This document shows, in pieces, positions 1 through 64,000 of a stretch of DNA of 64,000 bases. The position numbers and the translations under genes are program-made. Numbering within the stretch: position 1 is the first letter of the stretch; the number at the start of each line of letters is the position of its first letter. The stretch is from Utricularia gibba (lineage: Eukaryota > Streptophyta > Magnoliopsida > Lamiales > Lentibulariaceae). The DNA is taken from positions 2,418,001-2,482,000 of the forward strand of contig NEEC01000004.1 of the NCBI GenBank assembly GCA_002189035.1, in the 5' to 3' direction. The notes beneath the pieces are model-generated. The model had not been told where the DNA came from, did not search any database, and was given only the letters and a program-made list of their open reading frames with translations.

Positions 1-2950
1 CAGATGAGATCAGATCAGGGATGGTGGTGGGTATTATGCCCTACTAGGCACTGCGCTTTGGCGTTGTCGCTGTTCGATGCCCTCACATGACCTCCACGTG
101 ACTTGACATCTTTCTGCTACCTCAGTCGCGTGCGTCTGTCTGGTGCGGTGTAGTAGCAGTCTCACATTAGCTTCAACACATGACCATTATTTGAAGTGAA
201 ACCCGTTTGTTGTTTTGCTTGGCGAAAGCGATAATGTTGAGGAGGAGCATGATGGGATGGGATGCGCCTGGGGCTGGGAATTGGGGATTGGGGATGATGA
301 GCCGCGGCTCATAAAGCTGCTGTAGTTTTTGAAATACATGTAATAATATCAATTTATGTGAAAAAGTGCGACAGCCAGGGAGGCTTTTTTTGTGTGTGTG
401 CTCGCCAGCCTGTCTGTGTTCCTCATAAACGCCTTCAATTATTTTGTCTCCAAATCACGTGTTTAATTTCATAATAAAATAAGTATTTCTCAAATTTCCC
501 ATCATTAATTACTATAATTGTTCAAATTATTTTGAAAATCCATTTTTTGTAGATATATTCGATTTCATATACACGTTAGCATATATATTTTGATATTCTA
601 ATAACTGATTTGTATTCAAATGAATTCGTTAATAATGCAGTCGGATGTGGTGTTTATTTAGATCTGTTACATTGGCAATGGTTACTAAATCATAATTATT
701 TCTGTGATTTTTAGTGATATTCTTTGAATAAAAAATAATACTAATTTAAAGCATAGATTTGAAAAAAATTGTAGTATCATCTTAAAATTGAAAAATCTAA
801 CATTTTATCTAAAAAATGATAAATTATGTACTATTTGATAATTTGATATGAATATTGAAAATTGATATATGGATGGAGACACTAGTTTAGGATTGAGACG
901 CGCATAAAACATGTACCGTAAATGTCCTGCGATTAAAAATTGAATAAGAAACCGCGTTCTTGGATGTGCACGTCCTTGTACCAAGCGGAGTCTCCGATAT
1001 TGTGTTTGTATGAAATGACGCTGATTTGTTTTTATTGTATTTGAAAACTGCAAATTAAAGATATCATTTTAATTTTATTTTTAAATGCGCTGTTAAAAAT
1101 TGCAGTTAGTTGTAAGATATGAGGTGTTACTTGTTTTTCTTTTGTTTATTAGAAAACTAATGTACAGTAAGATATTTACTCGTACCTAGCATTACTAAAG
1201 TAAATTGCTCGCTGATTCCCTAATCCATGTTCAAAGTCCCGTGCTCTTTTCATTCATTCAACTTGTACGCAACGGGTCTTTTTTAATTTTTTTTATTTAT
1301 GTAAATTTAAACATAAAATCCATACAATAAATGTTTTTAATTATTGCATGCTACACAATAAATCAACAGCCGACTGTTTCAGTTTTGTATATCTTTTATG
1401 GAAAAATTGATTAACCAGAATCATGGTCGCGCCCGATTGAATGATTTGAACTTTCCCTAATTGTAAAAATCACGCATTGATTATTATTATTATTATTATT
1501 ATTAATATTACTATTACTGTGGTTGTTGTTTTTCCAATTCAAGGGCGTGGGGTGGGGCTTGGATCGGTAACTACTTTAGGCGTACAAGTTGGTTTGCATG
1601 TGCAAGGGTAAAGCTGTGGAATAAATGTATAAAGGGAATCCCAAAAATAACTTTCAAGTACGTGTTGCCTCCAAAGCTCCTTTTCCTTTTACGTTTGTGC
1701 ATAGGCTCCAGGCATGGGATGCTGCGTCAAGAAATAACCTAATTCAACTTGGGATTAATGAACGCCTGGGCTACCCGCCTGCACCTACGGAAAACAGTTG
1801 TCATTACCTAATTTATTAGGATTTTTCTTATCAGCAATTTGTTTGAACTATGTAGCTTCCTGCCTGCGGCCTCCTCTGTTATTAGCAGTTTACCAGCTGC
1901 TTGTTGATAATTTAACTTTTTTTTTTTCTGTAAGATCAAGTTGATAAAATACAATGATTTTAAATTATAGATATAAAATAATAAACTTGGTGTGAGAAAC
2001 CAAACCAGAGGGTGGGGTGGCACGTGTGGATCTAACGGCATGCATCCCATAAATACTTGATATCATTTATAAATTTGGTTAACCCTACCAAGATAAAAAA
2101 AAAAAAAATTACATTAAGAATGATTGGCTTTTCTTACATACATATAAACAAATGTTTATATTTTTTTACAAAGATCACATCTTCTTAGTCTCCATATTCC
2201 ATTCAACAGATCGGGCACAACCTGAGTTTGTTGGACACGAACCATGTAATAAAAAAACAAAAAGTCATTCACTCTCCTCCGGTACGAGATAGGGTGGAGT
2301 TAAACCGTTGGCTGCGGCATCCAGACCAAGCATCGTACACACATGTGGGTAGACAATGCACAATCCAAATGACGGGGATGCGGTCTCATTTTGTAATAAC
2401 CACAGCAACATAATGCGGATATACTCCCCCCCGCTTAGTTATACCAGGCATCACCACATGACCATTTTTTTTGCCCCCATGGGGAAAATAAAATAAACAA
2501 AAGGAAAATATGTAACAATTCTCATGTCCGTGAATGTGTATTTTAAAATTTACCCGAATTACAAGTTAAATTCTGAATTTTATAGAATTATCTATTTAAG
2601 TTTAAGTATTAATGACATAAATTATATTGTAACATATAATTTTATTTAATTATATTAATATGCTTTCCGTAGTTTGTTTTAATATATTTTGATATTTAGG
2701 CTTTCTCCCTGAAAACGATTTTTAATAAAAGGACAAATTTTACAAATAATGCAAGGAAACGAAGGGATTGATTTGATTTCCCATTCCCAAGGAAAAGAGA
2801 GGGAAGTTTTGAAAATCCTGAAAATTGGTTTTTATGAGGCGTGGAGTGGAGTGGAGTTAGTTGTAGGTACAGTTGCGTCGTGGTTGGAGGTTGAATTCTG
2901 ACGGCTGGAGCTGTGTTGCGCTGTGAGCCGGGGCGGGGCGGGAGTGGGGG
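1..2950. other. Intergenic AT-rich DNA, no gene recognised
   Basis: The only open frames here are short and have no recognisable motif or coding-like composition. Several A/T homopolymers and one TTA microsatellite are present. Base composition becomes more G-rich towards the end, which probably leads into the promoter of the filament-like plant protein gene. I see no RNA gene and no intact mobile element. Confidence 0.6.
1481..1518. repeat. (TTA)n microsatellite
   Basis: About eight perfect TTA/ATT units are followed by an imperfect tail (ATTAATATTACTATTACT). This is an ordinary dinucleotide-poor simple repeat with no evident function. Confidence 0.9.
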
Positions 2951-3705
2951 CCAATCCCCACCAGGAACACGAAAACTATCCCCAAACTCCAACTCCTCCT
3001 CAACCCACTTCATTGTCACCGCGGCGCTGCTCATCTGACATTCATCTCTTTCCCTCGAGTTGAGCAACACAAGACATCGCCCACGAAAGGGTTTTCTGTT
3101 ATCTACAAAAACTCATCGGCGCCATTTCTCATCTTTTGCTGGGAATACGGATAGATATACATCTATGTATATCTCTCTTCTTTGTTGATTGGATGCATCC
3201 TTGTTTTTTTCGCTGTTCTGTATTTCTTTTTACGTCTGTTTGCACTATTCGTGTGCCACTTTGCGTGCCCCATCGGAGAACGCAGATGTCGTTCGTATTT
3301 CGATTTTCTGCTTGAAGAAATTGAAATCTCTGCTTTTCCCTCCTTGTGCCAGTTTGGTTGCTTCTGGGGTTTGACTTGCTGGGTCTTTTTTGGCGTTTTT
3401 CACCCTTTAGCATATGCTATTCTTTTCTTGATGCTTGCTTGAGACTTTGCTTTCCCGGTGAGAAATGCATCTCTTTCCTGCTGGATCTCACTCGGTAGAC
3501 ATTGTTTTTATGTCGGTGGGATCTGGCTTCGTGGTCTTTTCCAACCTCACTGATGCAATCAACTGATTAATTTTCAATGTTTCTTGTGCGGCAATGAATT
3601 TCTCTCCCGTTCCCCTGCATCTTGTCTTTTGGGCTCTATTATTTCAATCTTCCCCCACCTGATCATCCAACGTTACATATGTATCCTTCATTTATGCAGC
3701 TTGCA
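2951..3705 (+). promoter_or_regulatory. Promoter and 5' leader of the FPP gene, with a probable leader intron
   Basis: A G-rich patch near 2920-2960 gives way to a pyrimidine-rich stretch typical of plant 5' leaders. A donor-like GGTGAGA begins near 3458, and TTTATGCAG ends at 3699, six bases before the start codon. A leader intron of about 240 bp is therefore plausible. This is inferred from splice consensus only; no transcript evidence is available. Confidence 0.45.
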
Positions 3706-6700
3706 ATGGACAGAAGAAGCTGGCCGTGGAAGAAGAAAGCTTCTACAAGTGCTGTTGATAAGCAGACAAATGTGATTGAGAATTCGGTGCCTGTTTCAGA
3801 CAGCCACGTTCATAAGGTCCTTTTGATTCTCTAGTTTTGTTTTGTAATTGATAGAACTGCAGGGATTTTCTGCAGAGGGCTGGTTCAAATGGATTGTCTC
3901 TTTATTTGTTTTACAGCAGGTGAAAGAGGAGAGAAGACCAAAGAATGTACAGATCTCCATGGAATCGTACATCCATCTCACTGGATTGGAAAATCAGTTG
4001 AAGAGCTATGAAGAGGAAGTGCAGCGCTTGGAGGATGAAATAAATGATCTGAATGAACGGTTATCTGAAGCCAATTGTGAAATAACCAATAAAGACAACC
4101 TGGTGAAGCAGCACTCGAAAGTTGCTGAAGAAGCTGTTTCAGGTTTGAATCTACCGATTGTATGTCTCCGTTTTTCTTCAGGATGGCTGGAGGAATGTTT
4201 GATCTGGAATTTGTGCGTTTGTTTAGGTTGGGAAAAAGCCGAGGAAGAAGCTGCTGCGTTGAAGAATCATTTGGAGTCAGTTACAATGCTAAAACTCACC
4301 GCTGAGGACAGGGCATCACATCTTGATGGTGCGCTGAAGGAATGCATGAGGCAAATTCGGAATTTGAAGGATGAACACGATCAGAAATTGCAAGAAATTG
4401 CTCTGAGCAAAGCAATAGTGTTTGACAAAATGAAGTTGGAGCTCGAGGGGAAGTTGTTTGCCTTGGATCAAGAATTAATGAACGCTGTTTCTGAAAATGC
4501 TGCACTATCAAGATCTTTGGAAGAGAGATCTAGCATGGTTTTCCAGCTAAGTGAAGAAAAATCAAGGGCACATGCTCAGATCCAACTGTTGCATAGCAAA
4601 ATCGAGTCGTGTGAGAAGGAGATGAATTCCCTTAAATATGAAGTCCACATTGCGAGGAAGGAGGCTGAGATTTGTGGTGAAGAGAAGAACATTTGTGTGC
4701 GCTCCGCCGAGGTGGCAAACAAGCAGTATCTTGAATCAGTGAAGAAAATAGCTAAACTTGAGGCAGAGTGTCAAAGATTGCGTGTTCTTGTTCGGAAAAA
4801 GTTACCAGGACCAGCAGCAATAGCTCAAATGAAGCTTGAAGTTGATAATGTGGGTGGAGACTACGGTGAGCCTCGTTTTAGGAGATCCCCGGGGAGGTCT
4901 CGCTCTCCCCATTCATCTCATTCTTCAGAGTTCTCTCTTGAGAATTCCCAGAAATACATTAAAGAGAATGAAATCCTCAGTGGTCGTCTAGTGGCAATGG
5001 AGGAAGAAACAAAGATGCTGAGGGATGAATTGGCTAAGCGTGATAGCGAATTGCAATCTACTCGGAGTATGTATGCAATAACAGCAACCAAGCTGCAAAG
5101 TCTAGAAGCAAAACATTCAAGCCTTCTGAAATCTACTCAAAGTCACAATGAAGGTGTCTTCAGTAAAAAATCTAACAAGCTGCCGAGTTTCCCGTGTTCA
5201 TTTGGAGAGATGGTTGACGACAATGTAAGTAGTTCTGGTTCGTGGTCTGCTGGACTGCTCTCCGAGCTTTCTGACACCAAAAGGCTAAAAAATGCAGATA
5301 TTAGTCCAGGGATAACTGAGAACGCGGACGATCGGGATCTTATGGATGACTTTTTGGAGATGGAAAAGTTGGCATATTCAGCAAATGAATCTAATTCAAT
5401 TCTTTCTGACGCGGATGTTAGACTACAACATCAGAAAACAGAACCTCCTGTTGAAGGTCTCTCTATCTCCGGTGGGATCCCTCATTTGCAGGTGGATTCA
5501 TGCCTGTCTGCAGAACTCAAGTCCTTATTATCCTCAGTGGTCAAGGCAATGACCAATGAGAATGGTCAGGTATCAACAGCTGAAAATGCGAAACATTTTA
5601 TTCAAAACATGTGTGACTTCCTGCTTCTTCAGCCAGAGAATCTGGCCGTGGATGCCAGTAACTCTTCCGCCACTGCACAAGAATTGAAGGCTGCCGCTTC
5701 TCGGATCTGCGAATTTATTCTGATACTTGGAAGAGAGACTAAGCATGATCCTGATGCCCGTCATTGTGGAGCCACTCTACATTCCCAGATTGATATGATC
5801 GTCTCCAAATACATGGGCACCATGGACAGTGACATTAATCCAGTTGACTTTGTTGTCGACATCTCTAATGTGTTTTCGGAAGCAAGCAAACTGCATTTCA
5901 ATGTCTTGGGAGCGAAAATCTCTGAATCAGAAGCTAGTTCAGATTGTATAGACAAAGTTGCTCTACCAGAAAACAAAGCTGTTTTGGACTCAATGGGAGA
6001 GAGGTATCATCCCACAGGCTGTAGCCACTGTTCAGATAGTTGCTCCGATCCCGATGTTCCAAATTATGGGAGTCTAGTTCCGACCACGGAATCCTCCATT
6101 ATGGCATGGAAATGCTCAAAGGAGGAATTCGAAAAAATGAAAATGGAGCGAGATACCATGGTGGTTGATCTTGCTAGATGCATGGAAAACTTGGAAAATA
6201 CGAAAATGCAGTTTCAGGAAACGGAGCTTGTTCTTGCTGAAGTTAAGTCGCAGTTATTAGCTGCCCAGAAGTCGAATGGTTTGGCAGATACACAACTCAA
6301 GTGCATGGCAGAGTCTTACAAGTCACTCGAAATACGGGCTCAGGATTTACAATCAGAAGTCCATCACCTAAAAGGAAAAATTGAAACCTTAGAGAATGAG
6401 CTCCAGGAGGCAAGGACAAGTCTCTCAGAAGCACTCAGTAGATGCAAAGATCTTCATGAACAGCTTGACAGGGTTGATGCTTCCAAAGAATCCTGTATTG
6501 AAGACAAGGCCTCACAGGTAACAATCTTTTTGTTCTCTAGCCGGAGCATTTTTGGAGATCATAGTCTGTTTCTCTTGCGACACTTGCATACCTAAATCTG
6601 CTGCGTAGGATATAATGTTCCTGAAACTTGGCTATATTTTTTCCCCTCAGGAGAGGGAGTTGGCAGCTGCAGCTGAGAAGCTGGCCGAGTGTCAAGAAAC

Positions 6701-7104
6701 AATATATCTTCTTGACAAGCAACTGAGAGCCTTGCGTTTGCAACCCGAAATCACAAGTTCAATGGACAATGCAAGAGTCCCCGAGGTGAAACTTGTGTGG
6801 AAGAACCAAATACGAGCAGTACAAACCTGAAAGATGCTGCAGCATGCTTCGATATCGATACAGAAACGTGCTTACAGTTTCAGAGATGTGGCTTGGAATC
6901 ACCGTTATTGGATGTATCTAATCCCCTGTTCAGCCCTGACCATGAAACTGATAATACGATGAGATCCCCAATGACCTCAAAGCAACCGAAGCACCGGCAA
7001 TCGAAGTCCTGCTCATCCCCTCGGTCACTCCAACGCCAGAGAAGCAGGCTCGTGGGTTCATTAGGTTCTTTGCATCATCAACGAAGGGGAAGCTTAACCA
7101 GTAG
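3706..7104 (+). CDS. FPP: Filament-like plant protein (FPP), long coiled coil; last exon frame-disrupted
   Basis: FPPs are plant-specific long coiled-coil proteins related to nuclear and membrane-associated filament-like proteins. The start MDRRSWPWKKK is the family's conserved N-terminus. My exons are 3706-3816, 3917 (or 3920)-4142, 4227-6517 and 6651-7104. The second exon begins at a NAGNAG acceptor, so one Gln (CAG) may be included or skipped. Heptad-rich Glu/Lys/Leu segments fill roughly residues 60-320 and the C-terminal third. A Ser-rich linker with RSPGRSRSPHSSHSS lies between them. The C-terminal tail TPTPEKQARGFIRFF is the family signature, but it lies in a different frame from the preceding exon. 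The frame changes once between about 6750 and 6828 and again before 7021. With both changes allowed for, the product would be about 1027 aa, normal for FPPs. Read literally, translation stops at 6830 and loses the tail. Assembly error is as likely as a real lesion. Confidence 0.9.
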
Positions 7105-8090
7105 GAAGCGCGTGACTCAGCTCCGTTTCGATCAGGTGATGCATATGTTTGTGTGGGCAGATGAGGTGTAAATAGAGATGCTGATGCTCTTCCGTACGTG
7201 TATCTTTTGCGTAGTTCTTCATAGGGAAGTTGCAGAGAGATCCCTCCCTCCCAGTGTGTCTTCTTCCGCAAAAAAAAAAGAAAAAAAGAAAATTCACGAG
7301 TGTGTTGTAGTTATGTTGTGTGGAAAGATACTTTGAATTTGATGCTCATTGGAGCTTCCTCTTACCTCGTGGACGGATGACTATTTGGCGTCTACACCCT
7401 CCACGAGCTCTGGAAGAATTAAAAATTCAATGTGTTATAACCAATGAAGCTCCTTTGATGATGAATGAAATAAGCTTGGCAACAACAGGGTTAGAAATTG
7501 TCCATCAACTTGTGAATAGAGTTGGGATTCATACCAAATTGGTATTAGAAGATAGGGTTGTGAATCTTAGAATTGAGTATTGAAAGAAAGAGTATTTATT
7601 GATATAAAAGTACTTTGATTACATTTTGAATTCATATATTTATAATAATTCATAAAAAGAATCGTTAGAAATATGTTTGTTGGAATCCAACAAATTGCAG
7701 CTGAACAATGAATATATCTTCTCATGAGAACTTTCAGAATTATCAATTTGGGCTTATTATTGCATCAATTAGTGGGCTAAGAAAAAACTGAACAAATACA
7801 TAAGAGATCTTTGAATGAAGAGTTAATATTGAGGGTGTCCCAAGCATTTCTAGCTTCAAGTGAAGTTTATATTCATATATGGTTTTTGATTAGAAATTCT
7901 ACCAAGGGTTCTTGTCTCTTTGACTTCAAAAGTAATTTTCTAAGTTCAATTGATGACATCAGCATCTTCAGCCTAACCTCATTAGTTTTCAACATTCTTC
8001 TGTAATGAGATATCAAAGTGTTTCCAATGATTCAAGTAGGATAGAGTCTCAAACCAAGTATTCCACAGATTTTGTAGGAAGTTTTCAAAA
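7105..8090. other. FPP 3' end, then AT-rich repeat-like DNA
   Basis: The first 200 bases are probably the FPP 3' untranslated region. After about 7400 the sequence is AT-rich and lies directly downstream (on the minus strand) of a copia RNase H relic. It probably holds that relic's decayed 3' LTR, but I could not place the LTR ends. The 87-codon open frame at 7320-7583 has no recognisable motif. Confidence 0.4.
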
Positions 8091-8094
8091 ACAC

Positions 8095-8760
8095 ACTCAT
8101 GATAAGAATATGTGATGCTTGTTCCTAAGTTGGAATATATTCAAGTTTTATGCTTCATTCCTTGATATAATTTTCTAACACATGGTATTTCACTTTTATA
8201 TGTTTGGTCCTCCCAAACATTATTGGATTTTTTTGTTATACTAATTGTAGACTTGTTTTAGATTAACGAAGCTTCTCGCTTTCAAATCTAAATGTCCAGA
8301 TCTTTGTAGATTTTCATTAGCCACTATGCAAGGTTAGCGATGGAGGCATCACAAATGTATTCAGCTTTTACCAAGGATTGCACAACATCTTGTTTGGTGC
8401 TATTCCAAGCAAAGATGGCAGACCCAAGATTAAATCTATAAAGTCAAAATCTACAATGCACTGCGAAACATGTATATTTACATATTTATGGTAGAGACAA
8501 AGGTCTAAAGTTTCTTTTAAATATCTAATAATTTTTTTTGTTATTTCCAAGTGTATAGCGTGTCGATTATGAAATTAGTGACATAGTTTATCAATTTACA
8601 ATACCTTACACTCCTCGATAGATTAGAACTTGTGAAAGAGAAAATATAACTATAACGGACATGGCTCATTGCTTGTTGCAGAAAAAAATATGCTTCTAAA
8701 TTTTTTTTGGGAGAAATAGTCGACACTACAATGTACTTATTAAATAGACTATCAATTCAA
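8095..8760 (-). pseudogene. Ty1/copia RT-RNase H relic
   Basis: The minus-strand frames contain recognisable copia pieces in the right order. KKIIRYLKETLDL matches the end of the reverse transcriptase. FAWNSTKQDVV...KAEYICDA matches the RNase H block usually seen as SWxSKKQ...AEYxA. RTKHIKVKYH follows, then LEYIPT.EQASHIL, matching the family's final 'EQLADIFTK' motif. Stops and frame changes interrupt it, so it is a dead fragment. It abuts a copia relic of opposite orientation at about 8760-8780, so the two come from different insertions or from a rearrangement. Confidence 0.75.
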
Positions 8761-8779
8761 GGAAATCAAGGAAGTAAAA

Positions 8780-11340
8780 CACCCAATGAACAATGGTACA
8801 ACAAAAAATCTAGTGTTGAACATCTCAAGATATTTGTATCTATGTGCTACATGGGCTGAAAGAAAAAGGATTAATCTTGATCAAAAATCACCAATGAGAA
8901 TTTTCCTTAGATATAGTGAAGTGTCTAAAGCCTATCGAGTGTTTAATTTATAGACAAATAGAGTGGAGATCAGTCGCGATATAACAATGGATGAATCTAA
9001 ATAGTTCAACTAAAATCATATTGAAGATAAGTCTCAACAAGAATACATCATCTCCTTGATCAATCTATTTCCTAATTAAAACCAATCAGAAGTCTTCAAT
9101 ACAAATAGAAGACAAATCAATAAGATACTTGCAACACTCCTAAACTACTACAACCAGTTAAACATATCTCATAAACTTCAATCAATGATCAACACCACAC
9201 TTCAAACCTTTCTCTTGTCACAAGTCACAATTTGGAATTTCATGAACCTCACTTTGAAAGAAGTATTACCTGAATACAATGGTGAGGTTATTGATGTTTC
9301 TCCATCATAAATTGCAAACCTTGTTTGACATCTGAAAATTCTATTATCAACCATTTTGAAGAAGCAATTACTAGTGAAAGAAATACTAAAAAAAATTGAC
9401 TTGATAAATAATCTATATACCTAAAAATCCCATAAAGACCCTTATATAGATTCATTCAATTTTAATGAAGAATATTTTTATGAAATTTCTCATATATCAA
9501 GAGACAAGAATAGTAGTGATTTTTACATTACATCTTTTGAAATCGATGTAGAACATGATGATCCTAATTATGACCTTAAGTATATGCTTTGGTGTTGTCT
9601 TCAATTATAAGGGCCTCTTATGCTTCAGTTTTGGATGACCCAAAGCATGAATTTTGGGATGTTTTTGACTCACCAAAATATGTGAAACCTTTAGATCTAA
9701 AATGAATTAGAAGACTCAAACTAAATTCTAATGAAATCATGAATAAAAGGAAAATGCTTTCGTTGCGTGTCGTTTTCTCAACAAATTTTAAATATTTATA
9801 AAACGTAACACAAAAAAACGTAGTACGAGTATCGATCTCAGGGAGTCGTTTTTCGTGAAAAGTGTTTGTAAGAAACTTCCACAAAATGTCACGGTTTTGC
9901 AAAAGAGGGTTTTTAAGATGCAGAAATAAAAGTTACAACCTAAGTGATGGGCCTTGACTACGGTACGCAGTTCCTGGGAATAAGATTCCATCTCCTTCCT
10001 TTGTCCATCATTGCCTCGGTTTTCACTGATTTCTTCCGAATAGCTGGTTATAGGAGCAAGGAATAGCCTACTCTCCCTTACACTCTAATTGACAAGGAGG
10101 CACGGGAATAGCCTCAGGTAATTCCCCATTAGACGATTAGGAAGACAAGAGGATTGCCTTCAATTGCCCTCAAAACCGAATTGTGCACATGTGCCTAGCT
10201 GTTGCCAATGGCCAATGGCAGGTCTGATGTCACAACCTGTCCATTGTCGTGGTACCTAAGCCACAAACAATCTGCTACTTCTCTCGAACCTGTAGGGTTG
10301 GAGTTGATGCTCTTCACCTTGATCTTCACCAAAATCCGCGAGGAGTGGCCTGCTACTCATGGACATTGACTAAGAGTCGTTACAGAAAGACTGCAACAAG
10401 AGGGGTGGAAGTATGCGGAATCCGAATTGAATTCAGCGAAGAACTGAGTGTATTGCTCAGGACTTGGAAGGAAACTTCATCTACTTCCCAGAAACTAAAG
10501 GTTTTTAGCCCGAAAGTGCCATGAAAACAGAAACGGAAAATGAAAGCTTCCTCCTTGAAGAGGAGGAAGAACCTAAAAGTTCTAAGTACAAAAGAAAAAT
10601 GGCAAAAGTCGGAAACTAAGTGCTCCAAGTGGCTTTTATATCACTCTCCACGTGCATTAATTCCTTTGAGTCCCCTTCCCATCATTCCTTCTGTCTTGTG
10701 TGCGCCAGTAACTTTTCTTTGCGTGCAAGTTTGCGCCCAATCATTTCTGCAGACTCTGACATGCCGTAAGTCAGGGGCCTTAATCAGTGTCAATCTTCTG
10801 CCCACAATCATTCCAACTCGCGTACAAGGCACGAAAACTCAGAATCTGACCACTTGCAACACTCCATGACACTCTCCTGACATGTCTCGGTCAAAGTGTG
10901 AGAAAAAAGACAGAAAATATATACAAAATAGGAAAATGGGGATTTTCTAAGGAAAATCAATTTCTCATCAATATAATTCCTAATTGGGCGACTTAATACA
11001 TAATTAACACATAATAACACTTAATAAATAACTAGAAAATGACACTTAACAGCTTCTTACAAAAACTAGGAATAGATTGCTTTGAAACTTTTGCTCTAGT
11101 TATAAGATTAGACACTATCAATTTGGTTCATGCATATACAGCTTACAACAATTGGAAATGATTTCATCTTGACATAAAAAGTGACTTTTTAAACGGAGAG
11201 TTGAAGGAAGATATATAATCCTCATCCCGTTTTTTCTACTCAAAATGGAAAAAAAAGTTTTTAAATTGAAAAAAGCTTTTTATGGTCTCAAGCTCATAGA
11301 ATGGTATCTCATTATACATACTTATTTTGTAGAATAAGGT
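8780..11340 (+). mobile_element. Ty1/copia relic (integrase end to reverse transcriptase), split by a solo LTR
   Basis: From 8780 to 9000 the plus strand encodes a decayed integrase C-terminus: SSVEHLKIFVSMCY, then IFLRYSEVSKAYRVFNL and EISRDI. A decayed linker follows to about 9600. The reverse transcriptase begins near 9590-9755 (LNSNEIMNKRK) and resumes at 11057 as GIDCFETFALV, then WKWFHLDIKSDFLNGELKE up to about 11340. The 9761-11051 interval is a solo LTR inserted inside the RT coding region. In-frame stops show that the copia copy was already old. Confidence 0.8.
9761..11051 (-). mobile_element. Solo LTR 'A' (Ty3/gypsy-type) inside copia RT
   Basis: This is a 1291-bp element with related inverted ends: CGTTGCGTGTCGTTTTC at the left, and TGTTAAGTGTCATTTTC read inward from the right. 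It is flanked by GCTTT and GCTTC, a 5-bp target duplication with one change. Removing it with one flank rejoins the copia RT reading. It holds no gag, pol, primer-binding site or second LTR. The pattern CAGGGAG near the left end, read in reverse, resembles the 3' end of Athila/Tat-type LTRs; that class is inference. Open frames inside it are accidental. Confidence 0.8.
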
Positions 11341-11344
11341 TACC

Positions 11345-12640
11345 AAAGAGGCAAAAATAACACTATACTCTACATTCACAATGATTCAAAAGGAACAATC
11401 ATTGTGACTCTTTAGAGATTTAAGTCTACTTGAATCTTCTTTTTATCCTAACTTTCGTCTATCTCTAGTTAGGTTTTTTTTTGGATAAACACAATACTCT
11501 TCCCCCTTCTCCTCCTCTCTTGATGCTCATTTGACTACAAAAGAGTGAAAGATTTTGATTATGAACTAATAGGCAAGAAGCAACCCATCATTTTTCACCC
11601 TAAAGTATCAATTATTTGTTTAACCACTTATTTAGAATTAAAATAAGGTAAAAATATAAAACGGCACAATAAACATTTCAATGGTATCAGATGATGAGAG
11701 AAAAGATAAACATTAAATTAAACAAAACAAGTTTCAAAATGAAAATTAGATGTGTTTTTGGTCTGCTCCTAGTCTCAAGTGGTGTTCCCATAGTTGGTTG
11801 CTTAATTGAGTGAATGCAAGATCTTCTTCTTTTTCTACTCGATTCTATTCTTAGATGTTGTGGGTAGGAATCAGTGCTACAAAGGAATCTGATTTCGGGT
11901 CATGAGTTTAGGTTTTATATTCTTTTTTCCAATTTAGAGTCCATCTTCAGGTGAAATAGAAAGTGGTAAATGAGGTAGAGAATTTTAACATGAAAACTAT
12001 TGGAGCAGAAAAACCGTGGAGTTGTGTTAGAGGGGCTCATCGAAGAAAGGGTTCCACTCAAGAGAAGAAAAGAGGAGCTTTACATAAGTTGTGTAGAATA
12101 CAAGATGTGTATATCTTCAAACCTTCTTCTATTTATAGGGGAGGTTTGTCGACCGATTTCTACACATGTCAACTACTTTCTGCTTTTGATGGTTATGTTG
12201 GCTGAATATCTAGTCTTACTAACATATAACTGCCGCCTGCTTTGAGGCTCCTACAAGTCAACCATTTTTCAGGTTATGTTGGAACAGCCATCATTATCTT
12301 CTTTTGATCCCCATTGGTCTGTGTGCCCATTACAAGTCGTCAAAAGTCGTCTCCCTCTTCTCAACCAATTTGATATTCTATCCATCGATTGATTTATGTA
12401 TTCTTCTTATAATCATTTCCTGGTAGTGCATATCAATTGCTTTCTCCATTATTAGATTCTACTCTTTTTATATCTTTAAAATATAATTGTACCTCTTTCT
12501 TTTCCTTTTCAGTTTTGTCTTCTTAGACTTTCATTCTACTATTCTTGTGTTAGAGTAGAGTCTGCTAGATGTGGGACTCTTTAGATATGACTCAAAAGTA
12601 TGTTATTGTGCTCAAATATGCATGATTAATTTCAGGTTAG
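11345..12640. other. Unassigned AT-rich DNA between repeats
   Basis: No gene, RNA or element boundary is recognisable. Two overlapping open frames of about 80 codons at 11963-12245 show no motif and lie in likely repeat sequence. Confidence 0.4.
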
Positions 12641-15078
12641 AAACAAATTATGGATTATTTAGTTTCCAATTTGAACAAAAGATAAAAACAATACATAGTA
12701 ATTGTATCGAATACAAGGAGTTGGTTTTCAAGGGAATGAGAAAGCTTACATCGATTACAACTATCACGATTTATAAACAAGTTAATAAAAGAACAAGACA
12801 GTAGAAACGTAAGTAATAAAACTTGAGTAAGGAAACTATAAGACAAACAATAGAATTGAACTTAAATGAGGTACTTTAAATAAAAAGATGTTTCTGGGAT
12901 TGAAATCTTGCTTAATTACGTTCATTTGGTCTTTACTCTTCTGTGCTCCTTTCAATACTCAGTAATGGGAATAATGAATTGGTTACCTTCTCTTACATTT
13001 TCTTGCACAAAGGCATAGAAATTGCTCGATGTTACTCCCCCTTGGATGAACGAAAAGATAAGAGGTTTAGCCGTCATTATCTTCATGAATGAATCGTTTG
13101 CATGTAACCTAGTATTGCCAATGAGCCAATGAATCCAAATACGATATCATTATTTGTTTATTAATCATGAAGTACAACCACAAACAGAAGGTTATTTCCT
13201 TCAAACTAAAAGGGTGTGAGTTAGTTCTTTCCATCTTACTTCTCTTTAAAAGTCGTAAACATTGCCTAGCTAACTATAAATCTTAAATAAGAAATTGCTA
13301 CAAAAGAGTAACATAATCGTAAAGAGACATATGAAACCCGATCAAATTTGATGGTAATTCTGCAAGTGCATAGAAACCGTCGAAGTAATAAAATAAGATC
13401 GTATCCACAGGGAATTGTTATTGGTTTTCTTTTCAAACAAGGACTCAAAAAGACTAAAAACAAAAGAAAGATTTGGGTTTAAAAACAATAAGAAAAGTGG
13501 CATTGGATCTAAGATCCACCTTGCTTAAAACTCGCTCTTACATGTGTGCAAACCTTGAAGATTGATCTGCTTGCGCAAGCTCTGGGGGTGTTATTCTAAA
13601 GTAGTGCCACTCGGTGACCGTTATAGTACCGTCCTTTGTTTTGTGGGATTATGGAATCAACCACGCCACCAGATCCATTTCACCTCTTGTGATAACCCAT
13701 GTTTTCCCCACACCCAAATCTAACCCCTACACCTCACACCTCGCAGACAGATTAGATAGAATGTGCCTTACCAACGATGTCCGATTGAGCCCTTTTCCTT
13801 AGGTGCTTAAGGCCAACCTTTGATTTTCTCACACTTTTTTCAGGTTATGTGATATTAAAGAGCACGTTGATAAAAAAAACGTTGCGAAAAACAGAATCAA
13901 ACCTCAATTTAAATGTTGAAAAACATAATAAAACAGTCACATGCACAGGACTTGCGCAAGTAAGGCTTCACCGCAGATCCTCAGCCACAAGCGTCTACAC
14001 ACACAAACTTGACTCTAACATGAAATAGACACAAAAATAGGAAAAGTACAAAGGAAAAGTGATTAAAGACGTCTGTAATGGTTAAGAGGGTAGGGTATTT
14101 ATAGGAGAGTAGATCCAAGTCTTCGTATTGAGCTTATTCGATGGGCTTGGATAAAATCTTTTATCCAAATTTTCAAAGATTTTCTTCATATCTCTATCTT
14201 ATCCACGAATCTTGGACCAAATCTTCATCGTTTGACCAAGTCTTGGGTTGAGATTTGTGGCCCATCAAATTCATAATTTGGTGGGTCTTGATTTCTCCTC
14301 AAATTGACCCAAAAGTATCCTAAAAATTCACAAAATACACTTTCTTTCTAAAAAGATTAAAGTAGTGTGAAAGATACAATTGAAAATAATGAGAAAGTGG
14401 AGTCTAAGATAAGTAAAAACAACACTCAAGAGTAATCGAATAACATGTTTTGGAACGACACAAAATCACTTATCAAAATTCAAAGAAGAAATGGAGATTA
14501 ACTAACTAAATGTAGAGTTGGGAGTTTCCCAACGCAAAAATAAGGGTTGCTAGCCACGAACAGCTATACGAAACATAAATACGAAAACAAAGTTCTAGAT
14601 AGAAAATAGAAGAAAATACTCTAGAGAAATAAACAAAGTTTACCTAAAACTCGAATTCCCCATCTAAATCCTCATTTGTCTGAATTTCATGCCATTCTAA
14701 TTCTGCAGTGATCTTGAGTGACTTAAAAGGGATCTCATGGTCTAACAATGCCATGATCATGATATTGTGTCAAAAGTTCCCATGTATTGCACATCAAGAT
14801 TCATTTTTAGGTTTTTGCAGTTCGTCGAAAATCAAGATGTTACTTCGGGAAGATATATTTTGTCGACTTCTACTCATTTTCTCTACTTTCTATCACCTGT
14901 TCATCTCTTACAAAACTTAAATAAAACTAAATCAATATATTAAATAAAATATTTAAATTAAGATTTTTTTTTAATGTAGATAAAACCTAAAACTTATATT
15001 ATAGATTCTTAATTAAATAACTTAAATTATATTTAAACAAAAAAAATCTAAAAGATGATAACAAAATGACACTTAATA
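12640..15078 (-). mobile_element. Solo LTR 'E', diverged, interrupted by another LTR
   Basis: Stretches match solo LTR D (48237-49592) in the same order: ACAACTATCACGATTT near 12757, then blocks at about 12870-13340 and 14476-15078, ending AATGACACTTAATA. The left end is too decayed to fix and I saw no clear target duplication. The match breaks exactly at 13343/14476, where a 1127-bp TG...CA element is inserted. Divergence is clearly greater than in copies A to D, so this is an older insertion. Confidence 0.7.
13349..14475 (-). mobile_element. Solo LTR nested in LTR 'E', perfect AAATT target duplication
   Basis: The element starts TGATGGTAATTC and ends AATCACTTATCA, with TGAT/ATCA inverted termini. 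It is flanked on both sides by AAATT (13344-13348 and 14476-14480). Read in reverse, its end contains CCTGTGGATACGATCTTATT followed by CACTTGCA, a layout common at the 3' end of plant Athila/Tat-like LTRs. There is no internal coding region, so it is a solo LTR or a very small non-autonomous element. It belongs to a different family from LTR copies A to E. Confidence 0.85.
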
Positions 15079-15402
15079 CCCATCTAATCTTTGAAGTCAA
15101 ATTTTGTCTTAAAGAATCAAGTATTCTTTGATTTTAAAAGGGTATTTGTAACCTCATCACCTTTTAGTAATAAAAAATGGAGCATATTTTAACCAAGCAT
15201 AAGTATTAGAGGGAAATGATAAAACAGCTTCCATATATGTAGACCCATTTTGTGTAACAAGTCTGAGAACGTTTTGCAAATAGAAATTTTGGGCACACTA
15301 TATGCTATCACTTTTAACCCAAATAGTTTGATAATCATACCAATTTGCCTATAAAGACCAATGTCTTTTATGGTCAAAATTTGACATTATTGACAATTGA
15401 CG
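15079..15402. other. AT-rich spacer, nothing recognised
   Basis: AT-rich sequence between solo LTR 'E' and the tandem array that follows. The open frame at 15189-15377 has no motif. Confidence 0.5.
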
Positions 15403-15860
15403 ATATTTTTCGTTTCCAAACACCTATAAATCATATCGTTGATATTTAAAAATAATATTTATATATTTTTAACATGTTATTTTTGACACCTAAAAACTAT
15501 ATCCTTGATGCTTATATGTAATATTTATATTTATATTATATATTTCTAAGCATTTATAAATTATGTTGTCAATGTCTTCAAGTAATAAGTATATTTTTTA
15601 CCATATAATTTCTAGCCACCTAATAACTCACATTATCAATGCTTGAAATTAAAATATGTGTATTTCACCATGTTATTTTCAGACATCAACACATCTTATT
15701 GTTGGTACATAAAAATAATAAAAGTGCTTTTTATTGCGTTATTTCTAGTCACCTATAATCCACACTATTGGTTCCTTTATTGAGTCGAAAACTAATACTT
15801 ATTTTTTACTATATCATTTTTAAACAACTATAAATAATGTCGTAGAATTATATATTTTTT
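15403..15860. repeat. Degenerate tandem array, about seven units of 63-75 bp
   Basis: Successive segments follow one pattern: TTATTTCTAGxCACCTATAA, then a variable ATCATATxGTTGATGCTT, then an AT-rich stretch ending in a TTTTTACCATG-like motif. Unit starts are near 15408, 15478, 15540, 15606, 15673, 15739 and 15814. Copies are strongly diverged, so the array is old. The sequence itself shows no coding capacity. Confidence 0.7.
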
Positions 15861-17013
15861 ATTAGATATGTGTTTGAAAAACAACCCATGTAACATAGAA
15901 AACTTGGCATTACATCAGTCATCAAGCTTGGGATTAAAATTTCATTGCTACCAAATACCTAATACAGGTTTTCAATCTAACGAAGACTACGGTTATCCCA
16001 CGTTACCAACCACACGCCATCATGTTTCCTATCCAATGAAAGTCGAGGTCGCGTGGACCTGCAAATAACGGAGTCTTCCCATCGTCTGATCAACCACCAT
16101 AACCAACGGTTGATGAATTTTGCAACCGACTCAAATTTGACAGGTGACGCCATTAGGTGTGTGCTGAATGACTTGCAAGTTGTTTTCTTCCACGAGAGGG
16201 CAACCATCAACGTAGTTTCCAATGCGCCGTGCCATGAAAGGAAGGTTTTACCAATGTTTCTACAACGTACCCCAAGGGACAAGAGGATGGGCTTTGATTG
16301 GATGCTGGACGCTTGGTAACAAATCTGAAATTTGGATGAACCAAACATTCTCTGTGACGAAAGCTCGAGAACAGTTTCCAGTATCCTCACCATGTATTGG
16401 TTATTTGGATCATCTTCTAACATGCCATATGTACTGATTATGCACTGGAAGACATCATCAAAGAACCTAAGCATTACCTCGAATCAAATGCATGCGTGAG
16501 TTCAATGTTACTCACCATCTCTGTCTTTGTAATTTCAGCAAAACACATGCTCCTAAAAATTTGATTGTTCGTGAAAAAAGATCCAATTTCATTTCCAGAC
16601 CATAACAACATCCATCCTCACGAGTTGGGTTAGGCAACCCCATGAAGAAAACAATAATACATTCAATCATATTTTAAATATACTTTACTACTACTACTGC
16701 TATTATTACTTTTATTGTGTTATTACTTTGAAATGAAATAAACTGCACTTATCAATTCCCCAAAATGTGAGAATTATCCCTTATTATCTCTGCAATATAA
16801 TATTTAAATAATATATTCAAGTACTGATTTAAATACAATGATCATAGACTTCATTTTCAAGTAATGACACTAATTAAGTAAATAAAATCATAAAAACACA
16901 CAATACCTCATTCGTTTGCTTGATCATCTTGTGTGGGTTGACTCTTCGCTATGTTCTCCACTTCCCCTGCTATATTTCAATCATTTTGAATGTCCATTGC
17001 CATTGACGCTCTG
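15861..17013. other. Region downstream of the GLR gene, no gene recognised
   Basis: The 15870-16480 part is less AT-rich than its surroundings and holds overlapping open frames on both strands (a 165-codon minus frame and an 88-codon plus frame). I cannot match either to a family. They could be a decayed gene fragment or chance. The remainder to 17013 is AT-rich and probably includes the 3' untranslated region of the glutamate-receptor gene. Confidence 0.4.
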
Positions 17014-20000
17014 TCAAGTTGGCCTTCCCATAGATTCAGGCTGCTGGAGATTCTTTTTGAACAAGTGCTGGAGCAGAATTTCTAGTATATACCACAGTGG
17101 TAAATTTGGAGGAGGGAGCAAGTCCCGTTTTTTATGAAGTAAAGTGAGTACACGTGCAACAACAAAGAATGCAGCGATTGATCCTACAATCGCAAAAAGC
17201 CCCAAGAAGCTATCGAGACCCAGGCTCTCGTGAGAGAATGGGGTAGTTGGACATAGGCTTGAAGGTACTAACCATTTTTTTTCCATCTGAAACATTTTGT
17301 CACTCTCAATGACATTCAGCACTGCCTTTGAAACATCCGATACCAACGGAGACCCAATTGGAAACACCTGCAATCAAGAATAATGCACACATAAGTACTA
17401 ACCACGGCAGAGTGTAAAGTTAAATTTGTTATCCTTTTTTTACTCACGAAGCCAAAACCGGCTGTTTTGTAAATAGGACCAATCATAGCGTACTGTGAAG
17501 CATAATCAGACAAGAAGACTTTCAAGTATGGGGTTTCATCAAAAGCTGCTGCAATTTTTCCATTTCCATTGCCAGTCACGAACAACTTATTGAGTTCCTC
17601 TGAGCTGTTATATGGTAGCAATCTTGATGTGTCAAAGTTGTTTTTCAAGAGAAATTCCCTCACAAATGTCCTTTCTTGATAACCAACATAAGCATTATTT
17701 TGGATAAGTGTTTTCATATCGGAGATTGAAGGTCGCAGTTGATTGGCAGTTAAAAGTGAAGCCAAATTAGCCGTGTAGCTTTGTGTGAGGATAAGAATAA
17801 TAAAAAACCATAGAATCATAATAATCCTAGTGAAATTGCTTCTTATATTCTCCTCTGCAAAAATGCATTATAAAACAAGTAAGAAAATGATGTTAGTAAA
17901 AAATGTATATCAACTTATCTTTCAATAACTTACTTTGAGAAAATACCATAGTTGAAAAAGAATACCATAGTGCCATTCCTACTTGATGATGAAGAGCACC
18001 TCTAAACTCGGTTCCCTCCTCTCCATGCTCTAGGATTAATATCACGACCGCAATGATTATGAATGATAAAAAACTTGTCAGCCAGAGTTGCCATGTTAGT
18101 GGCCTTAGAAATAACCATGCTTTGTTGTTTTTTATGTGAATATATGGAACAAGCATGGAAACACCAGATTCTGTATAAGGAAGTGAGAAGTCAACAAATG
18201 CTGACCGATTTGCGATTATTGTGATGTCACCAACCAAAGCATCATAATTCTGTTCATTTTTCAAAAAGCAAAATAGTCACAATCAATTTAAATAAATAAA
18301 CCTTTTATAAAATTATGAAAACACACTTACCTTGAGATATATCTCATTTATCATGTCGTCATAAGTCCCATTAGGTTTCCTGTGAGCTGTGGCAAAAGGA
18401 ATGTACTCATATTGTACACCATATGGCAATGATTTTATAACTGCATCAAAAATCTCAATACAAAATCCTTGTGCATTTGTTGAGTTATCCGGATTCCAAC
18501 TGACATGGACAAATTCAGGGAAACCATCTTTTACTGGAACCAATACTCGAAGTTTCTTTTCATTTACTGGCAACACCCATCCTTTAGGTGGAGAAATCCT
18601 ATCGCCTGGCCATATAATTGTCTTGAACTTACCCTTCAATGTGGATGCTTGAACCGTTGATTTATGTTCTCTAATAATTCCATCTTCTTCAGTCCAATAT
18701 CCCACTACTCTAGCTGCTGAGCCAACTATGTTAAGCACCTCATAAGGTGGAGATTGAAGTTGTTTATCCCTAAATTTAACGTGACCTGCCAACCCTTCAA
18801 ATGCTGTGTTTGATAGAACTTGAATAAGATCCATGCCAACAGTTGACACGCCCAATTTTTCAAGGTCGGTGGCATTACTCAGGCCATTTGACATTAAGAA
18901 TGTTTCATTTCTAATAGATAGTGAAACTTTTTCAATAGCCATGGCTAGTGCAGTTATGGTATCATATGCCCATAGGCCAATAACTGTGGGTTCCATCGCT
19001 CTGTTATGGAGTGGAAATTCTCTTTTGTAATGCGCTTGAAACTTCTGAAGCTTTGATGTTTTAGGTATATTAGGCCTCACTCCCAAGACTCCTTCCATGG
19101 ACTCCATAACATCTTGATTCAAGGTATTCAACGGATTCGTCAATGCATCAGTTATAATCCATGCATATTCTTCGCTCATCATCCCAAGTTGTTTTACTTT
19201 CAAGAAGAAGCGAGAACCAAGAGCCTCGGCCATGTGTACAACAAAAATACGAGTTTGCATAGTCATTAGCTTATTAAGCTCAGCAACAATCTGATCATCA
19301 GTTGCAGATGAAGGAATCCCACTTCTATAAGGAATGCGGACATCTATTTTTTCCAAAGCATCACTCAAAAAGGGAAGGATTCCTTGTCCAAACTCATCAT
19401 CAACATAAACCACTGTCATTTCTCTCCAACTAAAAGCTTGAACTATGGCACTTATGACACTTACTTGTGAAGAATCACTCAAAGCAGTCCTAAAGAAGAA
19501 TGGGCTTCTAATTGATGTGAGGGAAGGACTTGTGGCTGTAAATGTTATGATAGGCACATGTGCCTTATCACCAAGATGTATCACAAAATTTGCCTCCATT
19601 GACTTCAATGGTCCGATGATCGCCTCAACTTGAACATTCTTTATTAAGTCTACAACTGTGGATAATTAAACTAAACAATGCATTTTTCTGTAAAAGATAA
19701 AATTAAAAATAAGAAACTGAAACTAATCATTCTAAGCACACCATTTAATCCCTAATGATTCACGGTATTAATCTTATGATCTTAAGCTCTAGGGTCCTTA
19801 TATAAACTAGGCCCATGCTCACAAATAACTTAACTAAATAAAAACAACATTAATCTACTTTATTATCATAGTCCCTCCGAGGAAAATCGATTTTTGACCC
19901 GAATTCCTACCAAGTTTCAGAAGGTAAAAGAAATCGGTTTACTTGACCCGCATGTGCTCAGTTTTGTAGAATTTTACGAGGAAATGAAGAACGGGAAGTA

Positions 20001-20276
20001 AACGAAATAGGACGCACCTGATGAGGCTGCAGCCACAACGTCTCCCGCGGAGTCCCTCGTCGTAAGAACCAACCTTGTCTGAAAATGTCGATTCTCGGCG
20101 TAGAAATCTTCTAAAGCCATATTCATGGCGGCCAAACTCATCTTCCCAACCTCCATGCTCATGTCGAGCACCACCCCGACCCTCACCGGAACTACCGCCG
20201 CCAAGGCGTTCTCCTGCGAGAAGCCGAGTAACACGAGAACCCAACACAAGAGCAAGTCCCCGAACGCCATTCTCAT
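17014..20276 (-). CDS. GLR: Glutamate receptor-like channel (GLR, clade 2-like)
   Basis: Plant GLRs are tetrameric amino-acid-gated cation channels of the plasma or internal membranes. Five exons join in frame: 20018-20276, 18331-19655, 17934-18249, 17448-17854 and 17014-17367, giving 886 aa, normal for the family. A signal peptide (MRMAFGDLLLCWVLVLL...) begins at 20276. Upstream in-frame ATGs exist but would bury it. Exons 1-2 encode the periplasmic-type ligand-binding N-domain (VPVRVGVVLD...) and the start of S1. Exon 3 holds RSAFVDFSLPYTESGVSML, the conserved Arg region of the ligand site, then membrane helix 1 and the pore loop. Exon 4 holds the gate motif SYTANLASLLTANQL and S2. Exon 5 ends S2 (VFPIGSPLV) and contains the last membrane helix (FAIVGSIAAFFVVARVL). 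No disrupted frame or missing core motif was seen. The clade 2 placement rests on motif resemblance only. Confidence 0.95.
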
Positions 20277-21283
20277 AGCTGTGTGTGTATGTTTTTCTTC
20301 TGGAGAAGAAAATGGGTGTACACAGAAGAGGAGGTACGTAGTAGCCATTTATCATCTTCCTCGGTGGGACATGAAGAACCATTTGAAATGACCTTGAGGG
20401 TTGAATTTTCAGATCCGGACACTTTGGAACATGACTTTTTAAAAATTTGTTTTATACTTGTTTCAAAAACATCGTTTCCCATCTAATCCTATAAAATTCA
20501 TTCATAAATTATAATACAAAATCAGAATCCACCTCATCCTGTACAATGTCCCATGCCGACAGCATACTCTGAAACCGCCCTTCCCGACCCAATATACCCG
20601 TGATGTTTGGATGTAAGAGCATTATCAATAATCTTCAAATGCGCTTTCGAATATGAGTAAGCAAGGATGGTTTCCCTTTATTCAACATGAGTCAACCCGG
20701 GGGACCCAAAAAAGGGTAATGCAGTCATTCAGGGATGATGACAGCCAATCCGCTAGAGGCGCATTCCTTGACTACTTCAAAGCAAACTCACTGGCGTGCT
20801 TCCCTACACAAATAGTACTTCATAATTGTATCAGTTTCCACTTCATTAACCTGATATTATGGGAAAAAGAGTAGCTGAGGTTTAGGGTTTATGTTTGAAG
20901 GGTTATATGATAGCAAAGTATTAATCCCTATTTACAAATTATTGGTCCAAATCTAGTTTTGGTGTTTTTTCATGGCCGGAGAAATCCAAGTATAATTTTT
21001 GAACACAAATATTGTGTTTAATGTTCAACTTTTCTGGTCTTACTCACAGGAAATTAGGTGATGTGATGTGTCGCATAGAAATATTAGTCAAAGGTGGTGG
21101 CGGTGTTTGGCATTTCGTAGGTTCAGAGAAATAAAAAAACAAGAAAACAGGAAAACGCGTTGCTTGAGAGTTGGAGTCACAGGACCAGTGCTTTGCTACA
21201 CAACAAAATAACTATCACATGATTTAGACATTGTACCCGATTTTTTATGATTTATTTTCTCGGTAAAATTAGAAAGGATTTGT
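20277..21283. other. Upstream region of the GLR gene
   Basis: This should hold the promoter and 5' leader of the glutamate-receptor gene, which is read leftwards. I could not identify a convincing TATA box. Short open frames (for example 20653-20874) show no motif. Confidence 0.4.
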
Positions 21284-21517
21284 AAAAACAAAAAGTATGT
21301 ATTAAATAACATTGAAATTGATAATTTCCAAAACATTATGAAGATATTTTTGTAAAAACGGACGAGTCTCCAGCCAAGTACTAAAATTGTGTAAAAATTG
21401 ATAAGTCTCCACAATTTTAGTACTTGGCTGGAGACTCGTCCGTTTTTACAAAAATATCTTCATAATTTTTTGGAAATTATCAATTTCAATGTTATTTAAT
21501 ATATACTTTTTGTTTTT
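21284..21517. repeat. Near-perfect palindrome, 108-bp arms and an 18-bp loop
   Basis: The left arm 21284-21391 and the right arm 21410-21517 are reverse complements with only two mismatches in 108 bases; the loop is 21392-21409. The right arm is bracketed by a 13-bp direct repeat, CTCCACAATTTTA, at 21407-21419 and 21520-21532. No terminal TG/CA or transposon-like ends are visible, so it does not look like a MITE. If transcribed it would form a long hairpin RNA. Confidence 0.95.
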
Positions 21518-21532
21518 AGCTCCACAATTTTA

Positions 21533-21999
21533 TTAAATATGTGACTAATATATGCTATCTAATCGTATGAAGCGAATGATTAAATAAAAGATTAAGAAAG
21601 AAGTGACAAAGATTAATTTGGTAAATACCCAATGGAAACTCCTATAATTTTCTCATTTTTTACATCAAAAACCATATTTGTGACCTTTTGCCTTCTGCAC
21701 AATCGAAATCTCAAATTTTGCGTAGCACCACTCGATGTCAATGGAAGAGGCTCCGAGCCAATCCAGATGTCTTTCTTTGGACAATCACTTGTCTGTTGCT
21801 TCACTGAACAGCCCACGTCAAGTCGTCGAAGGAAACAATGTCTTGTAATTTCTGATAGTCTGATTTCTGCTATTGGGTTATTGTATCCATGCTTACTGTG
21901 ATTCTCACTGGTGGTAAGAAAGAGTACCAGAAACCTATCCGCAGTGTATGTGAGATAAATATTACTTGAGAATAAAGTGATGGGTTTAAACAAAATGGC
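21533..21999. other. Unassigned DNA between the palindrome and the copia element
   Basis: An open frame of 126 codons on the minus strand (21613-21993) and an 89-codon frame on the plus strand overlap here. The minus frame ends with a short VFDVKNEKI segment that is vaguely like the end of aspartic-protease-type proteins. That is too weak to call a gene. Confidence 0.35.
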
Positions 22000-22208
22000 T
22001 GAAGAAATGGTAAATGATGAAATATTACTGGTTTGTTAATCGATGATTTAAAAAAAAATTTAATGAATAAAAAGGAAAGTTGAGCACAATCTTGGATACG
22101 GGATAATCTCCAAGCAAAGAATGTGGATATTCTTAATTTATTTCATTGATTCCAGTTTGATTGCAACCATTTGTTCATGAGTGCAGTAGCATAAGAACTG
22201 GGCAATCA

Positions 22209-24586
22209 TGGCAAAATTTGGTAAATACATACGACAGATTACATATATTTACAAAATATTGAAAGTTTTTTTATTATAAAATTACATGTAATCTTAGTTT
22301 TCATTTGTAAACTACCAGACTTCTTCTTTTTTAAATTAGAAATAGCCCATGGGAGCATATCCGTATTTGTTGGTGTTAAGTGTCATTTTATCACTTTCTT
22401 TTATATTGTTTTTATGTCTAGATGTGATTAAAATTGTCTAATTAGGAGTCTATAATATGAGATTTAGGTTTTTATCTAGTTTAGAGTAATTATTTTAAAT
22501 TTTGTATTTTTATCTAATATTCTTGTTAGTTTTATTTAAGTTTTTCTAAAGATACACACATGATAGTAAGTGAGAGAAAAATGGCAATAGATGGTAACAA
22601 ATTGGATCTTTCCGAACTGACATCCCTTTGATTTCTGGAAGACTGCAGACGCCTAATCATTAACCTTGACGTGCGGAATACAAGAGTCTCTGATAGGCGA
22701 CATCATTAGCATACTAGTGTTAAAGCATAACTTTCGTGCAAGTCACCCCAAATCCAGTAGAACCACAGGAACACAAAAACTAAGACAAAATAGTTCAACT
22801 CAGTTCAGTTCGGGCAAGTTTGAATGAGACTTCAATTCAGTTTAGACTTTTGTTTCTCTCTTTAAAAGATTTTCCTCTAGCTTCTCTCTAGAATCTGTTT
22901 TCGTTTCCTTTAATTTGTATGGCCATTCACGACTAGAAACTTCTGTTTCTGGGTTGGGATACTTTCAAATCTATATTTTGTTAACTTATCTTCATCTCTT
23001 CTTTGAATCCGAACGGGTTCCGTATATCTTCACACGACTATGTTACAGTCTTTTTGTAATAGTCCTCTTCTTCAAGATTCATGGTTAGCTGATCACTATC
23101 TGAGACTTTTGAAAAAGAGTAAGATGGAAAGTACCAACTCACACCTCTTTGGCAAGAGGAAAACAACGTTTTGTCTGTGGCTGTACCTCATGATTAATAG
23201 ACAGATAGTGACCTCGTATATGGACTCATTAGGTCATTGGCAATACTCGGGCACATGCGTGCAATTCGACTATAAGGATACGCTGGCAGGACCTCTTATC
23301 TTCACGTTCATCCAAGGAGGAGCAACATCGGACTATTCCCGTACCTTCTTGTAAGAGAGTGTAAGGGAAAGTAGGTAATTCCTTATTCCTATAACCGAAT
23401 ACTCGATAAGACTAGAGAAGAGTGAAGACGCAACAAATGTAACTGGACATGATTCTAAACTCAGGAACATTCGCTTAATTTAAGGTTCATCGTTTATGTT
23501 TATTTCTATTGTTTGTTTAAAACCCTCTTATCTCCTTACTCAAGCTTCATCATTTACGTTTCTCCCATCTTTTACTTTCAAAACCGTTTACAAATTGTAA
23601 TAGTTATATTTGGTGTACCTCATCTTTCACTAAAAAACAACTCTTTGTGTTCGACATCCATAGTTCGTTTTTGTGTTTCATGAATTTTAAAAATATTAAA
23701 ATTTGTTATGGAAACGACACGCATCAATTGACGTAAATGAACATTGAACAAAATGATTTTCCATGAAAACAAAAGAATCTATAGTATAATATTTTTAAAA
23801 TTATAATAAATAATACAATTCATTATTAATAATGATATTAAGAAAACTACACAAGTAAACTAGTTAAAAAAATGTACAAAAATGTAATATAATAAATGAT
23901 ATATGTTATTTATGAAATAAAAAATTAATAATTAATTTTTATATTATTATGATTTATTTACAATTATAAAATATTTTTACATAAAAGTAACTATTTTTTA
24001 CTCGAAATTGTTATAAAAAATAGTTTTTTTGTATTTTAAAATGATTTTGAAAATAATGAAGACCAAGTATCATATTAAAATTAATAATATTTTTTGTTTT
24101 ATATTAATTATTACAATTATCAATTCTTTTTGTAATTTTTACTTATTAATTATTTTCCATACACATTCAATATCACTTTAAATTAATTGGAAATATTTTA
24201 ATTTTTTGTAATTCAATTTTTTTAATTTATAAGCAATCATAATTATATTCATTAAAATATCATTTATTCATTTGGAAATTATGAATGAAAAAATGATAAC
24301 TATAATTATGGATATTTTAAGTATTTGAAAAAAATTTGAATATGTTATATATAATTTTAAAATTTTAAAAAATAATATTTTCATAGCAAGTCAGCTTTTA
24401 TAATGTAATAAAAATTAAGAATGAAGTGATTTTAAAATTGAAATACCATGATTTTGCAAAGAAATTTATAAATTTAATATATTTTATCAAAAAAAATAAA
24501 AAAATAAAGTAATTTACAAATTAAAATGAAAATTCTGGTAAAATACCAATCAAAAGTAGTGACACATTCAAAACACTAATTATCCT
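22209..24586. mobile_element. AT-rich insertion in the copia 3' LTR, unclassified DNA element
   Basis: LTR alignment breaks after GGCAATCA (22201-22208) and resumes with GGCGATCA (24587-24594), a likely 8-bp target duplication with one change. Eight-base duplications are typical of hAT elements and eight to nine of Mutator-like elements. The ends carry no obvious terminal inverted repeat. Without the nested solo LTR C it is about 1 kb, extremely AT-rich and non-coding. Similar GGTAAAATAC phrases recur near both ends and again near 46110. Confidence 0.5.
22374..23726 (+). mobile_element. Solo LTR 'C'
   Basis: A 1353-bp element begins TGTTAAGTGTCATTTT and ends AAACGACACGCATCA. It is closely similar to solo LTR D in reverse orientation over its full length. 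The flanks GTTGG and ATTGA agree at three of five positions, and both differences are G/A transitions, so the target duplication is decayed or doubtful. Near its right end TTTGTGTTCGACATCC resembles the 3' part of Athila/Tat LTRs. The open frame at 23040-23354 is internal to the LTR and should not be annotated as a gene. Confidence 0.75.
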
Positions 24587-24672
24587 GGCGATCAACTTGT
24601 AGTAAGAAGGATTGGTAAAGTTAGACTATCTTGAATTATCTTGGTACTTATGTCAGCTATTGTGATTCATCA

Positions 24673-26868
24673 TCCCCCTCAAACGAGGCTATGGTTAGAG
24701 AGTGAGTTTGCTATGAAACATTACCCACATTGACTTTGTGAGAGGTTTGATAAACAAATCAACCACTTGAGATGAGACACGCATTAGGTGATTAAGAGAT
24801 CTTTGGCAACCTTCTCATAAACAAAGTAAGAATCCAGCTCAATATCTTTACTATGACGATGAAGAATAGGGTTCATAATCATGTGAACCGCAGCACTAAA
24901 GTGTAATAGGAGAAGTGTCTTGGAGTAAATGGCAATTACTTGAGATCATGAAGCAAGTAATAGAGCCATTGAGTTTCTACAATAGCTTGGGCCATTGAGC
25001 GATATTCAACCTTTAGTGCTGGAGTGAGAAACAGTCCTCTACTTGGAAGAGAATTAGGAAATATAGTTGTTTCAAAGAAGATGTAGTAACTAGTGACAGA
25101 AAGTCGGATGATGGGCAAATCGCCCAATCAATTGTAAGAACCCAAGGGGTAGAATGATTACCAGTGTGTGCATTGGGCATATGGGATCGGGATTGCTACT
25201 CTAATTAGATTTCTTGTAAGGCTTCGACCAAACAAAAAGAACAATGCACTGGTTTGATGAACCGAATTTTGCTTAGATGAAAATTGAGCACTCAAACAAC
25301 AAGAATTCTTTGTTTAAAAATATAAGAAAACAACTAGAAACAAAATAACCTTAAAAGCAAAAGGAAAAGCAAAAAACCCGTAAGTAGGTGAGTGGAATTG
25401 ATCAAGAAAACATGATCTTCGTTGAGGTAGTTAAGCCATAGTGGGCTATGCAATCATGGACCACATTACTGAAGATTTGTTATCGAGTTCAGATTTTCCA
25501 ACAAACTCTCCCTTGAAGTCAGCATCATTCACAAGTCCAAGTTTGCTCCTCAATATTGCAAACATACCAACTTAGAGGGGCTTAGTTCACATATCACCTA
25601 TCTGCAGTTCTGTTGGATAGTATTAAACATGTTTTTGCTGATCATGGAGTAATTCTCTTATAACACTTGATGGAAATGTGCTTGAAACACAAGATCTTTA
25701 ATCATGGCAATTGCACTTGAAAAATCACAATGCAATTTAGTCGCCATAATCTACTTCATACCCAAATCTTCTAGCAATTTTTCCAACCATAGTTTGCTGT
25801 TAATGAAACAACAATGTATTCAGCTTATGCCATAGATTGGGAGATCAATCTTTGTTTTTTTGAACTACAACTGGTCATTAAAGTTCCAATGTGGAGAGTA
25901 TAACCACTTGAACTCTTGTAATCAACATCACCTACAAAGTTTGAATCTACATAACCTTCAAGTTGATGAGTTGTATTTGTTATAACAGAGTAGGCCATAA
26001 TATGTAGTGCTAGCAACATAGCAAATAACTGTTTAATACAAGTGATCAAATTTGTTGTTGGTTGATGCATGCACTATGAGATAAAATCAATAGTTTGTGC
26101 TAAGCCCAGTTTTGTATAAGTTAAAAACATGAGATACTTGATCATTGCCTTGATAAGTATACTGTTAATATTGGGATTGGTTTGAGTTACAAGATTAGTG
26201 GTTTTAGCACCCACTAGGATTTGTGTGTAGAAGCTCTAGTGTCAAAGACCCATTTAGTAGAACCTACAGTAACATCCAAATGAAGAGCTTGAAAGGATTG
26301 GGAAAAAGCCACCATCGATGAGCCATTGGGAAGATACCATCACATTTTGGTGATATGTCCAAATGTATCACAAATTTGAAAAATTTCATTTTCGTACAAC
26401 TTACATTCCTTAAGTGTCATATGATGTTTCCTTGGTGGTGGACAGTGAGCTCGGTAAGGTTATTAATGAATTTGTGGGCTGTTGAGCTTGAAACCCACTA
26501 CCAACATATGAAAAAGAGATGCTGCAAGTGTTTTTGGATTGGTTTTTTGTCAATTAGCTTGATAGGAGGATGGGATGAGGGAGAATGATGAGAAAATTTG
26601 TGTTGAGCTCATAAATGTGAAGTTGGGGAATTAATTTAGAGTATGTGGGTCTTGAGAGAATAATTAGTATCGATTGTACACAACAACTAGATGATTGTGT
26701 TTCACTCGTAAGATGGCCGACAAGGTTTTGAATTTCATCCAAAGACAAGACCTATTCTTGCCAAAGAAGATAATTGGTGGAACTGAGCTTGATGGTAGCC
26801 ATGAGATCTATGAGTGTGGGAAGTTAGTGGTAGGTGTGAGGATCAAAAAAAGTTACTCTCATGAGATA
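24673..26868 (-). pseudogene. Chimeric copia internal remnant: gag end and two RNase H ends
   Basis: From right to left on the minus strand: a gag-like stretch (LDEIQNLVGHL near 26700); a protease-like DTRAS near 26230; an RNase H block at 25825-26070 (YVDSNFVGDVDYKSSSGYTL, then CSSKKQ) continuing to about 25560; and a second RNase H block at 24690-25127 (SVTSYYIFF, KVEYRSMAQAIVETQWL, then DIELDSYFV). A second polypurine-like tract AAGGGAGAG at about 25505-25515 is followed by a possible LTR at 25133-25503. Two RNase H ends in one element mean that at least two copia copies are mixed here. Integrase and most of the RT are absent. Confidence 0.7.
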
Positions 26869-26880
26869 ACTCTGATACCA
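26869..26880 (-). other. Copia primer-binding site
   Basis: Read on the minus strand it is TGGTATCAGAGT, one base from the standard plant copia site TGGTATCAGAGC that pairs with the 3' end of initiator-methionine tRNA. It directly abuts the LTR end at 26881, which fixes that boundary. Confidence 0.9.
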
Positions 26881-27132
26881 TGAATCATTGTAAATGATGG
26901 AAGAAAATCCTATTCAATCTTTAGGAAGATTTATATTACTAGTTTGTAAATAGACTATTTAAAGAGATTCTAATGAATGAAAAAGGAATTTAAACTCAAT
27001 CTTTGTACGAGAGATCATCTCCCAGCAAAAACTCTAGATTTCTTTGATTTAATTCATTGACTCCTGCTTGATTGCAATTGTTTATTCAAGGTTACAATAG
27101 CATATGGGCTAGGCAATCACCTTATAGTGAGA

Positions 27133-30100
27133 AGCTATGATATTAGAATTCGACCCAAAGGCCTCTAGGCCGAATCTCATTTAAGGGTACGGGATTCTAG
27201 TATGGATTTGCACACTTCCTGTATCTCATTATATTAATATTTATAATAAAAATTGTGATTGTTTTCACAGTTCATGCCATCGTTCTCATGAACCCACACT
27301 TAAAGAAAACCTTAGAACTACAATCATTTCCCTCTAATCGGTAAGAAAGATTTGTCCTTTTTCTTATTCTTCGATTCCTCTTTGCTTAGATTTCACCATG
27401 AATTTTTCTTTTAGTCATTTGATGTATTTTGCATCCTACTCTCAATCTCAATTCTCAACTATTTCATTATGGGTGGCTTCTAATTTTTAATTGCAAGAAT
27501 AACTACTAGAAAATGAAACTTGCACTAGGTATATAGTTTTAGACTTGAGTGTTTGACACCAACAGCCCTTCCATATGTTTCTTTTTTATTCTTCAACTTT
27601 CAAATACTTTTCTTTCTTCTTATTCTTCGTTATGATATTTTTGTTCTATATTTGATATTGTTTGTTTGATTTGTCCCTATTGTTAGGAATTATTGATCAC
27701 TTTGGAAATTTGTCATTATTGTAAGAAAGACAATTTCAAAAGGTGGAAATAAAATATTTAGTTGCAACTATTGCAATGTAGAATTATAGGCTCATATTTC
27801 AGAGTTTGAGCTCTTCTAACAAAAACCACTGACCAAGGTGCTAAGATATGTTAAGCTATTACTCCAACACAACTCACTGAAGTGAAAGCATTAGAAGAAT
27901 AATCTATTCAAAAAATAGATCAAAATTGGCTTATTGCCTACTATAAGCAATAGATTAGGAGAAAGATCTCATACTCCAAGTCTAGATTATGGATCTTCAT
28001 CTCAAGTATTTTTCTCATCTACTTTAGTTGATGAAGATTGTTAATGTGAAGGAAAGAAGCACAAACTTGCAAAACAAAAGATATTAGAAGAATTATGGAA
28101 TATAAAAGATAAGAAAGAAATAGACAATAAAATTGCAAAAGATTTCTACACTAGTGGTATTCCATTCAAATTTGCATGTTGTGCTTATTTTATTAAAGCA
28201 ATGTCCTTACTTGATTTAAAAAAAACTACCTGCTAATTAATTTTTAGCATTTTTTTTACACATCTCATTGTTGTATATTTCTATTTATCATTTATAATAC
28301 ATTTTTATAATATAGGTTATTTACCACCCAATTTGATAGTTTGTTAGAAAAACATGGATAGTGAAAGGAAACACATTGAAAAGTTATTCAATCCTACAGC
28401 AAGCACATGGGATTCAAAAGGTATAAACATTGTAACTGATGGTCGAATAGATGTTGAAAGGAAGACTTTGATTAAATTTATTATTCCAAATGAATCTAGA
28501 AGCATTTTTTGGCGAGCATCCAATTGGCCATGTGAAAAGTGGACGCTCTATTGCTTTATTAATTAGGTAAGTAGTAACTGATGCTAGAGCATTAAATATC
28601 GTTCAAATAATAATGGATAATGTTGCAAATTGTAAAGCTTCAAGTCATATGATTGAAAAAGTATATCTAAAGGTAGTTTAATTTTAATTCAATTTATGTA
28701 GATTTATTTAATACATGTAGTATATTTATACCTCTAACACACTATTGTATATTTAACAATGCAGATTTTGTGAACATTGTGTATTGTTTATACATTAAAT
28801 CTTATCATGAAGGGACATTTGCTTCCACACCAGCTATATAGGCTAAAGATATTGTTGGTGAAGTATCCATAATTAAGAATTTTATTATGAATCATAAAAG
28901 AAGGTTAGTTATATTTAGAAAATACTCAAGTATATCATTTTTGAAGGTTTCCAAAACTAGATTTGCATCTCATGTGATTGTATTATCTTGATTTAAATTT
29001 CTTGTCAATTCATTGCAAAAGATGGTTGTTAGTGATAAATGGAATTCATGTGATGATGGGGAAAGGAGAAAAACTAATTTAGTTAAACAAAGAATATTAG
29101 ATCGTTATTTATGGACTTGTATTAATTATATTCTTAGAGTTTCATAGCCTATTGTGAAATATATTAGATTATGTGATATGGGTCAACCCACTCTTTATTT
29201 AATTTATGAACAACAGGATATTATGTTGATGAAGGTGAAGTAGGCTATATATTCTTTTGATAATGGTGAGGAGTACCACTTAATGTTTTGGGTTGATGTC
29301 GTAAAAATCATACATGAAAGATGTACACAAAGTCTTACTCCTTTGCATGCTATCGTTTATTGTTTGAATCCCACGTTAGCTTTCATTTTAATTTCATTGG
29401 AGTATTCCTTTCATTCATGAATCAAATGATGTTGCATATTATTTTTATAATCAATGTTTTATAGGTATGCTACTAAAGAATGGAGAGATCAACATCTAAA
29501 CTTGCTTGAGATAGAATGTGATTTGGTCCATTCAAAGTTGAAAGATGAGTTCCTCAATTGATACTTTCTTGATTCTAGGTTTTAGCAAAAGGAGAAGTGA
29601 AAGAAGAATTGACAACTTTTTTGAGGTACTCACATCAATTTGGTGAACCTGAATCTTTGGTAGATAAACTACATATGAAGCCAATATCATGGTGCTATTC
29701 TTGTGGTGTTCAAACATCACATCTTTCACATCTAGCGAAAAGAGTTTATGATTAGCCTTTTTCTTCTTCTTAAAGTGAAATGAATTGGAATATTTACTCA
29801 TTCATCCATTCAAAATGAAGAAACAAACTAACCTCAAAAAGGGTGGAAGATTTAGTTTTTGTGCATAGCAATTTTTGATTTTTTTCAAGGAAAACATCAA
29901 AGTACCAATAAGGTATTTAAAAGATGTGGGATGTTAACCATTCAAGATCTCTGATAGATACAACTATCTTGAATTCGCCAAGCTATCTATTAATAATCCA
30001 AAATTTGAGAGTATCATATTTAGTAATGATAATGATGATGAAATTGAAGTTCTACAAGAGTTTGATGATTGATGAAAATTTCTTACTTCGTTTTGTTAAA

Positions 30101-30270
30101 TATCAGATTATAAGGTGTTTTGATACTTATTATTTTGATCATTGCACTTGATCCATCTTAATATTTTCTTCTAATCGTAAACTTGTTTTCTATTAGGGTG
30201 GGATATTTGTTTTTTGCATTAGATAAAGTCTCAATTTACATTTTAAAATATTAAAAATATTATGTGTAAC
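27133..30270 (+). mobile_element. Probable hAT element inserted in the copia 5' LTR
   Basis: LTR homology stops after TAGTGAGA (27125-27132) and resumes with TAGTAAAA (30271-30278). These match at six of eight bases, consistent with a decayed 8-bp hAT target duplication. The interval contains a decayed hAT transposase gene. Clear terminal inverted repeats were not found, so the ends are approximate. Confidence 0.6.
27690..29910 (+). pseudogene. hAT-family transposase relic (BED finger, DUF659, hAT C-terminal domain)
   Basis: Domains appear in the expected order across several frames. GGNKIFSCNYCN is like a BED zinc finger (about 27750). AKDFYTSGIPFKFA is near 28140. STWDSKGINIVTDGRIDVER matches the DUF659 block (about 28400-28470). 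TDA...MDNVANCKASS is the second acidic block. ETRFAS-type KTRFASHVIVL is near 28960. NPTLAF and KEWRD follow, and the C-terminal dimerisation-like segment is near 29690-29830. Stops and frame changes are frequent, so no active transposase can be made. The longest intact piece is 28354-28566. Confidence 0.8.
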
Positions 30271-30324
30271 TAGTAAAAGTGGTTTGATTATCTTGACACT
30301 TATGTAAGTTGCATTGGTTCATCA

Positions 30325-30770
30325 ATGTCTTCATCTTAAATCACAGAATAAGCTCAATTGGTAAGATGGTCTCAAACTTTAGTCCATGGAATGAGGTATC
30401 AGTGTAAGCAAACATTGGCTTTATACAAAATGTTGAGAGTAGGGATAGTAAAAAAAGTCAAACCAATAGACATTCAATCTAGTGGGGAATTGATAGGTTT
30501 TATTGAGTTGATGTTTCATAAACTATAACTTACTTTCTATTTCGATGGTTCTTATTTGAAAAAGAAATCATAAATTTTGAAACAATTGAAACTAAAACCA
30601 AATTTTATGATTTCGGTTCGAACCATAGTTTTAATAAACTTATGAAACATTAATTGAAAAAAGAAAATTTTATTTTAAATTATAAAAAAGTATTTATTAA
30701 ATATTAATTATTCAAAATTAATAATTAGATGTGAGCAAATAGTATGAAATTCATATTAAGTTGCTTGTAC
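30325..30770. other. AT-rich spacer right of the copia element
   Basis: The stretch AGCTCAATTGGTAAGATGG near 30350 resembles a pol III A box as in tRNA-derived SINEs. No B box or tRNA fold follows at a suitable distance, so I make no call. Nothing else is recognised. Confidence 0.4.
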
Positions 30771-31150
30771 ATGGTAATATTTCGTTATATGAAAACATAG
30801 TAATGATTAAAAACCAATGCTTAGGATTTAAATTTATGTAGTTAGCTACTCTTATTTGCAAGCATTGCGAATGTTGCATGGTGATGTTTGCGATTTAATT
30901 GTACTTGGTAATATTTGTTTATTTGTAACTACAATGATAGTTGCAAATAATACTTGCGATATAAATTTATGTGATTAGAAAATTTATTTGCAAGCACTAT
31001 GAAGGTTGCATTGCGATGGTTATGATTTAAATATAGTTAGTTGGTTTCAGTTCATTACAAATACTATGATGGTTATGCTATAGTGTCACATTTTAATTTA
31101 TATGGTTGTAGTTTCTTTATTGACATGCACTATAAAGGTTATATACTCCA
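30771..31150. repeat. Degenerate tandem array, about five units near 65 bp
   Basis: Units share TTTGCAAGCACTATGAAGGT, then TGCGATGGTTATGATTTAAAT, then an AT-rich tail with TATGTAGTTAG. Unit starts are near 30856, 30921, 30988, 31051 and 31116, with a poorer copy before 30856. Divergence between copies is high. Confidence 0.6.
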
Positions 31151-34100
31151 ACTTGTGGATAACACAAACATATAGTTACTATTTCCACAAACCAAAACCA
31201 ACCTTATAGTTTGAAAAATGATAATTTCTTGATAACCAAAAGTAGTTTTTTTTATTTTTTTAGTGCTGACCAAAGATTAATAAACGTTTTTATTTTTTAA
31301 ATTTTCTTGAAGCTGAATAATGGCTAATGTTTCTCATATTTTTTAAATTTTTAAAGTGGATTTGAATCAGTAGTTTTAAACCATTAGTTTAGTTGGTTGG
31401 AGTTGGATTGGAACCACTGTTTCACGTTTTTTAATATACTATGTTTTTATAAAAATTACATTGTTATATTATTAAGTTGCCCAAAATTTCCTTTCTCTTT
31501 CAATTAAGAATTAGAAGAGTTAAGAAATCTTATGTCTTAAAGCTTATGTTGGGATTTGACGATAATCATTCAAGTTTTCTTATTTAGATATGCCTATTTG
31601 GGCATTACATTTTGAAGCACACCTTATCTAGGTCTTTATATATTCAGACATTACTTTGTCCTAAGGCTTCTATCTTGGTATTTCTCAATCTAGATATTAT
31701 TGCTTTGATGATTTTGCTATGTCATGATAATTATAAAAATCAAACACATTATTTGAGTAGAGTGACAAATCAAAATGTCCAAGCCACTTGCACCTACTCC
31801 TAGAAATTGTAACTTGCCAACTATTATGAAACAAAAAAATAAGTAGATTAATCCAACCCATTCTCATTGGACTGATGGTAGATTTCAAGATTTCAATTCT
31901 AAACTACTAATCACTTGATAAATCAGTGTTTATTTTAATTAGCTAGGGGTCTAGTGATGGTACAAAATCTCACATTGGTTACAGACAGAGGTGGGGACAT
32001 GCCTTAATAGAGAGATCTTGCTAATTTTGCTTGAGATTTTTCCCCAGAAGGGAATAACTTAAAACCATGAGGGGTGGGTTCTCAAAGTGGACAATATCGT
32101 ATAAGGTGAATATGGATCATGACATCAAGGTTCTTCATTATTGCATATTTATCCCTTTGTAGTTTGCACCCCTAATTCCCTCCACTTAGAAGAATTTTAC
32201 TTGATGTGCATTACTCCACAAGATGTTAGTTTTATTTAATTTGAAATGTAATTCTATTGAATAGTATTCTTGACTTGGGGCCTTAGAAACATTTTTTGTC
32301 ATGATTTGTCATATGAGCTTTGTTTTTCATTTTTGTGAATCTAATTTGTCATTGAAAATAAAGATTGCAATATTTTAACTTTTGGGTTTAGGTATACTCA
32401 TAAAGAATGAAAAATATAAAACTTTAAAGAAGATAGATAGTGAATGTATCCCATGATTCAACATCCGTACACCTTGATCATTTTGGAAGCCAACTACCTC
32501 TACAATAAAAAGAATTGATGAACTGATGAAAGTAGAGAAATCTAAACTAAAATTGTGTTGCAAGTATTGTCTAAAAGAATATGTAGTTGAATTAAAGAAA
32601 ACATAGTACAAACAACATGATTTATTATTTGAAATTTCAAAAGATAGATATTTTACATTGAAGCCATTTCAAACATTATCTCCTTTCTCTCCCTGAAATA
32701 TCTATAGGATGCCCTTCAAAAAGGAATCGATTTCAATAAAGATTTTCTCATTTTTGCCCTACATAAGAGTATTCTATTTAGATTTCAAGATGTGGAATAA
32801 TCTTCAAACAAATGCAAGATTGATAAAGGAAAATTTCTAAATCATTGTAAAAATTAAAGTTGTGTGTGAAATAAATTTTTAAGTTATATTCCGCACACTG
32901 TACAAATCAAAACAAAATACATAGTAGTTTTAAGAGTTAAACACAACAAATTGATGTTTGTGATGTTAAAGTTTTATGCATTTTGATTGTCACAAAAATA
33001 ATTATTAGTTAAAACTAACTATAATGTAATAGCAAAGATACAAAAATAAAGTTAACGATATGGAAAACTAATAAAGTTAATTTACCAATTAAAAATTTGA
33101 ATGTGGGTTCCAAGGGATGTATTGACTTGGTTTTGTATATCAAAATCTTACGGTGTTTTTTTTAACTTTAGATTATTTATATCTGTCCAAACTAACCTTT
33201 ATGAGTTTTCGACTTTAATTTTTTGAGTTTTCTTAAATTATCTTACGTTTTGGCATACCATTTTTTAAGATATAAAAGATTAGGTTTACTTGATCCTATT
33301 GATATTTACTCAAACAAGTTTAGGCATGAATCAATATCTCAATTTTTTAATCTACCTCTAAGTTGGGTTTCTTAAATTAGATGTTTTACCTTTTTTCCCT
33401 CCTATATCTATCTTAGTGTTAAAGAAAAAATACACAAACTCTCTCAAGTTTTGGTCCTTACACCACCCCAATACATACCCCCTTCTATCCTCAATTCATC
33501 ATATTAAAATCTAGTCACTCATAACATAGTCATAGATAAAAGAACATTTTTAGTTACAGTAATAACAACAAAATTATAAGTTGAAGGAAAATGTTTAAAT
33601 GAAGAAAATATTAATGGAGTCATATCCTATTCTTGCAATACTACTCCACACTATCCCTATTAGGAGTTGCGTATGCCTTGAATTGGGTTTTAGGCTCTTC
33701 GGGCTAAAACGAAATTTCCTTTCTTCTTCCTCTTCTATTTTTATTTGGATTGTCTTCTGTATAAAACTTATGTATTTAAAACTCTTTAAAATGTGTCTTT
33801 TTTCTTCATAATAATGTCCTTGGAGGTTGTGCAAAATATCGCCCTCATTTTCTCCTTCATCCTTAGCAACTTTTGTGTCATATCTTCTTTATGTTTATCT
33901 TTTTGTGTGTTATCACTTCTTTCCCCTTTAATATCCTTCTTTAGTGTCTTTTTTCAGAGCAAATCGTCCTCATATCTTGTCCGCGTATTTGCATATTGTA
34001 CCTCCACCCTATATTAGGTGCCATCTATTCTTAACATATAAATTAGACTTGATTTTTTTTCTAAGATGATGTTAGTAAACTTAGAAAAATATTAGAAAAA

Positions 34101-36536
34101 ATAAAGTTGATTAAATCATCTATTTAGCTCACATTGACACATAGAAATAAAAATAATATTAAAACCAATAAAATATTTAAAACACCATCTAGAACACTTG
34201 ATTTTAAATCATATTCATTTTATAATATAAAATCACTTGAGAATAGTTTGTTATCAAAGATCGCATGAAGGAGTCCCATGGTATGATAATATCTTCATGT
34301 GAAGATTTGATTATCATACATTTCATCATAACCTACAAATCTTGAAAAATTGTTTGTACAACCGAGAGGTTATTGTGTCACTATACTATCCATAGTGCAA
34401 CAAACTCTAGACCTCATCTCACAAGTTAAATAGCACAAGACTTCATATATTTTGAAGGTTTTCAAGTTATTATCCTAACCTTTAGTAATCTTAAAATATG
34501 AAAGTTTTCAGCTCACTATCCTTACCTTCATACGATACAATTTTTAAAGTTATTAAATTATTATCATGCACTTATTGGTTTGTTGAGTTAGAAGTTTTTT
34601 TGGTCACTACCCTCACATTCTTTCATTTTAGACTTTTGATTTCTCGAACAAAGCAACATCAACATTTTGAGTCTTTCAACATTTAGGACTAATCAGTGTC
34701 GAGGCTTTCATAGGATGTTGAAGACTATGAAGTCAAATGGCTTCAAACACTTTTGAAAGCCTCAATATTGAACTTTACTTGTTTGAGCCTTTTGAGTTAA
34801 GTAACATTGAGACTTCAAAGATTAATGAAGTTTGTTGGATCACAAATTGTGCCTTTATTCGGTTTGAATCTCTTGGCCTTCTATGACCAAGTAGAATAAA
34901 GGCTACCATGTAGTTTGAAGAGGTTTGAATATTTTGTCCATTTGCACTAGTGAGTATCGAGACTTTCAAAAATTAATGAAGGTTGTAGAGTCATTACTAT
35001 TGCCTTTATTTTGTTTAAATGACATATAATATTCTACAAAAAATTAAACAAGATAAATTGGGTCACACACATGATTGTAAAATAAAACATGTTTCAACAT
35101 GATCAAATATATCCAAATATCATTTTGAATTCATCATGCACATAGACAAGGATGGAATGGCGGATTTGTATCTCTTTAACCAATTCAATGAAGTTTATTT
35201 CTCCTTTATAAGGAGTCTTAGCACCTCAACTAGGTCAATCAAGGACTCCTCAATTAGTTTGGCCTTCCCCTTACTAGTATGGCCACTCTCCCAACCATCT
35301 CCATCTGTTCATTTCCTCTCGAAGGTTCGTTCTTTTTTAGGTGCAAGAGCATCGAGACCCTTTGTGGTGAGAAGGGTCATCGAGAATTATAACACTGCTA
35401 TTTTTGTTGTTCTTGAGTAAATGCTAGTTATCCCACTTTAGATGAGGCTCAAATGATTTTTGTTGAGTGAGATAAGTATGGGTGAGGAAATTGAATCTAC
35501 TTATCTTTGTTCCTGAACTTCATTCATTTTGCATCACATTTCAAAACTTTGAAGTTGTGGCATTAAATCCCCTATATAAAAGATCAGGTCTCCTTAAAGC
35601 ATTTTGGTGGAAAATTCGTCAAAAATAGGGTAAAACTAGTGAGAAGACAAGAACTTTTCATCATATTGATGACTGCCAAGATGTTGTCTACAGATTTAAA
35701 CTTGAGAACATAATCATACACGAGCTATTGAAGTGTTTCCCCTTGATGCAAGTTGATAGCGAACCACATAGCGTTGTTCTTTGGAGTTTTGGGTATATGT
35801 ATCACAAAAGGCCATCATGTCACAAGCAATGATGAACAATCAAGTTTCATATGGGATCATGCCTATGAGCCAACTACAAAGGTGACAATTTGAGGTTCTC
35901 TAATTGATTTGTTCCTCTATATGGGTTGGTAGTGAGATGGGCATATGACTTGGTGAGGTGGCCAAAGAAACCTGATTTTTAGCTAGCCCAATTAACATTT
36001 CCATCCAAAAGTAATAATTGGTGCTATTGAGATTGATAATAAAGAACTTCTTAAACATGTTGATGTTACTAAGGAATATGTGGATATTGGCAAAAGCAGT
36101 TAGAGGATAAGGGTCAATTAAACTAGCGAAGCAAGTTGCTCATGTTTGCAAGAGATTTTGAGAAAGTAGAGAATCAAAGTACAAAAAGATGACGTGTTTT
36201 TTTCCACACAAAATCACTACAAGAATTGCAAATAAATACAAGATAACTAATTGTTGTTATAAAGTTTAACCTTGAGATAATGCTCTCTTCTATAGTTGAA
36301 TCTTGATAAGAATGATATCAAGTACAGAGGAGGGTACACTAATTGCCTTAGTGTATATTTATCCGAATAAGATTTCCTTATATTATTGATCAATTTTATC
36401 ATTTACAAAATTGGTCATTTACAAAATTGGTCACATTGAGGTAAAAATTTTTAACTTAGGATGAATACTTTTTTCACATACTTCATCAAAGATGGCCAGA
36501 TTTGTAATATACTTCTATGTTGAATGAATTGACTGA
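31151..36536. other. Long AT-rich intergenic region, decayed repeats only
   Basis: No intact gene is visible. At 31950-32105 there is a block with CTCACATTGGT, GGTGGG and GGACAATAT in the order seen in a short interspersed repeat common in plant genomes; the family name is uncertain. At 34800-35020 a block of about 65 bp occurs twice, 149 bp apart (GAGACTTCAAAGATTAATGA and GAGACTTTCAAAAATTAATG). A minus-strand patch near 35640-35760 (LHQGETLQ.LVYDYVLKFKS) is weakly gag-like. Open frames such as 32375-32611 and 33599-34017 are pyrimidine- or A/T-driven and show no motif. Confidence 0.4.
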
Positions 36537-38510
36537 CTATGTGAAAGATGGGACGAGAGATGAGGTGGTGATCAAACCCGAGAGAAGTCCCACAGCAAGC
36601 GCAGAGTTGTAGGTTGTGGGTTCCCCTTGCATGGAGTTGTTCCTCGTGTCAATATAGGTTTCGTTTAGAAAAGGTCCTCCGACCAAAGCCCCCGTTGCTA
36701 CATTCGGATTCGGGTCATCGGATTCAAGCCATTTGAACCCGTCTTTGCAACCGGGTGACTCCTCCGCCGGAATCGAGGCTCCACGGTGGTGAACGTATTC
36801 CGGGTACCTGCGGCCATAGCCAACAAGGTAGCTCATCTTCATGCCGTTTTGCCCGATAACGTAGTCTACTTGAGATCTTGCAAAGTAACGAAGATCATAT
36901 GCATGAAATTCTCGTCCGTCGCAGGTAAGCGCCCTTGTCCGAGATGTCAGCATGTAATCGCTGTATACTGTGGCCAGAAACGCCGATGCCACGGGATGCT
37001 GTATCGCATTCCATTCCGTTACCCATATCAAACCACCTTCAAAATTAGGAGAATTGTAAATCTCTCATTCAATGTTTGAAATAATTTACAATTAAAAAAA
37101 TGAAAAGTCGAAACTAAAAATCGCCTACTCTCTGTCCGGCTGGAGGTAGCGGAGGGGGACTCCGGCAAGAGGCTGCACATCAGAGCTTCTGCCGACTGCC
37201 GGTAGTTGTTTAGCTCCGGTGAGTCCTTCTTCGATCCGAAGAAGGTGATCCTAGAGAGTAATACCTGTACCCAAACAACTAATTAAGTTTTAACTGCTTT
37301 CAACGCATAACATAATTATTACATATTTGTCCAGTTGTGGTGACCTGAGCTCCGGCAAGCTTGTTATCCCAACTAAACCAGCTAGGGTTTGGGTTATCCC
37401 ATTCTCCGAACTCCTCGCCGCCTGTCCCCGTCACGAAATCGTAGTAGGGCTCTTCTCCCGTTGCGTGAAAGAGCCAAGCTGCTGCCCACAGAAGCTCGTC
37501 ACCGTATCCGGTGGAGTTGTAGTAGCTACGGACATGGGGAATGGTGACGCTGTATGATTGTCTGTACTTGTTCGCAAATGAGAACAGCTGCTTTGCATGC
37601 TTCAATAGTAGAATTGAATAGGGTGAATCACTGGCCTTGAAGACCAGAGATGATGAAGCCAGGGCCGCCGCTGTCTCGGCGGCTACCTCCGTGCCGGGGC
37701 TCGAAACGTTCACCTGTGTCAACGGCCGTTTTTCTTTCATGTCCTCCGGCCTGTTCCAACAGCCATGGTCGATCTTAGGGTCCCCCACCTGCCAAATTTC
37801 CGAGTTTGCATTACAAATAAAATCTCAAAATTGAACACTGTTGAAAGCTCATCTCTGTCTCACTCTGAAAATGGCAGATTCGTATTTCCAATCCTAGCTA
37901 CAAAATATAATAAAAAAAATTAAAGTGAAATGATGATAGTACCCATCAGAAGGAACCTGAATGTAGAGAACATTATCAGAAGGATGCGCGTTCAACAAGT
38001 AATCCGTGATCCATCTTAGGGAGATTTGCGCGGGTTGGAGTTGATCAACGGCCGCCATCTGATCGCCGTATTCGAGAATAGCCCAAGAGAGAATGGTGGC
38101 GGTGAAGGCCATCGGAAAGCCGAACTTCACATGATCTCCGGCGTCGTACATTCCCTTGGAAAGATCCAGCTTGGCCTCATTCCCATCCCTCAAACCCGAA
38201 TCCCCTCTCCACGAAATCGGGTTGCTCTCCAATTTTCCGGCTGCGATGCAAATCGGCAACTACCAATGAACGAACGGGTACTGCTTAGATACCGATAAAA
38301 AATGCGTTGTGTACATTTTTGGATGTCGAAAAACTGCATTGCGATTTTAAGGGCATCGGCGTATTTCTGGGTAATGGCGCCAGGAGCAGCTCCGTCGTCG
38401 TCGATCTGTAATTTGTGCTTCAAATATAACACACCGGCGAGGATGATTCCGGAGAGAACAACGAACAGTACGCACCAGCCGAGGCAACCTCCGCGCTTTC
38501 GCTTATCCAT
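36537..38510 (-). CDS. Membrane-anchored endo-1,4-beta-glucanase (GH9)
   Basis: GH9 endoglucanases cut beta-1,4-glucan and act on cell-wall cellulose or hemicellulose. Five exons join in frame: 38315-38510, 37957-38240, 37345-37788, 37129-37264 and 36537-37036, giving 519 aa. A basic MDKRKRGG start leads into one membrane helix (about residues 9-30), giving a type II anchor with a very short cytosolic tail, unlike the long tail of KORRIGAN1. KYADALKIAMQFFDIQKSGK opens the catalytic domain. YDAGDHVKFGFPMA (about 97-110) carries the conserved Asp pair. The C-terminal signatures YVHHRGASIP and DTRNNSMQGEPTTYNSA, with the catalytic Glu, are intact. There is no carbohydrate-binding module. The closest remembered relative is the Arabidopsis endoglucanase 2 (GH9B5) type. 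The gene diverges from the next gene across a 405-bp spacer. Confidence 0.95.
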
Positions 38511-38915
38511 GGAAATGACGGTTGCTCGTTGATTTCAGGCTCTTTAATTATACCGAGTATCGATTTATTATTATATCATAAAATTTAACTTTTCGATGTC
38601 AACGGTGAAAACTGGAAAATAATTTCGCGTATATTCGAATTTTAATTGAAGTATTACAATTAAATCCACACGAAGGTATCTAATGGAAAGAGAAAAAATA
38701 TGCCAAGTCCAGAAAATGAAATTTACACTAGTAATTTGTTGAACTGTGCACAGTGAATGATGTTTTTACTGTTTGAGGTCTTTTTCACGGCTTCGGTCGG
38801 TATGAAGGTCCGGTGGCTTGTGGGTTTACATGGCTTTGGGGGATAGAGTGTAAGCTGCACTTATTTCGCCTGTGTGTGGTCATTGTTTGTTCCAAGTGCA
38901 AGCGGGGTTGCAGAG
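38511..38915. promoter_or_regulatory. Shared spacer between divergent endoglucanase and INSIG-like genes
   Basis: The two start codons face away from each other and are 405 bp apart, so this stretch must hold both 5' leaders and both core promoters. It is AT-rich in the middle (38540-38720) and more GC-rich towards the plus-strand gene. No TATA box stands out for either side. Confidence 0.6.
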
Positions 38916-40182
38916 ATGCACAGCCTCATTTCTTCAACTTTTGGTTTCACAAATCTGCACAAATCATTTCACCCTACGAGGTTGAAGGACAAAACTGCGA
39001 AGAAAGGAGCTGTTTGCTGTCTAAGAAAAACTTGGCCTCTAGTCTCAGTTTCGTTGTTCAATACAGGTTTCTTGCTTGGCCCCCTAATTGATGGATTGCA
39101 TTCACGAGTTAATCTTGTGGTATATCAAAATGGTGCCATTGACATTGGTCCCCTGCATACTGATATATTTGTAAGAAAAAGAACAGGCCTTTGCTATTGT
39201 ATGGTGTTATTCATTTTTGGCCTCCTAGTTTCCATTTTCTGTTATTGGTTCAGGACATGTTTTCAAGTTTCCTAAGCAATTATGAATCCTTAACCCTGTC
39301 ATGTTTGCAGGTGCCTCTTTTCCTTGGACTCTTTTATTGCAGTGTGGGATTACTACAACTTGGTATTGATAAGCTATCGCCCAATGCACCCCGGCATGTT
39401 TCCACGAGCAAAGCAGCTGCGTCGTTGGCGTGAGTTTCTTTTTCTTTTTCTTACATTCATTTGGTCTTGTAATACGAGTATTCTGAAACATGCAATGCGG
39501 CATGTTTCCGCTCCTTCTAGTCGATGATAAAACTCAATACATGGTCTGTCCGCATTATTAGTTAAGTTGGACTCAAAAAGGGTGTGTCTTATCAGAACCC
39601 ACTATTGATTTCAGAGCTCTTCTCCTGTTCATTGAGCTAAGCGCTGAAATGTACAAAGCTGGCATCCCAGACAATATAGAAGCATATATCCTGTTTGCAG
39701 CTGCAGAAGTGGCATGGCTGCTGCTTGATGGAACTAGGCAGGGATTTGTACTTGCTTGCCTCATTGGCCTCGCTTGCCCTCTTGCTGAAATTCCTCTTAT
39801 GCAGTAAGACATTTCTTTTTAGATTTTCCAATGATTGGATTTCGACTGGTACATTGTAGAATTTGTGAGAAGTTAAAGATGAAATTTGTCGTTTGATCGG
39901 GCTGATCATTCACTCTTGTCGTTCTCATTTCAGGTTCTTCCATTTGTGGTATTACCCTCAAGCAAATATACAACTATTCGGACAGGTTTATAATAAAGAG
40001 ACTAAATTGCACCCACTTATGGCTCCTTTGGTAAGCTCATTCCTTTCTGTTGCTCGCACACGTAGGGGCTGGTGACTTGGACGAGCACCTGCTATTTTGT
40101 GTATACACCGTTCTTGGTAAACATTGCCCGTTGGCTCAGAGGTGTAGTTTCTGCTTTCACTGCACAGGAAACACCTCGGTAG
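38916..40182 (+). CDS. Multipass membrane protein, weakly INSIG-like
   Basis: Five exons join in frame: 38916-39170, 39311-39429, 39615-39803, 39934-39985 and 40066-40182, giving 243 aa. The first 40 residues ([16 protein letters not shown]...) are Ser/Thr/Lys-rich with almost no acidic residues and could be a plastid transit peptide. Several hydrophobic segments follow: [17 protein letters not shown], then [17 protein letters not shown], then [18 protein letters not shown], then [20 protein letters not shown], then the last near [17 protein letters not shown]. The [11 protein letters not shown]...LACLIG stretch resembles the 'W..FDRSRSGFGLGV' block of INSIG ER proteins, but this is memory-based and weak. 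The next ORF upstream (GTG at 38874) lacks an ATG, so I start at 38916. Function unknown. Confidence 0.75.
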
Positions 40183-41023
40183 ATTCTTTTACTTGACTCA
40201 GATTCCGAAGAAGATGGAATGAAATGAACGCTGTATTCTCTGTTCAAGACCTTCAAAGAAACTTGTGAAACTGATTAGAGAACTTCCATTTCTGTAACAG
40301 AATTTGTAGTATAAGACACTTTTTTCTTTGAACAACCATGAGGATGCTTTCTTCAGCACAGACGATGTGAAAGCTGATGTTCTTTAGGGTATCCTTGACA
40401 ACATCTACCGCTGGCTATCTGTATTCAGCTCGCTATGTTCTATATGCAAGTTGATCATAATGATGCACTGTAGTTTGTGTGCAACAGATCAGAACTCTAG
40501 GCTTAGTTGTTACTTGTTAGATTCCCAGGCTCACTAGTAGTTGTTTCTAGCTAAAAGCTCTCCTAGCCTTAAATGAAAAATGTTATTGACCAGTTATCAT
40601 CTCATATAAGTAAGGCATCGAGTCTCATATGTCTGAGGGAAAGGGCAACCTTGAGCTTTTGGTTGCTTTTCCAACGGTTTAGTAATATACTTTGCACCGA
40701 GCCACTGACTTTTTACTTTGTAATTTGCATTATAACCAAAAGCCCACAAGGCAACAAAGAAGAAACAAAGATCATCTTTTAGACGACGTTGCAGTGGGAA
40801 TCTCGCCGCTCTTCAAATCTGGAGGTCAAGCAGGCTTCTCCTCTGTTCGTGTTGTTCTTCGTCAGCACATTTTATGGTGTAAGCGTTTTGCTTATTAATT
40901 CCGTGTCCTAATTTTTACTGATATCAGAGAACAGACTCCTGAAAGTGCATTTTTGTTTCTGGTTTTGGTTTTCTGAGAGCTCCCTCAATTCGCATATTTG
41001 CATGTGTATTTCAGGGATTAAGG
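40183..41023 (+). other. 3' end of the INSIG-like gene and 5' leader of HVA22
   Basis: No coding sequence is supported. The region runs from the INSIG-like stop to the HVA22-like start, both on the plus strand. The TTTCAG just before 41015 is a possible leader-intron acceptor for HVA22. Confidence 0.5.
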
Positions 41024-42442
41024 ATGATAGGATCCTTGATCACACGAGGGCTGCTGTAGGTGCCATTCTTCTTGTTAAATGGTGGTTGTTTATGTATGCT
41101 GAAGAACTTCACTTGTTGCAATGCAGGCTCATATTTGGCTATGCCTATCCCGCTTATGAATGTTATAAAACTGTTGAACAAAACAAGCCCGATATCTCCC
41201 GTCTTCGGTTTTGGTGTCAATATTGGTGCGTTTGAAAATAAAACATGCTCATCGTTCTCAGTGCTTTCTTCATCTTCAATGCTCAGGATGCTCTAGATGT
41301 AACATTTTTTTTTCCCATGGAATCATCTAGGATATTGGTTGCTGGATTGACAGTTGCAGAAAGAATTGGACACATGTTCATTGGCTGGTAAGCCTCAGTT
41401 TCATAGTATATGCATGTTGGCTTTTGATGACGCTCACACGTCACAGCACACCTCTTGTTAAATTTGTCATCATTGGAGCCTGTAACCGATGCAGAGGAGC
41501 CTAAGCTCATTCATCACTTGTACTGATAGTTGTCTTTGGCAATTGATGTGAAGGGTGCCTATGTATGGTGAAGTTAAGCTTGCCATTCTTATATACTTGT
41601 GGGCTCCCAAAACTAAGGTCTGTCTTGTTCCCTGGACATCCACTTGATCTCTCTCCATAGTCATGATGTAACTAAGGACTGTCCTTCCATTACCAGGGAG
41701 CCACCTATGTATACGAGTCCTTCTTTAGGCCTTATATTGCAAAGCATGAGACAGAGATCGATCGCAATTTGTTAAAACTGAGGACAAGAGTGGTAGACAT
41801 GGCAATCCTGTATTACCAGAAGGCTGCTAGTAGTTATGGTGAGACTAGAGTTTATGACGTTTTGCTACACACTGCTTCGCAGGCAACTCATTATCAGGTA
41901 CATGCTGCAGATTTCACGGCATTGGTGCTGAACTTTTACAGATGATTGATTGTGTTTGAAACTGTTAGTTTTGAAATAGCAGGGATTCACATACTAGACT
42001 AGAACAGAGTCCCTGAATCTTTTTCTTTGGAGACAAGTCCCTTATAGAAACCTGTTGGAAAATTAACGTAGGGATTCTGCCATGGCTTGTGTTTGAAACA
42101 TTCTGCTTTGTTTGTTTAGCCGTTTATCCGCATTGTAACTCGAGTGTGTCCAACACAATGCAGCCATGCGAAATAGGATCAGAAAACCTCATTTCAGCGA
42201 CTTCCTTGCAACCCTATGACGAAACATCATCCTGTGCTCCCAGTACATCTTCAAGGGAGCAGCAACCGAAACTTGAAGCTGTGAAAGCACTGGCCATACA
42301 TGAAAGTAGAACCCCAACATCACCTACCCCAGAAAGGAGCAAAATCCTTGGATCCACTGAAGGAAATGCTTTGGAAACTGATTCGATGTCTCCTGTTGCA
42401 GATGAAATAGCCCAATCTCCAAAAGGTATAGTTCTTGAATAA
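41024..42442 (+). CDS. HVA22: HVA22-like / TB2-DP1-REEP family protein
   Basis: HVA22 proteins shape ER membranes and link to vesicle traffic; many plant members respond to ABA or stress. Six exons join in frame: 41024-41055, 41127-41225, 41331-41387, 41554-41617, 41697-41897 and 42164-42442, giving 243 aa. MIGSLITRGLL begins the protein. The TB2/DP1 core FGYAYPAYECYKTVE lies at about residues 14-28 and RFWCQYWILVAGLTVAERI follows. Then come WVPMYGEVKLAILIYLW and the hydrophilic GATYVYESFFRPYIAKHE. The 93-residue last exon is a Ser/Thr/Pro-rich tail with no motif. The long tail and the GYAYPAYECYKT start resemble the HVA22 i/j/k subgroup. It converges with the E2F gene; the stop codons lie 240 bp apart. 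Confidence 0.95.
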
Positions 42443-42682
42443 AGGTTACAGAAATAAGAGATCGGCAGTAAATCTTAATCATGCTGATATGGAGTCCATT
42501 CACATTCTGATAATGTACATGTTAAGTGCCTGTAAATTACCAAGAACATCAAGTCAATATTATGATTTCCATGCTGCGTTGGCATTGGGCTCTCATCGCA
42601 TGGTTCATCAAAATCTTTGTAAGAAGGCCAAACAAGTACTACATCCACTTCGAAAGCTAGGCGAGACTAAGATTTGCAATCT

Positions 42683-45653
42683 TTATAAAACCTCATTGCC
42701 CCACAAATCTGATATGCTCACTTCAATATCAGGCTTAAACCAGTAGTCCTCTTCAGACTGCTCAAACAAAAAAGGCCATTAAATGTTAATACGATGATGA
42801 ATCTTATAAGCCAACAGCTCAAGTGTCAAGAAACGTACACTGCTGTGTGAAACAACTATTTTCTGAAACCTGCTTCCACTTGAGCCAGATGAATAGTTAT
42901 GACACGGATCAGCACTTTCATCATCAACCCTTGTGGTACTAGTAGATGTTGATGGCTGCTCGGATGGTAGACTGTTGGATTCACCAACCGTTCTAAAAAT
43001 TTCCAAAACTGGACATTAGGGATGTGCGTTCATTGCTTGCCTCTCGATGTAAAGATGGCTTGCTTAATTAAAAAATCAGAATTGACTAAGCATAAGCATG
43101 AGTATGACATAAAATCGGTACCTTAGAAGGTATGGTGTAATGGGTCCACTATGGCTTCTTACCGTGAATGCGTAATGTCTCCAGTTATCCTCCTGTGGAG
43201 TGGCACATTTTCAGAAATAAAACTATGAAACCCAACATGTAAACATAAGTTGGAAATTTCTAGATATCCCTTTTATGGCCTCAAAGTCACTTTTTAAGCC
43301 AAATTGTTTATTGCTTAGTTCATGTTCTAACATTCAATCGAAATAACCAGTAACAAGTCACTCTTGGTGTTTCTTTCTTCAAATGCTCTCAATTCATCAC
43401 AGCGGTCATCTTTGTATGAAAATGAGAGTTGCATTCACGACATGTTTCTACCAACCAAAGGCTTCCTCAGAAACCAGATGCCAGTGTAGGAGAAACATGG
43501 CTCTTGACATCTCATTCCACAAGAAGTTGCAGAAGCACTTCAATGAAATACACGTTCTCTATATTTGCATGAAAGACCAGTGTAACGGCTTAAAAGTCTG
43601 CAATAAAGTATTGCAGGCGTAATTGCCAATGAACACTCGTCTTACTTGAAGTACCCCTAAATTACCACACTTTCAGTAGTTAAGAAATGTAGGACAAGCA
43701 AAAGCCAGAATACTCACAATGAACCAACGCAACAATGAATCATTATGAAATAACTATTAAAAAAAAACAACTAAAATAGTAAAGGGAAATGATGAGATTG
43801 TCCTCGAACATTAAGAAGGGATTTTCAAGGGACGGACCTCTTCTGGATCCAAAACCTCTATATTGCTTGCGCGAGGTGCTTCAATGAGGATGACCGTACT
43901 ATTCTACAGCAATAAAAAGGAATTCAAAACAAAATACATTCGTTACTACTACAAGTCACGTAGTTCATGGAAAGTAAGTACCTTAAGAGAAGGAATGCAC
44001 GACAAATCTTCAGGAGTCACAAAGAGATATCTGCAGATGAAGAAATTAATCTGTAAATTAAAGTCTTACGATGTGCATGTCTTAGTGTGAGTCTTGGGAA
44101 AGTGAAATGAAATAATTGCATACTTCTTGAATTTCTCCTGTGAAATGACATCCATTAGACGCTCACGCGTGTTCCTTACCATTTAAGAAAAAGAAAGGTT
44201 TTTAAGGTTTTCCAACATCAGAAATAACTACCCACGATCAAACCTTATGCAGTCATTCAGCCTTCTTTCTTCTTCTTGAAGAGCAGCAACTTCACTCTGC
44301 ATTAGAAAAAAACAAATCTGAGCTAACAATATCTTAAGCATGTAAGAGGAGAACTATATTAGGAAAATAGAGCTAGCACACTCTAGTGGTACCTATCGCT
44401 CATCTAACTCATTTTCAATATGTAATGCCTCAGAAATGATCGACATGCATAGTTTATCAAATGGAGAAAGAATGAAATCATCACCTTCAGCTTAGAAACT
44501 TCATGGATAGGTTCTCTATCTGCATTCCCACGGCCTCTATCACAAAGAAGCTCCAGTTATTATTGTAGAACAAAGTCACGACACATCTAAACATAATAAT
44601 GGCATACTTCCAGCATATCTGATTCTTTGTTGTCTTTTCAATCACACCAATGCCTTCAAGAACATTTGTAATATCATAAATTCTCCTTTTTTGTACCTGA
44701 GGATAAGGTTGGATTTTTGAGAAGGATCAAAAGGAAAAAAGACAGGATTCAAGATCACAATTGGTCTACTCCTTCCAATATGTGGCAATTGCAAATTGTA
44801 TTATGGATGAAAATTTTTTTACCCCATTTGAACCTCACAGCAGAATACACAAACCACAAGAGCCGAGGCATTCTTCCAATCATATGATTCGTACCCAACA
44901 TACATTTGCCCGTAAGAACACATTCTAGTCTTGTTAATCAAGCAAGAACATAAAAAAATCCCTATACCTGCAACAATTCTGCTGATTTGTTTAAATCAAT
45001 GGCAGCATTCTCATTGTCGTTGAAAAGATCAATAAACTTTTTTGTCAGCAAACCTGCCAACCCGAAATCAAGTTCACAGACGCTTCAAAAACATGAAAGG
45101 TGATAAAATAAAGAATTCAATGTAGAGATTTAGAGATAACTCACTTAGAGAACTGTCATATCTACAGCTACCCGTTAAGTTGAGTCCACCAGCTAGTTAC
45201 CAATAACAGTCGAGTCAGAAAAATATATACATTTTTTCCATGCTTGTTTACACAAGTATGAACGATCTTCCCATTAAGTCGACATCCATCTCAGTTGCAA
45301 TATGCAATAGATACAACACAACAAGAAGAACTCCATTCCCATGATTTCAAAATAGATGATATGCTGAAACCCATTCTTCTTACCCAAATTTGCTTCCTGA
45401 ACATCAGGTGCAACGGGCGGCTGAGAAAACTTCGCTCCACTTTTGCGTTTACGACGTACTGAAGAATGATTCACTTTTCCATTGTTTAACGGAGGGAAAG
45501 ACAACTTCTGACGTTCATCCACAGATAGCTGAGTGACATTTCCAATGCATGACTCAATCTAGACATGCTTGAATCTTGCGGAAGAAGGGATACAGATTTC
45601 GATCCTATATCACTCACGAAAGCATCTACTGGGCGAAGCGCTCTGGATACCAT
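42683..45653 (-). CDS. E2F: E2F transcription factor (E2FC-like)
   Basis: E2F factors, usually with a DP partner, bind TTTCCCGC-type sites and control S-phase genes; retinoblastoma-related protein binds their C-terminus. My model joins 13 exons in frame (334 aa): 45618-45653, 45384-45558, 45145-45192, 44968-45053, 44608-44696, 44485-44536, 44244-44296, 44124-44174, 43982-44030, 43838-43903, 43122-43192, 42839-42992 and 42683-42757. [19 protein letters not shown] and [20 protein letters not shown] form the winged-helix DNA-binding domain. A leucine-zipper-like helix follows ([18 protein letters not shown]). The marked-box region includes [15 protein letters not shown] and [19 protein letters not shown]. 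The terminus [17 protein letters not shown] is the pocket-binding motif. The N-terminus is uncertain: an ATG at 45876 opens an upstream frame that I could not join in phase. Confidence 0.9.
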
Positions 45654-45960
45654 CGGTCTGTCAAAATTTCATCAGCCAACGAGTGTGTCACCATAAACCC
45701 AAAATTGATTTCACAAGACGGCGCTTTTGACCACCACAACTTGGTACCAAGAATCCGGAAAAGGTATAGCGATTTTTGGGAAGAGAGAAGAGATTTTGGC
45801 GCGGGAATGGAGGGGGTGTGTTTGGGTTCGAATAAGGCTGCGAGGTGCCGTCGCTGGGTCCGGTGTCAATTGTCATTACCCCAGCTCCAGCATCTCATTC
45901 CCATCCCACTCCTCTCAACGCGGTGTCGTCAGAATATATTTTTGGCAAGAAATAAGCTTT
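45654..45960 (-). promoter_or_regulatory. E2F 5' leader or unresolved first exon
   Basis: A 62-codon frame starts at ATG 45876 (minus strand) and is Pro- and Asn-rich at first, as in many E2F N-termini. A donor-like GGTACC lies near 45762, and an acceptor (TTTGACAG) precedes 45657. Joining them gives a frame that does not enter the E2F frame cleanly, so this could be a coding exon read in another way, or an upstream ORF in the leader. Confidence 0.4.
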
Positions 45961-47000
45961 TGAAAATACATGTATTTTGTTACAGATTTGTGAAATACAT
46001 GTAATCTTTTTAAACTTTTGAAAATGCAAATACATAAGGAAAGACTTTACAAATTACATACAATGTTGAGAGAAAATTAGTAAAATACATATTTTAAAAA
46101 AATCATTGGTAAAATACCCAATGTTATAAAAATGTTTAAAAAATATATCTTTTATACATATATTGGTTGTATCTATAAGATAGAATTGTCAGTGTAATTA
46201 AAATACATTTGTGTGTGTAGGGCTTATTTCATTTTATAGGTTTTATGATTTTAATGGATAGGATATAGTGTACACTATTAGATTTAATTAAATTTGTAAA
46301 TATTTTTGTTATACAATCCTCAAAGTGGGGTGGATCGTTCATTATTGAGTTTTAATTATATTTGTAAATTTTTGAGTTATATGATCTGACAAAATGAGGT
46401 GCATCACTCTTTATTAGGTTTAATTATATTCGTAAATTTTTCAATTACATGATCTTACAAAGTGAAGTGCAGCATTCATTTTTTAATTATCTTTGTATAT
46501 TTTTAGATTATTAAGAATGAGATTTAATATTGGGTTTTAAATTTTTTTTCATAAAATAAAATGAAAAAATGAATTATAAATATAAAAATAAATGCATATA
46601 AAATGTTGGTGGTATTTTAACATTGATAAACAAAACAATGGTATTTTGCAAACCAAAACTAAAGACAAGATATAATGCAAATGGAAAAAAATTTTAATGG
46701 CATTTCTCAAATTACAATGGAGAGAAGAGATAAAGAATATATAATGTGTTAATATATTTAAATTATTATTTTATTTAATTTTTTAATAGTATTCAATTAA
46801 AATAGAATAGTACAATCAATACACATATACATATGAGAAATATATCTAGAAAACATACATTTTACTAATATTTTATTTACTTAATTCATTCTACCAACTC
46901 ATATTTTTAAAATATATATTTTGCCAACCTAATCCAATATTGGCAATATACCCCCCCCCCTATGAAAAAACGTTTGTGAAATAATCTAATTTAGATATTA
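45961..47000. repeat. AT-rich, possibly MULE-type non-coding element
   Basis: The block is very AT-rich and starts abruptly at the GC-richer E2F leader. It contains repeated phrases such as AAATACATGTA and GGTAAAATACCC, and GGCATTTCTCAAATTAC near 46700. Such phrases remind me of non-TIR Mutator-like (VANDAL-type) ends, but I could not define termini or a target duplication. A (C)10 run lies at 46951-46960. Confidence 0.3.
46273..46510. repeat. Degenerate tandem array, about 3.5 units of 69 bp
   Basis: Each unit has TTAGGTTTAATTATATTTGT, then AAATTTTTGAGTTATATGAT, then CTxACAAAGTGAGGTGCATC and ACTCT. Units begin near 46276, 46343, 46412 and 46482. Copies agree at most positions but carry several changes each. 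Confidence 0.8.
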
Positions 47001-48236
47001 TTGATTAATGACACCACATATTTTTTAATAGTTTTAAAATATAATTTTAATAGTAAAATTAGATTGTTTAAGTTAGATTTTCAGTATTTTGATAATTTAT
47101 TATTATTTTTTAATAAATATGACAGAATTTATAAATCTACATTATATTTCTAATATTTTCACAAGTTTTTAGTATTTGGGAGTAAATCAGTTATGTAAAA
47201 TTGATGGCATATAATACAAGATGAGAGTATAATCGAAAAAATGAAATAACATTATAAGAATGCTATTAGCTATAAATAATAGTAATTAAAAACAAAGGAA
47301 AGATAATTGAATTTCTCTAGAATCAAAATTCATCAGCAACCAAAAAGGTGAAATAAAATAAATAGGACATATACAAAGACCAAGAAGGGAGTAAAAGAGG
47401 GGAGAAAATATATATTTTTTGTACTTTTCTCAAAAACCAAATTTTTACACTTCTTCAAAAAAGCAAAAAGAATACATTTTTTGAGGAATTAAGAAAACGT
47501 AATTCTAACAATATCTTAAGACTAAATACCTCCCCTAGAGGGAGCAGATGATGAACGAATTAAAGAAATAAAAGAATTTTGATCTAATGAAATAACTCAA
47601 CTCAATTCCAAGGACTTGCTATTTATGCTTAGGAGTGGGCTATGATCACCCACCTTGCACACTAGCATTCTTGAAATTCTTGCATTCTAGACATGTGTTA
47701 AGTGTCTGCATGGCTGTTTGGAAACCCCTCAATTGCTTAACTCCTATTAGTCTTAGTTAAAATTTGAGGACATGTTTAGTGTCATTATAGCATAATGTGA
47801 TAACATATATTTTTGAATATTTAAGAATAGAAAAATGATTAATATTTTGCTATAAAACTCAGATTTTATTATGTATTTTTATGCTTTTGTGATTAGTACC
47901 ACCTTGCATCTTTTATTTCTAATTGATTTAGTCTCAATTTTAATTCTAATCATTCTTCTGAGCAATGCAGCATAGGGGTTTAATTGGGTCGAGATTTCAT
48001 CATGCGCCCCAGAGTAGGGTTCGGTAAAGGTTCGGCCCGAGTTCGATTTACATGAGCTCGAGCTCGAGCTCAATCCACCGACAGGGCTAGATACGCTTAA
48101 TCGGGCCAAGCTAGATCAAGAATAGGCTCGGCTTGATAGCTCAAGGCTTGGCCCAAGTACACTTTTGCTCTTGGCTCCTTTCAAAGGCAATCGCTCGTAT
48201 CAGGACTTGTTTTTAGGGTTTTTAAATAATCACAAT
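47001..48236. other. AT-rich spacer ending in a GC-rich repeat fragment
   Basis: Nothing coding is recognised up to about 47980. At 48000-48180 a GC-richer block contains GAGCTCGAGCTCGAGCTC. This is a motif typical of hAT-like MITEs in many plant genomes (from memory). A similar GAGCTCGAG-rich block follows at 49700-49790 after solo LTR D, so D may have split one such element. Confidence 0.4.
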
Positions 48237-49592
48237 TGATGCATGTCATTTCCACAAAAAAAAATTTAATATTTTTAAAACTCGTAAAACACAAAAGTGT
48301 AGTACGGATGTCGAAAGTAGGGAGTTGTTTTTCAATGAAAAGTGATGTTACACCAAATACAACTATCACGATTTGTAAACGATTTTGTAAAGTAAAGGTT
48401 CGAGAAACGTAAATGATGAAGCTTGAATAAGAGGATAAGAGGGTTGTAAACAAATAACAGAAATAAACATAAGCGATGTACCTTAAATAAAGCGAATGTT
48501 CTTGAGTTTGGAATCCTACCCAGCTATGTTCGTTGCGTCTTCACTCTTCTCTGGTCTTCTCGAGTATTCGGTTATAGGAGTAAGTAATTGCCTATCCTCC
48601 CCTATATTCTCTTGCAAGAAGGTATGGAAATAGCCCGATGTGTCTCATCCTTGGAAGAACGTGAGAATAAGAGTTCCTGCCAGCGTACCCTTACGGCCAA
48701 ATTGTGCGCGTGTGCCCGAATGTTGCCAATTACCTAATGAGTTCAGATACTAGGTCACTATTTGTTCATTGATCCTGAGGTACGCCCACAGACAAAACGT
48801 TGTCTCCCTCCTACAAAAAGGCATGAGTTGGTGCTTTCCATCTTGCTTCTCTTCAAAACTCGCCGATAGTGATCAGCTAACCATGAATCTTGAATAAGGG
48901 GACTGTTACAGAAAGACTGTAACATAGTCGCATGAAGACATACAGAACTCGTTCGGAATCAAAGAAAAGATGAAGATAAACTAACGAAAGATAGATTTGG
49001 GAGTATCCCAACCCAGAAACGGAAGTTTCTAGCCACAAATGGCCATACAAACTAAAGAAAACGAAAGCAAGGTTCTAGAGAGAAGTTAGAGGAAAACCCT
49101 CTAGAGAGAGAAACAGAAGTCTAAACTAAACTAAAAGTTCAACTAAAACTTGTTCAAACTGAATTAAGCTGAACTATTTTGTCTGAATTTTCGTGTTCCT
49201 CTGGTTCTGCTGGACTAGAGTGACTTGCAAGCAAACGTCTACTCTAACTCTGGTATGTTAATGATTTCGTTTGCCAGCAACTCTCGTATTCCGTACGTCG
49301 AGGCTCATGATTAGGCGTCTGCAATCTTCTGGAAATCAAGGAGATGTCAGTTCGAGAAGATCCATTTTGTTGCCATCTGCTACCCTCGTTCTCTCACTTC
49401 ATGTCACGTGTGCGCCTCTAGAAAAACTTAAATAAAACTACTAAAATTATTAGATAAAATATAAGATTTAGGATAATTACCCTAAACTAGATAAAAATCT
49501 AAATCTCATATTATAGACCTCTAATTAGACAATTTTAATTGCATTTAGACATAACAACAGTCTAAAAAATAATGAGAAAATAACACTTAAAA
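48237..49592 (-). mobile_element. Solo LTR 'D'
   Basis: A 1356-bp element starts TGATGCATGTCATTTCC and ends GAGAAAATAACACTTAAAA, corresponding to the better preserved TGTTGCATGTCG...CACTTAACA ends of copy B. The flanks ACAAT (48232-48236) and ATAAT (49593-49597) are a 5-bp duplication with one transition. It is nearly collinear with solo LTR C over its whole length in the opposite orientation. No internal coding region is present. Confidence 0.8.
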
Positions 49593-49915
49593 ATAATAAA
49601 AAATTAGCTTTATTGGGAGCATGCACCATTAGTTAATGCATTATATTCCCATTGTTCACTCCAATAGAGATGGAGGCATTACATCAATTCAGAGCATGAA
49701 GGAGCTCGAGCCTATTCAAACTTGAGCCTCCTCGAACTCAAGCTGAGCTTTAAGCCTCCTTGAGCTCGAGCTTGAGCATAGGTTGGTAAGCTTGGGCTTG
49801 ATGTAAAGGTGGGAGAGTTGAGCCAAGAAGAAAATAGAAATAAAAGCTGAATGAAAGACACTAAATCTCAAGGTGAAAGAAAAAGAAGATTTTTGAAATG
49901 ATAAGAAAGAAGAAA
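49593..49915. other. Spacer between solo LTRs D and B
   Basis: No gene. Contains the GAGCTCGAG-rich block at about 49700-49790, probably the right part of a small repeat split by LTR D. D and B have different target duplications, so this is flanking DNA and not the interior of one retrotransposon. Confidence 0.5.
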
Positions 49916-50621
49916 TGTTGCATGTCGTTTCCTCAACAAATTTTAAATATTTATAAAACGTAAAATACAAAAAACGTAGTACGAGTATCGATCTCAGGGA
50001 GTTTTTCGTGAAAAGTGTTTATAAGAAACTTTCACAAAATATCACGGTTTTGCAAAAGGGGTTTTTAGCCACAAATGGCCATCAAACGAAATTAGAAACT
50101 AAGTTCTCCTCCTCCTTGAAGGGAGGAAGACCTCAAAAGTTCTAAGTCTAGAAAGGAAAATGGCAAAAGTTCGAAACTAAGTGCTTGAAGTGGCTTTTAT
50201 ATCACTCTCCCACGTGCATTAACTCCTTTGAGTCTCCTTCCCATCATTCCTTCAATCTTGCGTGCACCAGTAGCCTTCCTTTGCGTGCAAGTTAGCACCC
50301 AATCATTTCTGCAGGTTCTGACATGCCGTAAGTCAGGGGCCTTGACCAACGTCAGTCTTCTGTCTATGATTGTTCCAAGTCGTGTACAAAGCACAAAAAT
50401 CAGACTCCGACCACCTGCAATACTCCTGCAACACTCCACGACAGTCTTCTGACATTGTCAGTCAAAGTGTGAGAAAAAAGACATAAAATATATACAAAAT
50501 AGGAAAATATGATTTTTCTAAGGGATACAATATTTATCAATATTAATCCTAAATTGGGCAACTTAGCACTAGATTAATACATAATAATACTTAATAAATA
50601 ATTAGAAAATGACACTTAACA
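49916..50621 (-). mobile_element. Solo LTR 'B', internally deleted, perfect AGAAA target duplication
   Basis: The 706-bp element begins TGTTGCATGTCGTTTCC and ends AAATGACACTTAACA, flanked by AGAAA at 49911-49915 and 50622-50626. It matches solo LTR A at high identity but lacks the segment equivalent to about 9908-10500. In A this deleted segment is bounded by two copies of GGTTTTTA, which suggests loss by recombination or slippage between them. Open frames inside mirror those in A and are not genes. Confidence 0.9.
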
Positions 50622-50626
50622 AGAAA

Positions 50627-53176
50627 TATCTCCACCACCTTGAAGAACACTACACAAACTTTTTTTTGGGGAGGGGGGGGGGGAGGGGGAGATATGGGGA
50701 AAAACTTATAGAAAGAATGAAGATGATGAATCATGAACCAAGCCCTCTTTTGAATATTTCTTTCGCTTATGAAGAACATTATTCTTAGCTTAGAATAGTT
50801 TTAGCTTTTTCGTACAATTGTTTACGATTCCAAGTACTACTTACTTTGTTGTTTCTTTTCTTGGTATCACATTGTGGAACGAAGATAGTTTTCATATTAT
50901 GTTATGAGAGTGTTTTAATTTTTTTAATATAAATAGTTAAGCACTTAGAGGGTGCCTTGGGATAAAAAAGGAATAGTGTAAATCATCATTTTGATCTCTT
51001 TAGTCAGAATTACATCACTTCCTTAATAAATTAGGATAGATTCAGAAGAGGTGGTAGTACCACTCATCTTAAGTAGCACTAATTAAAGATAGATCAAATA
51101 TTAAGGAAAAACAAAATTTTGGGTAGATCTTAGATTTTGCTAATTAGATACATGATTTGTAGTTTAAATAAAGTTATTTTAGTGATAAGTATGCAGCCCT
51201 TAGAAATTCCAAGACATTACTTCGATTAATTTTAGATAAAGATCTATTTTTACTTGTTTACTGTTTTTCTGCATATTATAGTCAAATTGCTTTAATTTTA
51301 GCTTAGATTAAATCTCTCAACCTTGACAAAAATAGGATACATCAAACTTTACACAACAAGCATATAGCTACTTGTGTTCAATCATGATCCTTTATGCTAA
51401 TATTTGTTGTATGATTAGATGTGAATTAAATTTATAAATTTTATTTGATAGGATAATTTGCAATTTAAATGATTTGCATAATTTTTCGTTTATCAGACAT
51501 GTATTTGATTATATGTTTTACTATATGAATGCAGCTTCTATTTTATCTAAATCCATATACTTGATTGTAAAAACGTATGACCATGGATGATGCCATTAAT
51601 CTTAGACATAACTAGCTCATACACGTCAAGAATATAATACTTATGTATCACAATGTCAATAGCAATCATGTCTCTATTATATTCAAACAAATATAAACCT
51701 AAATTAACCCTAAACACCCCAAAATCGTATTTATGAAAGGATTTTCAATTAAATCTGAATTAACCCGAAACCATGATCTTAAATCATAAATCCTAAGTTC
51801 TACCCCCTAAACTCGAAACTGTATATCCTACATGATCAAACTAACATCTAATAGTTAATTTCCATTCCAATTTTGAATTAATTTCAATTGCAAATCCGAA
51901 CCCAAAATAGATGCCAGATTCTCAATTGAACAACCAAAATCAATTTTTTTTATTCCACCCCATTAATGTATTTTGAAGTATGTTTCATTATCCTGTGACT
52001 CATTATGGATTTCAAGTGTTTGTCAATTTCTAACATAATAATTATCGACAGCATCATATACTACTCTCATTACCCTTGTCGGGCATAATCATAATCCTTC
52101 ATAAGTCTTTTTTCCTAAATTCTTTATGAGGTGACCTAGAACATTCTATATCCAAATCCCTTGTGATATCTTCTGATGCACCATGTCTTCCAATATCTAG
52201 ATAACAGCTTACCGAGCTCTGTCTACCAAATCTTTTCTCACCTTTGTAGCTTCATGTGGACATGTTTCGGTTGAGCCTTATTAAAGTTGTCCTTTCGGGG
52301 GCATTTTTCTAGTTTCCCAAGCATTTTTCTAGTTGAATATTATTTAATAATGATGTCATTATGACCAGAATTACATCTTTGTAAAGGTGACTTAAATCTG
52401 GTGAAATATAAATATTTTTAACCTGTCGATAGATGTAATGATATTTTTTAGCATTATTTTTTTTACTATTTGCTTCCTATGTGTAATATAAATATTATAG
52501 AAAATAACGACATCTATGAGACTTTTTGTACATTTAAAATGCATTTATTGGCTCAGTTATTTTGTTGCCTCATATCCTAAAAAAATTATGCATTTAAAAA
52601 GTCATCCATATTCAATCAAGGGATCACTTACGAGTTGTGTTGAGCTAGCAAGCGGATTGCAAGAGTGACTTAGAAATCTGATCAATTTTAGTATAATTTT
52701 TTTAAATGAAAAGATTTATAAATGACGTGGAATTTCCAAAGATGGTTCCTTGGCATAACAATTTCAAGTCATCCAGTCATCCCAAAATACATGTTTGCAT
52801 TAAACTTATGTTTATTAATGATATATGATGGCGTAAATAAATAAATAAATAAATAAATATTTCAATATTTTATAAAAAAGTACATGTACTTCATTTAAGT
52901 AAAAAAAAAAGTACACGTATTTTGCAAATGATTTAAGGTATGCATATAAAAAATGAGGCCTCTTTTTGGGCGTTGATGAGATTTGATATTAAATTAAGTA
53001 TTGAAGACATTTATTTATTTAAACTCACTTTTATTTATTAAATAGTGATTGGAAAATGGGCGGCAGGGTTTAGTAACGCATTTGTGGAGGGTGCCTTCAT
53101 CAAAATAGTGTCGTGTATGCGACTAGAAACCCACTCCAAGCTCAAGGACTGTAAATTTTTCTTCTTTTTTGTTTTT
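50627..53176. other. AT-rich intergenic region, nothing recognised
   Basis: No coding pattern, RNA gene or transposon motif was found. A G-rich run lies near 50669-50690 and an AAAT-type simple repeat near 52836-52860. The last 130 bases probably belong to the 3' untranslated region of the WEB-family gene. Confidence 0.5.
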
Positions 53177-53826
53177 TCACATCGTCTTCTTGGCCAGGAA
53201 CCCTCGTACGAACGAAGGAATAGCCGCCCACTTCTTCTTCTTCGTTACTTTAACAGACGAATGTCTCCGCAGCGGCGTCGCTTCCCCTGCGGGAGGATCC
53301 GCAAACGTGACAAACCTGCTCTCTTCAACATACTTGACATCCTCGTTCTTCTGCGATGCGCAGCCGTACTTGTCGTGGGCGGCGTTGCGGATCTTCAGCT
53401 TCTCCAGTTCGAGTCGGGTGCTGTGGAGCTCTTGCTGCAATGACAATATACTCCTTGCCATTTCAACGCTCTCCAACCGCGCCTTCCTCAGGCTCTCTTC
53501 CAGCTCCGGTATCGGATCCGGATCCGGATCGTACGCGCCTCTCTCCATCTACGATACCGAGTCGTAATCAATGCACATTTTGCATATTCCAAGTATGAAA
53601 TCGAAACATGTCTAATATGGATATGGATTGTATTCTCCTAGATATTCCGAATTTCGGTTTCAGAAAAAAAAAAATGATGACTTCCTCTCACCTGTCTGTG
53701 TTTCATCTTGTTGGCGTAGACGTGGCTGGCGAGGACCCTTTCCCCGAACAAGACCACCGCTTCTTTCACCGATCGGAAAGGGGCGCTGGTGTCGATCTCC
53801 GCCTTGGAACCGCCACCGTTTTCCAT
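53177..53826 (-). CDS. WEB-family protein (short coiled-coil, DUF827-like)
   Basis: WEB proteins (weak chloroplast movement under blue light and relatives) are plant coiled-coil proteins; the short members have no established biochemical role. Two exons, 53692-53826 and 53177-53548, join in phase to 168 aa. The signature [20 protein letters not shown] lies at residues 12-31. A Glu/Leu-rich coiled coil follows ([20 protein letters not shown], then [18 protein letters not shown]), and the tail is basic (KVTKKKKW). The start is the first ATG and the motif position matches the family. The C-terminal FLAKKTM end and the length fit the small WEB group. No lesion seen. Confidence 0.88.
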
Positions 53827-54662
53827 GCTTCTACTTCCACTGTAAACCAGTGCGGAAAGTGGATGCCTTTCACATGAATATTATGATGAAGGAATTGGTT
53901 GGTTCTTTTCTTCACTTTTACTTCACTCCGATTCTCTTGTGGAAATCCAATCACTACTTCACGTTAAGGTGACAAACAGAAAAGAAAATCTACACATGTC
54001 ATGTCATCAGTAAAATCAAGGTGACAACAGATGAGGATGCCAATCAAGGGAATACAATGAGGGGGATGCGGCTTCGTATTGTCGGTTCTGGGTAATGAAA
54101 GTGAATGGAATCATGAATCAGCAGCCTAACAGAAGTGCTGCGTTACTGTGGGAGATCGCATTACTGCAGATATATATCTCTCTTTATTCATTTGGAAATT
54201 TCGAGGGAGGAAAGATATTCTGTAGTACAACATCTCATAGTATTCCAAACTTTCTGGGATGGGCACCCGAAGTAGTATTCTAATTTTATCTCAAGTTTTA
54301 CTCCGGCTCTTTCCAACTCTCTTGTTTGGAAAACTGGTTTAGTTGCCTGCATTACATTCTCTTAGTTTTCTTGTTGAAATCCAACCACTGAACCCAAATA
54401 CACGAAGACTGAGTCACAGACACGGCCCAGATAACAGGCAGGGGCTCAGTCCCTGATCATAAAACAGAAAGGCGATGCCACTACAACAAATCATGAACAA
54501 GATTAAAACACAGTAGCTAACCGTTTACCTATGAGGCAGATGCCACGTCTAGCAAGGAGCTTGGGATTGGATCCCTTACCTAATTACTACTACACCTCGT
54601 CATGTACTCACTTCTTGGGGTATGAGCCACAGATAGCGTCTATGGCGAAATGCCTAAGACCC
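53827..54662. other. Intergenic: WEB promoter and AHL 3' region
   Basis: Upstream of the WEB start the sequence turns AT-rich, then CT-rich near 54290-54360. The last few hundred bases are probably the AHL 3' untranslated region. Short open frames have no motif. Confidence 0.5.
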
Positions 54663-56699
54663 TTAAAAATTTAGGGGGCTCTCCGGACCACCAGACGAGC
54701 CGCTAGGGGATCCTCTTGAAGGAGAGCTACTGCCCACACCATCCACGTCTGCACTGCTGACGTTCATGTTCAGAGGAGCTGTTGTCGGCTGGGTTGTGTT
54801 TGTTTTAGCTTCCCTGTTAACTTCAGGAAGAAAGCTTCCAGCTATTACCTGAAGCATCAGAGTCAGAACACATGTTCCACAGAAAATACAATTTGATGAA
54901 TATAACTTTACAAAGTGTCATGTTTAACTCATGAAAGGAGTGTTACATATTGAAGATCAACAAGTGAAGATGGAAGGCTACAAAGATGACTGACCTGCAC
55001 TGGGGAGGCTGCAACTAGGGAACCAGCCACACAACCACCAAGGACTCTTCCATCGGACCCAGACAAAAGAACGCTCAAACCACCGGTTCTAGTCTTGTGA
55101 CCACCAGCTTCGGATAAAAGAAATGAGCCACGAAGCGACAATATGTCAAATTGTCCCTGTATTAGTGATCACCATGGCCATAAGGGAAAAGGCTATCAAA
55201 CATATTTAAGAATATTAGTTCTATTACTAGATCAAAGGGAAAAGGATGTGGACAGTGAATCCACCACAAGAAACAGTCAACTACTGTCACTGCATGCTTA
55301 CACATGTTAAGAACAATTAATATACATTTGAAAGTCCAAGAACAACCTCATATGTTGTGGCGGTACCAGACGATGCAGCTTGGTAGAGTGACACACTTGA
55401 AATAGCTCCAATGGCAGAGAGCACACAGACACCCCTAGATCCATCTTTTTGGGAAAGAGCAAGTATTTTTGAAGCGACATCCTGAAATACAAGCACGAAC
55501 CACGATGGAACAATTCATGTAAATTGACAACTATGTAGCAACCATGACAAAACCTGTGTAAAAACTTGTGTAGCACACAGATACAGTGAATCCAAAGCAC
55601 GATATATGCTAACTATAGATAATATTGAAAGTAAGTGTCATTGGCAACAGAAAATAAGTTTTTAGCATTACCTCTCCAGCATCCACATTGAAAACATGCG
55701 GTCTGAAACCAGTACCAGTAGAACCTGTATGACACTTACATTAGACTTCGTGAAATGGAACAAAGCAAGAAAGGGGAACAAAAGAAGAACAAGGGAATTT
55801 CATGTTTCCTATTAATACAGTTAACAGAGAAAAAAACGAAAACTACGGATCACACGAAATATATCCGTAAGAGAGAAAACCGGACAATATTAATACAGCA
55901 ATCCCACATTAATGCGCAGGAATCTGGTCGGAAGGTGAGGAAATATAACTAAAAGAAAATTAGCATTCCACAGCGAAAACATTGTTACATAATCATTACA
56001 ATTCAACTCAAACGTGAACGAAAATTTTCTGCCTCAGATTCTGGATTTAGGAAAAAGATTAATGCATGAGATACCATCCAGTATTTTGAAATATCTTATA
56101 GCCATGAAAACACGGTCCTACAATCAATTTGCACAACAAGATATTAATATTACAAATTAAAAATTGAGATCTATATAAACAATTCATAAAAAAAACTAAG
56201 AAACGGCTAAAGGAACAACCTTTTAGAGAAGTGAGCAATTTCTCCATTTGGATCTCTCTCAAAATACAGAAAATCGAGAATTACCTAAACTCTCCTTCCG
56301 AGGTTTCTTATTGCAAGAGCCACGTGGTCTTCCCCTTGGCCTCTTAGCTGGCACCGTGGCGCCACCCTCCTGCGGTGAGAAAGCAGGCGACTGTAACGAA
56401 GTCAGGGGAGTGGTTGAACTGCCGTCAGGCGCGTACTTTCTAGGCCGCCCTCTTTTTCGTCTCTGTTCGGAATTTTCCGAGATACCAAGCTGATTGAGCA
56501 CAGCGTTGCTATTGGGTACCGACTGGAACTTCATTGGGGTTGAACCCATTTGGCCGAACACGGTAGCAGAATTTCCATCATTGAAAGAAATGGGAGATAT
56601 TTGATGATCAAGCTGCGGTCTCGAAGCCGCGGGATTGCTAACAGTCAGCGGAGAGTTCATGTCAGCGCCGGTGAAGCTGAACGGCCCACGGCCTGCCAT
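54663..56699 (-). CDS. AHL: AT-hook motif nuclear-localized protein (AHL), two AT-hooks plus PPC domain
   Basis: AHL proteins bind AT-rich DNA through AT-hooks and assemble through the PPC/DUF296 domain; they act in the nucleus as chromatin-linked regulators of growth. Five exons join in frame: 56285-56699, 55672-55724, 55347-55481, 54995-55156 and 54663-54848, giving 316 aa. AT-hook 1 is RKRGRPRKY (residues 81-89). AT-hook 2 is KRPRGRPRGS (about 119-128). The PPC domain spans about residues 145-265: FRPHVFNVDAGEDVASKI, then GVCVLSAIGAISSVSLYQ, then GQFDILSLRGSFLLSE, and GGCVAGSLVAASPVQVIAGS. Two hooks with introns in the PPC domain fit the intron-containing AHL clade. The ATG at 56699 is the first in frame; the reading frame extends upstream without an ATG. 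A 451-bp intron (56764-57214) probably lies in the 5' leader. Confidence 0.93.
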
Positions 56700-57642
56700 T
56701 ACAACTGCTTCTTTAGATCTGCCCGACACTGAACCGGATACTGGTACAGATTTGCACGTCTACCTGAAGATTGCACAAGCAGCTGATGTAAAAGCTATTA
56801 AGCATTCCCAGTAGGTAGAGTAGCCTCAATCACCACTACAAACCCTAATTAACAACATCATTCAAGAGCAGAGCCTCGAATCCAGATGAACTGAAATATA
56901 AGACCAAAAATTTGTCCTCTTGGAACCCTGGGAAAAATGAAAGGATAAATTTTTCTCCCAAAAAAACAAGAAAAGGTGTGAAATTTGCCTAGTGCGCCCC
57001 CAAAAATAAAATATTAATGCCACATAAAATATCCAGTGCTGAGGAGATTCGCTGTGAGAGAAACGGCATCCCGAGGTAAAACTCAACAAAGACGCCCACA
57101 GTTTCTCAGAGGATCAGTTCCGTGAACTCTTTCCTTCACCAATTTACAGCGAAAGAACCATAAACCCCCTCAAAATCCATGGAGAGGCTAACATCCCGAA
57201 TTCACACAAATTACCTGAGCATCAGGAAAATATTTCCGGGGGAAAGAGAAGGATGAAAGACACTAGGGTTCTTGGTGAAAAAACAAAAGAAAATGGGATG
57301 CGCATTTCTTATCCCCATTAATTTCTAGCCGTTGGATGTGGAGATGAACGGTGTAGTGGACGCACTAACGTGGTTTCTGGCGCACCGAGTAGGTGGCATG
57401 CCACCCCACCGCATTTCGAAGGGGAAACCCCAAAACTTTCACAACTCATCAATTTTTATAATCGATAGGCTTTTGAAAATAAGGTTACTTATCATTGCAT
57501 ACAAGGATATGGTCAGGTAGCAAAATAAGTGAAGTTGTACTAAGTACCATAACATGGGATGGATATGCAAGGAATAAAGAAAAAAGAAATTATAATTGAT
57601 TATTGGTTGAATATCTTACAAAACAATAGTCTAACTTCATTT
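56700..57642 (-). promoter_or_regulatory. AHL 5' leader with a probable leader intron, then promoter
   Basis: On the minus strand, GATGCTCAG/GTAATTTG gives a donor at 57214 and AATCTTCAG gives an acceptor at 56764, defining a likely 451-bp leader intron. Upstream of about 57260 lie the probable promoter and AT-rich spacer before the copia LTR at 57643. No TATA box was called. Confidence 0.5.
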
Positions 57643-59108
57643 TGTTAGGTTTATCGTAGACATTATATGTTCTCAATGCAGCAGAATTTAAAATTTTTTA
57701 AGAAACCTAAACTATAGATCTTAGAATACGGTATACATCAGATAAATCAATTCTAAAAATACATTTCAATGCATTTTGTTGTTCATCAATCGCCAATAGT
57801 AAATGGCTTTTATGATATTCACATATGAAGTACTTCGTCGATAACCTTATCAAGATCACAAAATGATGATCGATCTCTTCATATGTTAGTAGAGAAAGTC
57901 ACCTCTTGCAAATAAAACTCAGAGAGAATAGAAATATGAAAAAATTTCTACGGATCAAATATTTATGATTATTTTATATAGATATTTGGTAGCATATCTA
58001 ATCAAATTTCTGTAAAGATCTTATCTCATAGAAATCTAATAAATATACATATTTCCAAATCTTATCTATATCAAATCATTTATTTTGAGGTTAATAAATA
58101 TTAATCTCAAAATAATTTTTATTTAATTTATCTATTTTACTAATTATATTTCATGTAATTATATTATTCTATTTTAGATTGATGAGTGATTACTATTGTA
58201 TGTGACCTTATAGACTCTTCAATCAAGATCGTAATAATGAATTTTTTAATTAACTCTTAATTAACAAATTCATTATGATCGATCATGAGTGATTTCAAGC
58301 AATATATCATGATCCTCAAAATATAAGAATAATCATATGAACTGATTGAACATTTTTATGGCTAGCTACTATGCACTAAACAACTTTCATAATATTTATA
58401 TCTCATTTGATACCAAAACATATGATATCTTTCTAATGTATCAAACTTATAATTGAATTTAAGCACTAACATTCAATGACCTACTCAAATTCTTCGAGTG
58501 TTATTCAATGACCCTGTCACAGCTAAAATGAGTGATGAATCCTTTTTTAATCAATCAACTATCTCCAACCTTAATGAGTCGCATCCCTTCTCATTCATAC
58601 TAAGCAAGACATGATTAAACTCCCATTAGTAATGAACGAAAACGCAAGCTTAAGATCAAGATAACTTTGTTGACTTCAAGTCTAAGTTTACTTGCATGAC
58701 TGTCATATTCGAGATCTTGTTACTGACACTTGGTTAGCTTCCTGTAGTAGCATCTCGAAGACGAGTCATCCAGTGAATCGATTCTCTAATTGACATCCAC
58801 AAATTGGTTCTAGTAATCTCATTACATTAATTGTGAGAACCATTGGTTAAACAATTTAGGGAACTCAATATGTGCGAGCTTATCCATATTTGTGATGTCC
58901 TCATTTCACGAATACTTTAGCCATTGGACTTTTATCTTGAACATAAATATATGAAGAATCTCACATTATAATCATATCATAATTTCTACAACATATAGAT
59001 CAAATAGAAGATTTTATCAGTGATATAAATTTGATCACAATTCAAAATAAATATTAAAAGATAAGATTTGTCAATAAGTTGATTGTTTCTAAAACACATA
59101 TACTAACA
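57643..59108 (-). mobile_element. 3' LTR of a Ty1/copia element
   Basis: The 1466-bp block has perfect TGTTAG...CTAACA ends. Just to its right, AAGTGGAAGAT (read on the minus strand) is the polypurine tract that precedes a 3' LTR, and a copia RNase H end follows. The matching 5' LTR lies beyond the right edge of the window. Small open frames inside are not genes. Confidence 0.8.
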
Positions 59109-59119
59109 ATCTTCCACTT

Positions 59120-61592
59120 GTACTAAGTCAATCATTGATGTATTTCATACCAATAGATTCTATATGCGTCTCATAACAATGGAAGTATCTTTGTAAGTGG
59201 ATCTGTTATATTCACCTTTGTGTTCACTTTCTCAATTCTGACATTGCCTCTATCAATGATCTCTCCTGATCACATGGTGATGACACACGAATTTTCCTAT
59301 TATTAGAATAAGAAAATTATACTTTTGAATCATGTTTTGAGTGTTTATCTTATAGTTTTTAGTATTTTTACAAAATTTTAGGACATAATGTGATTTTATA
59401 TATTAATAGGCTAAATCCTTTGATTTAGCATATCTCATGTTATTAACATTTTTTCTAGTCCAACAAAAGTTCTAAAATCAGTGAGGAGACATGAATTTTG
59501 TGCATGTAGAGATTTGGAAGAATGGGGAGCATTAAAAGAGGAGACATAATGCACTATTTTGCCGTCCACAGTCTGCAGGTTAAGGCCAGGAACAGTGCAA
59601 TAGAGTAAAGGAGGGGAGATATTTTTCTAAAGAGTGGGGAGAATGCGTAGTGAAGAGGGGAACACATGAGGGGGTTTCTCCCCTAACCCCAACACGACGA
59701 GTATTGAACCAGGAGAGGAGAAAAAGAACTTTATCCTCAAAAACAGCACAAGAGCCTAGTCCAGTGCTACTGTTCCGGCCCGGGAACAGTAGCAGATGGA
59801 AACCAGAACTCTTACTACTTTATTTTCGTTTCTTGATATTTTTCAGTTTCTGCAGCCAATTTTTTCACGATGTTCTTGATATTTTTGTTGCTTTATATTA
59901 ATGCTATCATGTTTTACCTTCAAAGTATGATTAGCTAAAGTCTTAGGGGTGTCTTAAGGTGAAGTATGATGATGTATGATTAGAGTTAATAATGAAATTT
60001 ATGTTTGTTTCTTAGCTCTTATTTCTATCAATCCATAGATAGACCTAAGAAGGGGAATAAGTAGCTTCACAACTTAGATGCTTGATTTAGAGGTGGATCA
60101 ACAAATCAAGGTAGGAGCAGTAGGTGTTAGTTCATGGTAGAACTAGTAGAACCGAATATACCTAGTTCTATATGCTTTGAATGCGGATAGACCTAATTGC
60201 AATGTTGGTTATGATATTTGAGACTAGCTTAGCCAAAAATATGATGAATGACCTGGGTAGACTTAGGTTATTTGAAGTTGTGAGTGTAGTAACATGGTAA
60301 ATTAAATGAGGCATCTTAGCATAGCACCACCTGTAGATCTTTAAGGTATCTTCGTGTTATTATGAGTTAGAACTAGTACTTATTACCTTTTGCATTGAAA
60401 CTTGATTCCGTTTACTGAACTTTCTTGCCACTGCTAGTCCAAGCTTAGACTAAGATCTACTATTATTCTGAATCATGCATTTACTAAAACACTTAGCAAG
60501 CACAAGCTCTTTGTGATTGACCCTGATACCCACTATACAAGTTTTCCAAATTTGTATTTTGTTTAGATTAGGGATTATAAATTTATTTGATAACGAAATT
60601 TCTGTTTTTACAACGACATTAGGAAATTTCCGTTTATCACATGGTAGTGTCAAAGCATGTGTTTCAATTTCTGATGTGACCAAGGCACCTTAGCATTTGA
60701 AATCACCCCAGCGTTATCGCAATACAGGAGTTTAGGATCCTCAACATTTGGGAATACTCTCAAATCGATGATAAACTTCTTAATCCAAACAGTTTCTTTC
60801 GTAGCATCACTTGCGGCAATGTACTCTGCTTCCATTATTGAATCATTAATCGTTTCTTGCTTAGAACTCTTCTAAGTGACTGCACCTCCAATCATTGTGA
60901 ATAGGTATCCTAACTTAGACTTCAAGTTATCATGATCATACTAGAAACTTGCATTAATATTTCCTTCCACTTGGAGATCTTTACCACAATTAATCAAGAA
61001 CATGTCTTTTGTCCTTCTCAAATAATTAAGAATGCTCTTGACTACAGTCCAATGATCCATTTCAGGGTTCAACTGATATCTGGTTGGAACGCTTAAAACA
61101 TATGACACATATGATTTATTACACAACATAGCATACATTATTAACCCAATAGTAGAAGCATATGAGATTCGAGTCATCTGATCCCTTTCTTCTTCTGTTT
61201 TAGGGCACATTGATTTTGAAAGTGTCTTATGTGTCATGGGTAATAAACTTCTCTTAGAATCAACCATGTTAAATCTCTTTAACACTTTATTAATATAGGT
61301 CAATTGTGATAATCTAATAAGTTTTTTTGATCTATCTCTATAGATCTTTATGCCCAATATATAAGCCACATTTCCAAGATTTTTTATTGAAGAGCTCTTG
61401 ATTAACTAGTTTTTTACTGATTGCAGTGTTGCAACATCATTTCCCATTACTAATATGTCATCCACATATAGTATGAAAAATACAGTTACGAAGTCATCTA
61501 CCTTCTTGTATACACAAGGTTCATCTTCATTTTGAGACAAACCAAACTCTTTGATTGTCTCATCAAATTTGATGTTCCAGCTTCATGAAGCT
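59120..61592 (-). pseudogene. Copia RT-RNase H, interrupted by a solo LTR
   Basis: From right to left: NIKFDETIKEFGLSQNEDEP near 61590, then FILYVDDILVMGND (the RT YVDD active-site block) near 61470, AYILGIKIYRDRSKKLIRLS at 61320-61369, and the RT thumb and RNase H approach to 60941. KMEAEYIAASDATKETVWIK and LYCDNAGVIS lie at 60680-60835. The end of RNase H resumes left of the solo LTR as EIIDRGNVRIEKVN...IADPLTK near 59210-59265. Stops and small frame changes occur throughout, so the element cannot move by itself. Confidence 0.85.
59278..60639 (+). mobile_element. Solo LTR 'G', perfect CATGG target duplication
   Basis: The 1362-bp element starts TGATGACACACG and ends CCGTTTATCA. It is flanked by CATGG at 59273-59277 and 60640-60644. 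Removing it rejoins the copia RNase H reading on the minus strand. A 12-bp-arm hairpin at 59765-59794 (TGCTACTGTTCC... with a GC-rich loop) is a local feature. The phrase TTTGTGATTGACCC near its right end resembles the 3' part of Athila/Tat LTRs. Open frames such as 59650-59901 are internal and non-genic. Confidence 0.85.
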
Positions 61593-63565
61593 TAATATGC
61601 CAAATAGGTAAGATTACCATACGGCCCTTTGGAAAACGGACCTGGATCAGCACTCAGAAACTAGATCTAATCCACATTGACGTGTGTGGTCCCATGAAGG
61701 TCTCTACCTTGCTGAAAACAGGTATTTTCTAATTTTTTTGGATGACTACACAAAATATTGTTGGATATTCATTATTCCCAACAGGTTAGAAGTGGTAAAT
61801 TGCTTTTTCCATCAAAAGTGGGAGTTTGTGAAATCTGCCAAATAGGTAAGATTACCAAACTCCCACTTTTGATATGCTGCAGAAGGATCCACTGAAGGTG
61901 ATGGTTAATCCTTTTGATATAAGCTGTCCAACACTGAGAAGATTATGTGTAGCTTTAGGTACATAGTACACGTCTTGAATCTTCAGTGTGTAGTCACATG
62001 TCTCCAACTGTACTGTTCCAATTCCATGCACTTTTATCAACCGTCCATCAGCTACTTCTATTTGTTTCCTGGACAGTGGCTCATAGCTTATGAAAGTGTC
62101 AAATTGATGAGTTAAGTGATTGCTACATCCACTGTCTATGAGCCACATTTGTTTGTTTGTAGTATTATTCGTAGTTGAGAGTATGCTGTCTTTGCACGGT
62201 ATGTAGATGTCAACGACTTCCTTAGCATCAAAGAAGTAGCATACAGAGTTTAGTGCAGTGGGATTTGGTTCTTTCTTGTCACTGCTGCTTTTTATGAACT
62301 TTTCTTCATATCTTTTCTTGCATACCCTCTCGATGTGGCCCTTTTCTTTGCAGAAATTGCAGATCTTGTCTGGATGATAGAAGTAGTTTGAGACTGGATG
62401 GTTCTTCTGCTTGTAGTAAGGACATTCAGGGTATGTTCCTTTCTTTTTAGCTCTTCTGTGAAACTTTGCTTGAAAGGCTTGTTCAGTTTCGTCCTGGGCT
62501 CCATATGTCTTCTAGACTTGCTCAAAATTGTAGAGTGAATCCAGTAATTTTTCATAGTTGTATGTGGTGAGAAGGCCAGTTGTGGACAGTGTTCCAATAC
62601 ATGCTTTGAACTGCTTTCCCACACACTTGAGAATTTTGTCTTTGACTCTTCCATCGTCGACTGGCTGCCCTAGTTTCTTTAAGCGCTTCACAACAGCACT
62701 CATAGAGGTTGTTAGCTCGGTGATGGACTGACCTGGCTTCAGACTAAAATTGTCAAGAGTGTGCCACTGCTTTGCTATCTCCTTTTGTCGCCTTTCTGTT
62801 GTCATTGCATAATTTGTTGCAAGAGCATTCCAGGCTTTCTTGGGAGATCTACAGCCCAAGATGAGGTCATATGCCTCATCGGTAACAGCCAATGTGAGCG
62901 CGTGCATTGCCTTCTTTCTTTTCTTTCTGTACTTCTTTTCTGCTGCAGTTTCCATGTCTGAAGAGGAAGATTTTCTATCTTTTGATTGAGCCGTATCTGC
63001 CTGCTCTGTTTCTTCATTTTCTTCAAACAGGTCCCAGAGATCCAGATTGTCTAAGTGGACTGACATTTTGTCCGCCCACGCATCATAATCGCCTTTTCCA
63101 TCAAAAGTGGGAGGAGGAATGAAGTAAGCTGAGGTCATGATGGTGAAGTGTAGAAGGTAGATGGGATGTTTGGGACAGAACTTGGGTATATGTTTACGGT
63201 TTCTCAAAGAGATCCCACAGCTGTCACCATGTAGAATATCTGTAGCTCACTATCTAGGAGCCTTAGTGCTTTGAGAGACTTGGAATGAACGTGAGAGAGT
63301 TTTACTGAACTAGTTCAATGCAAGTATGTACAATTGTTTGTGTTGTCTTGTATTAATAGATAGTTTTTGACCGTTGCTCGTAGGTGTAGATGCTCATCAT
63401 TGTGGCAGGTTATCGTTGACATAGTTGGCCAGTCAGCTTTGATTCTCTTCAGATCCAACTTGGGCCGGTTTGGTGTGAGCCCAGGCATACTTTACTTTTA
63501 TTGTCGGATGGGCTCGTATTCAACCCATTTGTGTGTTCAGTCTTGTAAGCCTCCCGCGAGCTCTG
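61593..63565 (-). mobile_element. Second, rearranged copia element nested in copia RT
   Basis: It separates two parts of the host element's RT (61592 and 63566 onward). From right to left: an LTR starting near 63230; a primer-binding-like site (TGGTGACAG) at 63221-63229; gag from ATG 63138 (PPPTFDGKGDYDAWADKM) to about 62512; a zinc knuckle ICNFCKEKGHIERVC near 62330-62370; and a protease region with WLIDSGCSNHLTHQFDTF at 62090-62148, ending in KATHNLLSVGQL near 61930. To the left of 61850 the orientation flips: 61593-61840 encodes integrase on the plus strand (CQIGKITIRPF, IHIDVCGPMK, FLDDYTKYCW). Pol beyond integrase is absent. Gag has frame changes. Confidence 0.75.
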
Positions 63566-64000
63566 TTCCTCAACTAAATTTCCATTTAGGAAAGCTATTT
63601 TCACATCCATGTGCCATATCTCATAATCAAAATAAGCTACAATGAAGCAAAATTCGAATGGACTTCAGCATAGCAACAAGTGAGAAGGTTTCGACATAAT
63701 CAACACCTTATTTTTGACGATACCCTATTACCATATTTCATGACAAGGTTACGTTGTTGGACTGATCTTCAGACATGAAGCATACTTGGTACATTTGACA
63801 AGTCAGATTGCTTTGGTTGATTGCTTACTGATACATTACCAACTTATGGGATACAATTTTGAGATGGTGAGCTCATATTACCTTTTGAGTCACCCACTGG
63901 TGTCTCTATAGATGATGTTGGCTCATTCTCAACCATCTCTTCAAATTCAAACCGACTCCCACTTGCTTCTTTGAAAAGAAACTCTTTCTCTAGAAAGACA
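63566..64000 (-). pseudogene. Copia integrase-RT linker and start of RT, runs off the window
   Basis: On the minus strand from the right edge: FLEKEFLFKEASGSRFEFEE, the linker typical after copia integrase, then GDSKGNMSS, then an RT start with VETFSLVAMLKSIRILL and EIWHMDVK.AFLNGN near 63570-63650. This is the upstream half of the RT at 60941-61592. About 30 residues are missing at the junction, so the nested insertion came with a deletion. The 5' part of the element lies outside the window. Confidence 0.8.

Follow-up and report, generated by a model that had tools for sequence, protein, structure and literature searches.

How does a near-perfect palindrome with arms of about 110 nucleotides come to stand upstream of a glutamate-receptor-like gene, and can the sequence from which it grew still be recognized? 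The locus lies in a 64,000-nucleotide stretch of the Utricularia gibba genome (contig NEEC01000004.1, positions 2,418,001 to 2,482,000), referred to here as the window, and coordinates are those of the window unless another contig is named. A first-pass annotation attributed the palindrome to a growing DNA strand that folded back at a short inverted repeat and copied itself. The comparison of two versions of the region described below supports such an event, to which we assign a probability of roughly 0.7: the right arm would be the product of fold-back template-switch synthesis on one allele at a short inverted repeat that existed beforehand.

The palindrome and its surroundings

An inverted-repeat search of the window recovered the palindrome where it had been annotated, with arms at 21283-21391 and 21410-21518 (109 nt, 98% complementary, two mismatches) around an 18-nt spacer. 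When a second contig that covers the region, C168, is used as the reference, the inverted copy becomes one base longer (21282/21519), giving 110-nt arms with three differences, two of them internal and one at the outer edge. The left arm is accordingly given as 21282-21391, the loop as 21392-21409, and the right arm as 21410-21519, all on the + strand. The inner end of the left arm, TAAAATTGTG (P, 21382-21391, + strand), is the exact reverse complement of CACAATTTTA (P′, 21523-21532), so that the two form a 10-nt pair offering the short complementarity at which a switch could be entered. Repeat searching also bore out the 13-bp direct repeat said to bracket the right arm, CTCCACAATTTTA, whose copies occupy 21407-21419 and 21520-21532 on the + strand; the last 10 bases of the second copy are P′, the second half of the short inverted repeat.

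Structures of this kind are rare in the sequence surveyed. With arms of at least 30 nt, a spacer of at most 200 nt, and a 12-nt exact seed, the palindrome is the one inverted repeat in the window, and ten 10-kb genome samples (100 kb) searched with the same settings contained none. It is also the sole pair with arms of at least 40 nt that are at least 95% alike and at most 100 nt apart in 143,306 bases comprising the window, C168, and copies of a nearby repeat. The predicted RNA fold of 21284-21532 has an energy of −156.9 kcal/mol; shuffled sequences average −34.8 (z −29.6), and none of 200 reaches as low a value.

Three further arrangements were observed in the additional sequence. One fetched stretch (L012) holds an inverted repeat at 3645-3949, near a copy of the transposon-like repeat treated below, with 100-nt arms that are 92% alike and 105 nt apart, and at 1688-2149 several 33-39-nt stretches recur inverted, most of them starting TTTCCAGACA. 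Another (L015, 1645-2616) has an inverted repeat with 298-nt arms, 88% alike, and a spacer of 376 nt.

The neighboring glutamate-receptor-like gene spans 17014-20348 on the − strand, with exons delimited by open frame only. Pfam domains above cut-off are ANF_receptor in 18313-19665 and Lig_chan in 17316-17867; a weaker Lig_chan match falls in 17893-18276, and none was found in 19974-20348. Among solved relatives, the best for 18313-19665 is Glutamate receptor 3.4, a plant protein. The most upstream open frame, 19974-20348, is read from 20348 downward and gives an approximate gene start; the distance from there to the palindrome, on the 5′ side, is about 0.93-1.0 kb, in agreement with the annotated value of about 1 kb.

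A second version of the region

A genome search with the 249-bp stretch that contains the palindrome was performed against the 100-Mb assembly (best candidates scored, very common words skipped, gaps read as N). Four rows were returned that represent two places, each in both orientations: the window itself and positions 16131-16242 of C168, which hold the left arm alone. This short contig of 32,391 bp is collinear with window positions 5149-38350 across the 30,892 of its 32,391 bases that were fetched, and it shows many one-base length differences that resemble long-read errors. An apparent 3-base inversion at 9797-9799 was discarded because it resolves into two one-base length differences in A/T runs. 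The aligned pieces differ by 65 SNPs, including the junction base; 60 fall between 18.8 and 29.0 kb, five are earlier (three of these five are false), and none is later. The density peaks at 22.2-23.7 kb, where 28 SNPs lie in 22215-23679 (1465 bp, 1.9%; junction base excluded). C168 is most likely the other allele, given an SNP pattern like that of a second allele in a mostly homozygous plant, and not a very recent duplicate. As an observation in its own right, window 18804-29004 (L001, L003) is a block of divergence from C168 within otherwise near-identical contigs.

The two contigs part company inside the loop. C168 follows the window to 21393, continues with CACAATTT, which corresponds to 21523-21530 and is the first 8 bases of P′, and then resumes at 22220, so that the stretch that differs is 21394-22219. 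After the left arm its letters are GTGTACACAATTTGGTAAATAC followed by window 22220 onward, and the junction is reproduced exactly when the window pieces ending at 21393, spanning 21523-21530, and starting at 22220 are joined. The first difference beyond the join is an SNP 19 bases on, at 22239, where C168 has G and the window T. These letters mean that C168 is without the loop stretch 21394-21409, without the right arm, and without 21531-22219. Its junction reads TAAAATTGTG-TA-CACAATTT, which is the short inverted repeat with no loop between its halves and no right arm; the genome contains the 20-mer TAAAATTGTGTACACAATTT a single time, in C168. An inverted repeat that had been postulated as older than the palindrome is thus found in a contig that has no palindrome.

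What lies to the right of the palindrome indicates which contig has changed there. A transposon-like repeat beginning GGCAAAATTTGG occupies 22210-24586 on the + strand, carries an insert at about 22377-23727, and is nested in another repeat (22024-22208 and from 24587 on). Nine copies were fetched from 12 other hits at that end among the matches listed (best candidates), and these copies begin (G)GCAAAATTTGG or a close variant, with A as the third base of CAAAATTT in all nine. By eye, several are flanked by target duplications of 9-11 bp, a feature reminiscent of Mutator-like elements. The window copy has an imperfect target duplication, GGGCAATCA and TGGCGATCA, matching at 7 of 9 positions, and both sides of the host repeat are kept. 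Since the nested repeats and the imperfect duplication are intact in the window, it is the window that preserves the older order on this side, and the difference is a deletion in C168. The same nested-repeat junction and target duplication rule out a fully ancestral C168 from which the window arose by insertion of the whole 820 bp.

The deletion in C168 most likely removed about 690 bp to the right of the junction through a 5-bp microhomology, AATTT, which is common to CACAATTTTA and the end of the transposon-like repeat. The C in the C168 copy of CACAATTT matches CACAATTTTA at 21523; at the corresponding base of the transposon-like repeat, all nine other copies examined have A, and derivation of the C from that repeat is unlikely. 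Because the C differs from the repeat and matches CACAATTTTA, and because AATTT is common to both, the C168 ancestor before its deletion most likely read TAAAATTGTG-TA-CACAATTT and already lacked the loop and the right arm. The first-pass annotation had suggested looking for a single-copy precursor; C168 supplies the left arm without the right one, but with a deletion of its own, it is precursor-like rather than a clean precursor. Two points weigh against our preferred reading here. The deletion starts exactly at the insertion point of the palindrome on the other allele, which is a coincidence unless the 22-bp palindrome formed by the short inverted repeat is a hot spot, and the key evidence at the junction is one base together with the absence of 16 nt.

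Which arm is the original

A diverged paralogous sequence bears on the direction of copying. Near 1.171 Mb of the contig that contains the window (C413), a stretch aligns with window 20951-21323 at 66%, a match that includes the outermost 40 bases of the left arm. In two further stretches of C413, near 1.155-1.160 Mb, the alignment is confined to sequence farther upstream. Since the outer part of the left arm is in place in this paralogue, the left arm is the original sequence and the right arm is the inverted copy. A single-copy version of the locus scores 52.5 in the paralogue alignment and the palindromic version 43.5, which favors the former, although the likeness beyond 21323 is too weak for the difference to count. 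A second paralogue match at 21467-21587 (weak, 64%) was set aside, since we attribute it to the same resemblance reappearing in the right arm, together with AT-rich sequence. Separately, C413 positions 1154800-1160000 and 1170900-1172000 (L017, L018) contain three stretches like the receptor upstream region (66-70%), perhaps a second receptor-like cluster.

The window thus carries an inverted copy close to a source that is still in place in C168 and, in part, in the paralogue, as template switching predicts. The arms differ at three positions; C168 shares the base of the left arm at 21299 and 21334 and that of the right arm at 21282. Because agreement is split, both arms have changed since copying; with C168 as the reference, two changes fall in the right arm and one in the left.

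A patchwork loop and a two-step model

The loop appears to have a history of its own. Of the 18 nt at 21394-21411, which comprise 16 loop bases and 2 from the start of the right arm, 17 (15 of them loop bases) are covered by two left-arm words in direct orientation, AAATTGATAA (21315-21324) and AGTCTCCA (21365-21372), and successive words overlap by 1-3 nt. This tiling was equaled by none of 20,000 mononucleotide shuffles and by 4 of 21,167 window 18-mers, figures that are somewhat optimistic because the words were spotted by inspection before testing. A single 10-nt left-arm word is not very rare (the shuffles match it in 86 of 20,000 cases and the window 18-mers in 85 of 21,167), and it is the pair that is. 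The tiling by left-arm words makes it probable that the loop was inserted by templated synthesis from nearby sequence, and its absence from C168 agrees with this.

The events can be arranged in the following order. The ancestral allele would have consisted of the left arm with its inner end TAAAATTGTG, then TA, CACAATTTTA, and the present right flank, the short inverted repeat making a perfect 22-bp palindrome; TAAAATTGTGTACACAATTTTATTAAATATG gives the letters expected for an allele without the loop, the right arm, or the deletion. In a first step in the window lineage, 16 nt patched from left-arm words would have gone between the halves of this palindrome to make the 18-nt loop. The second step would have started with a growing strand that, having passed CACAATTTTA, folded back and paired with TAAAATTGTG in a 10-bp stem. 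From there it would have been extended outward along the left arm for about 100 nt, as far as 21282, and then gone back to its proper template at a position 13 nt before its exit. Such a return would explain the CTCCACAATTTTA direct repeat, including its CTC, as a stretch synthesized twice. In four-point notation, the event would be 3-2-4-1 with return before exit, a label worked out in this analysis. The C168 allele, still loopless and single-armed, would have lost its approximately 690 bp independently through AATTT. A single fold-back from a C168-like ancestor would leave the CTC before the second CACAATTTTA unexplained, and a loop-bearing intermediate would be needed. The original proposal of a fold-back at a short inverted repeat therefore gains from the single-armed C168 with the predicted repeat and falls short at the loop, which seems to call for a second templated step that the proposal did not include.

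Alternative explanations

A replication fork need not have been involved. Repair of a double-strand break by several rounds of microhomology-primed templated synthesis could have made both the loop patches and the inverted arm. Polymerase-theta-like repair and MMBIR are names given to such processes, and the templated insertions of end joining are usually shorter than the arm seen here. The patchwork loop, with its 1-3-nt overlaps between words, is what break repair would leave, and a break might have occurred at the 22-bp palindrome itself; the 110-nt inverted tract, the 13-bp duplication, and the lack of net loss fit a switch and return. We consider break repair unlikely but a serious contender, one that overlaps with the fold-back model and would leave the same letters.

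A somewhat more doubtful alternative keeps the right arm as a fold-back copy and changes the standing of C168. The palindrome would predate the split of the alleles, and C168 would have lost the loop, the right arm, and the 690 bp by deletion from the palindrome center, in which case it would not be precursor-like. Palindromes are known as fragile sites (PMC7999016), C168 breaks off 2 nt into the loop, and arm divergence (3/110) is not below allele divergence. The junction is harder to obtain in this way. Had the deletion run from either CACAATTT copy to the transposon-like repeat, the 16-nt loop stretch that C168 is without would have been retained. If 21393 and 22212 were instead joined bluntly, one mismatch would be left and an A-to-C change would be needed at that very base. 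A blunt join also makes the 7/8 likeness of the repeat end to CACAATTT accidental, and 64 of 63,993 positions on the + strand of the window reach 7/8.

An assembly or sequencing fold-back artefact is very improbable even with one of the two contigs lacking the palindrome, because such an artefact would copy the present left arm, whereas the arms differ at three places and at 21282 the right arm matches the other contig and not its own left arm. Insertion of a fold-back transposon or MITE, which long near-perfect inverted repeats around a short middle might bring to mind, is hardly credible at a locus for which the 100-Mb assembly yields two matching places among the best candidates (itself and one single-armed copy, where the annotation had named many sites with defined ends as the mark of a transposon), whose left arm runs on into sequence common to the paralogue, and whose outer flanks show no target duplication by eye.

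Age of the palindrome

The preferred reading, fold-back synthesis on one allele, can be set against the divergence of the two contigs. The arms differ at 3 of 110 positions (2.7%, with a wide error), compared with 1.9% between the alleles in the right-hand block and 5/4745 on the left. By this measure the palindrome would be about as old as the local allele split and not fresh, so the earlier description of it as recent holds in that its age is near that of the split (3/110 next to 1.9% in adjacent sequence) and does not hold in the sense of extremely recent. The arms are, if anything, more diverged than the alleles, which would count mildly for a palindrome that predates the split.

Known systems and small RNA

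Great-ape genomes provide a close comparison. PMC7954356 describes 1503 template-switch events with a median copied length of 12 and a maximum of 128, some with point 4 before point 1. The U. gibba palindrome resembles these four-point switches in being a locally templated inverted copy and in the return before exit, and it differs in its copied length of about 100-110 nt, its plant host, its observation in two contigs of one genome, and its extra templated loop. Quasi-palindrome mutations in yeast (PMC3820800) are likewise seeded by an existing inverted repeat; they extend the identity of imperfect arms, whereas here the arms would have grown from 10 to 110 nt.

Other comparisons concern hairpins and small RNA. 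Template switching makes hairpins and microRNA stems, according to the relevant passages of PMC8794818, which deal with mammalian microRNAs and rRNA. The present case is like these in that a perfect stem arises de novo as a reverse-complement repeat, and unlike them in that the hairpin is known from DNA sequence alone. In the Allen model for the origin of plant MIR genes, as presented in PMC3237417, an inverted duplication also gives a long hairpin, but those genes copy their target gene, whereas the source here is upstream sequence at the same place, and the searched 21-mer has no other site. That search, with a single GC-rich 21-mer from one arm, found no genomic site with three or fewer mismatches beyond the two alleles, and an Rfam search of 20400-22300 gave no match at gathering score. 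Among the matches listed from the open-licence literature, none linked template switching to plant microRNA genes or to hairpin siRNA. A PNAS study from 2023 is said to describe de novo miRNAs that arose from template switching.

The palindrome most probably represents neutral structural variation. It is quite improbable that the hairpin forms a newborn small-RNA locus, carried in the heterozygous state by a segregating variant. If the hairpin were transcribed, 21-24-nt RNAs from it would match the left arm on both alleles, and the palindromic allele could then silence the receptor upstream region in cis and in trans, a paramutation-like state arising from one replication error.

The locus is a new, long, and well-resolved case of a known mutation type, a clear worked example and not a new principle. 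It has been proposed that template switching yields perfect hairpins, the raw material of small-RNA genes, in a single step. The plant genome examined appears to contain both a derived and a precursor-like allele, including a possible seed palindrome, so that the source, the order of steps, and the relative age can be argued from the letters, and one perfect palindrome of 22 bp may have hosted two different rearrangements, one on each allele.
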